Shown: positions 1-40,606 of the stretch, one piece after another
How positions within the stretch are numbered: position 1 is the first letter of the stretch
Layout of the letters: every line of letters starts with the position of its first letter
NCBI GenBank assembly: GCA_023248815.1
Contig: JAHFDV010000003.1
Coordinates: 1-40,606 of the forward strand
Source: Myxococcales bacterium
GTDB taxonomy: Bacteria > Myxococcota_A > Polyangia > Polyangiales > Polyangiaceae
DNA length: 40,606 nucleotides
Direction of reading: 5' to 3'
Made by a program: the position numbers and the translations under genes
The notes under the pieces: model-generated
The model's input: only the letters and a program-made list of their open reading frames with translations
Databases searched by the model: none
Told to the model about the DNA's origin: nothing

Positions 1-1
1 A

Positions 2-286
2 CCGCTCGATGGCGGGGCGATCGTCGAATTGTTTTCGCGCCGTGCCTGGATCCTCGGCGCCGCAGTGCTCGTCGGCCTCGTCATCGCTGCGCCCGCTTCG
101 CCTGCCATCATCGTGCTCGCTTTATCCATTCCACGCCTGTTCAGTCGTCGCGACAAAACCGGAGAAGAGCCGGTCGCGAAGGAGATTCGAACGAAGTGGG
201 CGCTCCGCTACTTCGGCCTCCTCGCCGTGATGGGCGGTGCACTTTACTTTGCTCGGCAGCTTCTCCATCTACCTCACGCGAGCTAA
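2..286 (+). CDS. C-terminal fragment of a site-2-protease/M50-like membrane metalloprotease (truncated by window start)
   Basis: Open frame runs to the window edge: PLDGGAIVELFSRRAWILGAAVLVGL...; PLDGG followed by TM segments resembles the C-terminal motif of M50 proteases. Confidence 0.55.
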   Translation, partial: PLDGGAIVELFSRRAWILGAAVLVGLVIAAPASPAIIVLALSIPRLFSRRDKTGEEPVAKEIRTKWALRYFGLLAVMGGALYFARQLLHLPHAS

Positions 287-297
287 GCTCACGCCCA

Positions 298-1245
298 ATG
301 CTCTTCGCTTCAAGATGGTCGCTGGTTCGCGCGGTCCTCGTCTCGTCGATTGCCGCTTCGACGACGCTCGGTCTCTTCTTCCTCTCCTCATGCGGTGACA
401 GCTCGGATCCGACGCAACTGCGTCCTCAAGATCAGCCAGGTACCGACGCCGCGCCCGACGTCGCTGCGGACGTCGCGACTTCGGTGAAGAGCTTCAACCC
501 TTGCATTACGATTCCGTCGTTCGAGGGACGCTCACAAACCGTCGACGGCATCGCGAGCGAGTTCGACGGGCTCGACAGCATCTTCTTCGAGCCCGGCTTC
601 GGACGACAATCGCTCACCGACGCCGGCGCGACGACGATGGCTCCGAACGTTCACGTCGAAGGAAAGGTCGCGTGGTCCGGCATCGGGCTCCACATGTTCT
701 TCCACGTGAAGGATGCGACGATCATCGTCTCGCAAGCAACGGACGCCGGTAGTTCGAGCGTTTTCGAAGGTGATGGCATGCAGATCTTCATCGGCGGCAC
801 GGTGCCTCGCACGGGCGTGAGCGCAGCCGACGGCACGGATCCCACGGCCTGGCACATTGCTCTCGTTCCACCGGGGCGCGCTGCGACGACGAATCCGAAT
901 GGTCGCGCCGTGCGCCTCCGCGACTCCGACTTCAAGTTCGACTACGTGTCGCATCTCGTGGACGACGGCTACGTGATGGAGCTCTACGTCCCATGGCTCG
1001 CAGTGCGACCGAATCCGCCCGTGACGCAGCTCGTTCCCAAGGTGGGAGAGCGGATCGCGTTCGACTTCGCCATTCAATACGCGGACACGGTTCCACCTCT
1101 TCTCGACGACGGGACGTATGGACGCGCGCCCTACTCGCTTCTCGCCGTGAACGAAAACGCGACGGACGGAAACGACTGCATCGCCGATCCCGCGACGTGC
1201 CCCGAAGCCGACGATCGTTCGTGGTGTCAGCCGACGCTCCAGTGA
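298..1245 (+). CDS. Lipoprotein with CBM9-like/carbohydrate-binding domain
   Basis: ATG at 298; signal peptide with lipobox (FFLSSCGDSS); 'VDGIASEFDG...VFEGDGMQIFIGG...GYVMELYVPW' pattern typical of CBM9-like sugar-binding folds. Confidence 0.6.
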   Translation: MLFASRWSLVRAVLVSSIAASTTLGLFFLSSCGDSSDPTQLRPQDQPGTDAAPDVAADVATSVKSFNPCITIPSFEGRSQTVDGIASEFDGLDSIFFEPGFGRQSLTDAGATTMAPNVHVEGKVAWSGIGLHMFFHVKDATIIVSQATDAGSSSVFEGDGMQIFIGGTVPRTGVSAADGTDPTAWHIALVPPGRAATTNPNGRAVRLRDSDFKFDYVSHLVDDGYVMELYVPWLAVRPNPPVTQLVPKVGERIAFDFAIQYADTVPPLLDDGTYGRAPYSLLAVNENATDGNDCIADPATCPEADDRSWCQPTLQ

Positions 1246-1252
1246 GCCGATC

Positions 1253-1777
1253 ATGTTCTTGAAACGCCTCGTACTCGGTATCGTTCTTGGCCTCTTCGTG
1301 GGCGGGCTCGCCGCGTTCGGAGTCGTGCGAGGGCTCGGTCTCGAGACGTTCTCCCCACTCATCGCGTATTTGTCGGCCGCCGCCACGGGCACGCTCGTCG
1401 GGCTCGTCGCGGGCAAACCCATTTGGGCAGGCGGCGCCAAAATCGAGGCCGGCCTCAAAGCGGCATTCGGCGCTCTTCTCGGCGCGGGCATCCTCTTCGC
1501 GATTCGTCGCTGGCTCCCGGAAACTCCGCTTTCGGCCACGCATTGGCCGCTCGTAACGGGCGCTCCCGGCGAGCTTCCTGCCGTCGCACTCCCCGCCATT
1601 GGCGCGCTTCTCGGAGCGTTCTACGAAGTCGACAACACGCCCGAGCCGAAAGCAGCCGAAGGTGATCGCACCCGTATTGCTTCGAACAAAGTGCGTGTGA
1701 GCAAAGGCCCGTCCGCGATTCTCGAAGACGACGAAGAAGAGAGCTCGCCGAAAGCTCGCACCGCCAAAAAGCGCTGA
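1253..1777 (+). CDS. Hypothetical membrane protein
   Basis: Hydrophobic segments (MFLKRLVLGIVLGLFVGGLAAFGVV...), basic C-terminus; directly follows the previous CDS. Confidence 0.65.
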   Translation: MFLKRLVLGIVLGLFVGGLAAFGVVRGLGLETFSPLIAYLSAAATGTLVGLVAGKPIWAGGAKIEAGLKAAFGALLGAGILFAIRRWLPETPLSATHWPLVTGAPGELPAVALPAIGALLGAFYEVDNTPEPKAAEGDRTRIASNKVRVSKGPSAILEDDEEESSPKARTAKKR

Positions 1778-1859
1778 GGCGTCTTCAGCCGACGCCTCAC
1801 TCGAGGAACCCCTCCGCTCGAGCGCAAAAGGAAGCCGCAGCCGATTTCTCGACTGCGGC
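1775..1859. terminator. Cluster of three hairpins after the 1253-1777 CDS
   Basis: TGAGGCGTC(1775-1783)/GACGCCTCA(1791-1799); CTCGAG(1800-1805)/CTCGAG(1817-1822); GCCGCAG(1834-1840)/CTGCGGC(1853-1859). Perfect stems, no clear U-tract. Confidence 0.5.
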
Positions 1860-2100
1860 ATTCGAAGGGAGCCACCTAAGGATCTCGCGAGACGCCTCAG
1901 CGTCCGAGAAGATCAGGTGAAGGAATAAGCGACGTCAAAAAAGCGTTCGCTAGAGAAGGAAGCAGAGCCACCAAGCAAAGAGCGCCTATTTCTAAGCCAT
2001 CAAGACGTAAGCGCGACGCTGAAATCAAAGTCTGAAAAAGACGCGATTCAAGAACAAGCGACCTAAGAAGAAGCAAAGAAGGAAGCTAGAGCGGGCACGG

Positions 2101-2190
2101 GGCGCACCCCCTCCCCCTTACTTCCGCAGCGTGAACGTCTACCGGTCTTGGCGGTAAACGGAGAGCCGTGGAAGAGAGAGGAGGTGTGCC
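2101..2190 (+). other. Candidate structured RNA (elongated hairpin) in a non-coding region
   Basis: GGCGCACC(2101-2108)/GGTGTGCC(2183-2190); CTTCC(2121-2125)/GGAAG(2170-2174); CGTcTACCG(2136-2144)/CGGTAaACG(2152-2160). No known family motif recognised. Confidence 0.35.
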
Positions 2191-2408
2191 GCGAGAATAA
2201 GGGTTAAGGCGAAAGAAGAAGCGCGAAGCTAAACCGATTCAAGCAAGCTATGCCGTTCCTTAAAGCAGCCTTCATGCCAGAAATTTTCTTTCGTCATTTC
2301 ATGCGGTTGCAAATTTACGCAGCGAGCCCGGTCTGACATCGCGATCATGGTTCCGGGGTGAGAGAGCAGTTTTCGCCCCACTCACGCGGGGCCCCACTCC
2401 TAAAAGAT

Positions 2409-2452
2409 CGTGCCGCCAACTCATCGAACTCATTGACATGAGGAACGGCACG
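2409..2452. other. Two-tier hairpin upstream of tRNA-Arg
   Basis: CGTGCCG(2409-2415)/CGGCACG(2446-2452) enclosing CTCAT(2420-2424)/ATGAG(2438-2442). Confidence 0.5.
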
Positions 2453-2473
2453 GGTAACTTCCGTCTCCCGCAC

Positions 2474-2547
2474 GCGCTCGTAGCTCAGCTGGATAGAGCA
2501 TCGGCCTACGAAGCCGAGGGTCGGAAGTTCGAATCTTCCCGAGCGCG
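2474..2547 (+). tRNA. tRNA-Arg (anticodon ACG)
   Basis: Cloverleaf: acceptor GCGCTCG/CGAGCGC, D-arm GCTC..GAGC, anticodon stem TCGGC/GCCGA with loop CTACGAA, T-arm GGAAG-TTCGAAT-CTTCC. Confidence 0.95.
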
Positions 2548-2561
2548 CAACCTCTGACCGA

Positions 2562-3083
2562 ATGATTCACGTCGCGGACCCCGCCTCCGAGGACGCACGG
2601 CGAGCCAAAGAAGCACGGCGCGCAGAAGACGAGCGGTGGATGCGCGAAGCACTCCGCCTCGCCGACGAGGCTTCGGCCGCGGGTGAAGTGCCGATTGGCT
2701 GCGTGCTCGTCGATTCACGCGGGATCGTCGCGAGTGCTCGCAACGCGCGCGAAGCCGATCAAGATCCGACGGCGCACGCCGAGCTCATTGCGCTTCGCGA
2801 AGCGGCCCGGGTGCGCGGCACGTTCCGGCTCGATGATCTCACCTGCTACGTGACGCTCGAGCCGTGCGCGATGTGCGCAGGCGCGCTCGTTCTCGGAAGA
2901 GTGCGCCGTGTCGTCTTCGGGGCGCGCGATGCAAAAGCCGGCGCCGTCGTTTCGCTCTACGGAATCGGCCAGGACACGCGCCTGAATCACACGTTCTCCG
3001 TCACGCGCGGTGTACTGGAAGACGAATGCGGTGGGCGTTTGAGCCGCTTCTTCGCGGCGCTGCGTGCTCGCGGCAAGAAGTAG
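2562..3083 (+). CDS. tadA: tRNA adenosine(34) deaminase
   Basis: HAE and PCAMC zinc-deaminase motifs (PTAHAELIALREAA, LEPCAMCAGALVLGR), SLYGIGQD..LNH. Alternative start ATG at 2640. Confidence 0.93.
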   Translation: MIHVADPASEDARRAKEARRAEDERWMREALRLADEASAAGEVPIGCVLVDSRGIVASARNAREADQDPTAHAELIALREAARVRGTFRLDDLTCYVTLEPCAMCAGALVLGRVRRVVFGARDAKAGAVVSLYGIGQDTRLNHTFSVTRGVLEDECGGRLSRFFAALRARGKK

Positions 3084-3099
3084 CGCTACGATCGAGCTC

Positions 3100-3927
3100 A
3101 TGGGGCGATCGCGCTTTCACTCTGCACGACGGTTGCCGATGATTACCGCGCTGGGGCTCACGGCCGCTCTCGCCCTCAGCGTCGCGTTGCCTGCGCATGC
3201 CGAAGGCGGATTTCTCGGAGTCGGTCTCGAAGCGGTGAACGGCAGCGTGCGCATTCGCAAAGTGATCAAAGACTCGCCCGCGGAAAAGGCGGATCTCCGC
3301 GTTGGTGACGTCGTGCGCCGTATCGACAAGAAAGAGACGAAGACTCCGGACGACGTGACGAAGACGGTCGCCACGCACTCTGCGAAAGAACGCGTCACCC
3401 TCACTGTAACTCGCGAAGGGAAAGAGAAGGCCGTCGTCGTGACGCTCGGCGAGCGCGTGCGCGCAGAAAATCTCCGCGACAAATTCTTCCCTGCGCTCGA
3501 CATCGACGTCATCCGCCCGAATGATTCCGCTCGTGCGGATCTCGTGAAGACCGCGAGCTTCAAGGGCGACGTCGCACTCGTCTACGTCTTTGCGACGTGG
3601 TGTGGCTCGTGTCGCGCGACCGTCCCCGAGATAAATGCGTGGCAGGCGAAGTTCGCGCCGCGTGGCTATCGAACGATCGGCATCGGAGTCGACGGAAAGG
3701 CGCCGCTCGTCTCCTATCTCGAAGACTCCAAATTGGCCTTCCCTGCGGGCGTCGCCGAAGATGCGAGCCACCGACTCGGGATCGATGCGATTCCGTCCCT
3801 GTTCTTGATCGACCGTCGTGGCGTCGTTCGCGATGTAGTCGTGGGTGGAGACCCAGCTGCATTGAATCGTCTCTCGACGACGATCGCGCGCCTACTCGAC
3901 GAGCCGCGCTCACTCGACGCGCCCTGA
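3100..3927 (+). CDS. Exported PDZ domain-thioredoxin/TlpA-like fusion protein
   Basis: Signal peptide; PDZ-like GGFLGVGLEAVNGSVRIRKVIKDSPAEKADLRVGDVVRRID; then FATWCGSCRATVPEINAW redox motif. Start may be 3100 or 3139. Confidence 0.8.
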   Translation: MGRSRFHSARRLPMITALGLTAALALSVALPAHAEGGFLGVGLEAVNGSVRIRKVIKDSPAEKADLRVGDVVRRIDKKETKTPDDVTKTVATHSAKERVTLTVTREGKEKAVVVTLGERVRAENLRDKFFPALDIDVIRPNDSARADLVKTASFKGDVALVYVFATWCGSCRATVPEINAWQAKFAPRGYRTIGIGVDGKAPLVSYLEDSKLAFPAGVAEDASHRLGIDAIPSLFLIDRRGVVRDVVVGGDPAALNRLSTTIARLLDEPRSLDAP

Positions 3928-4032
3928 AGATTCTCTTCGGAGCGTTGCAATGTGCCCATCCGCGAAAGGCGGGAGTTGCCGGTCGAGCGATCGGGTTTGC
4001 CAAGTCGTAGGGCGTCGTGCGAAGAACCGCGG

Positions 4033-6243
4033 ATGAAGCGCTCGTTCGCCCCTGCCCTCGCGTTTGGAAGTTTCGCTGTTGCTCTCGGTTTTGCGTGCTC
4101 GCCTCAGGAGCCGCCGGAGATGCCGAATGCCCCAGCCGCCAAGGCCAGCGTCAACGCCATCCAAGCGGCCGCGCCGCAGCACATCACGCTCGGTGAAGGT
4201 CCGGACGAGAGCGCGCTCGATACGAACGTTGCCGCTTGCGACGACTTCTACTCTTACGCGTGCGGGACGTGGACGCGCACGACGCCCATTCCCGAAGACC
4301 AGACGACGTGGATGCGAAGCTTTTCAGTGATCCGCCAAGAGAACGAAAAACTTCTCCGCGACCTTTTGGAAGAGTACGCGAAGGGAAACGTCGAGAACCC
4401 GAAGCAGAAGGCTCTCGGCGACTACTACGCGGCGTGCATGGACGAGCCTGCCATCGAAAAAAATGGCCTCGCACCGCTCGCGGCCGACCTCAAAGCGATT
4501 GGCGCTCTCAAGACGCGCACGGATCTCGTGAAGCTTCTCGCGCGCTTTCGCGAGCGCGGCATTCACGTGCTGTTCGAGTTCGCAGCGCAGCAAGATCTGA
4601 AAGACGCGACGCTCGTGATCGGTGCGTTCGATCAAGCGGCAGGCGGCGAGAGCCTCGGCTTGCCCGAGCGCGAATACTACTTGAAGGACGACCCACGGAT
4701 GAAAGAGATCCGTGGAAAGTACATCGAACATCTGGCTCGCATTCTCGAACTTTCTGGAGTCGCAAAAGGCTCGGCCAAATCGCAGGCGACCGGGGTGCTC
4801 GCATTCGAGACGGAGCTCGCCAAGGTCTCGATGACGAAGGAAGATCTTCGCGATCCCGACAAGCTCTTTCATCGCATCGAACGCTCGGGATTGAAGGCCG
4901 CCGCGCCCGCGCTCGATTGGGACACGTATCTCTCGGATCTCGGTCTCGCGGGGGTGACGACCCTCAACGTCTCGCAACCGGATTTTTTTGCGGCTCTCAG
5001 CACGATGCTCGAAGGCTTGCCCTCGGGCGCGAAGACCGCGACGAAAGCAGAGGAAGTGAAGGCTGGGGCGACGACGGCGACGGCGACGGCGACGACAGTG
5101 CCGAAGGTCAAGCTGTCGGACCTTCAAGCGTACTTACGCTTTCACCTCGTCGATTCGATCGTCGGGAAGCTTCCCGCGCGCTTCGTCGACGAAGCGTTTC
5201 ATTTTCAGCGTGAGCTGACGGGCGCCGAGAAGCTCCCGCCACGTTGGAAGCGCTGCACGCGCGCCGTCGATGCGGCCCTCGGCGAATCGCTCGCCGAAGG
5301 ATTCGTGAAGAAGACGATCGGACAAGAGGGCAAGCAGGTCACCCTCGCGATGATCGCGGACATCGAGCACGCGATGAACGAGAACATTCAAGGGCTCGCT
5401 TGGATGGACGCCGAGACGAAGAAGCCTGCGCTCGAGAAGCTCTCGCTCATCGGGAACAAGATCGCGTTCCCAGACAAAATGCGCGACTACTCCGAGCTCG
5501 AAAAGAAGGTCCAACGTACGAGCTATGTCGACAACGCGTTTGCAGCGAACGCCTTCGAGACGCGCCGCACGCTCACCAAGATCGGCAAGCCCGTGGATCG
5601 CACCGAGTGGCACATGACTCCGCCGACGGTGAACGCCTACTACGATCCGCAGATGAACGAGATCGTCTTCCCCGCGGGCATTCTCCAGCCGCCCTTCTAT
5701 GCGAACAAGGCGAGCTTGGCGGTGAACTACGGCGCCGTCGGCATGGTGATGGGGCACGAGCTCACGCACGGCTTCGACGACGAAGGCTCGAAGTTCGACG
5801 CGAAGGGCAACCTCCGCGAGTGGTGGTCCAAAAAGTCGTTCAAGGAGTTCAGCCGTCGCGCGACGTGCGTCGAAGAGCAGTTCAACGGCTACACGGCGCT
5901 CGGTAACTTGAAGGTCAACGGCAAGCTCACCAACGGGGAAAACATTGCCGATCTCGGCGGCCTCAAGATCGCCCACGCGGCGTTGATGAGTCGCCTCGGC
6001 GACAAGATCATCGACAACCCTTCGAAGTTCACGCCGAGCCAGCAATTCTTCTTGGGCTTCGCCCAAGCCTGGTGCGGCAACTACCGCGACAAGGCGCTCG
6101 AAGTGCTCGTGAACACGAATCCGCACTCCCCGCCGAAGTTCCGCGTGAACGGCCCCCTGTCGAATCTCCCCGAGTTCGCACGAGCGTTCTCGTGCAAGCC
6201 GGGGAGCCCGATGGCTCGCAAGGACCGCTGCGAGATCTGGTGA
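4033..6243 (+). CDS. M13 family (neprilysin/PepO-like) metallopeptidase lipoprotein
   Basis: MGHELTHGFDDEG zinc motif, NGENIADLGGLKIA, C-terminal CKPGSPMARKDRCEIW; lipobox LGFAC after ATG at 4033 within the 3952 ORF. Confidence 0.93.
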   Translation: MKRSFAPALAFGSFAVALGFACSPQEPPEMPNAPAAKASVNAIQAAAPQHITLGEGPDESALDTNVAACDDFYSYACGTWTRTTPIPEDQTTWMRSFSVIRQENEKLLRDLLEEYAKGNVENPKQKALGDYYAACMDEPAIEKNGLAPLAADLKAIGALKTRTDLVKLLARFRERGIHVLFEFAAQQDLKDATLVIGAFDQAAGGESLGLPEREYYLKDDPRMKEIRGKYIEHLARILELSGVAKGSAKSQATGVLAFETELAKVSMTKEDLRDPDKLFHRIERSGLKAAAPALDWDTYLSDLGLAGVTTLNVSQPDFFAALSTMLEGLPSGAKTATKAEEVKAGATTATATATTVPKVKLSDLQAYLRFHLVDSIVGKLPARFVDEAFHFQRELTGAEKLPPRWKRCTRAVDAALGESLAEGFVKKTIGQEGKQVTLAMIADIEHAMNENIQGLAWMDAETKKPALEKLSLIGNKIAFPDKMRDYSELEKKVQRTSYVDNAFAANAFETRRTLTKIGKPVDRTEWHMTPPTVNAYYDPQMNEIVFPAGILQPPFYANKASLAVNYGAVGMVMGHELTHGFDDEGSKFDAKGNLREWWSKKSFKEFSRRATCVEEQFNGYTALGNLKVNGKLTNGENIADLGGLKIAHAALMSRLGDKIIDNPSKFTPSQQFFLGFAQAWCGNYRDKALEVLVNTNPHSPPKFRVNGPLSNLPEFARAFSCKPGSPMARKDRCEIW

Positions 6244-6286
6244 GCAGAAGCGCGCGGGCGCCCAGGTTTCGTGCTACCGATGAGAG

Positions 6287-6955
6287 GTGAGCGCCTCGTG
6301 GGTACCCGCTGCGTATTTCGCCTTCATCCTCTCGGCAGGGGCGGGCGTTGCCGGCTTCGTCTCGTCGGCAAAAGAGGGTGAGCTTCGCCACCGCTGCGCG
6401 ACGACGTGTCTGCTCCGCCCCGAGTACGCAGGATTCGATCGCACTGCGCCAGACTTCGAGCTGAAGAACCTCGACGGCAAACCCGTTCGACTTTCGGACT
6501 ACCGCGGCAAGGTCGTGCTCTTGAATTTTTGGACGAAGACGTGTGGTCCTTGCCTCGAAGAGATGCCCGACTTCGCGGAGCTCACGCGCGTCCTTCGTGA
6601 TCGCTCCGATGTCGCCGTGCTCACGGTCTCGGCCGATGAAGGTCCGGCGGATGTCGCCGACGTGTTTCCTGCGACCCTCCGCGCGCCGAAGCCGCCTTTC
6701 GAAGTCCTGTTCGATCCCGACCGCGAAGTCATCGAGAAAAAATTCGGGACGAAGCTCTATCCCGAGACCTGGCTCATCGACAAAGACGGTGTGATTCGCG
6801 CTCGTTTCGATGGGGCCCGCACGTGGTCGCACGCAGCCGTCGTGGAATACATCGACGAGATGCGGTCGGGCGCCTTTTGCCCGATCGAGGCCGATCGCGG
6901 AAAGCAGCGCGGCGAAGGTTCGAAGCTCTGCCAAGAGCTCGGCGGCGGTAACTGA
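6287..6955 (+). CDS. TlpA-family thioredoxin-like protein
   Basis: GTG start; APDFELKNLDGKPVRLSDYRGKVVLLNFWTKTCGPCLEEMPDF, N-terminal hydrophobic anchor. Confidence 0.88.
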   Translation: MSASWVPAAYFAFILSAGAGVAGFVSSAKEGELRHRCATTCLLRPEYAGFDRTAPDFELKNLDGKPVRLSDYRGKVVLLNFWTKTCGPCLEEMPDFAELTRVLRDRSDVAVLTVSADEGPADVADVFPATLRAPKPPFEVLFDPDREVIEKKFGTKLYPETWLIDKDGVIRARFDGARTWSHAAVVEYIDEMRSGAFCPIEADRGKQRGEGSKLCQELGGGN

Positions 6956-7059
6956 TAGCGCCGGTCGACGGTGACTCGATCACCGAGGGCTCGCTTCGAT
7001 AAGCGCGCCGCCTCATAGTTGGCCCCTATGTAGGTGCACCCCGTACGATCGCTTTTGCG

Positions 7060-8187
7060 ATGCTGGGGAAGAAAGATCCGAGACAAGAGACGAGCCGAGT
7101 GGCGCGTTTTTTCTCGCACGCTCTGCCCTTCGTCGCCTTCACTTTTGGCACCTGGCTGAGCCTCCGCGGCACGCACACGCGTGAGATCATCCGGCCCGAG
7201 TCGCACCCCAACATCGTCGATCTCACGAACCCCGCCTCGCCGGACCTCGGCGAATCGCTCGAACAGACGAGCGTTCCTTGGCCTCGCCTGAACCCTACCG
7301 CGCGCATCGATCGCGCGTGGCTCCTCGCCGATGGTCCCGAGCGGCGCGACGGAGCCCCTGGCGTCGTGACGCTCACGTTCGACGACGGCCCGTTTCCCGA
7401 GACGACGCCGTACGTCCTCAAGTCGCTGAAGAAGTACGACATGCACGCGACGTTCTTTCTCATCGGAAAGTATCTCGCGGGATCGGACGACCGCTGCGTG
7501 AAGTCTCGCGAGACCGCGCGCCAAATCCTCGCCGAGGGTCATCTCATCGGCAATCACAGCTACGATCACGCGCGGCTCGGTGGCCTCGAAGAAGCCGACG
7601 CCCTCGACGAGATCGACCGCAGCGCGCGCGCGATCACGAAGACTCTAGGAAGTGCACCGCGCCTCTTTCGCCCGCCGTATGGATCACTGACACCGTCGCT
7701 CGAAGAAGCATTGGCGGCGCGCAACCAAGAGCTCGTCCTTTGGAACATCGAGGTCGGCGACATGACGCGCGACGATCCCGATCGCATGTTCGAAGAGCTG
7801 CGTGCGCAGATCATCTACAACAAGGGCGGCATCGTTCTTCTCCACGACATCAGGTGGTCGAGCGTCCTCGCATTCAAAAAACTCGCGGAGTGGCTCGATA
7901 GTCACCGCTTCGATCGCGATCACCCCGAGCGCGGAGGCTACGACGTCGTCGATCTCGGCGAGTACTTGCGACGAACGGCGATGGATCCACCAAAGGCGAG
8001 CGGACGCGCCGAGCTCGAACGCGCCCGCGCCGAAGCTTTCAAGGCCAACGACGAAAAGAAGCGCCATCGTGCAGCGGAGGTAGTCCTCCCCCTCGTCCCG
8101 CAAGACGACTCAGTGGCATCTCCAGCGTCGGAAGGCGCTTCCCTCTTTGGCCACGAAGTCGGCCATGTAGTCGGCCACGAAGGCTGA
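7060..8187 (+). CDS. Polysaccharide deacetylase (NodB domain)
   Basis: VVTLTFDDGPFPETTPYVLKSLKKYDMHATFFLIGKYL...GNHSYDH...RPPYGS...LLHDI; N-terminal TM. Confidence 0.92.
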   Translation: MLGKKDPRQETSRVARFFSHALPFVAFTFGTWLSLRGTHTREIIRPESHPNIVDLTNPASPDLGESLEQTSVPWPRLNPTARIDRAWLLADGPERRDGAPGVVTLTFDDGPFPETTPYVLKSLKKYDMHATFFLIGKYLAGSDDRCVKSRETARQILAEGHLIGNHSYDHARLGGLEEADALDEIDRSARAITKTLGSAPRLFRPPYGSLTPSLEEALAARNQELVLWNIEVGDMTRDDPDRMFEELRAQIIYNKGGIVLLHDIRWSSVLAFKKLAEWLDSHRFDRDHPERGGYDVVDLGEYLRRTAMDPPKASGRAELERARAEAFKANDEKKRHRAAEVVLPLVPQDDSVASPASEGASLFGHEVGHVVGHEG

Positions 8188-8197
8188 GAAGGCGCGA

Positions 8198-9064
8198 TCA
8201 CTCCATCGGGACGGCGGGTGGCGAGATCTCGGCGGGCGGGAGACCCATCGCATTCGAGAGGTTGCCGGGCTCCGTCGTGCGGTCGCCGTTGAGGTCGACG
8301 ACGTCTACGAGGATTTCGAGAGCGATATTTCCTGCTTCGTACGAACGGATGCCGACGTCGAACCCCGTGAGGCCCGGCGTGATCGCAGGAATGTATTTGC
8401 TGATCAGCGGATCGGGCGTCGAAGAACGATTCTGAATGTAGAAGACGCGATTCACGAGACCGTTCACGTTCGCTTCGGGATCGGTCGGCGGCGTCGTGAT
8501 GATGTTCTCGGCCGTCGCGAGATCGATCGCGAGCTCGCGCGTGTCGTCGGGAGTGATGGTCCCTTGAATGCGCGACTTCGGACCGAGGACTACGAATTTG
8601 TCGAAGCCGCTGAAGTCCGGCGTCGATCCTTCATCCGTCACCGTGAGCCCCGGGCGATAGCGAACGAACTCGTTCCAAGGATCGACGATGAGCTCGACGG
8701 TGTGCTTTTGATCGTCGAGGTTCGAGAGCGTGTAGCGGATCGTGATCTCGAGATCTTGTGACTTGAGAAACGGCGCCGAGGGGAACGGTGCGGCTTGGCC
8801 GAGGGCTGCCTTTTCTGCCGCCGTCGGTTTGCGCACGGGGAGAATGAACTCCTTTTGCGCTTGGAAGATCGTCGTCTCACCGTCGTCGTAGAAGGCCGGC
8901 GACGTCGCCGACATTCCAATGGCGACAGGGTCGAGCACCTGATTGGTGCCGTCATTGCTGCAAGCGACGACGCTGCAGGCGATCACACTGCCCGCGAAAA
9001 TGGTCGTTCCAAGTGCGCCAAAAGAGCGCGCGGTCCGTGCATGCTTCATTGAACGAAGTGTCAT
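8198..9064 (-). CDS. Hypothetical lipoprotein
   Basis: Lipobox-like SVVACSNDG; long clean ORF; start at 9064 or 9049. Confidence 0.7.
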   Translation of the reverse strand: MTLRSMKHARTARSFGALGTTIFAGSVIACSVVACSNDGTNQVLDPVAIGMSATSPAFYDDGETTIFQAQKEFILPVRKPTAAEKAALGQAAPFPSAPFLKSQDLEITIRYTLSNLDDQKHTVELIVDPWNEFVRYRPGLTVTDEGSTPDFSGFDKFVVLGPKSRIQGTITPDDTRELAIDLATAENIITTPPTDPEANVNGLVNRVFYIQNRSSTPDPLISKYIPAITPGLTGFDVGIRSYEAGNIALEILVDVVDLNGDRTTEPGNLSNAMGLPPAEISPPAVPME

Positions 9065-9115
9065 CCGAAACCTCTCTTTTGTCCCCACGTTTACGGTAGT
9101 CTACCCGCTCGGCTC

Positions 9116-9622
9116 ATGTTTTTCGAGTATCGCCATGACTTCGACGTAGCTCTCGACGTGCTCGAGCTTGCCGTACTTTCACCCACCCTGATCGAACGGC
9201 TCGCTCCGCGACTCCGCCACATCGAGTCGGTGGTTCAGAAAGAACACGAAGTCGAAGGCGGAAAACTCCGCCGCGTGTGGGGATATCAGGCAGATATCAA
9301 CATCCCCGCGCTCGCGCGTGGCGTCATCACCAAAGAGATGTGCGCATGGGAAGAGGAGAGCTTGTACGAGATCTCCACCCATCGCGGCACCTGGACGATC
9401 ACTCCCAACATCGAGCCGAAGTGGCGCAAACTATTTTCTGCGACGGGCTCCTATCGGCTCGCTGCGGATGGCGCCACGAGCTATCGCATCGTCGAAGGCA
9501 ACGTCGAGCTCGAGGTTCCGCGCGTCGTCGCCGAGATCGCGCTTCGTCTCATCATTGGTGAGATCAAGAAGACGTTCGAAGCCGAAGCCGACATGCTCCG
9601 TGAGATTTCGACCGGCTACTGA
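9116..9622 (+). CDS. DUF2505-like protein
   Basis: Compact 168-aa ORF resembling the DUF2505/START-like pattern (MFFEYRHDFD...ITPNIEPKWRKLFSATGSYRLAADGATSYRIVEGNVEL). Confidence 0.6.
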   Translation: MFFEYRHDFDVALDVLELAVLSPTLIERLAPRLRHIESVVQKEHEVEGGKLRRVWGYQADINIPALARGVITKEMCAWEEESLYEISTHRGTWTITPNIEPKWRKLFSATGSYRLAADGATSYRIVEGNVELEVPRVVAEIALRLIIGEIKKTFEAEADMLREISTGY

Positions 9623-9757
9623 ACGGTCTCTCGCTCGCGCGAGCTCTTGCGAGAAACGGTCTCGCCTAGGCTTTTCAGAACGCGCCTCACTCCGCACAAC
9701 GTTGCTCCCCAGAACGTCGTTCCCCACAACTCCTCCTTCGCCCAACGGGAGACTCGC

Positions 9758-12307
9758 ATGAAACGATCCGTCCTTTTCCTCTCTCTGCTTTCTGGCGCAC
9801 AACTCTTCGTCGGCGGTCGCGCCTTCGCGGACCAACCGATGCCGCCGCGAGCCGACAGGTTGCCCTCACCGGGTCGTCTCTCCTCGACGGACGAGAGCGC
9901 AGAGTCGATCGTGCTGAACCCCGCGAACATTGCGAAGCTTCCTTCTTATGAAGCCCGCATTTCCGGAGCGCTCTGTCACGACGCGAAGGAGCGAACTGGC
10001 TGCGGCGTCGCCGAGTCGCTCGTGCTTCCACTTCCCTTCAACATGGCGGTCGGCCTTCGCTTCGATTCGCTCATCCCACCGAACTCGATCGGATTTCCGT
10101 TCGATTCCACCTACCACTGGGCAACCTTTGCGCTCGCAATGCAGCCGACGAAGCGCCTCGCGATCGGCGCCTCGTATCAGTGGTCGTACTCGGCGAACCC
10201 GCTCCTCGACAGCTTGAAAGGGGTCTCCGTCGGCGCGACGTATACGCCTTCGCCCTATCTCGCGTTTTCAGCCGTCGCCAACAACTTCAATCGTCCGAGT
10301 CTCCTTGCAGGTCCGACGGGTACTCCCCTTCTCGACAGCACGTACCTCGGAGGCATCGCGCTTCGCCCGCGTGGTCGCCGCTCCCTCGAGATCGGCGCCG
10401 ACGTTCGCTACTTCACGAGCGACGACTACGTCGTTCCTCGTTTTGCGGTGAGCGCGGACATCCCCGGCGTCGGTCGTGCGCGCGGAGACATCGAGATCCG
10501 TGACGTCGCACGTGAAGCGACGCGATCGGTCGTCGGCTCGGCATCGCTCGAAATCGCTCTCGGCAAAGCCTCTCTTCACGGCGGAGTTTGGGTCGGCAGC
10601 GGCCTCGGCGACTCGGGGAGCATCAGCGAATACGGTTCGCTCGCGATCTCTGGTTTCCGCCTTCCCGGCCTCCCGCGCGGCAAGCACGCGGTCAGCTTTC
10701 GCATCGAGAAGACACCTGGAATCTACACGCATATCGCGCTCCTCCGGAAGCTCTGGAAGATCGCCGAAGACCCCGCCGTCGAGGGTGTTGCGTTCGCACT
10801 CCGCGCCGAGCCTGCCGAATCGTATGCACACGCCGAAGAGCTCGCCGACGCGATTCGCGTCCTCCGCGCGCACGGCAAGCGCGTCCTTTGTAGCCTCGAA
10901 GACGGCGGCGCACGCGCGCTCTACGTCTGCGCCAACGCCGATCGCACGGTCGTGAATCCCGCGGGCGGCATCCGCTTCGCCGGCCTGCGTTCGCAATACA
11001 TTTACGTGCGCGATCTCCTCGACAAGATCGGCGTCAAAGCCGACGTGCTCCGCGTGAGCGAGCACAAGAGCGCTCCCGAGATGGTCACGAACGACAAGGC
11101 GAGTGACGAAGCGCGCAAAGATCACGAGAAGGCGCTCGCCCAGATCGAGGCCGTTTATTACAAGAACCTCGCAAAGGGTCGGCGCATGAGTGAAGTCGAA
11201 GCTCGCGCGATCATCTCGCACGGCCCCTTCGTCGCTCAAGAAGCACGCTCCGCAGGACTCGTAGATGGGTACGCCTTCGACGACGAGCTCGAGCGCGCGA
11301 TGTCCGATCTCGTCGGTCATCGCACACCAACGAGGCGCTACGACGACCTTGCGAACGCCAATGACACGTTCGGCCCGCGTTCACGCGTTGGGCTCATCGT
11401 CGTCGATGGCGAGATGGTCGATGGGCGCTCGGAGACGATGCTCATCGGCGGAACGAAGCTCTCGGGCTCGTACACGATTGCCGAAGCAGCAAAAGAGATG
11501 CGCGAAGATTCGACGGTAAAAAGCGTCGTTTTGCGCATCGAGACGGGGGGCGGTTCTTCCATGGCCGCCGACGTGATGTGGCGCGAGCTTCTACTCCTCG
11601 CGCGCAAAAAGCCGCTCATCGTTTCCATGGGAAGCGCCGCGGCGAGTGGCGGCTATTACATCGCCGTCGCCGGCTCCAAGATCTACGCGCTGCCGCTGAC
11701 GGTCACGGGTTCGATCGGCGTGTTCTATGGCAAAGCCGATGTCAGCGGACTCATGAAGAAGCTCGGGGTGAACGTCGAGACGTACAAGACCTCGCCGCAT
11801 GCCGATGCCGAGTCCTTCTTCCGTCCGTTCTCGGACGAAGAGCGCGTCGTCTTGCAGAAGAAGGTCGGCCAGATCTACGACACCTTCCTCGATCGCGTGG
11901 CGCAAGGCCGCAAGATGACGAAGGCGCAAGTCGATGCCGTCGGTGACGGTCGCGTGTGGACCGGCCAAGAGGCGAAAGACAAAGGTCTCGTCGACGAGCT
12001 CGGTGGGCTCCGGCATGCCCTCGAAGAGGCGCGCCATCGTGCACACCTTCCGGACGACGCGCCGCTCTTCGAGCTTCCTCGTCGCGACACGAGCCTTCTC
12101 GGCCGCGCACTGAAGCTCGTCGGTGGCAGCCCAGATTCCTCGCTCGCGCTCTCGCTGAAGTCCTTGCCGCTCGGTTTCACGCAGGTGTTGAACGCCGCCG
12201 TTCCCTTCCTCGTGAACCCCGAAGAAAAAGCCTTCACGCGTCTCGAAGCGATGCCGGCCGAGCTCCTCGACCACGGCACCGAAGAGATCGATCACATCGA
12301 GGAGTGA
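9758..12307 (+). CDS. sppA: Signal peptide peptidase SppA-type serine protease with N-terminal beta-barrel-like domain
   Basis: Two SppA/S49 modules ([12 protein letters not shown]..., [30 protein letters not shown]); N-terminal ~300 aa resembles an outer-membrane barrel ([22 protein letters not shown]...). Confidence 0.85.
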
Positions 12308-12319
12308 GCGAAGGCACGC

Positions 12320-13519
12320 CTATCTCGCGGCGCGCATCCGATGGATCGCGATCGCGGGGGCGACTCCGAAGCGCACGGGCGGTCCGGTCGTTCCGAGCCC
12401 AGGGTGCACGTAGAGCACGCTCTTTTTCGCGCGGTAGTAACCGACGACGAAGTGGTGCGAGATGTTCGCGAGTGAAAAACGTCGCGCCAAGAAGGGCGCC
12501 GCGATCTGTCCGCCGTGGGTGTGACCGCTGAGAGTGAAGGCGACGCCCGCCTCCGCGGCGAGCGGAAAAAGATCGGGATCGTGCGCGAGCAGGATCGTTG
12601 GGCGTGAGGGATCTTGCCGTTCGAGCGCTGCCGTCATGTTGGCGCGCTTCGTCCACGTGTCGTCGACCCCGGCGAGCAAGAAGCTCGCGCCATTCTTCTC
12701 GTAGATCTCCGATTCATTCTGGAGCACGCGCGCGCCCGATTTTCGAAGCAACGTGAGGAGCGGCTCCCCGCCTCCGAAATAGTCGTGGTTGCCCATCACG
12801 AGCGCCACTCCGAGCGGCGCATGGAGGCGCGCGATGATGTCGGCGATCTCCTGGTGGAAGACGGTGCCGCTCGTCACGTAGTCGCCCGTGAGAACGATGA
12901 GATCGGCTTTTGCGGAGTTGGAGGCTTCGACCCAGCGATCCACGAGCGACTTCGAAGTGAGCGAGCCGATGTGAAGATCCGAGAGCTGCGCGATGCGGAG
13001 ACCATCGAGAGCCGCGGGCCAGCCTTCGACTGCGACGTCTTTTTCTTCGACGACAAACCAAGGGCGACGAACGAGTGTTCCGTAGAGGGCGAGCGCCAGC
13101 GAAAAAGCGTAAGCACCAATGAAGTAGAGCGACCACGCGCGCGCATCGACGACGTGCGTGAGGCGCAACAAAAAGACGATCGGCGTACCGGCAACGACGA
13201 GGATTCCTGCGAGCAGGCTCGCCGAGAAATGGATGTAGGCCGGGAAGTCGACGAGCGCGACGACGAGGGCCGGTTTTTTCTCGTCCCACATTCCGAGCTG
13301 AATGCGCCAGCCGAGATAGAGCGCGAGCGGAAGAGGAAGGAGATACGGCAGCGCGTGGAAGAGCGTGCCGAAGGTGAGCGTCGGAGCGAAGGTGCGTGCG
13401 ATCTCGCCGAAGAGCGAAACCCACACGGGCAACAAAAGGAGCTGGAGCGCCGCCGTGACGATGAGAACGACCGTGACGAAGTTCGGGCGGCGCCTACGGA
13501 CTTTTTCCGATCGCTTCAC
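12320..13519 (-). CDS. Membrane-associated calcineurin-like metallophosphoesterase
   Basis: AQLSDLHIG, LTGDYVTSG, VMGNHDYFGG, LSGHTHGGQ; N-terminal TM helices; GTG start at 13519 proposed to avoid overlap with the kinase. Confidence 0.88.
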   Translation of the reverse strand: MKRSEKVRRRRPNFVTVVLIVTAALQLLLLPVWVSLFGEIARTFAPTLTFGTLFHALPYLLPLPLALYLGWRIQLGMWDEKKPALVVALVDFPAYIHFSASLLAGILVVAGTPIVFLLRLTHVVDARAWSLYFIGAYAFSLALALYGTLVRRPWFVVEEKDVAVEGWPAALDGLRIAQLSDLHIGSLTSKSLVDRWVEASNSAKADLIVLTGDYVTSGTVFHQEIADIIARLHAPLGVALVMGNHDYFGGGEPLLTLLRKSGARVLQNESEIYEKNGASFLLAGVDDTWTKRANMTAALERQDPSRPTILLAHDPDLFPLAAEAGVAFTLSGHTHGGQIAAPFLARRFSLANISHHFVVGYYRAKKSVLYVHPGLGTTGPPVRFGVAPAIAIHRMRAAR

Positions 13520-13562
13520 GTTGCCTGAGGGAGTTCGAGAATTGCTCGCGAGAGGACGAGCG

Positions 13563-15578
13563 TCAGCCTGCGCGGCCTTCGACGAGGATGCCCTTCGCGG
13601 TGAGCGCGCGGACGCGCGGCCCCTTGTGCTCGATCGCGAGAACATCGCCTTCGACGACGAGCTCGGTTGCAACGCGTTGCCACGCGCCTTCACGACGAGA
13701 CAAGAGGCGTCCCTTGGCCGAGCCTGCCCAAGCGATGCCAGAGGGACCGCCCGTGACGACGAGAAGATCTTGGAGAGTCTGCACGCGTTCGAGCGAGACG
13801 GACGTCGAAGTCATGCGCAAGGCGTGCCCTCCGCGGCCAACGATTCCGAAAGCGCCGTCGCGGTAGCGCATCACCGAAAGGAGATCGACTTCGCACACGC
13901 GATCCGTCTTGAGCTGCCCATTCGGTGTGATGCGAACGATCGTGCCCTGCGCGCCCGCCGCGAGCGTTCCCGAATCCGGATGGGAATAGACGCCGAAGAG
14001 CCGCGTGACACTTGGGATCGTCAGGTGGCGGGTCATGCGATTTTGCTGGAGCGAAACGAAGACGCCTTCTTCGCCGCCGCCTTTTTTCGCCTGACGGCCG
14101 ACGAGCACGAGCCCGTCGTCTCCGAGGCGTGAGCCACCGTAGAACGTAATGGGCTCGCTCGTGAGGCGATGCGGCGTGAGCACGCCGTCCTCAGAAAGCT
14201 CGAGTACCGAGGCGCGAGCGCCAGCGAAAAACGCTCCGCCGCCTGCCGTCGCGATCGTCGTGTTAAGATCGCTCGCTGCGTAACCGTTCGGGAGGGCGAT
14301 TCGCTGCCACCCCTTGCCTTCGACATGACGAACGATCGCATTCGTATCGACTGCGACGATCGAGCCGTTGTCGAGGAAGGCGGCACTGCGGAGCGCGAGC
14401 GGCGCTTCGCTCGCTTTCAGCGAGAACGTGAACTGGCTCGCGTCGACGGCGACACTCTTGTGCGCGTCTCCCGAGAAACGCGGCACCGAGATCGGAGAAG
14501 GTCCGTCTGCCGAAGGACGCACCACGGAGATCGGAGCACCAGGATTGCTCTCGCGTTCACGAATTTCGACCTTGTGGCCACCCGCGCGAGGTAGCTCCGC
14601 TTCGAACGCTTTACGAATGAGCGGCTCGAGGTCTGCGAAGAAAAGCGCGGCACTGGCGTAGCGTTGACTCACGTCGGCACGAAGCGATTTGGCAATCACG
14701 GCGTCGAGCGCTTCGACGAGCTCTGGACGCGCCGCGAGACTCGGAACGAGACGCGATGAAAAGTCGCGCAAGGGGGCGCGCTCTTCTTGGATGATGCGAC
14801 GCACGACCGTAATCGGATTTTCTCCGCGGCCGAGGTCATAGGCGCGTGCGCCGGTCAGCAGCTCGAAGAGAATCGCCCCGAGCGAGAACACGTCCGTGTG
14901 GGGTCCAACGCGCTCGTTTCCAGGCTCGAACTGCTCGGGGGGTGCGTAGCCGATGGTTGCGCCCGCAAGCGTGACCGTCGCCTTCATGTCGACGGCGTGA
15001 AGCTTGACGAGTCCGAAGTCCGTGAGCTTGGCGACCTCGGTGCCGGACTCCGAAGAGAGCAGAATGTTCGAAGGTTTGAGGTCGCGGTGAATGACGTTTT
15101 GCGAGTGGACGGCTTCGAGACCGAGCACGACCTGCTTCATGATGCGGCGCACGCGTTCGAGCGCGAGGCCGCGCCCTCCCGCGTCACGCACTACCTCTTC
15201 GAGGTTCGTGCCACGCACGTATTCGATGACGGTGAAGGGAAGCGTCAACGAAGCGCCGTCGTTGCCAGGAATCGTCGCGGTCGCGTGATCGTAGAAACGC
15301 ACGATGTGTGGCGAGGGCGGGCCCTTCTGCTCGAACATGCGTAACGCCTGCGCCTCCCGACGGAAGCGATCGAGCGTGTCGTCGCTGACGACGTCGGGGC
15401 GGAGCACTTTGACGATGACGAGGAGCCCGTCGGGGTCGTCCCAGTTCGCCGTGAAGACCCAACCTTGTCCGCCTTCGCCGATACGCTCGCGAATATGAAA
15501 CTGAATTCCGCGCGATCCCGTGAGCACGCGTCCGACGATGCTGTCGCGCACGGCTTCGAGAGTGGCGGAAGGAAGCAT
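13563..15578 (-). CDS. Hanks-type Ser/Thr protein kinase with C-terminal propeller-like sensor region
   Basis: IGEGGQGWVF, VIVKVLRPD, VIHRDLKPSNILL, LTDFGLVKL, GYAPPEQ; C-terminal repeats ~40 aa long. Confidence 0.93.
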   Translation of the reverse strand: MLPSATLEAVRDSIVGRVLTGSRGIQFHIRERIGEGGQGWVFTANWDDPDGLLVIVKVLRPDVVSDDTLDRFRREAQALRMFEQKGPPSPHIVRFYDHATATIPGNDGASLTLPFTVIEYVRGTNLEEVVRDAGGRGLALERVRRIMKQVVLGLEAVHSQNVIHRDLKPSNILLSSESGTEVAKLTDFGLVKLHAVDMKATVTLAGATIGYAPPEQFEPGNERVGPHTDVFSLGAILFELLTGARAYDLGRGENPITVVRRIIQEERAPLRDFSSRLVPSLAARPELVEALDAVIAKSLRADVSQRYASAALFFADLEPLIRKAFEAELPRAGGHKVEIRERESNPGAPISVVRPSADGPSPISVPRFSGDAHKSVAVDASQFTFSLKASEAPLALRSAAFLDNGSIVAVDTNAIVRHVEGKGWQRIALPNGYAASDLNTTIATAGGGAFFAGARASVLELSEDGVLTPHRLTSEPITFYGGSRLGDDGLVLVGRQAKKGGGEEGVFVSLQQNRMTRHLTIPSVTRLFGVYSHPDSGTLAAGAQGTIVRITPNGQLKTDRVCEVDLLSVMRYRDGAFGIVGRGGHALRMTSTSVSLERVQTLQDLLVVTGGPSGIAWAGSAKGRLLSRREGAWQRVATELVVEGDVLAIEHKGPRVRALTAKGILVEGRAG

Positions 15579-15753
15579 GAGCGGGGGAGCTTACCGTTGA
15601 TCGGCGACGCGCGCCTCTTTCACAATGCGGCGTCGTCGCGAGTTCGTGTCGACCTTAGGGCAAGGGGAAACGGGGGTGAACAAAAAGGCAGAGGCACGCG
15701 AACCTTTCGGCGCGTGCCCCCACTCGTGCGCGATCGCACTCGAACGGCCGAGA

Positions 15754-16074
15754 TCAGCCTTCGAGCAATTTGACGAGCGTCTCTTTGTTGGTGACGCCGA
15801 CGTGCTGGCCCGTGGCCTTGCCGTCTTTGAACACCATCACCGTGGGGACGCCACGAACGCCGAACTTCTGCGTCACCGTCGGGCAATCGTCGATGTCGAC
15901 TTTGGCGACCTTGTACTTTCCCGTGAACTCGTTCGCGATCTTGTCGACGATCGGCGCGAGCATCTTGCAGGGGCCACACCACGTCGCGGTGAAGTCGACG
16001 AGCACTGGGGTCGACGAATTCAGCACCTCGGACTCGAAGTTTTCGTCCGTGATTTCGATCACATTTCCGGCCAT
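15754..16074 (-). CDS. trxA: Thioredoxin
   Basis: MAGNVIEITDENFESEVLNSSTPVLVDFTATWCGPCKMLAPIVDKIA...VRGVPTVMVFKDGK. Confidence 0.96.
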   Translation of the reverse strand: MAGNVIEITDENFESEVLNSSTPVLVDFTATWCGPCKMLAPIVDKIANEFTGKYKVAKVDIDDCPTVTQKFGVRGVPTVMVFKDGKATGQHVGVTNKETLVKLLEG

Positions 16075-16228
16075 GGGGAGATCCTCCTGTTGAACGACTA
16101 TATTAAGCCCGTCCCACCGAAAGTCTACGGGGGACGAAAACATTGCGTGCTCGCGGTCAGCGAGGAGGCGATCCGAAGCCAAACTGGGTGGCGCCCGTTC
16201 AGGCGTCGTGGCAGGCGTCGAAGCGAGG

Positions 16229-16804
16229 CTACTTCGCTCGGCGGACCTTCAACGTCCACGGAGTGCACGCCGAGCCGAGGTGCGTGATTTGGAGCACGTA
16301 GTCGCGCGCATCCTCGACGTTGGCGGTGTCGGGCCAGGACTCGGTGAACGACGTGCGAGTCGTCGCAGGCATCGCCGCACACGCATTCTGCGAGAAATCG
16401 AGCGCGTATGTCGCTCCAGAAGACGCATCGAAGAGGAGCTCGGCGTAGAGGCTGACGGGAGCGCTGTCTTTCGATCCTTCGTCGATGTGCACCTTGAAGA
16501 ATTGATTGCCGGTGCCATTGCCGACGACTTCGTCGCTGCCGGTGTCGCCGCGAATCGTCCCCAAGGCCGTTGCGGGACACGGGAAGTCTTTGCATGCGAC
16601 GCTTGCGTCGCCGATCTTCGGCGCATCCGCGCTCGCCTCGGCAATGGCCGCATCCACGGCATCGTTCGGGCTCGTATCGAAGACGTTCGCATCGGCGGCG
16701 GCATCGGCATGCCCCGCGTCGTCGACCGATTGTGGATCGTCGCTGCAAGCCGTAACGACGGCAATTGCGGCGAGAGCCAACGTCGAGATGCCGCGCAGTT
16801 TCAT
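16229..16804 (-). CDS. Hypothetical lipoprotein
   Basis: MKLRGISTLALAAIAVVTACSDD lipobox followed by Asp/Ala-rich linker. Confidence 0.75.
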   Translation of the reverse strand: MKLRGISTLALAAIAVVTACSDDPQSVDDAGHADAAADANVFDTSPNDAVDAAIAEASADAPKIGDASVACKDFPCPATALGTIRGDTGSDEVVGNGTGNQFFKVHIDEGSKDSAPVSLYAELLFDASSGATYALDFSQNACAAMPATTRTSFTESWPDTANVEDARDYVLQITHLGSACTPWTLKVRRAK

Positions 16805-16882
16805 CGTAACGGCAGGATACGCGACCCGCGTTGCTCGGAACAGCCTATCGAGGACGAGCGGAAGGAGCCCGTCTCACACGCG

Positions 16883-17329
16883 TTAGACGTCGTCTTCGTC
16901 GTCGCTCGGCCTACGCCCGCCGCTCTGCCTGCGCCCTTCGGGCCGTGGAAAGGCACGCCGATCCTCGCCGGTCCTACGGTCGACGCGATTGCGCCGGTCG
17001 AGGAGTGCGCGCGGTGAGGAGCCTGCGGGTAGCGAGACGCCGTTCGCGATGCTCGACGAATCAGGCCTCTCGGCAACGCTCGGCGAGGAAGACGGCGGCG
17101 GTGGAATCGCGTGGTGAGCGCGCTCTTTCAGCGTCGCTTTGGCGCGCACGCGCTTTTTCGCGACGCGTGGCTTCGCGACACGCTTCTTTGCGCCGGAAGT
17201 CGTCGCGGCACCTTTGTTCCGAGAGGACTTCTTGGGCGCGGCTTTCTTTTTCGCGATCGAAGGCTTCTTCGCGCGCGCCGTAGATGCCTTCTTCGATTTC
17301 TTCTTCTTGTTGGTCTCGTTCCCAGACAT
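16883..17329 (-). CDS. Histone H1-like Lys/Ala-rich protein
   Basis: KKKKSKKASTARAKKPSIAKKKAAPKKSS... with Arg-rich DRR-containing tail. Confidence 0.65.
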   Translation of the reverse strand: MSGNETNKKKKSKKASTARAKKPSIAKKKAAPKKSSRNKGAATTSGAKKRVAKPRVAKKRVRAKATLKERAHHAIPPPPSSSPSVAERPDSSSIANGVSLPAGSSPRALLDRRNRVDRRTGEDRRAFPRPEGRRQSGGRRPSDDEDDV

Positions 17330-17408
17330 GCGCTTCCTCGTTTCTACGAAAGCCCCGAGGTGAAGAAGAGGGCCGATTCGCGTTCAGCGCAAGGGCTCGT
17401 AGGATCGC

Positions 17409-18281
17409 TCAGGCGTCTTTTCGTTCGGTAGCGACGCCGTCTTTCCAGACATAGAAACCTTCGCCCGATTTCTTTCCGAGCTTCCCTGCGCGCACCATTT
17501 GCCGAAGCAAAGGCGGCGGCCGAAACTGCTCGCCCAGCTCTTTCTGGAGGTGCTCCAAGATCGAAAGGCGTACGTCGAGTCCGACGAGATCGGTGAGCTT
17601 CAGGGGGCCCATCGGATGACGGTATCCGAGCTCCATCGCGCGATCGATGTCGCTTGCGGACGCGACTCCCGACTCGAGCATGCGGATCGCTTCTGCGCCG
17701 AGAATCACGCCGAGACGGCTCGTCGCAAATCCGGGCATGTCGCGCACGACGATGGACGTCTTTTTGATCGCCGTCGCGAAAGACAGCGCGCGCTCGATGG
17801 TGGCCTTGCTCGTCTTCAAGCCGCGCACGACCTCGAGAAGCTCCATCACGGGAGGCGGATTGAAAAAGTGGAGACCGATCACGCGCGAATCTTCGTCGAT
17901 CGATCGGCCGATCTCGGTGATCGAGAGCGAGGACGTGTTCGATGCGAGGATCGCGTCGGGCTTGGCGGTCTTTTTTGCGGCCGTCAGAATCTCGACCTTG
18001 AGGGCCATCCATTCGGGGGCGGCCTCGATGACGAGATCTGCGCCTTCGGAAGCGCTCTCGATCGATTGCGACGGCGTAATTCCATCGAGGAGGGTTCGGC
18101 TCGCTTCGGTCGTCGTCTTTCCCTTTTGCACGAGCTTCTCGAGCTGCGCGCCGATGGCGGCCTTTGCAGACTCCGCTCGGCCTTCGAGCTTGTCGAAGAG
18201 CATCGTCGGAAATCCGGCGGCCGCCGTGACTTGGGCAATGCCCTGCCCCATCGTTCCTGCACCGAGAACGGCAACTCTCAT
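17409..18281 (-). CDS. 3-hydroxyacyl/3-hydroxybutyryl-CoA dehydrogenase
   Basis: MRVAVLGAGTMGQGIAQVTAAAG Rossmann motif; ILASNTSSLSITEIG; GLHFFNPPPVMELLEVV; DMPGFATSRLG. Confidence 0.94.
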   Translation of the reverse strand: MRVAVLGAGTMGQGIAQVTAAAGFPTMLFDKLEGRAESAKAAIGAQLEKLVQKGKTTTEASRTLLDGITPSQSIESASEGADLVIEAAPEWMALKVEILTAAKKTAKPDAILASNTSSLSITEIGRSIDEDSRVIGLHFFNPPPVMELLEVVRGLKTSKATIERALSFATAIKKTSIVVRDMPGFATSRLGVILGAEAIRMLESGVASASDIDRAMELGYRHPMGPLKLTDLVGLDVRLSILEHLQKELGEQFRPPPLLRQMVRAGKLGKKSGEGFYVWKDGVATERKDA

Positions 18282-19018
18282 GTGGCGAATGCCTCGCTGC
18301 CGTCGTCTTCTTCGTCCGCGCTCGTGTCGCTTGCGAGCTCGGTGAGATCTGCACCGCACGCGCACTTTTCAGGGACGGATTTGCGATGATAAATGCGCTC
18401 GCACATCGGGCAAACGCGCGCGTCCTTGGAATACGCGATCGCTTTCTTGCTCTTCGGATCTTTTTTGCCGACGACTTGCAGCGCATCGAGCGCGAGCGTC
18501 TCGCCGTCTTTGGGATTCGTGCCGCCGACCGCATCGCGCTCTTCGTTCGAGAGCTTCACTTTTTTGGGAATGCGACGCGTGGCTTCACTGACGATCCAAG
18601 CGGCCGCGATTCGATGTGATCGGACCGAGGCCGCGATTTCCGTGGCGGCTTGACCTTCGTCTTTTCCGGTCACGACGACGGCACTTCTTTTTCCGTCCCA
18701 CGTCACCGACTCGATCTGGTGCCAGGGAATGCGCTGCAGCGTTTCACGGTCGGCGGCAACGCCCGCGTCGCCGACGCGGAGCATCACTTCACCGCTCGTC
18801 GAAAACCAGATGAGCGCGCCGAAGAGCGCCGCGCCGCCCGCGAGAAGATAGGACGCGTACGCGTTCTCCGTATTCGAGAAGAACTTGCCGTACACGCCGG
18901 CTCCCAAGGTCAGCGCGGAGACGACTCCGCCCGTTCCGAAGACGGCGGGATTGCTTCCGCCTGTCGGGATGAACCTGCGTTCGGTGCGATTGCGTCGCTC
19001 GCGTTTGACTCGATCCAT
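18278..19018 (-). CDS. Membrane protein with C-terminal zinc-ribbon-like motif
   Basis: Two TM segments; CPMC...CACG; 4-nt ATGA overlap with the downstream dehydrogenase. Confidence 0.7.
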   Translation of the reverse strand: MDRVKRERRNRTERRFIPTGGSNPAVFGTGGVVSALTLGAGVYGKFFSNTENAYASYLLAGGAALFGALIWFSTSGEVMLRVGDAGVAADRETLQRIPWHQIESVTWDGKRSAVVVTGKDEGQAATEIAASVRSHRIAAAWIVSEATRRIPKKVKLSNEERDAVGGTNPKDGETLALDALQVVGKKDPKSKKAIAYSKDARVCPMCERIYHRKSVPEKCACGADLTELASDTSADEEDDGSEAFAT

Positions 19019-19156
19019 TTAGGGCGGCGAGCCTAGAACGCATTTCATCACTGCGCGACCGCCAAATTCGGTCCTATTTGCATTGCGAGCGACGCGGATT
19101 CGCCTCGAATTCGCGCAGCCGCTTCCACGGTCGGCGTCTTCGGTCGGAGCGTGAAG

Positions 19157-19759
19157 CTACTGCGAGAGGATGGCGAGCGACTCTCGAATGAGCACTCCCA
19201 GCTCTTCGGCCTCGAGACGATCCGAAAGAGACTGAACGGCTTTTTGCGCCTGCGGTTCTTTGTATCCCATGCGCGTGAGTGCGCTCAGCAAGAGGTCGCG
19301 CTTTCCCCCGCCGGAAGTTGGAGCCTTCTTCCCTTCGCGCGTCGTTGCACCCGTAACGGGCAACAACTTGTCGCGGAGCTCGAGGCAGAGACGCTCGGCA
19401 GTCTTCTTCCCGATGCCGGGAACGGAGGTGAGCGTCTTCAAGTCCGACTGCGCGACGGCGCGAGAAAGATCGGCGCTCGAGAGTGCGCTGAGCACGCCCA
19501 CCGCGGTCTTGGGGCCGACGCCACTGATGCCGAGAAGCGTACGGAAGACGAGGCGGTCTTCGGTCGTCGCAAAGCCGAAGAGTTGAAATGCGTCTTCGCG
19601 CACGTGCGTGTGCACGTGGAGCGTGAGCATTCCTTCGTTGGCAGCGCGACCGACGGTCCCGAGAGGTGCGAGGAGTTCGTAGCCGACACCGTTCACGTCG
19701 ACGAGCAAGGTGCCGTCGGCTTCTTCATCGACGAGACGTCCTGTCAGGCGACCGATCAC
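19157..19759 (-). CDS. ruvA: Holliday junction DNA helicase subunit RuvA
   Basis: MIGRLTGRLVDEEADGTLLVDVNGVGYEL; two HhH motifs (LLGISGVGPKTA, LTSVPGIGKKTAERL). Confidence 0.95.
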   Translation of the reverse strand: MIGRLTGRLVDEEADGTLLVDVNGVGYELLAPLGTVGRAANEGMLTLHVHTHVREDAFQLFGFATTEDRLVFRTLLGISGVGPKTAVGVLSALSSADLSRAVAQSDLKTLTSVPGIGKKTAERLCLELRDKLLPVTGATTREGKKAPTSGGGKRDLLLSALTRMGYKEPQAQKAVQSLSDRLEAEELGVLIRESLAILSQ

Positions 19760-20273
19760 GCGCGCACGCTAATACTTCGATTCGCTTGAATCGAGTTCCA
19801 ACGACCGAAGAAGGCGAGATTCGCACCGCGGGGCTACAGAGGCTCCTTCGCAACACGGGCACGAGGGCGATGGAGAGCCACGTCGGTTCCGGTGGGATCG
19901 ACCCACGAGAAAGGTCCGTCGCACATCGTGCTCGATTCGGAGCGCGCCCCAAAATGCTCATTTGGGCATCGGAAAAAGCACGGAGGATAAATTTCTCCTT
20001 CGTCATTTCCGCGGCTCGAAACACTCTTTGGCTAGAATGTTCGAACGAAGGCGGAATCGTCGAGAGATGCCTCGGTTGCGATAATTGCCCTAAATTCCTC
20101 TGCTTAGCGTTCCGCCGTCGCGGCGACGAACGCATCGACAAAAGATTCATCGCGTCTGCAGGCCGCGGATCGCCGAGGTCTTGGCCCCTCTTTTTTTCTT
20201 TGCATCGGTTCGGGCGCCGACTACAAGGCGACCTTCCTGAACGAGTCATTCGTCAGTTTTTGAGGAGCCAATT

Positions 20274-20603
20274 ATGCGTAAATTCAATCCGATGATGATC
20301 GCCCCCGCTGCTTTCGCGCTTCCGATTGCGCTCTTCGTGGCGTGCGGCGGTGACGACAAGAAGGTGGAAGATCCCACCACGACGACGACCTCGGCGACCG
20401 CCGCTGCCGTCGACACGACGACCACCACCACGACGACGTCGACTGCAGTGACGACGGCGACCGCGACCGCCACGGCGACCGCGACCGCTACGGAAACGGC
20501 AGCCACGGCGGCCCCCACGACCACCGCGTCCGCAGCGCCCGCCACGTCGGCGAGCAGCAAGACCACGACGACGAAGACCACGACGAAGACGAAGACCAAG
20601 TAA
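20274..20603 (+). CDS. Thr/Ala-rich low-complexity lipoprotein
   Basis: LFVACGGDDKK lipobox; (TTTTT)/(TATATATATA) tracts; followed by a strong terminator. Confidence 0.7.
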   Translation: MRKFNPMMIAPAAFALPIALFVACGGDDKKVEDPTTTTTSATAAAVDTTTTTTTTSTAVTTATATATATATATETAATAAPTTTASAAPATSASSKTTTTKTTTKTKTK

Positions 20604-20624
20604 TCTTCTTCTCGTTGTTCGATG

Positions 20625-20660
20625 GAGGCAGGTTCGAAAGAGCCTGCCTCTTTTCTTTTA
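20625..20660. terminator. Strong intrinsic terminator between convergent genes
   Basis: GAGGCAGGTTC(20625-20635) GAAA GAGCCTGCCTC(20640-20650) followed by TTTTCTTTT. Confidence 0.93.
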
Positions 20661-22217
20661 ACGCCCTCTCCGCTGGCGAGTTTCATCGCCGGGCCGCACG
20701 GCTCCGCGGCGGAAGAGTGAAGCGGCTAGGAGGCAGAGGCCCGGCACGACGAAGACGTGGTAGCGGTCCTCGCCGAAGAAGACGGCGTGCGTGAAGAGTG
20801 TCGTCAGGAGAAGGCCCGAGACCATGAGCGCGGCATTCGATGTCGTCGGCGCGCCTGGTACCTTTCCGCGAACGAGTCCGAGCCAAGGTAGAAGAGCGGC
20901 CACGAAAACGAGCGGCCAGGCGAAGCTCGGATTGTGCGAGATGCCCGCGATGAAAAGGACGAGTACGGCGCCGCCGAGAAGCATCTGAAAACGCGCACCG
21001 CGTCCGCGGCGGACGAAGGCGACTCCGCCGAGCGCCGCGAGAAGCAACAGCACGCGATGAAACGCCGTCAGCGCTTCGCGAGACGACGTGCGAATCGATT
21101 CGCTCCAAGGACGCGGGCGACCGGCTTCACGCAAGTACTCGATGGGAAACGATTCGTGATCGAACGTTTGTGACCACTTCTCGGGCATGAGAGCGAGCCA
21201 GCGCCCGGGCGTTTTCCGAATGTTTGCGAGGCCGACGTGGAGCCAGCAGCGATCTTGTTCGACTTGCCCGGTGACTTCGCGGCATCCATCTTCTTTGCGA
21301 AGCGAGTCGAAGCGTCCCGTTGCGTGCGGTGACGCGCCGATGGCGAGATTCCAGCCGGCGTTCGTGCTGACGAGCGCGCAACCGTCCATCACGTTGCAAT
21401 TGCGTGCAGTCCACGGGAGCACGGGTGCGAACGTTCCGACGACGACCGCGACGAGCGCGACGAGCGTGCGCTTCAAGCGAAGGCGAAACGCCGGGCCGCG
21501 CGTGAGAAGAGGGAGCACGAGAAAGGGCAGACAGAGCAATGCCTGCGGGCGAACGAGCGTCCCGGCACCGAGCCAGAGTCCCGCGAGCAGAAAGCCGCGG
21601 AGGGAGCGCGCACGGCACGCGAAGAGAAACGCGAGAACGATGAGCAGCGCCGCGAGCGGTTCGCTCATGACGAGGCCGGAATAGAGGATGAGTCCCGGAT
21701 GAAGCGCGACGAGGAGACCCGCAATGCGCGCGCGGCGTTCGGAGAGAGCGGTCTTCGCGAGAAGATACGTGGCGAGTGCGAGCAGCGCGCCGGTAAGCGC
21801 GTTGGCAAAGGGGAACACGAGGGACGATACGGGTGATTCCGCGAGGTCGACACCCACGCTGCGAGCGAGGATTCGCGCTAGAAAAAGCACCCCGCCGAGA
21901 AATCCGCTGTAGCCGACCGGATAGTGACACCAGGGATGCCAGCGAAGCGCGGCGCCGTCTGCGATGTCGTCCGAATATCCGAAGCCATCGGCGATCCGTT
22001 GCGCTCCGAACGCGTAATAGTGGCCGTCCCAAACGGCAGCACCGCGCGTCGCGATCGCGAAGGCGATGCGCGGGACGAAGGCGACGAAGAAGATCGCCCA
22101 CGCAAAAGTCGCTTCGCTCGAAACGAGCGCCCTGAGAAAACGGGAGCTCGAAAAGAATGCACCGATGCGCGCGAGCGAGGATGAAGCTCCTTTCGCGCGC
22201 TCTTCTTCAGCGATCAA
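20658..22217 (-). CDS. GT39/ArnT-like multi-pass membrane glycosyltransferase
   Basis: Many TM helices; WDGHYYAFGAQRIADGFGY, HPGLILYSGLVMSEPLAALL, HNPSFAWPLVF...EDRYHVFVVPGLCLLAA. Confidence 0.82.
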   Translation of the reverse strand: MIAEEERAKGASSSLARIGAFFSSSRFLRALVSSEATFAWAIFFVAFVPRIAFAIATRGAAVWDGHYYAFGAQRIADGFGYSDDIADGAALRWHPWCHYPVGYSGFLGGVLFLARILARSVGVDLAESPVSSLVFPFANALTGALLALATYLLAKTALSERRARIAGLLVALHPGLILYSGLVMSEPLAALLIVLAFLFACRARSLRGFLLAGLWLGAGTLVRPQALLCLPFLVLPLLTRGPAFRLRLKRTLVALVAVVVGTFAPVLPWTARNCNVMDGCALVSTNAGWNLAIGASPHATGRFDSLRKEDGCREVTGQVEQDRCWLHVGLANIRKTPGRWLALMPEKWSQTFDHESFPIEYLREAGRPRPWSESIRTSSREALTAFHRVLLLLAALGGVAFVRRGRGARFQMLLGGAVLVLFIAGISHNPSFAWPLVFVAALLPWLGLVRGKVPGAPTTSNAALMVSGLLLTTLFTHAVFFGEDRYHVFVVPGLCLLAASLFRRGAVRPGDETRQRRGR

Positions 22218-23772
22218 GTTGACCCGTCCGTCGCTTCAGACGCTGGAGATACGTCTTCGATACTTGCGTCGGCTCGAGCCCGAGCATGCGTGCGAACTCG
22301 ACGAGAAAACCGCGCACATAGACTTCGGCAGGGAGAGCCTCGTAGCGCTCGTCTTCGATTGCGTGGAGATACGTTTTCGAGATCTTCGACACGCGCGAGA
22401 TCTCTTCGATGTCGAGTCCGATCGATTCGCGCATCTTCCGCAAGATCTCTCCGCGGAACTCGGTGTCGGGACCGATCTCGCGAAGGAGCTCCTGTTCGAG
22501 GAGGCGCTGCTCGAGGACGGCGACGGGTGGGCGCTGCGACACGCGCACGCCGCGTTCGGGGGGAGGATCGTCCGGAAAGGTCGAAAGATCGTAGGCGCGG
22601 CGACGCACGGGATCGAGCAACGTATCGTGCGCTTCACCGAGACGAACGAGCTCCGCCTTTCGACCTTCTGCAGAAACGATGGAATGCGCGGCGATCGAGG
22701 CCTCGCCGTAGATGTCTTTGCGCCGCTTCGTAGCGCGCCGAATTTCTTCTTCCGTCGCCGAAGGTACGACGCCGAGCCCTTCGTAGAGCGTCGGACGCTC
22801 GGGAGGAATGGGAACGGGGGCCCGCTCGCTTCGCGCACTGACGAGCGCCAGAATACGCCTCGAAATCCGCTCGAAGCTGCGCCCGGCCTTCGACGCAGGA
22901 CTCTCTACCAAAAGTGGTGAACCGCGACGAAGCGAGAGCATCACCGCCTCTTCTTCTTCGACGTGTCCGAGCTCTTCGAGAAGGATGCCGTAGTGGCGAG
23001 AAGCAAGCACTGCCATCGAAGCGACTAGGTCCGCGTCGGCGCGGAGCCGTACGCGATTCATCACGAGTCCGATATGGCCACGTTGTGCCTCCGACCACGC
23101 AAGCTCAGCGAGTGGACGGTCGAGCTTCTCGAGCTTGCGCACGAGGTCGAGCGGCGATGGAAGTACTCCGAGCTCGGAGAGAGCCCGGTGATAGACCGGC
23201 ACACGAAAGCGGTCCTCGGAGAGCGCGCGCTCGAGACGCCTCAGAAAGAGCGCTCTGACGAAGCGATAGGCCGATTCGATGGCCGGCGGATCCGGCGTGG
23301 CGACGAGAACCGAAAGATCGGAAGCGAGCGCGAGGTCGACCTGAAAGCGACCATTGCCTGGCCCGCCGACGATGACGATGAGATCGAACGGCTGCTCACG
23401 GATGCGCGCGAGCCACTTGCCTTTGCGGCTCGCGCGAAACGCGGTCGGCGCTTCCGGCGTTTCGTGCGGCGCCGGAAGCAACATGAGGCCAGGGACCGAG
23501 GTCGAAACGATGGCGTCTTGAAATTTCTCGGCATCCGAGTCCGTGAGCGTTGCCTCGACGGACGCGGCGGTCGCGCCGAGCTGCGCGTGGAGATTGCTCC
23601 CCGTGAGGTCGGCATCGACCAAAAGGACCGCTTTGCCGAGCTGCGCGAAGTACACCGACAGGCTGACGGCGAGCGTGCTCTTGCCGACGCCGCCACGCCC
23701 GCCGACGATGGTGACGATGCGCCGCGCAAACGTCCGCTCGTCACTCTGAACTTCGACGAGCTCGTCGCTCAT
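22207..23772 (-). CDS. ParA/MinD-like ATPase - J-like - RodZ-like HTH fusion protein
   Basis: GGRGGVGKST Walker A and LLVDADLTGSN; TLYEGLGVVPSATEEEIRRA...LLDPVRRRAYD (J-like, no HPD); LRKMRESIGLDIEEISRVSKISKTYLHAIEDERYEALPAEVYVRGFLVEFARMLGL (RodZ-type HTH). Confidence 0.88.
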   Translation of the reverse strand: MSDELVEVQSDERTFARRIVTIVGGRGGVGKSTLAVSLSVYFAQLGKAVLLVDADLTGSNLHAQLGATAASVEATLTDSDAEKFQDAIVSTSVPGLMLLPAPHETPEAPTAFRASRKGKWLARIREQPFDLIVIVGGPGNGRFQVDLALASDLSVLVATPDPPAIESAYRFVRALFLRRLERALSEDRFRVPVYHRALSELGVLPSPLDLVRKLEKLDRPLAELAWSEAQRGHIGLVMNRVRLRADADLVASMAVLASRHYGILLEELGHVEEEEAVMLSLRRGSPLLVESPASKAGRSFERISRRILALVSARSERAPVPIPPERPTLYEGLGVVPSATEEEIRRATKRRKDIYGEASIAAHSIVSAEGRKAELVRLGEAHDTLLDPVRRRAYDLSTFPDDPPPERGVRVSQRPPVAVLEQRLLEQELLREIGPDTEFRGEILRKMRESIGLDIEEISRVSKISKTYLHAIEDERYEALPAEVYVRGFLVEFARMLGLEPTQVSKTYLQRLKRRTGQLDR

Positions 23773-23881
23773 GATGGAGATTCGTCGTTCATGAGGGAGG
23801 CGGAATATGCCCTAGCTTACGGGGCCTGCGGTGAGAAAACGGCTTGTTGGAAGGCGTGATCGCGGTCTAAGCTCGCGCGCG

Positions 23882-24871
23882 ATGAGCCTCGTTAGATTTG
23901 CCGTAAGCGCCGCTTTCATTTCTCTCGGCTCGATGTGTCAGGGAAAGTCGAACGGGACCGAGACGATCAACAAGGAACAGACGCCGACGACGGCCGCAGC
24001 CGACGTGAACCTCACCGGTGTCGACACGAGCTCGCTCACCCCGCGTGAGAAGGCCGAGTGGTCGAAGTACGTGAGCGAGTTTCTCTCGCCCTGCCCCGAC
24101 GTTCCGGTTTCGGTAGCGCAGTGCGTGACCGAGAAGCGCACGTGTGGGCGCTGTGTGCCCGCCGCGAAGTACTTGGTCCGGAGCGTTCGCGACGGCATGG
24201 CGCGTGAACAGGTCGAGACGGGTTACAAGAACAGGTTCGATGCGAGCAAAGTGAAGTCGATCCCGATCGACGGATCGCCCACGAAAGGCTCCGAGAACGC
24301 GCCGGTCACGATCGTCGAATTCGCGGACTTCTCATGTCCGTTCTGCGCGGCCTACGCGCCCGTCCTCGAGAAGGCTTTCGAAGAGCACAAGAACGAGGTT
24401 CGCGTCGTCTTCAAGTTCATGCCGCTCCCGGGTCACGGTGAGCCCGCACTTCGCTCGGCGCGAGCCGGAATCGCGGCGTGGAAAGTTGCCGACAAGTTTT
24501 GGGAGATGAACAAGAAGATGTTCGCGAACCAGCAACACTTCGAGCAGAGCGATCTCGAGATGTACGCGAAGGACGTCGGCGTTCCGCTCGACAAGTTCAA
24601 GGCGACGATGGGCGCCGACGCGACGAAAGAGCGCCTCGCGCAAGATCAGAAGCTCGCCGATTCGCTTCAAGTTCACGGCACTCCGTCGATCTTCATCAAC
24701 GGACGAGAGTTCAATCTCAAAGAAGACATCAACGAGTGGATCGCGCAGGAAGCGGCCTCGGCGTCGGTTCCCGGCAAGACGGTCGGCGCAGTTCCGAGCG
24801 CCTCTGCGGCTGTTTCCGCGGCGACGCCCGGTGCGAGCGCGGCTCCCGTGACTTCGGCAAAAGCGAAGTAA
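23882..24871 (+). CDS. DsbA-family thioredoxin-like lipoprotein with Cys-rich N-terminal domain
   Basis: Lipobox LGSMCQG; VTIVEFADFSCPFCAAYAPVLEKAF; VHGTPSIFINGREF; upstream CGRC motif. Confidence 0.88.
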   Translation: MSLVRFAVSAAFISLGSMCQGKSNGTETINKEQTPTTAAADVNLTGVDTSSLTPREKAEWSKYVSEFLSPCPDVPVSVAQCVTEKRTCGRCVPAAKYLVRSVRDGMAREQVETGYKNRFDASKVKSIPIDGSPTKGSENAPVTIVEFADFSCPFCAAYAPVLEKAFEEHKNEVRVVFKFMPLPGHGEPALRSARAGIAAWKVADKFWEMNKKMFANQQHFEQSDLEMYAKDVGVPLDKFKATMGADATKERLAQDQKLADSLQVHGTPSIFINGREFNLKEDINEWIAQEAASASVPGKTVGAVPSASAAVSAATPGASAAPVTSAKAK

Positions 24872-24880
24872 CGAAAGCCT

Positions 24881-25618
24881 TTGCGAACCAGCACCGACAA
24901 CTGCGGCTGCTTCCCGACGGGAAGACACTACGCGGGCATCGCGCATCTTCTTCGCGCGATCGTGCGCGGGCTCGTCGAGGATCTCGCGCAAGACGGCGCC
25001 TGGCGTGATCACCCGATCGCCCTCATCGACGTCGAAACGACCGGTCGGGACTCCTCGACCGACCGCGTGATCGAAGTGGGTATCGCGCTCGGCCGCGGCG
25101 GCGTGGTCGTCGCGCGATACAACTGGCTCATCAATCCAGGCGGCCCCATTAGCCCCGAGTCGACAGCCGTTCACGGCATCAAAGACGAAGACGTCAAAGA
25201 CTCACCGAGCTTCGCCGAGATCGCTCACGAGATCGCACAGGCACTCGCCGGGACGATTCCTGCGGCCTACAACGCCGGCTTCGACCGCGCCTTCATGCTC
25301 GCGGAATTCGGACGCACGGGTCACGCCTTCCCGAAGAACGCCGCGCTCACGCAAGGCACGGAATGGATCGATCCTCTCGTCTGGGCGCGCGAGCTTCAGC
25401 GTGAAGAAAAATCTCGCGCCCTCGGAGACGTTGCGCAGCGCCTCGGTGTCGCGCTCGAAAACGCCCACCGCGCCAGCGAAGACGCCGAGGCTGCACTGCT
25501 CGTTCTCTACAAGCTCGGTGAAGACGCGCGCATCCCCACTTCGTACGGCGGCCTCGTCCAAGAGCAGCGCCGCTTGGGCCTCGCGCAAGCCGACGAGCGC
25601 CGTTTCTGGAAGAGCTAG
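24881..25618 (+). CDS. DEDDh 3'-5' exonuclease (DnaQ/PolC epsilon-like)
   Basis: IALIDVETTGRDSSTDRVIEVGIA, INPGGPISPESTAVHGI, YNAGFDRAFM, HRASEDAEAA. Confidence 0.88.
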   Translation: MRTSTDNCGCFPTGRHYAGIAHLLRAIVRGLVEDLAQDGAWRDHPIALIDVETTGRDSSTDRVIEVGIALGRGGVVVARYNWLINPGGPISPESTAVHGIKDEDVKDSPSFAEIAHEIAQALAGTIPAAYNAGFDRAFMLAEFGRTGHAFPKNAALTQGTEWIDPLVWARELQREEKSRALGDVAQRLGVALENAHRASEDAEAALLVLYKLGEDARIPTSYGGLVQEQRRLGLAQADERRFWKS

Positions 25619-25647
25619 CCTTCGCTCGAAGCGAGTCACCCTCGGCT

Positions 25648-26724
25648 TCAGCGAAAAGCGCGTGGAACGCCTGAAAATCCAGGTCCGATCTCGTTCTTCA
25701 CGCCTTGAACGGTCGGCTCGGCGCCCGTTGCGTCGCTGAGATCGAGCACGGGCGTCGTTCCTGAGCCGGTGCGCGAGAACACGTTGCCCTCGAAGGAGAT
25801 CAGATGCGCACCGAACGTCACGCGCACGACGGATCGCGCTTCATTCTCGATTTCGAATCGATTGCGTGTGAATCGATAGTCGCCATCGCTCGATGTCGCT
25901 TCTTCGTCTCCGCCGAGACGGACGAGATGATAGTGCTCGTGGCCATTTCCGCGAATGACGTTGTCGACGATGTCGGAGCTCGTGGGGCGCGGCTTTCCTT
26001 TCACGATCTCGGGCCCGATGAGATCGAGCGCCTGGTAGTAGGCGCCTTCGATCGTCGACCCGCGAATCTCGTTCCTCTCCGCGCGGCTCTTCACCGCGTT
26101 GCCACCGAGACCATCGTGCACGCGGCTCTGCAAGAGTCGAAACGTCGCTTGGGGATACGCCGCTTGATCGGTCGCAACGTAGATTTGATGACGGCGATCA
26201 CCACTTCCGGCGTGGTGGACGTCGACGCGCTCGAGCGTGAGCGAACCCGAATTCGTATCGGAAGCGAGAATGCCGTGGGAGGCGCAGTCGTGGACTTCAC
26301 TGTCGCGGATCGTGACGTCGTTTCCTTCGACGAATACCGCCGCGAGCCTTCCGCCTGTCACTTCGACGCCCTCGACGAGAATGTGCTCTCCGCGAATCGC
26401 CAACGTGTAGCGGTCGTCTTTCGACGCGAAGCGTGGTCGCTTCCCGTTTTCGACCGTTCCGACGACGCGGATCGGCTCGAGAGCCGTGCCACTGCCCTCG
26501 AGATTCATCGCGGGATAGTCGACGCCCCCTTCGAGGGTCAACGTGTCGCCAGGACCGAGATCCGGAGTCAGACTGCCCACGGACTTGTGATCGCGATGAG
26601 GTCCCACCGCGAAAGACCGATGGCCGCGACGCGCGTGAAGACGACGACGAATCACGAATGCAACGGCGACCATCGCCAAGAGGACGGCGATGATTCCCGC
26701 GGCGACTCGCGCATGCTTCTTCAC
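25648..26724 (-). CDS. Right-handed parallel beta-helix repeat protein, membrane anchored
   Basis: N-terminal TM; DTLTLEGGVDYPAMNLEGSGT..., EVTGGRLAAVFVEGNDVTIRDSEVHDCASHGI; GTG start with 4-nt overlap. Confidence 0.8.
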   Translation of the reverse strand: MKKHARVAAGIIAVLLAMVAVAFVIRRRLHARRGHRSFAVGPHRDHKSVGSLTPDLGPGDTLTLEGGVDYPAMNLEGSGTALEPIRVVGTVENGKRPRFASKDDRYTLAIRGEHILVEGVEVTGGRLAAVFVEGNDVTIRDSEVHDCASHGILASDTNSGSLTLERVDVHHAGSGDRRHQIYVATDQAAYPQATFRLLQSRVHDGLGGNAVKSRAERNEIRGSTIEGAYYQALDLIGPEIVKGKPRPTSSDIVDNVIRGNGHEHYHLVRLGGDEEATSSDGDYRFTRNRFEIENEARSVVRVTFGAHLISFEGNVFSRTGSGTTPVLDLSDATGAEPTVQGVKNEIGPGFSGVPRAFR

Positions 26725-28601
26725 GCAGGTCGCTTCTTTCGTCCCAAGAAGATCACGAGCGCGACGACGGCGACGATGAGCGCACCGAAGAGCGCTTTCG
26801 TGCGAAGGCGCATCTTGTCGGGCTTCGCGGCGACGGCACGAACGGGCTCTTTGCGCGTGAAGTTCACCTCGGCGTGCGCACCACGGAGGACGTCGTGGAG
26901 TGCTTTTCGGGCTTCGAAGAAGTCGGCGCCGCGCTCGGGCCAGCTCGGAGCGCCTTTCGCTTCGCTCAACGCCAACGGCACGATGGCATCGACGATCGCT
27001 TCGGTACGGAGACGATCCTTTGCGCGCGCCATTGCGATGAGCTCGGCGTCTTCGAGACCGCGACGGATCATCTTCAGTTTCAGGGACGGAATCAGTTCGT
27101 CTTCCAAGCCGAGGTCGAGCATCCCAGGACCGCTTTGGCTACCCGGATAGAGAAGGAGGCCGTCGCCGTTTTGATGATCCCCGTCGCCATTGTGGAAGGT
27201 CTCGGCCGTCGTCAACGGATCGAAGCCGCGCTCGCCGCCTTTTCCACCACGATTGCCGTCGAGCCAAAACGTGCTCTCCCAATAGAACCACTTCCAAAGC
27301 TTGTACTTTGCACTGATCCAGCCGTTGGCGAGAAGATCGGTCGCGGGGACATCGAGCACCATCGCGCCGGCGTAAGGCCTCTTGCCGTTGTAGACGCCCA
27401 CGGACTGCGTCGAGGTTCCGTCGTCACGCACGGGCGTGTACGCGTCGGTCGTCATGAAGACGACGTCGGCGGATTGCGCGCGTGCTGGCAAGCTGCAGGT
27501 GACTCCGACACGGATCTTCTTGCGAAGGGCGGGCGCATCTTCGAACGCGTGATCGAGCTCCTTTTTCCAATCCGCCGCGCGGGTGCTCTTGCAGTCTTCG
27601 TCGATCGCGTAGATGAACGGCGTAACGACCTCGAACGCTTTTCCTCCGCCCGCCGCGAGATGTTCGATCAGCCCGCGCGCGTGCGCGGCCTTTTCGGATG
27701 TCGGTTCCTTGTAGGCTCCGTACATGCCGAGAATCACCGTGGACGAAGGCGCGCCCGCGCCGAAGCCGACGAGATCGGCGAAGGTCGTCCCGCGAATGGC
27801 TGAGAGCTCGTTTTCCAGTGCTTCCCGCTCGTGCGCCTCTTCGACGCTTGCCGTCGTCGAACGTGGGAGGTCCGTCACTCCATCGAGACCGTGTGCATGG
27901 AGGATTTTTCTCGCCGACAGCTCGCCGCGCGCGCCGTCGATCCCGCGCTTCTTGAGCGTCTCGACGTCGAAGTACGTGAAGGCGCGTCCGCTTGGATAGG
28001 GAAGGCGGTCGGCAACGAAGCGAATCTGGAACGGCCTTCGCTGCGCGATCGTCTCGCCGCGTTTGACGACGATCTCTCCCGAGTACGTGCCCGCAGGAGG
28101 TGTCGTCGTCGGAACGACGTCTACGAAGACGACGTGACGACCGAGATTCGGTTCCGTCGAAACGCCGCTGGGAACGAGAGGGTCGGCGAGCTCCCCCGTG
28201 TGTCTTTCGGGATCGGGAATCGCGCTCTCTTCGAACGCGAGGGCGCCGCCTTCACGGTCGTTTCCACTTGCACGCGCGACTCGCAAGAAGCGCTCGTCGT
28301 ACGTCGTGACGCCAACGGCGAGCTTGTTTCCTTCGGCGGACGTGAGCGTCGTCGCATCGCTGAAAGAGACCGACCACTTGTCGCCAGAGCGCTCGTCGAT
28401 CACGACCTGGAACGACACGACCTCGTCCGTGAGGGCATCGAGCACGATGGGGCCCTCTCCGAAGACGCTCGCAGGAAGCGGCGCCGTCGCATGAACGCGC
28501 TCGGCGTCGTCGAGAAAGGTGATGGCGGCACGAGCGGGGCGCGCGAGAAAAAGCGTTCCGAGTGCCAGCATAGAAAAGATCGCCACTCGTCGACTCGTCA
28601 T
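26721..28601 (-). CDS. DUF4091 (glycoside-hydrolase-like) exported protein
   Basis: ATG at 28601 with signal peptide; GDGLLLYPG...IPSLKLKMIRRGLEDAELI motif; C-terminal TM anchor. Confidence 0.8.
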   Translation of the reverse strand: MTSRRVAIFSMLALGTLFLARPARAAITFLDDAERVHATAPLPASVFGEGPIVLDALTDEVVSFQVVIDERSGDKWSVSFSDATTLTSAEGNKLAVGVTTYDERFLRVARASGNDREGGALAFEESAIPDPERHTGELADPLVPSGVSTEPNLGRHVVFVDVVPTTTPPAGTYSGEIVVKRGETIAQRRPFQIRFVADRLPYPSGRAFTYFDVETLKKRGIDGARGELSARKILHAHGLDGVTDLPRSTTASVEEAHEREALENELSAIRGTTFADLVGFGAGAPSSTVILGMYGAYKEPTSEKAAHARGLIEHLAAGGGKAFEVVTPFIYAIDEDCKSTRAADWKKELDHAFEDAPALRKKIRVGVTCSLPARAQSADVVFMTTDAYTPVRDDGTSTQSVGVYNGKRPYAGAMVLDVPATDLLANGWISAKYKLWKWFYWESTFWLDGNRGGKGGERGFDPLTTAETFHNGDGDHQNGDGLLLYPGSQSGPGMLDLGLEDELIPSLKLKMIRRGLEDAELIAMARAKDRLRTEAIVDAIVPLALSEAKGAPSWPERGADFFEARKALHDVLRGAHAEVNFTRKEPVRAVAAKPDKMRLRTKALFGALIVAVVALVIFLGRKKRPA

Positions 28602-29587
28602 TTTAGAAGTCCCTTCCACTCTGCGGACAGCTCGGGCGCGTGCTCCAAAAAAGGCGCCTTCGAGGCGCTCGAGAGCGTGTGCCAATAGAGAACGTTTTCG
28701 TATTGGCCGCTCGCCACTAGGTCGAGCGTCGCGGCGAATGTTTTTGCGGTGTATGTCGCGTCGAGGTGAAGACCTGCCGCGTGCGCCTTTTTCATCACCG
28801 CGTCGCCAGCTTCCGTCGCAATTCCATACCCTGCACCGCGATACCCGCGCTCGACACGGACGCGTTTCCCTGTGAAGCGAACCTTGCGAAACCGAGCGAC
28901 GCTGCTCGCGAGGCGTCGCATGAAAGGTCCGGCGGCCCAAGGAGGGTCCGTCACGACGACCCCAACGAGATCCGTCTCCCACCCGAGCTCTTCGATGCCG
29001 ACCGCAATGCCCGCCATCGTGCCCCCTGAGCCGAGCGTCACGACGATCGCGTCGGGCCTCGGAAGGACGCCCTCTTCGACTTGCTTGGCGAGCTCGTGAA
29101 CCGCGTCGGCGTAGGCACTCGCGCCAACCACATTCGAGCCACCGACCGTGATGACGAACTTTCCCGAGAGAAGAGCCCAGAGCAGTCGAAACCCTGCGGT
29201 GAGAAGCGAAGAGGTCTTGCGGATGACGAGTCCCTGACTGAGCCCGGCACGAATGTTCGAGACGACGTGATCGGTTTTGACCTGCGGAAATAGAACGCCC
29301 TCGACGACGTGCCCGAAGTGCTTTCCAAAGATCACGGTCGCGAGGACGTGATTGCTCCCCGCCGCACCGACCGTGACAATCGTCTTCTCTCGTGGAACGC
29401 CCTTGAGGATCTCGGCGAGCTTTCGCGCTTTGTTCCCGCCGTAGGTCTTGTGCGTGAGGTCGTCGCGCTTCACGAAAAGCGTCGTTTTCTCGGTCGAGAG
29501 AGAATCAATACGGTCGACGGGCGTCGGCAGCTCCAGCGCTAGATTACGGCCATTTTTGCGAGTCGTTTCGCTCTCGTCACTCATCAT
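28598..29587 (-). CDS. PLP-dependent D-cysteine desulfhydrase / ACC deaminase family enzyme
   Basis: LFVKRDDLTHKTYGGNKARKLAEIL, TVGAAGSNHVLATVIFGKHFG, VTLGSGGTMAGIAVG. Confidence 0.88.
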   Translation of the reverse strand: MMSDESETTRKNGRNLALELPTPVDRIDSLSTEKTTLFVKRDDLTHKTYGGNKARKLAEILKGVPREKTIVTVGAAGSNHVLATVIFGKHFGHVVEGVLFPQVKTDHVVSNIRAGLSQGLVIRKTSSLLTAGFRLLWALLSGKFVITVGGSNVVGASAYADAVHELAKQVEEGVLPRPDAIVVTLGSGGTMAGIAVGIEELGWETDLVGVVVTDPPWAAGPFMRRLASSVARFRKVRFTGKRVRVERGYRGAGYGIATEAGDAVMKKAHAAGLHLDATYTAKTFAATLDLVASGQYENVLYWHTLSSASKAPFLEHAPELSAEWKGLLK

Positions 29588-29675
29588 GAGGCCCGCCGTG
29601 AAGTCGCCATGAGACCGCGAGCGTAGCGTTCTTGGGCGGGAACCTCACCTGCGTTTCATTCGGAAACACTCCTGA

Positions 29676-30041
<366 letters not shown>

Positions 30042-30152
30042 CGGAGGGTCGAGCGCGATCGCGACGCGATCTAAGCGGCCCGCAGCAATGTTTCAAAAGT
30101 CAGCGACCAACAGAATGGCTGCGCGCAGACGCGGCGAAGAAAGGACATCCGG

Positions 30153-31568
30153 ATGACACCGAAGGAAGTAATCGAGCTCGCGAAGAAGAACGACGTCAAG
30201 TTCGTCGACTTGAAGTTCATCGACCTGCCAGGCATCTGGCAGCACACGACGCTCCCCGTTTGGCGACTCGACGAAGCACTCTTCGAAGACGGCATCGGCT
30301 TCGACGGATCTTCGATTCGCGGATGGCAGCCGATCAACGCGTCCGACATGTTGATGATTCCGGAGGCGGACACCGCCGTCTTGGATCCCTTCCACGCAAA
30401 CTCCACGATCTCCCTCGTCTGTTCGGTCTACGACCCGATCACGAAGCAGCCCTACTCGCGCGATCCGCGCCACATCGCGCGCAAAGCGGAGATGTATCTC
30501 AAGCAAACGGGCATCGCCGATACGGCGTTCATGGGTCCCGAAGCCGAGTTCTTCGTCTTCGACGACGTTCGCTTCGATCAGTCGAACCCGAGCGCGGGCT
30601 TCTATTACATCGACAGCAACGAAGCTGCGTGGAACAGCGGTCGCGAGGAGTATCCGAACCTCGGATACAAGACGCGTCACAAGGAAGGCTACTTCCCTTG
30701 CCCCCCGACGGACACGCTCGCCGATCTCCGCGCCGAGATGATGCTCACGCTCATGGCATCCGGCATCGAAGTCGAGGTCGGTCACCACGAAGTCGCGACG
30801 GCAGGTCAGTGCGAAATCGGCATGAAGTTCGGCCGCCTTCTTCCCTGCGCCGACCAACTGATGTGGTTCAAGTACGTCGTCAAGAACGTCGCGCGCAAAG
30901 CGGGCAAGACGGCGACCTTCATGCCGAAGCCACTCTTCGGCGACAACGGTTCGGGTATGCACGTGCACCAGTCTCTTTGGAAAGACGGCAAGCCGCTCTT
31001 CGGCGGCGATCGCTATGCAGGCCTCAGCGAAACGGCGCTCCACTACATCGGCGGCATCTTGAAGCACGCGAAGTCGATCGCAGCGCTCACGAACCCGACC
31101 ACCAACTCCTATCGTCGTCTCGTTCCCGGCTTCGAAGCTCCCGTAAACCTCGCGTACTCGAGCCGCAACCGTTCGGCCTCGGTGCGCATTCCGATCACGG
31201 GCCCATCGCCCAAGACGCGCCGCATCGAAGTGCGCTTCCCCGATCCGAGCGCCAATCCGTATCTCGCATTCTCGGCGATGCTGATGGCCGGTCTCGACGG
31301 CATCCAGAACAAGATCAACCCGGGCGATCCGATGGACAAGGACATCTACGCGCTCGCACCGGAAGAGCTCAAAGAAGTGCCGCAAATGCCGGGCGGTCTC
31401 GAAGTCGCTCTCGACAATCTCGAACGCGATCACGAGTTCCTCCTCCGCGGCGACGTGTTCACGAAGGATCTCATCGAGGAGTACCTCGACTTCAAGCGCA
31501 CGAAAGAGCTCAACCCGATCCGCATGCGTCCGACGCCGCACGAGTTCGTCCTTTACTACGACGTATGA
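30153..31568 (+). CDS. glnA: Type I glutamine synthetase
   Basis: [74 protein letters not shown]. Confidence 0.97.
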
Positions 31569-31587
31569 GAAACTAGAGACGATCGCA

Positions 31588-31614
31588 GGCCGCAGCGGCG
31601 CCCACGCTGCGGCC
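31588..31614. terminator. Hairpin after glnA
   Basis: Perfect 10-bp stem GGCCGCAGCG/CGCTGCGGCC, 7-nt loop, no U-tract. Confidence 0.55.
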
Positions 31615-31617
31615 CCG

Positions 31618-31741
31618 CGGAGCCGGCGGCCCTGCGGCGCGGGAGGGCCGACCGTGCGGGTCCGCACGGCGTCATCCTTGCTTCAGCCTTATTTTGCGCG
31701 CCTCCGGTTGCGTCCACGGGGCCTTGCATGAGCGCCGCTGC
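31618..31741 (-). repeat. Inverted copy of the intergenic repeat element
   Basis: Reverse complement (cagcggcgctcatgcaagg..gtggacgcaacc..gaggcgcgca..aagcaaggatg.cgccgtgcggacccgcacggtcg..cgcgccgcagggccgccggctccgc) matches 31887-32010. Confidence 0.85.
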
Positions 31742-31886
31742 GACCCGCTACGGGCGTGCGAACAGCTCGTGGATGCTACCACGTGGAATAGTGCATACTG
31801 CATTCCTTTTGAGTACTTGTGATCGACTAGATTGGGCCGATCGACGCGTATCTAAGACCACGCCTATCTAGTGATGAGCGAGCCAC

Positions 31887-32116
31887 TGCGGCGCTCATGC
31901 AAGGGGCGGTGGACGCAACCGAGGCGCGCACGACCACGTTCAAGCAAGGATGGCGCCGTGCGGACCCGCACGGTCGACCCCACTGCGCGCCGCAGGGCCG
32001 CCGGCTCCGCCGCCCCGCCGCCGTGGTTCGCGATGGTTCTACAGGGTGCAAGAGCTGCGCTCGATGCGTAAACGCGTTTCCAACTCAACTCACCGTAAAA
32101 ATGCGTACCGAAGGAA
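31887..32116 (+). repeat. Direct repeat copy 1 (core unit 31946-32116)
   Basis: aaggatggcgccgtgcggacccgcacggtcgacc...gtgcaagagctgcgctcgatgcgt...aactcaccgtaaaaatgcgtaccgaaggaa. Confidence 0.9.
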
Positions 32117-32324
32117 AAGGATGGCGCCGTGCGGACCCGCACGGTCGACCTCGCTGCGCGCCGCAGGGCCGCCAGCTCCGCCGCCCCGCCGCGTGGGCGT
32201 CGCAGTGGTTCGCGATGGCTCCCCAAAGGTGCAAGAGCTGCGCTCGATGCGTGAGCGCGTCTCCAACTCAGCTCACCGTAAACTCCATCTCAGCTCACCG
32301 TAAAAATGCGTACCGAAGGAAAGA
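32117..32324 (+). repeat. Direct repeat copy 2, with a short internal duplication
   Basis: Same unit as 31946-32116; contains tcagctcaccgtaaa twice and extends into the 3' end of the PIN gene. Confidence 0.9.
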
Positions 32325-32667
32325 ACGCGCGCAGCCGTTCGAGGTCCCCGACGTCGCTCGTGTAGACGGCGTCACCGCGTTGCGCTGCCGAGGCCATCAC
32401 GATCGCGTCCACCGTGGTTGCTCCGCGCACTGTTGCCATCGCCTCTCCCGCGATTCGCGCTAGGTCGGCAGTGAGCGGTTCGATCGAGACGGCTCCTAGA
32501 ATCGTCTCGCGGATGTCGCTTCGACCGCGCCACCATTCAGCGACGACGTCAGCAGGCACGATGGGCACGACTCCTAGTGTCGCAGCGCGATGAAGGACCT
32601 GCCACACGCGCTGGCGCCTCCGTTCGAGCGCGATGAGAGCACCGGTATCGAGGGTCAGCGTCTTCAC
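32290..32667 (-). CDS. vapC: PIN-domain toxin (VapC-like)
   Basis: VKTLTLDTGALIALERR, VPADVVAEWWRGR, TTVDAIVMASAAQRGDAVYTSDVGDLERL; GTG start overlapping the antitoxin stop by 4 nt. Confidence 0.85.
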   Translation of the reverse strand: MKTLTLDTGALIALERRRQRVWQVLHRAATLGVVPIVPADVVAEWWRGRSDIRETILGAVSIEPLTADLARIAGEAMATVRGATTVDAIVMASAAQRGDAVYTSDVGDLERLRAFFPSVRIFTVS

Positions 32668-32942
32668 GAGACGCGGCGCGGTTTCCGCGACGGACGAGGC
32701 GCAGGCTCTCCGAGGATTTCGCGGTCGATCTGAGCCTGTTCGATGGCTGTGAGCACGAGGGGGCGTCCATACCAAGCGACCGCCTTCTCCCACGCTTCCT
32801 GACGCTTCATTTGTTCGATGAACTCGGAAAAGACCGCCGAGACATTTCCCTTGTGAAGACGCTTCGCACGTTTTGTGACGAGCGCGAGATCATCTTGATG
32901 AATCGATAGGCTCACCTTTTTGGTCACACCAGAGCGCCTCAT
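32664..32942 (-). CDS. Ribbon-helix-helix-like antitoxin partner (VapB-like)
   Basis: MRRSGVTKKVSLSIHQDDLALVTKRAKRLHKGNVSAVFSEFIEQMKRQEA; 4-nt overlap with the PIN gene. Confidence 0.75.
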   Translation of the reverse strand: MRRSGVTKKVSLSIHQDDLALVTKRAKRLHKGNVSAVFSEFIEQMKRQEAWEKAVAWYGRPLVLTAIEQAQIDREILGEPAPRPSRKPRRVS

Positions 32943-32980
32943 TGTACTCCACAAGGTAGTACAATCTCCGTCTCCGTCAA
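32941..32980 (-). promoter_or_regulatory. Putative TA promoter/operator
   Basis: Perfect inverted repeat ATTGTACT(32941-32948)-9 nt-AGTACAAT(32958-32965) overlapping the vapB ATG; minus-strand TTGACG (32975-32980) as possible -35. Confidence 0.6.
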
Positions 32981-33010
32981 CCTCACCCAGAGCGCGGAAG
33001 GGCCGCGCGC

Positions 33011-35818
33011 TCACCCCTTCGAAAGGCGTCGCGCCAAGTACGGGGCCGTCGCACTTCGTTCGTTCTTTGCAATCTCTTCCGGCGTCCCCGCAGCGACAAT
33101 CTCACCACCAAGCACGCCTGCGCCCGGACCGATATCGATGAGCCAGTCGGCCGCGGTGAGAACGTCGAGATGGTGCTCGACGACGACGACGGTGTTGCCC
33201 GCATCGCGAAGCGCGAAGAGCGCGCGAAGGAGGATCTCGATGTCGGAGAAGTGCAGTCCCGCCGTGGGTTCGTCGAGCACGTAGAGCGTGCGGCCCGTCG
33301 AACGCCGTGAGAGCTCACGCGCGAGCTTCAAGCGTTGCGCTTCGCCGCCCGAGAGCGTGTTCGCGGGCTGGCCGAGCGAGATGTACCCGAGACCGACGTC
33401 GAGCATCGCGGTCACGCGGTCGCGAATCTTTGGGATCGCTTCGAAGAGCTTGCTGGCTTCGAGCACGGAGAGCGCGAGTACATCGGAGATGGAGTGCCCG
33501 CGGAACTCGACCTCGAGCGTTTCGCGGTTGTAGCGCTTGCCCCGGCACTCTTCGCACTGGATGTAGACGTCCGGAAGAAATTGCATCTCGACGCGGCGCA
33601 CGCCGTCGCCTTTGCAAGCTTCGCAGCGGCCGCCCTTGGTGTTGAACGAGAAGCGTCCCGCTTTGTAGCCACGTGCACGCGCTTCGGGGAGCGACGCGAA
33701 GAGCTCGCGGAGCTCGGCGAGAATTCCTGAATACGATGCTGGGTTCGAACGTGGAGTTCGACCGATTGGATCTTGATCGAGCGCGATGAGCTGATCGATT
33801 TGCGCTTCGCCGTCGATGCGCTCGGCATTGATTGGATGAAGCGCGCCCCGCAACGAGCCGCGAATCGTCGGCAAGAGCGAGTGCATGATCAGGCTCGATT
33901 TACCGCTCCCCGAGACTCCCGAAATGGCGACGAAGAGGCCGAGGGGGACCTCGACGGTGACATTCTTCAAGTTGTGGAGACGTGCTCCCGAGAGCGTGAT
34001 CTTCGCGCGCGTGGGACTTCTTCGTCCGCGACCGAAGCTCAAGTTCGTATCGCCCCGCAAGAACGCCGCGATGCTGTTCGTGCCTTGCGCGAGCTCTTGT
34101 GGAGTTCCTTCGGAGAGGATCGTTCCGCCGAGCGCGCCCGCCGCGGGCCCCAACTCGACGATGTGATCGCATTCTTTGATCGCATCGCGCTGATGCTCGA
34201 CGACGATCAACGTGTTGCCGAGATCACGGAGACGCTTCTCGGCGACGACGAGCTTCTCTTGGTCGCGCGGGTGAAGACCCACGGTGGGCTCGTCGAGGAC
34301 GTAGAGCACGCCCGAGAGATCCGAGCCGAGCTGATTGGCGAGACGGATGCGTTGCGCCTCCCCCATCGAGAGCGTGCCCGTCGTTCGGTTCAAGGAAAGA
34401 TAAGGTAGCCCCACCTCGAGCAAGAAGCGCAGGCGCTGGCGAAGCGGCGTCGCGATGGATTTCACGAGCTCGTTCTCGTCGGGCGTTTCGAAGAACTTCG
34501 CGAGGTCTTCGATCGATTGGTCGACGAGGATGGCGATGTTCTGTTCGCGAAACGTCACGGAGAGCGCGTCGTCCGAGAGGCGTCGCCCTTTGCACGAAGC
34601 GCAGGTCTCTTCACGAAGGAACGTGCGGAGCTCACGAAGCAAGGGCGCTCCATCGACGGCATCGGCGTCGGATTCGCTCTCGATGCGCTCTTCGATGGCG
34701 CGGATGACGCCTTCGTAATCCGCATCTTTCTTCGCGCCTTTGGCCGCCTTCGCATTCTTGGTCCCGCGCAGGAGGCGGTCCCGGTCGTCGCTCGGCAGTG
34801 CTTTCCACGCTTTGTCGGGGTCGATGCCGAGCACGTCTTTCGCGCGCGCGAGCTCGATGAGATACGAAGCCGAGCCGCGCTGACCCCACGCGAGCATTAC
34901 GCCTTCACGCAATGACGAAGCGGGATCGCCGATCAGTCGTTCGATGTCGACGACCTCGCGAACGCCGAGGCCATTGCAGGTCGCGCACGCACCGATGGGA
35001 TGATTGAAGGAGAAGAGACGCGGCTCGAGTGGCGGAATCGCGCGGTTGCAGGTCGTGCATGAGTAATTCTCCGAAAAATAGAGACTCGGTTGCCCTTCGG
35101 GCTCGACGAGAATCGAGCCTCCGCCCAGCGACAACGCGAGCTCCGTGCTCTCGCTGATGCGTTGCTTGGCGCTCGACTTCACGACGATGCGATCGACGAC
35201 GACGTCGAGGTCGTGAGGTTTCGTTTTGTCCGGGACGAGGTCGTCGCCGAGATCGACGAGCACGCCGTCGATGCGTGCCCGGATGAATCCTTCTTTGCGC
35301 AAGCGATCGAGCTCCAGCCGCAGCTCACCTTTGCGATGCCGCGCGATCGGCGCGAACACCGTCATCTTCGTTCCTTCGTCCAGAGCGAGCATGCGGTCGA
35401 CCATCTGCACGACGGTCTGCGCTTCGATCGCGCGTCCACAATTCGGGCAGTGCGGCGTCCCGGCGCGCGCATAGAGAAGACGCAGGAAATCTAGGCATTC
35501 GGTGACGGTGCCGACGGTCGAACGCGGCGATCGCGAAAGAGGCCGCTGGGGCAATGCGATCGCAGGTGAAAGCCCTTCGATGCGATCGACGTCGGGGCGC
35601 GGAAGGAGCTCGAGAAATTGCCGCGCGCGAATGTCCATCGACTCGACGTAGCGACGCTCGCCCTCGGCGTAGATTGTGTCGAACGCGAGGCTCGTCTTCC
35701 CCGAGCCGCTGGGCCCGACGAAGGCAATGAGCTTCCCTTTCGGCAAGCGCACGGACACATTTTTGAGGTTGTGCTCGCGCGCTCCAATGACGGAGATGAC
35801 TTCGTTCGAATCGGTCAC
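33011..35818 (-). CDS. uvrA: Excinuclease ABC subunit A
   Basis: FVGPSGSGKTSLAFDTIYAEGERRYVESM, ISGVSGSGKSSL, CEACKGDG...CEECRGKRYN, LSGGEAQRLKLA, YVLDEPTAGLH. Confidence 0.97.
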   Translation of the reverse strand: MTDSNEVISVIGAREHNLKNVSVRLPKGKLIAFVGPSGSGKTSLAFDTIYAEGERRYVESMDIRARQFLELLPRPDVDRIEGLSPAIALPQRPLSRSPRSTVGTVTECLDFLRLLYARAGTPHCPNCGRAIEAQTVVQMVDRMLALDEGTKMTVFAPIARHRKGELRLELDRLRKEGFIRARIDGVLVDLGDDLVPDKTKPHDLDVVVDRIVVKSSAKQRISESTELALSLGGGSILVEPEGQPSLYFSENYSCTTCNRAIPPLEPRLFSFNHPIGACATCNGLGVREVVDIERLIGDPASSLREGVMLAWGQRGSASYLIELARAKDVLGIDPDKAWKALPSDDRDRLLRGTKNAKAAKGAKKDADYEGVIRAIEERIESESDADAVDGAPLLRELRTFLREETCASCKGRRLSDDALSVTFREQNIAILVDQSIEDLAKFFETPDENELVKSIATPLRQRLRFLLEVGLPYLSLNRTTGTLSMGEAQRIRLANQLGSDLSGVLYVLDEPTVGLHPRDQEKLVVAEKRLRDLGNTLIVVEHQRDAIKECDHIVELGPAAGALGGTILSEGTPQELAQGTNSIAAFLRGDTNLSFGRGRRSPTRAKITLSGARLHNLKNVTVEVPLGLFVAISGVSGSGKSSLIMHSLLPTIRGSLRGALHPINAERIDGEAQIDQLIALDQDPIGRTPRSNPASYSGILAELRELFASLPEARARGYKAGRFSFNTKGGRCEACKGDGVRRVEMQFLPDVYIQCEECRGKRYNRETLEVEFRGHSISDVLALSVLEASKLFEAIPKIRDRVTAMLDVGLGYISLGQPANTLSGGEAQRLKLARELSRRSTGRTLYVLDEPTAGLHFSDIEILLRALFALRDAGNTVVVVEHHLDVLTAADWLIDIGPGAGVLGGEIVAAGTPEEIAKNERSATAPYLARRLSKG

Positions 35819-35824
35819 GATCGT

Positions 35825-36823
35825 TTACCTTACCGCACTATCGATTTTTTTATTGAGAGCGTCTTCTGGAGGCGGGAAATCTCGAAGCTTCGTTCGTGCG
35901 CCATCGAGTGAAACGAGGATGCTTCCCGAGATGACGAGAGCCATTCCGAGAGCTGAATGAAGGGACAAGCGCTCGCTCAAGACGAGCATCGATGCCGCGG
36001 CGCTGAGGACCACCGTGAGATTCGAAAAAGCGCCGATGCGTGCCGCCGTCTCTAGCGCATAAGCGCGCGTCATCGCCAGCTGCGCAAAGCCTGCGCAGGT
36101 TCCTGCCGCCATCATCGCGAAGACGCTCTTTCGGTCGAACACAGGAACCGTGTGTAGGGTCGCAAGCGACAAGAGTCCGAGAAAGATCGTTCCCGTGATC
36201 GAGAAGTGGAACACGATGGCTTCGACCGAGGGCTGCTTCTCCTCTCGTCCAATCCGGCGGAGCATCATCATCGCGAACGACGAGAACACCGCCGCGAGGA
36301 TCGCGACGAGGGCCGGAAATGAAGCTCGTCCGTGCCCGCCGAGGGGTATGTCTTCGCCGAAAACAGGTGCGAAGAGAAAGGGCGGCCTCATGACGAGCAC
36401 GACGCCGAACGTCGAGAGGAGCACGAAGAACCATGCGCGGGGACCCGTCGCCTCACCGAGAATGCGTGGCGCGAGGATCGCGATGAGCACGGGAGTCAGC
36501 GCGAAGAGGGTGCAGGCATCGCCGAGAGGCAGCGACTTCGATCCAATCGCAAAGAACGTGCAGGTGAGCGCCAGCGTTCCAAAGATGCTGCGCGCCCACA
36601 TCTTCGAAGTTCCGAGACCTGCGAGCGGCTTCTTTCGAAGGCGCGATGCTGCGAACGCAATCATCGCCCCCACCACCGCACGCGAGCAGGCGACGAGAGG
36701 CCACGGAACTCCGCTTGTCGCAAACCGCGCCGTCACGTTCATCGAGGCGAAGAGGATGCAGCCCGCGGTCATCCACCCGTACGCCGCCAAGCGGTGCGGC
36801 GAGCGATTGGGTGCGTGCTCCAC
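35825..36823 (-). CDS. EamA/DMT-family transporter
   Basis: About 10 TM helices with two EamA-like halves; 6-nt gap to uvrA. Confidence 0.85.
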   Translation of the reverse strand: MEHAPNRSPHRLAAYGWMTAGCILFASMNVTARFATSGVPWPLVACSRAVVGAMIAFAASRLRKKPLAGLGTSKMWARSIFGTLALTCTFFAIGSKSLPLGDACTLFALTPVLIAILAPRILGEATGPRAWFFVLLSTFGVVLVMRPPFLFAPVFGEDIPLGGHGRASFPALVAILAAVFSSFAMMMLRRIGREEKQPSVEAIVFHFSITGTIFLGLLSLATLHTVPVFDRKSVFAMMAAGTCAGFAQLAMTRAYALETAARIGAFSNLTVVLSAAASMLVLSERLSLHSALGMALVISGSILVSLDGARTKLRDFPPPEDALNKKIDSAVR

Positions 36824-36884
36824 GGCGCGACCTTAGCCTAGAAAGGGGCGTACTTCTGACCGTTCGTGATACGCTCGGCAGCCC

Positions 36885-39584
36885 ATGCTGCGCATTGCTT
36901 GCGAGTCGTGTCACGCGCCTTATCAAGTGGACGAGCGACGCGTTCCGCCCGCCGGATTGAAGATGCGCTGCCCGAAGTGCGGCCACTCTTTCGTCGTCAA
37001 ACAGAACGGCGAGACCGCCCCCGTCGAAACCGCCCCGTCCAAGGAAGGGACGCCCAGCGCCAACCGCAGTAAAGCGACGATGGTCGGTGTCGCTGCCCAA
37101 TCTGGAGCGAGTCCTGCGACTCGAACCGCGGCTGCTGCGAGCGTCGATGAACCGGCTTCGCAGCGCGAGACGGCGCCCGAGCTCCCGCGCATGGGACCGC
37201 AAGGCTCTGCCATCGCAGCCGCGGCAAAACTGACGCGACCCGAGCTCCCGAAGACCCGCCCCGAAGCTCCGAAGAGTCCGCCGAAGCCTCCGCCCCCCGC
37301 GCCACGAAAGGTCGAGAAATCTGGATTCGAAGATCTTCCCGCGGCGCGATCCGAAGGAAAATCAGGACCGCTCGATGTCGATCTTCCGGCCGCGAAGCCG
37401 ACCGCAAAGATTCCTGCGACGCGTCCCCCGCTCGACGCAGATCTTCCTGCTGCCAAGGCCCCGATGGCGACGGGCGCAGCGAAACCGAGGCTCGATTCGG
37501 ATCGCGATCTGCCGGCGCGCGCAAAGACCTCTCCCGCCGTTCCGAAGCCGAAGGCGCCTGAACCGCAAGCTCCTGCGGCCCGTGACATGATGGAGCTGGA
37601 TCTCCCTGCCAACGCGTCGGACCTTCCGGCGCGCGCGGAAGTCGGACTACCCGCGCGGGGAGGAGATTCGGCGGATCCTTTCACGGATGACCCGTTCGGC
37701 GGTCCCGACTCGTTCGGCGAGATCGACTTGCCCGCCCTCGGCGAAAACCTTCCGAGCGTCCCCAATCAACTTCCTGCCGTCGCGAATTCCCTTCCTGAAG
37801 TGGCAGGTACACTGCCGGCCGTCGCCAACGCGCTTCCGGCCGTCGGCCAGACGCTGCCGAAGGTGGCCGATGCGCTGCCGGCGAAGGCCAACTACGGATC
37901 CCTCGTCGACGAAGGCGACCCTTTCGGCGCGCCGATCTCCGAGGCTCCGAGCCACGCGCTGAATGCTCACGACGGAGGAGCGGGCGGTGGGTCGCCCTTC
38001 GACGACCTGGATGAGATGGATGGATTCGGAGCTGCCTTGCTCGGCCCCGCGCGCACGCAAAAAGAAGCAAAGGAGCGCGATCTCGGCGCAACCGATGTCG
38101 ATGCGCCGCACGACCACGCAGAACCGGTTCATGCGCACGGCCCCGCGCCGTCGACCGACGCGTCGCCAAAAGAAAAAGGATTCGGCGAAGTCGATCTCGG
38201 AGGCTCGTCGTCCGAGGAGTCGGCCTCACTCGACGCCGGTGCTGAGCTCGACCTCGGCACGTCGACGGCTCCGGAAGACGGCACCGAGCTCGCGTTGCCC
38301 ATGCAGTCGGGCATCACGGCGGCGGCGACCGGACGAAAGCGCACACCCGACGCGGGTCCTCCGAAGAAGCGCTCTCGCGCGCCTGCGATTTTCGCGGCGT
38401 GCATCGTCGTCATTGCGGCGGCAGGTGCAGGCTTGCACTTCACGCCCTACGGTCTTTTCGGTCGCAATTTCATCAGCGATACGATTCATCAAAAAGAGTA
38501 CGACCAGGCCGCGACGCGGCTCGTTGGAGTGACGCGCGCGAAAGCCGCGACCGACGTCTTCTCCGATTCGTTGGCGGCGACGGAAGATGCGGCGCGAGAG
38601 CACGCTGCGCTCCCACGCGCTCACGGTGTCGCTGCGTATGCCGCGCTCACCGAGTTCCTCGCGCAGCTTCGCTTTGGTCGCGTCCCCGAACGCGCGGCGC
38701 GTGCGAATCTCTGGATGCAGGAGATCCCGCCGGAAAAAGAGCACGTCTTTGCTCCCGTCGCTCGCGCGCTTCAGACTGCGCTCGACAAAGATCTCCCGGG
38801 TGCCGTCGCCGCGCTCGAAGCCGCCGCGAACGGCGCTTCCGCGGAGCCCGTCGCGCTCGAGATCGCGCTTGGTCGCGGTGAAGTCGAGCTGCAGCGAAGA
38901 AGCGGACAAGACGCCGTCACTGCGTTCACCAAGGCCGCTGCGATCGAAGAAGGTCCGCGCGCACACTTCGGACTCGCGCGCGCCTACGTGCTCCTCGAAG
39001 ACGTCGAGCCCGCCAACAAAGAAATTCAGGCGACGCTCAAGCTCTCGCCGAATCACGTCGGTGCACGCACGCTCTCTGCGCGCTCCCTATGGGACTTCGA
39101 CCGAAACGAAAAAGACGCGCTGCAATTGCTCGCCAAGGTGATCGAAGGCGCAACGGGGACGGCCGGCACCGACGACTCGAATGTTTCACTGAATGACCTC
39201 GCGGATGCCTACGCCGAACGCGGATGGATCCATCTCGCGAAGGGCCGCGCGACCGAAGCACGCGCGGCGTTCGATGGCGGTCTGAAAGCCGAGCCACAGA
39301 ACATTCGCGCCCTACTCGGTTACGGTGAGCTCTTCTTCAACGAAGGCCGCTACGCAGAGGCACTCGCGCGTTTCGATCTCGCGATGCAGACGGCCGCGTC
39401 CGATCCCGTCGTCGTCGTCGCCAATGCGAAAGCGAAGATGATGCTCGAGCGACTTCAAGATGCGAAGACCCAGCTCGCGGCTGCCAAAGCGGAGCACCCT
39501 GAAAATTGGCGCGTTTCTTATTGGCTCGCGCGCACGGAGCAAACGCTCGGCAATCAAGAAGCGACCGAAAAAGAGTACGCGTAA
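36885..39584 (+). CDS. MJ0042 zinc-ribbon - Pro/Ala-rich linker - TM - TPR protein, N-terminal part before in-frame TAA
   Basis: MLRIACESCHAPYQVDERRVPPAGLKMRCPKCGHSFVVKQNG; TM APAIFAACIVVIAAAGAGLHF; TPRs; stops at TAA 39582-39584. Confidence 0.88.
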   Translation: MLRIACESCHAPYQVDERRVPPAGLKMRCPKCGHSFVVKQNGETAPVETAPSKEGTPSANRSKATMVGVAAQSGASPATRTAAAASVDEPASQRETAPELPRMGPQGSAIAAAAKLTRPELPKTRPEAPKSPPKPPPPAPRKVEKSGFEDLPAARSEGKSGPLDVDLPAAKPTAKIPATRPPLDADLPAAKAPMATGAAKPRLDSDRDLPARAKTSPAVPKPKAPEPQAPAARDMMELDLPANASDLPARAEVGLPARGGDSADPFTDDPFGGPDSFGEIDLPALGENLPSVPNQLPAVANSLPEVAGTLPAVANALPAVGQTLPKVADALPAKANYGSLVDEGDPFGAPISEAPSHALNAHDGGAGGGSPFDDLDEMDGFGAALLGPARTQKEAKERDLGATDVDAPHDHAEPVHAHGPAPSTDASPKEKGFGEVDLGGSSSEESASLDAGAELDLGTSTAPEDGTELALPMQSGITAAATGRKRTPDAGPPKKRSRAPAIFAACIVVIAAAGAGLHFTPYGLFGRNFISDTIHQKEYDQAATRLVGVTRAKAATDVFSDSLAATEDAAREHAALPRAHGVAAYAALTEFLAQLRFGRVPERAARANLWMQEIPPEKEHVFAPVARALQTALDKDLPGAVAALEAAANGASAEPVALEIALGRGEVELQRRSGQDAVTAFTKAAAIEEGPRAHFGLARAYVLLEDVEPANKEIQATLKLSPNHVGARTLSARSLWDFDRNEKDALQLLAKVIEGATGTAGTDDSNVSLNDLADAYAERGWIHLAKGRATEARAAFDGGLKAEPQNIRALLGYGELFFNEGRYAEALARFDLAMQTAASDPVVVVANAKAKMMLERLQDAKTQLAAAKAEHPENWRVSYWLARTEQTLGNQEATEKEYA

Positions 39585-40606
39585 GCGATCGCCCTCGTGA
39601 ATCCAAAGCATCCCGACGCCGTGCTTCCCTATGCGGGCCTGGCAGGGTTTCTCACCGAGCGCGGGTGCGCCAAAGAGGCGCAAGCCAAGCTCGAAGAGGC
39701 TCGCAAGAAGCTTCCCGATTCGTCGATGATGGAACGCGCCCTCGGTGACGTGGCGCTCGCTCAAGGCGCGCTCGACGTCGCGATCGATCACTACCGCGCA
39801 GCTGCCGGACGCGACCAGCAAGACCCCAATCCGCACTTCCGACTCGCGGTGGCTTACCGTCGCATGAAGAAGATCCCGGAAGCGCAAGCGGAGCTCGCGA
39901 AGGTCGAAGCGCTCGACAAAGAGTTCCCGGGACTCGTCGTCGAACGCGGACTTCTCTTCGAAGAGAGCGGGGATGTCGAGCAAGCGCTCGCACAGTTCAA
40001 ACAAGCGCTCGAAAAATCTCCCAACGACCTCGAATTGCAGCTTCGCGTGGGCTTTGCGTATGTGTCGGTCGATCATGCAGACGAAGCCGTCACGACCCTT
40101 CGCAAGGTCTACGAGACCAAGCCCGACTCGGCGCAGGTGAATCACGCCCTCGGTCGCGCGCTTCTCGCGCAAGGCGAGACCAAAGTCCCCGAGGCCCTCC
40201 GTTATCTGAAGCGCGCCGTCGAGCTCGACAAAACGCACGCCGAATATCACGTGTATCTTGCAATGGCCGCGAACGACTCGATGCCTGCGCAGCTCGGCCT
40301 CGCTCGCCAAGAAATTGAAAAGGCGCTCGAGATTGACCCAGCGCTCGCGGAAGCCTTCTGGCAGCGCGGTGCGCTTTCACTGAAAGAATCACGCACCGAA
40401 GACGCGCTTCGCGACGTCAAAAAGGCGCTCGAGCTGAGGCCGTCGAAGCTCGAGATTTATGCGACGCTCGCCGAAGTCTACGAAGCGAAGAACGAGAACG
40501 GCGCCGCGATCGAAGCGTGGCGTCGTGCGCTCACCGTGAAACATCCGCGACCCGCATGGCGATACCGCTACGCGAAGCAAATGAAGGAGCGCGGACAATG
40601 GGGTGA
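39585..40606 (+). pseudogene. In-frame continuation of the TPR protein after TAA (runs off window end)
   Basis: Same frame, stop-free for 340 codons: AIALVNPKHPDAVLPYAGLAGFLTERGCAKEAQAKLEEARKKLP... with repeated TPR motifs; not listed as an ORF in the track because it has no stop before the window end. Confidence 0.8.

Follow-up and report, generated by a model that had tools for sequence, protein, structure and literature searches.

The window, by which we mean the whole 40,606-nucleotide stretch of DNA analysed, encodes on its minus strand a 521-residue protein (P0001; 22207-23772, ATG start) in which a MinD/FlhG-like ATPase is followed by a J-like module and a RodZ-type HTH. An initial annotation had placed this reading frame at the same positions, with no strand given, and had proposed the three modules, which are now backed by profiles, an AlphaFold2 model and structure searches. 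The features of the locus are as follows.

20658-22217, minus strand: downstream membrane glycosyltransferase (PMT_2), overlapping P0001 by 11 nt (Pfam, locus comparison)
22207-23772, minus strand: fused protein P0001, MinD/FlhG-like ATPase, J-like module and RodZ-type HTH (open reading frame, Pfam, homologues, AlphaFold2 model)
22225-22452, minus strand: RodZ-type HTH, residues 441-516, no TM helix after it (HTH_25; RodZ/YmfM structures 3fym, 2wus and 4gqm in the PDB)
22306-22308, minus strand: F489, equivalent of Y64 of E. coli RodZ, an MreB contact (PDB match, PMC4047632, 138-locus comparison)
22318-22320, minus strand: Y485, equivalent of F60 of E. coli RodZ, an MreB contact (same sources)
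22579-22791, minus strand: J-like module, residues 328-398 (Pfam DnaJ, helices of the model, Foldseek search of a split homologue)
22699-22707, minus strand: tripeptide GEA, residues 356-358, equivalent of HPD (alignment with HPD-bearing relatives)
22837-23724, minus strand: ATPase module, residues 17-312, MinD/FlhG/FleN fold (Pfam, Foldseek)
23368-23370, minus strand: Walker B position 135, Val here and Asp in 38 of 42 aligned relatives (alignment)
23677-23703, minus strand: Walker A GGRGGVGKS, residues 24-32, with R26 for the signature Lys and the catalytic K31 present (alignment)
23831-24871, plus strand: divergent upstream gene, DsbA/thioredoxin-like, a recurring neighbour in 8 loci (Pfam, locus comparison)

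The profile searches, structure prediction and taxonomic survey suggested in the initial annotation agree with its reading of the modules. Pfam recognises ParA, AAA_31 and CbiA at residues 17-172 of P0001 (E 2e-14 to 4e-13), DnaJ at 329-395 (2e-4; 21.8 bits, under the gathering score of 27.8) and HTH_25 at 443-503 (1.7e-20; 73 bits against a threshold of 24.6). The AlphaFold2 model, built from an alignment of 49 rows, has a pLDDT of 90.7 and a pTM of 0.78 and supports all three modules.

For the ATPase module, the best Foldseek match among solved structures was FleN (5j1j; E 7.9e-11, TMt 0.86), along with FlhG (4rz2, 4rz3), and the matches also included MinD, Soj and McdA structures and FleQ-FleN complexes. 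By both Pfam and Foldseek, P0001 thus has a SIMIBI P-loop fold of the kind shared by MinD/ParA proteins; against the NCBIfam MinD equivalog TIGR01968 it scored 60.8 bits, below the curated cut-off of 212.9. The Walker A motif reads GGRGGVGKST, with Arg at the position of the signature Lys, as had been proposed, and K31, D53 and D55 are intact, while the Walker B residue D135 is replaced by Val. Judged from these residues, ATP may still be bound through K31, and hydrolysis-driven cycling is probably impaired by R26 and V135.

The J module of P0001 is itself sub-threshold in Pfam. However, the J modules of relatives exceed the gathering score (7e-10, 6e-10 and 1e-8), solved J domains are among the Foldseek matches of a modelled split homologue, and a J/HTH profile matches DnaJ chains in the PDB at 7e-11, indicating that the call is real. 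Helices in this region of the P0001 model span residues 329-333, 341-355, 368-386 and 388-398, and the previously suggested module of about 328-400 is set at 328-398. The initial annotation was right that the HPD motif is missing, and its YGE is one register off the true equivalent, GEA. Across 138 loci, HPD is absent from 136, the window included, and 13 of these keep xPD; the two that retain HPD (L201 and L202) both belong to f47, a family other than that of the window, and are likely to represent a less-derived state. The intact motifs of these two J/HTH relatives read YHPDS and FHPDH.

The HTH had likewise been assigned correctly to the RodZ type, at about residues 440-515, and to a protein with no TM helix: the hydropathy maximum past residue 312 is 0.93, and in the model the chain ends shortly after the HTH. 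F60 and Y64 of E. coli RodZ are critical to MreB binding (PMC4047632), and the positions equivalent to Y485 and F489 are aromatic in all 138 loci. By comparison, the outward positions of the recognition helix are mostly variable, so that the evidence leans towards a protein, rather than DNA, as the partner of the HTH. The invariant pair may instead be structural, since the HTH_25 consensus contains it too and archaea among the controls likewise yield HTH_25 matches.

MreB was found in 39 of 39 relatives, and the genome of the window also encodes one (G000:C366:3825-4808). The periplasmic RodZ_C domain (PF13464) was matched neither in P0001 nor in any of the 39 relatives, by a profile that also misses some RodZ-carrying controls. 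Relatives carry a separate, short RodZ-like protein with an HTH and a TM helix; in L112, L113, L114, L116 and L129 these are HTH_25 proteins of 147-162 residues with no RodZ_C match. P0001 is therefore not the sole protein of RodZ type in its group, and we rejected the idea that it replaces RodZ. The genome of the window, which is 84% complete, yielded no second strong HTH_25 match, the next best scoring about 25 bits.

We surveyed 379 genomes of the phylum and identified full-length homologues throughout the window's family and order and in much of its class. The sampled genomes of the class gave an alignment of 84 fused homologues, whose E-values reach as low as 1e-163, indicating that the architecture is not due to chance. 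Peptide patterns used to look for named relatives gave two weak matches. In other classes the match ends after the ATPase and a separate gene with J and HTH_25 domains adjoins it, the two being adjacent in 40 of 40 aligned split loci. As the same modules are encoded elsewhere in the phylum by two adjacent genes, the comparison indicates that P0001 is a fusion of neighbouring ATPase and J/HTH genes. In a tree of the 84 fused and 40 split loci, all the fused forms fall on one side of a single branch, and nearly every taxonomic family forms a single group, which fits vertical inheritance. We regard the architecture and evolutionary history of P0001 as well supported, and close to certain. A second, more divergent fused group, in family f26 (L132, L133, L135 and L214), is placed separately by another tree and probably represents an independent fusion; two fusions in the family are thus likely, and a single one giving rise to both groups is possible. 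In the f26 form the Walker A Lys is Arg (KGGxGRS), and the J region has degenerated strongly.

Loss of catalytic residues is widespread in the ATPase. Among the 84 fused loci the signature Lys is lost in 38, the Walker Lys in 27, D55 in 21 and the Walker B Asp in 10, and all positions are intact in 17, compared with 40 of 40 in the split sample, which consists of the best-scoring clade and keeps the signature Lys throughout. The Walker Lys changed about 10 times on this tree, and at a uniform rate all 10 changes would fall in the fused part with a chance of about 0.03, a weak and sample-biased figure. Weaker-scoring split lineages also lack the Walker Lys (L199, L200, L207, L208, L217 and L218), and the proposal that fusion relaxes the ATPase was therefore rejected; the pattern points to catalytic decay as a repeated, family-wide tendency of fused and split forms alike. 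Since decay is so wide and the Walker B Asp is lost as well, the residues of the window's copy do not support a normal nucleotide-cycling ATPase. At the C-termini of the split ATPases, inspected for a membrane-targeting tail, we found no clear additional amphipathic segment past the last helix of the fold.

Three families (f30, f38 and f39) have rluD flanked by a divergent J/HTH gene (L205, L216 and L206) that has no ATPase beside it. The gene in L216 also directly adjoins selA, with no ATPase in between, and L206 is cut at a contig end, where the HTH part alone is visible. The 379-genome search gave no ATPase match at 1e-20 in the genomes of these families, and the loss may be genome-wide. 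The retention of the J/HTH gene in its slot in all three families suggests that the conserved core is the adaptor, and not the ATPase.

The best split loci have the gene order selA, HNH endonuclease, ATPase, J/HTH, rluD, pgeF-like, rho, prfA and prmC (names read from translations, with HNH, SelA and RluD verified by Pfam on examples), and some fused members retain selA, HNH or rluD as a neighbour. In the window's family, a PMT_2-type gene is next downstream in 13 of 13 loci examined, with gaps of -26 to +71 nt, often -4, and the divergent DsbA-like gene is present upstream in 8. The overlap reported for the window is correct if the glycosyltransferase starts at TTG, a start that leaves the figure of 11 nt uncertain. 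Overall, the neighbours are housekeeping or lineage-specific genes, and no process is named by them.

We propose, with a probability of roughly 0.4, that P0001 is a MinD-fold placement scaffold joined to a RodZ-type adaptor and linked to MreB or another protein. The ATPase part would dimerise or dock as a MinD-type scaffold, the HTH would use helix 4 to bind a protein, be it an MreB-type polymer or some other partner, and not DNA, and the J part would serve as a protein-docking module by which DnaK is no longer stimulated. With R26 and V135, P0001 would perhaps bind ATP through K31 and act mainly as a scaffold, since hydrolysis-driven cycling is probably impaired. Of the earlier suggestion of a positioning ATPase coupled to a cytoskeletal or DNA adaptor, the coupling remains plausible, with a cytoskeletal or protein partner favoured, and normal ATPase cycling does not stand for the window's copy. 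The proposed link to MreB is weakened by the separate HTH and TM protein of relatives, which already supplies an MreB adaptor. A broader extension, which we hold tentatively and consider rather doubtful, is a phylum-wide Min/Par-like placement system with a cytosolic RodZ-type adaptor bearing a repurposed J domain at its core, and in which the dedicated MinD-fold ATPase would have been turned many times into a catalytically silent scaffold, whether through fusion or where it stood, and lost from the locus in some lineages.

Alternatively, the HTH could bind DNA and the MinD/FleN-like part regulate it, as FleN does FleQ. This analogy draws on the FleN and FlhG structures, FleQ-FleN complexes included, that lie closest to the ATPase, on the Xre-like fold of HTH_25, and on the DNA-binding proteins DdrO and SinR among the Foldseek matches of a split homologue. 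Every profile, however, types the HTH as RodZ, and it is the protein-contact face of RodZ, rather than the outward recognition helix, that is invariant across the 138 loci, making a transcription regulator unlikely. A role beside the GT-C glycosyltransferase, as its partner or regulator in surface polymer or lipid modification, would explain the constant downstream PMT_2-type gene, which is probably co-transcribed; yet the pairing is confined to the window's family and rluD occupies that place in other lineages, so that the coupling is lineage-specific and cannot reflect the original function, and we judge the partnership improbable.

The J domain could in principle recruit DnaK to a complex placed by the ATPase, as the fold is a true J fold, basic helix II is retained in the family and one family still has HPD. 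Stimulation of DnaK by J domains requires HPD, and with GEA in the window and HPD gone from nearly all loci, a co-chaperone role of P0001 seems very unlikely. An anti-phage defence or mobile module was considered because an HNH gene adjoins the split form and is weakly matched by HNH models of defence systems. The tree fits vertical inheritance, the setting of selA, rluD, rho and prfA is a housekeeping one, and P0001 itself drew weak generic PADLOC matches and nothing more; we rejected this candidate for lack of PADLOC support, and give it almost no credence.

P0001 shares the deviant Walker A P-loop fold of MinD/FlhG (FleN, YlxH), with FleN and FlhG as top structural matches. It differs from them in R26 and the Walker B Val, in the repeated loss of catalytic residues in its family, and in ending with J and HTH modules where they have a terminal membrane-targeting sequence. 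Its cytosolic HTH matches RodZ structures (2wus, 3fym and 4gqm), MreB-contact aromatics included, but unlike RodZ it lacks a TM helix and the periplasmic RodZ_C and is fused to an ATPase and a J module. The J fold resembles that of DnaJ by profile and model, whereas HPD is missing in 136 of 138 loci and the family has no G/F or substrate-binding parts. McdA, a ParA-type carboxysome-positioning ATPase whose structures were among the PDB matches, has the common ParA/MinD fold and neither J nor HTH, and its genomic context is different. McdA, too, deviates at the signature Lys. In agreement with the initial annotation, which recognised no characterised protein of this kind, a literature search on ParA, DnaJ, HTH, RodZ and MinD combinations, with most subscription journals outside its coverage, found no description of the architecture; one candidate (PMC3986340) was rejected as an incidental word match. 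The family is phylum-wide and apparently undescribed.

If the scaffold-and-adaptor reading is true, P0001 would belong to a conserved cytosolic system linking Min/Par-type ATPases with the MreB-RodZ cytoskeleton, the two best-known bacterial spatial organisers. The series from a split, active-looking pair to fused, catalytically degraded and ATPase-free loci allows one to test which roles a MinD-fold protein keeps once hydrolysis is gone. Annotation would gain one coherent family in place of an "AAA ATPase" and an "HTH protein".

Finally, the fused gene's start codon is where a tiny out-of-frame reading frame (ATGAACGACGAATCTCCATCATGA; 23769-23792, minus strand) terminates, and the opening bases of this frame are similar to the initial codons of the gene itself. 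Elsewhere in the window, positions 13563-15578 (minus strand) encode a protein with a Ser/Thr protein kinase domain (Pkinase, 1.5e-38).

Follow-up and report, generated by a model that had tools for sequence, protein, structure and literature searches.

An in-frame TAA lies 1,022 bases from the end of the DNA studied here, a window of 40,606 nucleotides that makes up a whole contig. Does this codon end a protein, or does it interrupt one? The open reading frame before it comprises 899 codons and closes on ...NQEATEKEYA, and beyond the TAA the same frame is stop-free for another 340 codons, as far as the contig provides complete codons (translation of 36885-40604). A sequence-only reading had described the TAA as a break in a continuous TPR coding frame and had listed four possible explanations: sequencing error, recent nonsense mutation, programmed readthrough and a split gene whose 3' half re-initiates downstream. 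The source genome, that of an uncultured myxobacterium, is a draft of 6,218,013 bases in 764 contigs, with an estimated completeness of 83.8%.

One TPR gene on both sides of the stop

The downstream frame is open as described and contains the TPR motifs quoted in the earlier reading. Pfam TPR models flank the TAA (TPR_19 before it, E=1e-11; TPR_11 after it, E=4e-29), and orthologues align unbroken across it at up to 51% identity. The open downstream frame is therefore not a chance occurrence, and the TAA does break one continuous TPR frame. Because the frame is still open at the contig end, and sampled orthologues appear to extend roughly 75-90 residues beyond the point at which the window copy is cut, the gene also lacks its 3' end owing to the contig edge. 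The parts of the gene are collected in the table.

Table. Features of the interrupted gene in the window
Feature	Position	Strand	Evidence
5' part, encoding the zinc ribbon, an Ala/Pro-rich linker, a probable membrane segment and the first TPRs; closed by the TAA	36885..39584	+	Translation, domain matches
Zinc ribbon (PF13717 / TIGR02098), residues 3-36	36891..36992	+	Domain matches
In-frame TAA within the second of a TPR's two helices	39582..39584	+	Translation, orthologue alignment, model
3' part: TPR coding sequence free of stops, cut by the contig end	39585..40606	+	Translation, TPR matches, orthologues
GTG proposed as a restart, without an upstream Shine-Dalgarno sequence	39597..39599	+	Upstream sequence scan

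The encoded protein opens with an MJ0042-type zinc ribbon (PF13717, E=1.4e-13; TIGR02098, 37.4 bits against a cut-off of 20.9). Domain matches place TPR repeats at the end of the 5' part and show the 3' part to consist entirely of them. A hydrophobic stretch near residue 505 (APAIFAACIVVIAAAGAGLHF), picked out by eye, is a probable membrane segment, and the architecture as a whole suggests that the product is probably a membrane-anchored scaffold. The linker (window positions 37300-38300) carries many short DLPA / LPAVAN-type repeats; a comparable LP-rich linker occurs in some orthologues.

Both sides of the TAA belong to one zinc-ribbon/membrane/TPR protein gene that is conserved and single-copy in Polyangiaceae-type Myxococcota. 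The window's own genome showed no close paralogue, the next best match there reaching E=1e-7. We considered membership of the adventurous gliding motility protein GltJ (NF033761) and rejected it. The likeness lies in the N-terminal MJ0042-type zinc ribbon, which scores 40.6 bits over residues 3-72, but the curated cut-off is 450 bits, and the match ends after the zinc ribbon, the remainder of the protein here being TPR. On the opposite strand, the neighbours are uvrA and a gene with a weak match to DMT-type transporters. Elsewhere in the window, a 753-amino-acid frame (26721-28982, minus strand) has no Pfam or NCBIfam match and may encode a novel protein or be a wrong frame.

We placed the stop in a structural setting using an AlphaFold2 model of the surrounding 440 residues, in which a residue took the place of the TAA (pLDDT 92.9, pTM 0.75; 32 sequences). 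The stop is model residue 100. It falls within helix 91-104, the second of a TPR's two helices, where the local pLDDT is about 97. A chain ending at the TAA would, on this model, break off partway along that helix and lack the 17 or more helices that follow.

A stop not seen in relatives

The gene is near-universal among the relatives surveyed: a search of 108 same-family genomes detected it at E<=1e-40 in 102, the window's genome counted, and among the matches listed from this search only the window copy has an internal stop. A profile search yielded 80 orthologue loci, 79 of which cover the site in one alignment, in Sorangium, Minicystis, Labilithrix, Polyangium and many Polyangiaceae/Myxococcales assemblies; judged by these relatives, the source itself probably belongs to Polyangiaceae-type Myxococcota. 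Every one of these 79 named spanning orthologues has a sense codon at the position aligned to the stop (E18 A17 D12 K8 T6 R6 S4 V3 Q3 G1 L1). Residues there are variable and mostly hydrophilic, in keeping with the earlier proposal that the stop occupies an exposed, tolerant TPR position. Comparison of orthologues, which had been suggested as a check, supports an interruption, in that all of the spanning orthologues carry a sense codon at the site and none of the listed matches is split.

The C-terminal TPR array is collinear with that of the orthologues, to which the 440-amino-acid region around the site aligns with no break. Homologues such as those of Sorangium cellulosum, Minicystis rosea, Labilithrix and Polyangium share roughly 35-51% identity in the TPR region, which aligns end to end over the site, and 20 sampled orthologous open frames measure 1,092-1,678 codons. 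The window copy alone combines an in-frame TAA with a cut by the contig end, and it departs from the uninterrupted frame of this Polyangiaceae zinc-ribbon/TPR family by one internal TAA. A protein search of a collection of genome contigs with the window's 3' part alone revealed no close relatives. Since no genome of the same species or genus was found, absence of the stop is established only for relatives whose protein identity is about 50% or lower.

Does the sequence past the stop show signs of decay? We compared the window copy with 20 orthologues, expressing its identity to them as a ratio to the identity of the orthologues with one another, in blocks of 100 residues. Upstream of the stop the ratios are 0.99 and 0.91, and downstream they are 0.99, 0.90 and 0.90; the corresponding GC3 values are 0.702 and 0.709. 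The sequence past the TAA is undecayed, which implies that the change is recent or that it never occurred in the organism.

Origin of the stop codon

With the stop present in no other genome, the most likely explanations are that the assembly is wrong here or that a loss-of-function mutation occurred recently. We regard it as very probable that the TAA is an isolated nonsense change of one of these two kinds, either an error in the consensus or a real nonsense mutation, of very recent date, carried by the strain that was sequenced or by part of its population. On this reading, one codon at a tolerant position within a TPR helix reads TAA in the assembly. The case resembles ordinary nonsense mutations and draft-genome consensus errors in having a single in-frame stop, an otherwise intact gene and no counterpart in relatives. 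Literature searches on stop-codon errors in metagenome assemblies and on this type of protein returned nothing useful.

An assembly or sequencing error would mean that the organism has a sense codon here and an intact gene. We give this close to an even chance, a figure that is judged and not computed. It fits a draft of 764 contigs in which some genes contain runs of N, a site near a contig end, a gene that is near-universal in its family and single-copy, and the lack of downstream decay. Against it, the window contains no N and the site has no homopolymer run. Other window genes that we checked also look intact and match their domains unbroken, so the contig is not obviously error-rich.

Alternatively, the nonsense mutation may be real and very recent, fixed or segregating, and truncate the protein; we consider this a serious candidate at somewhat below an even chance, again by judgement and not by computation. 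Nonsense variants occur in natural populations, and the change here is limited to one codon, with the remaining frame intact. Loss of the gene should, however, be costly, because 102 of the 108 family genomes retain it and this genome has no close paralogue of it, and no second lesion has accumulated.

Separate translation of the 3' half, from the GTG at 39597 or a later start, is improbable. Start-type codons do occur in frame soon past the stop, and terminating ribosomes can re-initiate nearby, but the best Shine-Dalgarno match before the GTG is 3 bases, and later in-frame starts have matches no better than four bases. This is weak evidence by itself, since a Shine-Dalgarno sequence is also missing before the annotated start of the gene, at 36885. 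Stronger points against a separate 3' gene are that the break falls inside a TPR helix in the model, not between repeats, and that no relative, whether among the 79 spanning orthologues or the listed family matches, has a split orthologue.

Programmed readthrough or recoding of the UAA, giving a short and a long form, is more doubtful still. In its favour, the frame past the stop is intact and looks like coding sequence, but the stop is conserved in none of the 79 named orthologues nor in any listed family match besides the window's; the RNA fold around it is no better than shuffles (z=-0.02); and no tRNA with a UUA anticodon is present among 41 detected tRNA genes in this genome, which is 84% complete. 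TAA also behaves as an ordinary stop in the genome, since it ends 64 of 418 gene-like open frames (about 15%) in a rough coding-potential scan of 530 kb, and 198 domain matches (136 kinase and 62 ABC-domain) contain no internal stop. A version in which low-frequency readthrough across the genus yields two products, one short and anchored in the membrane, the other long and bearing the full TPR array, is rated highly unlikely as well. We found nothing useful in the literature on readthrough in Myxococcota. Of the four explanations originally listed, then, error and recent nonsense mutation are favoured by the data, and programmed readthrough and re-initiation are not.

We also looked for other interrupted genes in this genome. 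A kinase gene (C478:3000-6500) and an ABC-transporter gene (C576:1500-4000) were suspected of carrying frameshifts, but both proved to be broken instead by short runs of N, which are either scaffold gaps or withheld bases. The 530 kb scan gave many candidates, most of them resembling antisense frames and some of them ordinary neighbouring genes; judged by eye, none was a second clear interrupted gene.

Consequences for the protein and its annotation

If the TAA is real, translation would end after 899 residues. The short protein would keep the zinc ribbon and the membrane segment and would lose at least 17 predicted helices of the TPR array, and we presume that it would be non-functional. Readthrough, if true, would be notable, but the comparative evidence opposes it. 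The finding is an ordinary one, and we found nothing that goes further. Its importance is mainly for the annotation of the interrupted gene: the end of the 899-amino-acid frame should not be taken as the natural terminus of the protein, and the 3' frame should not be annotated as a separate gene.
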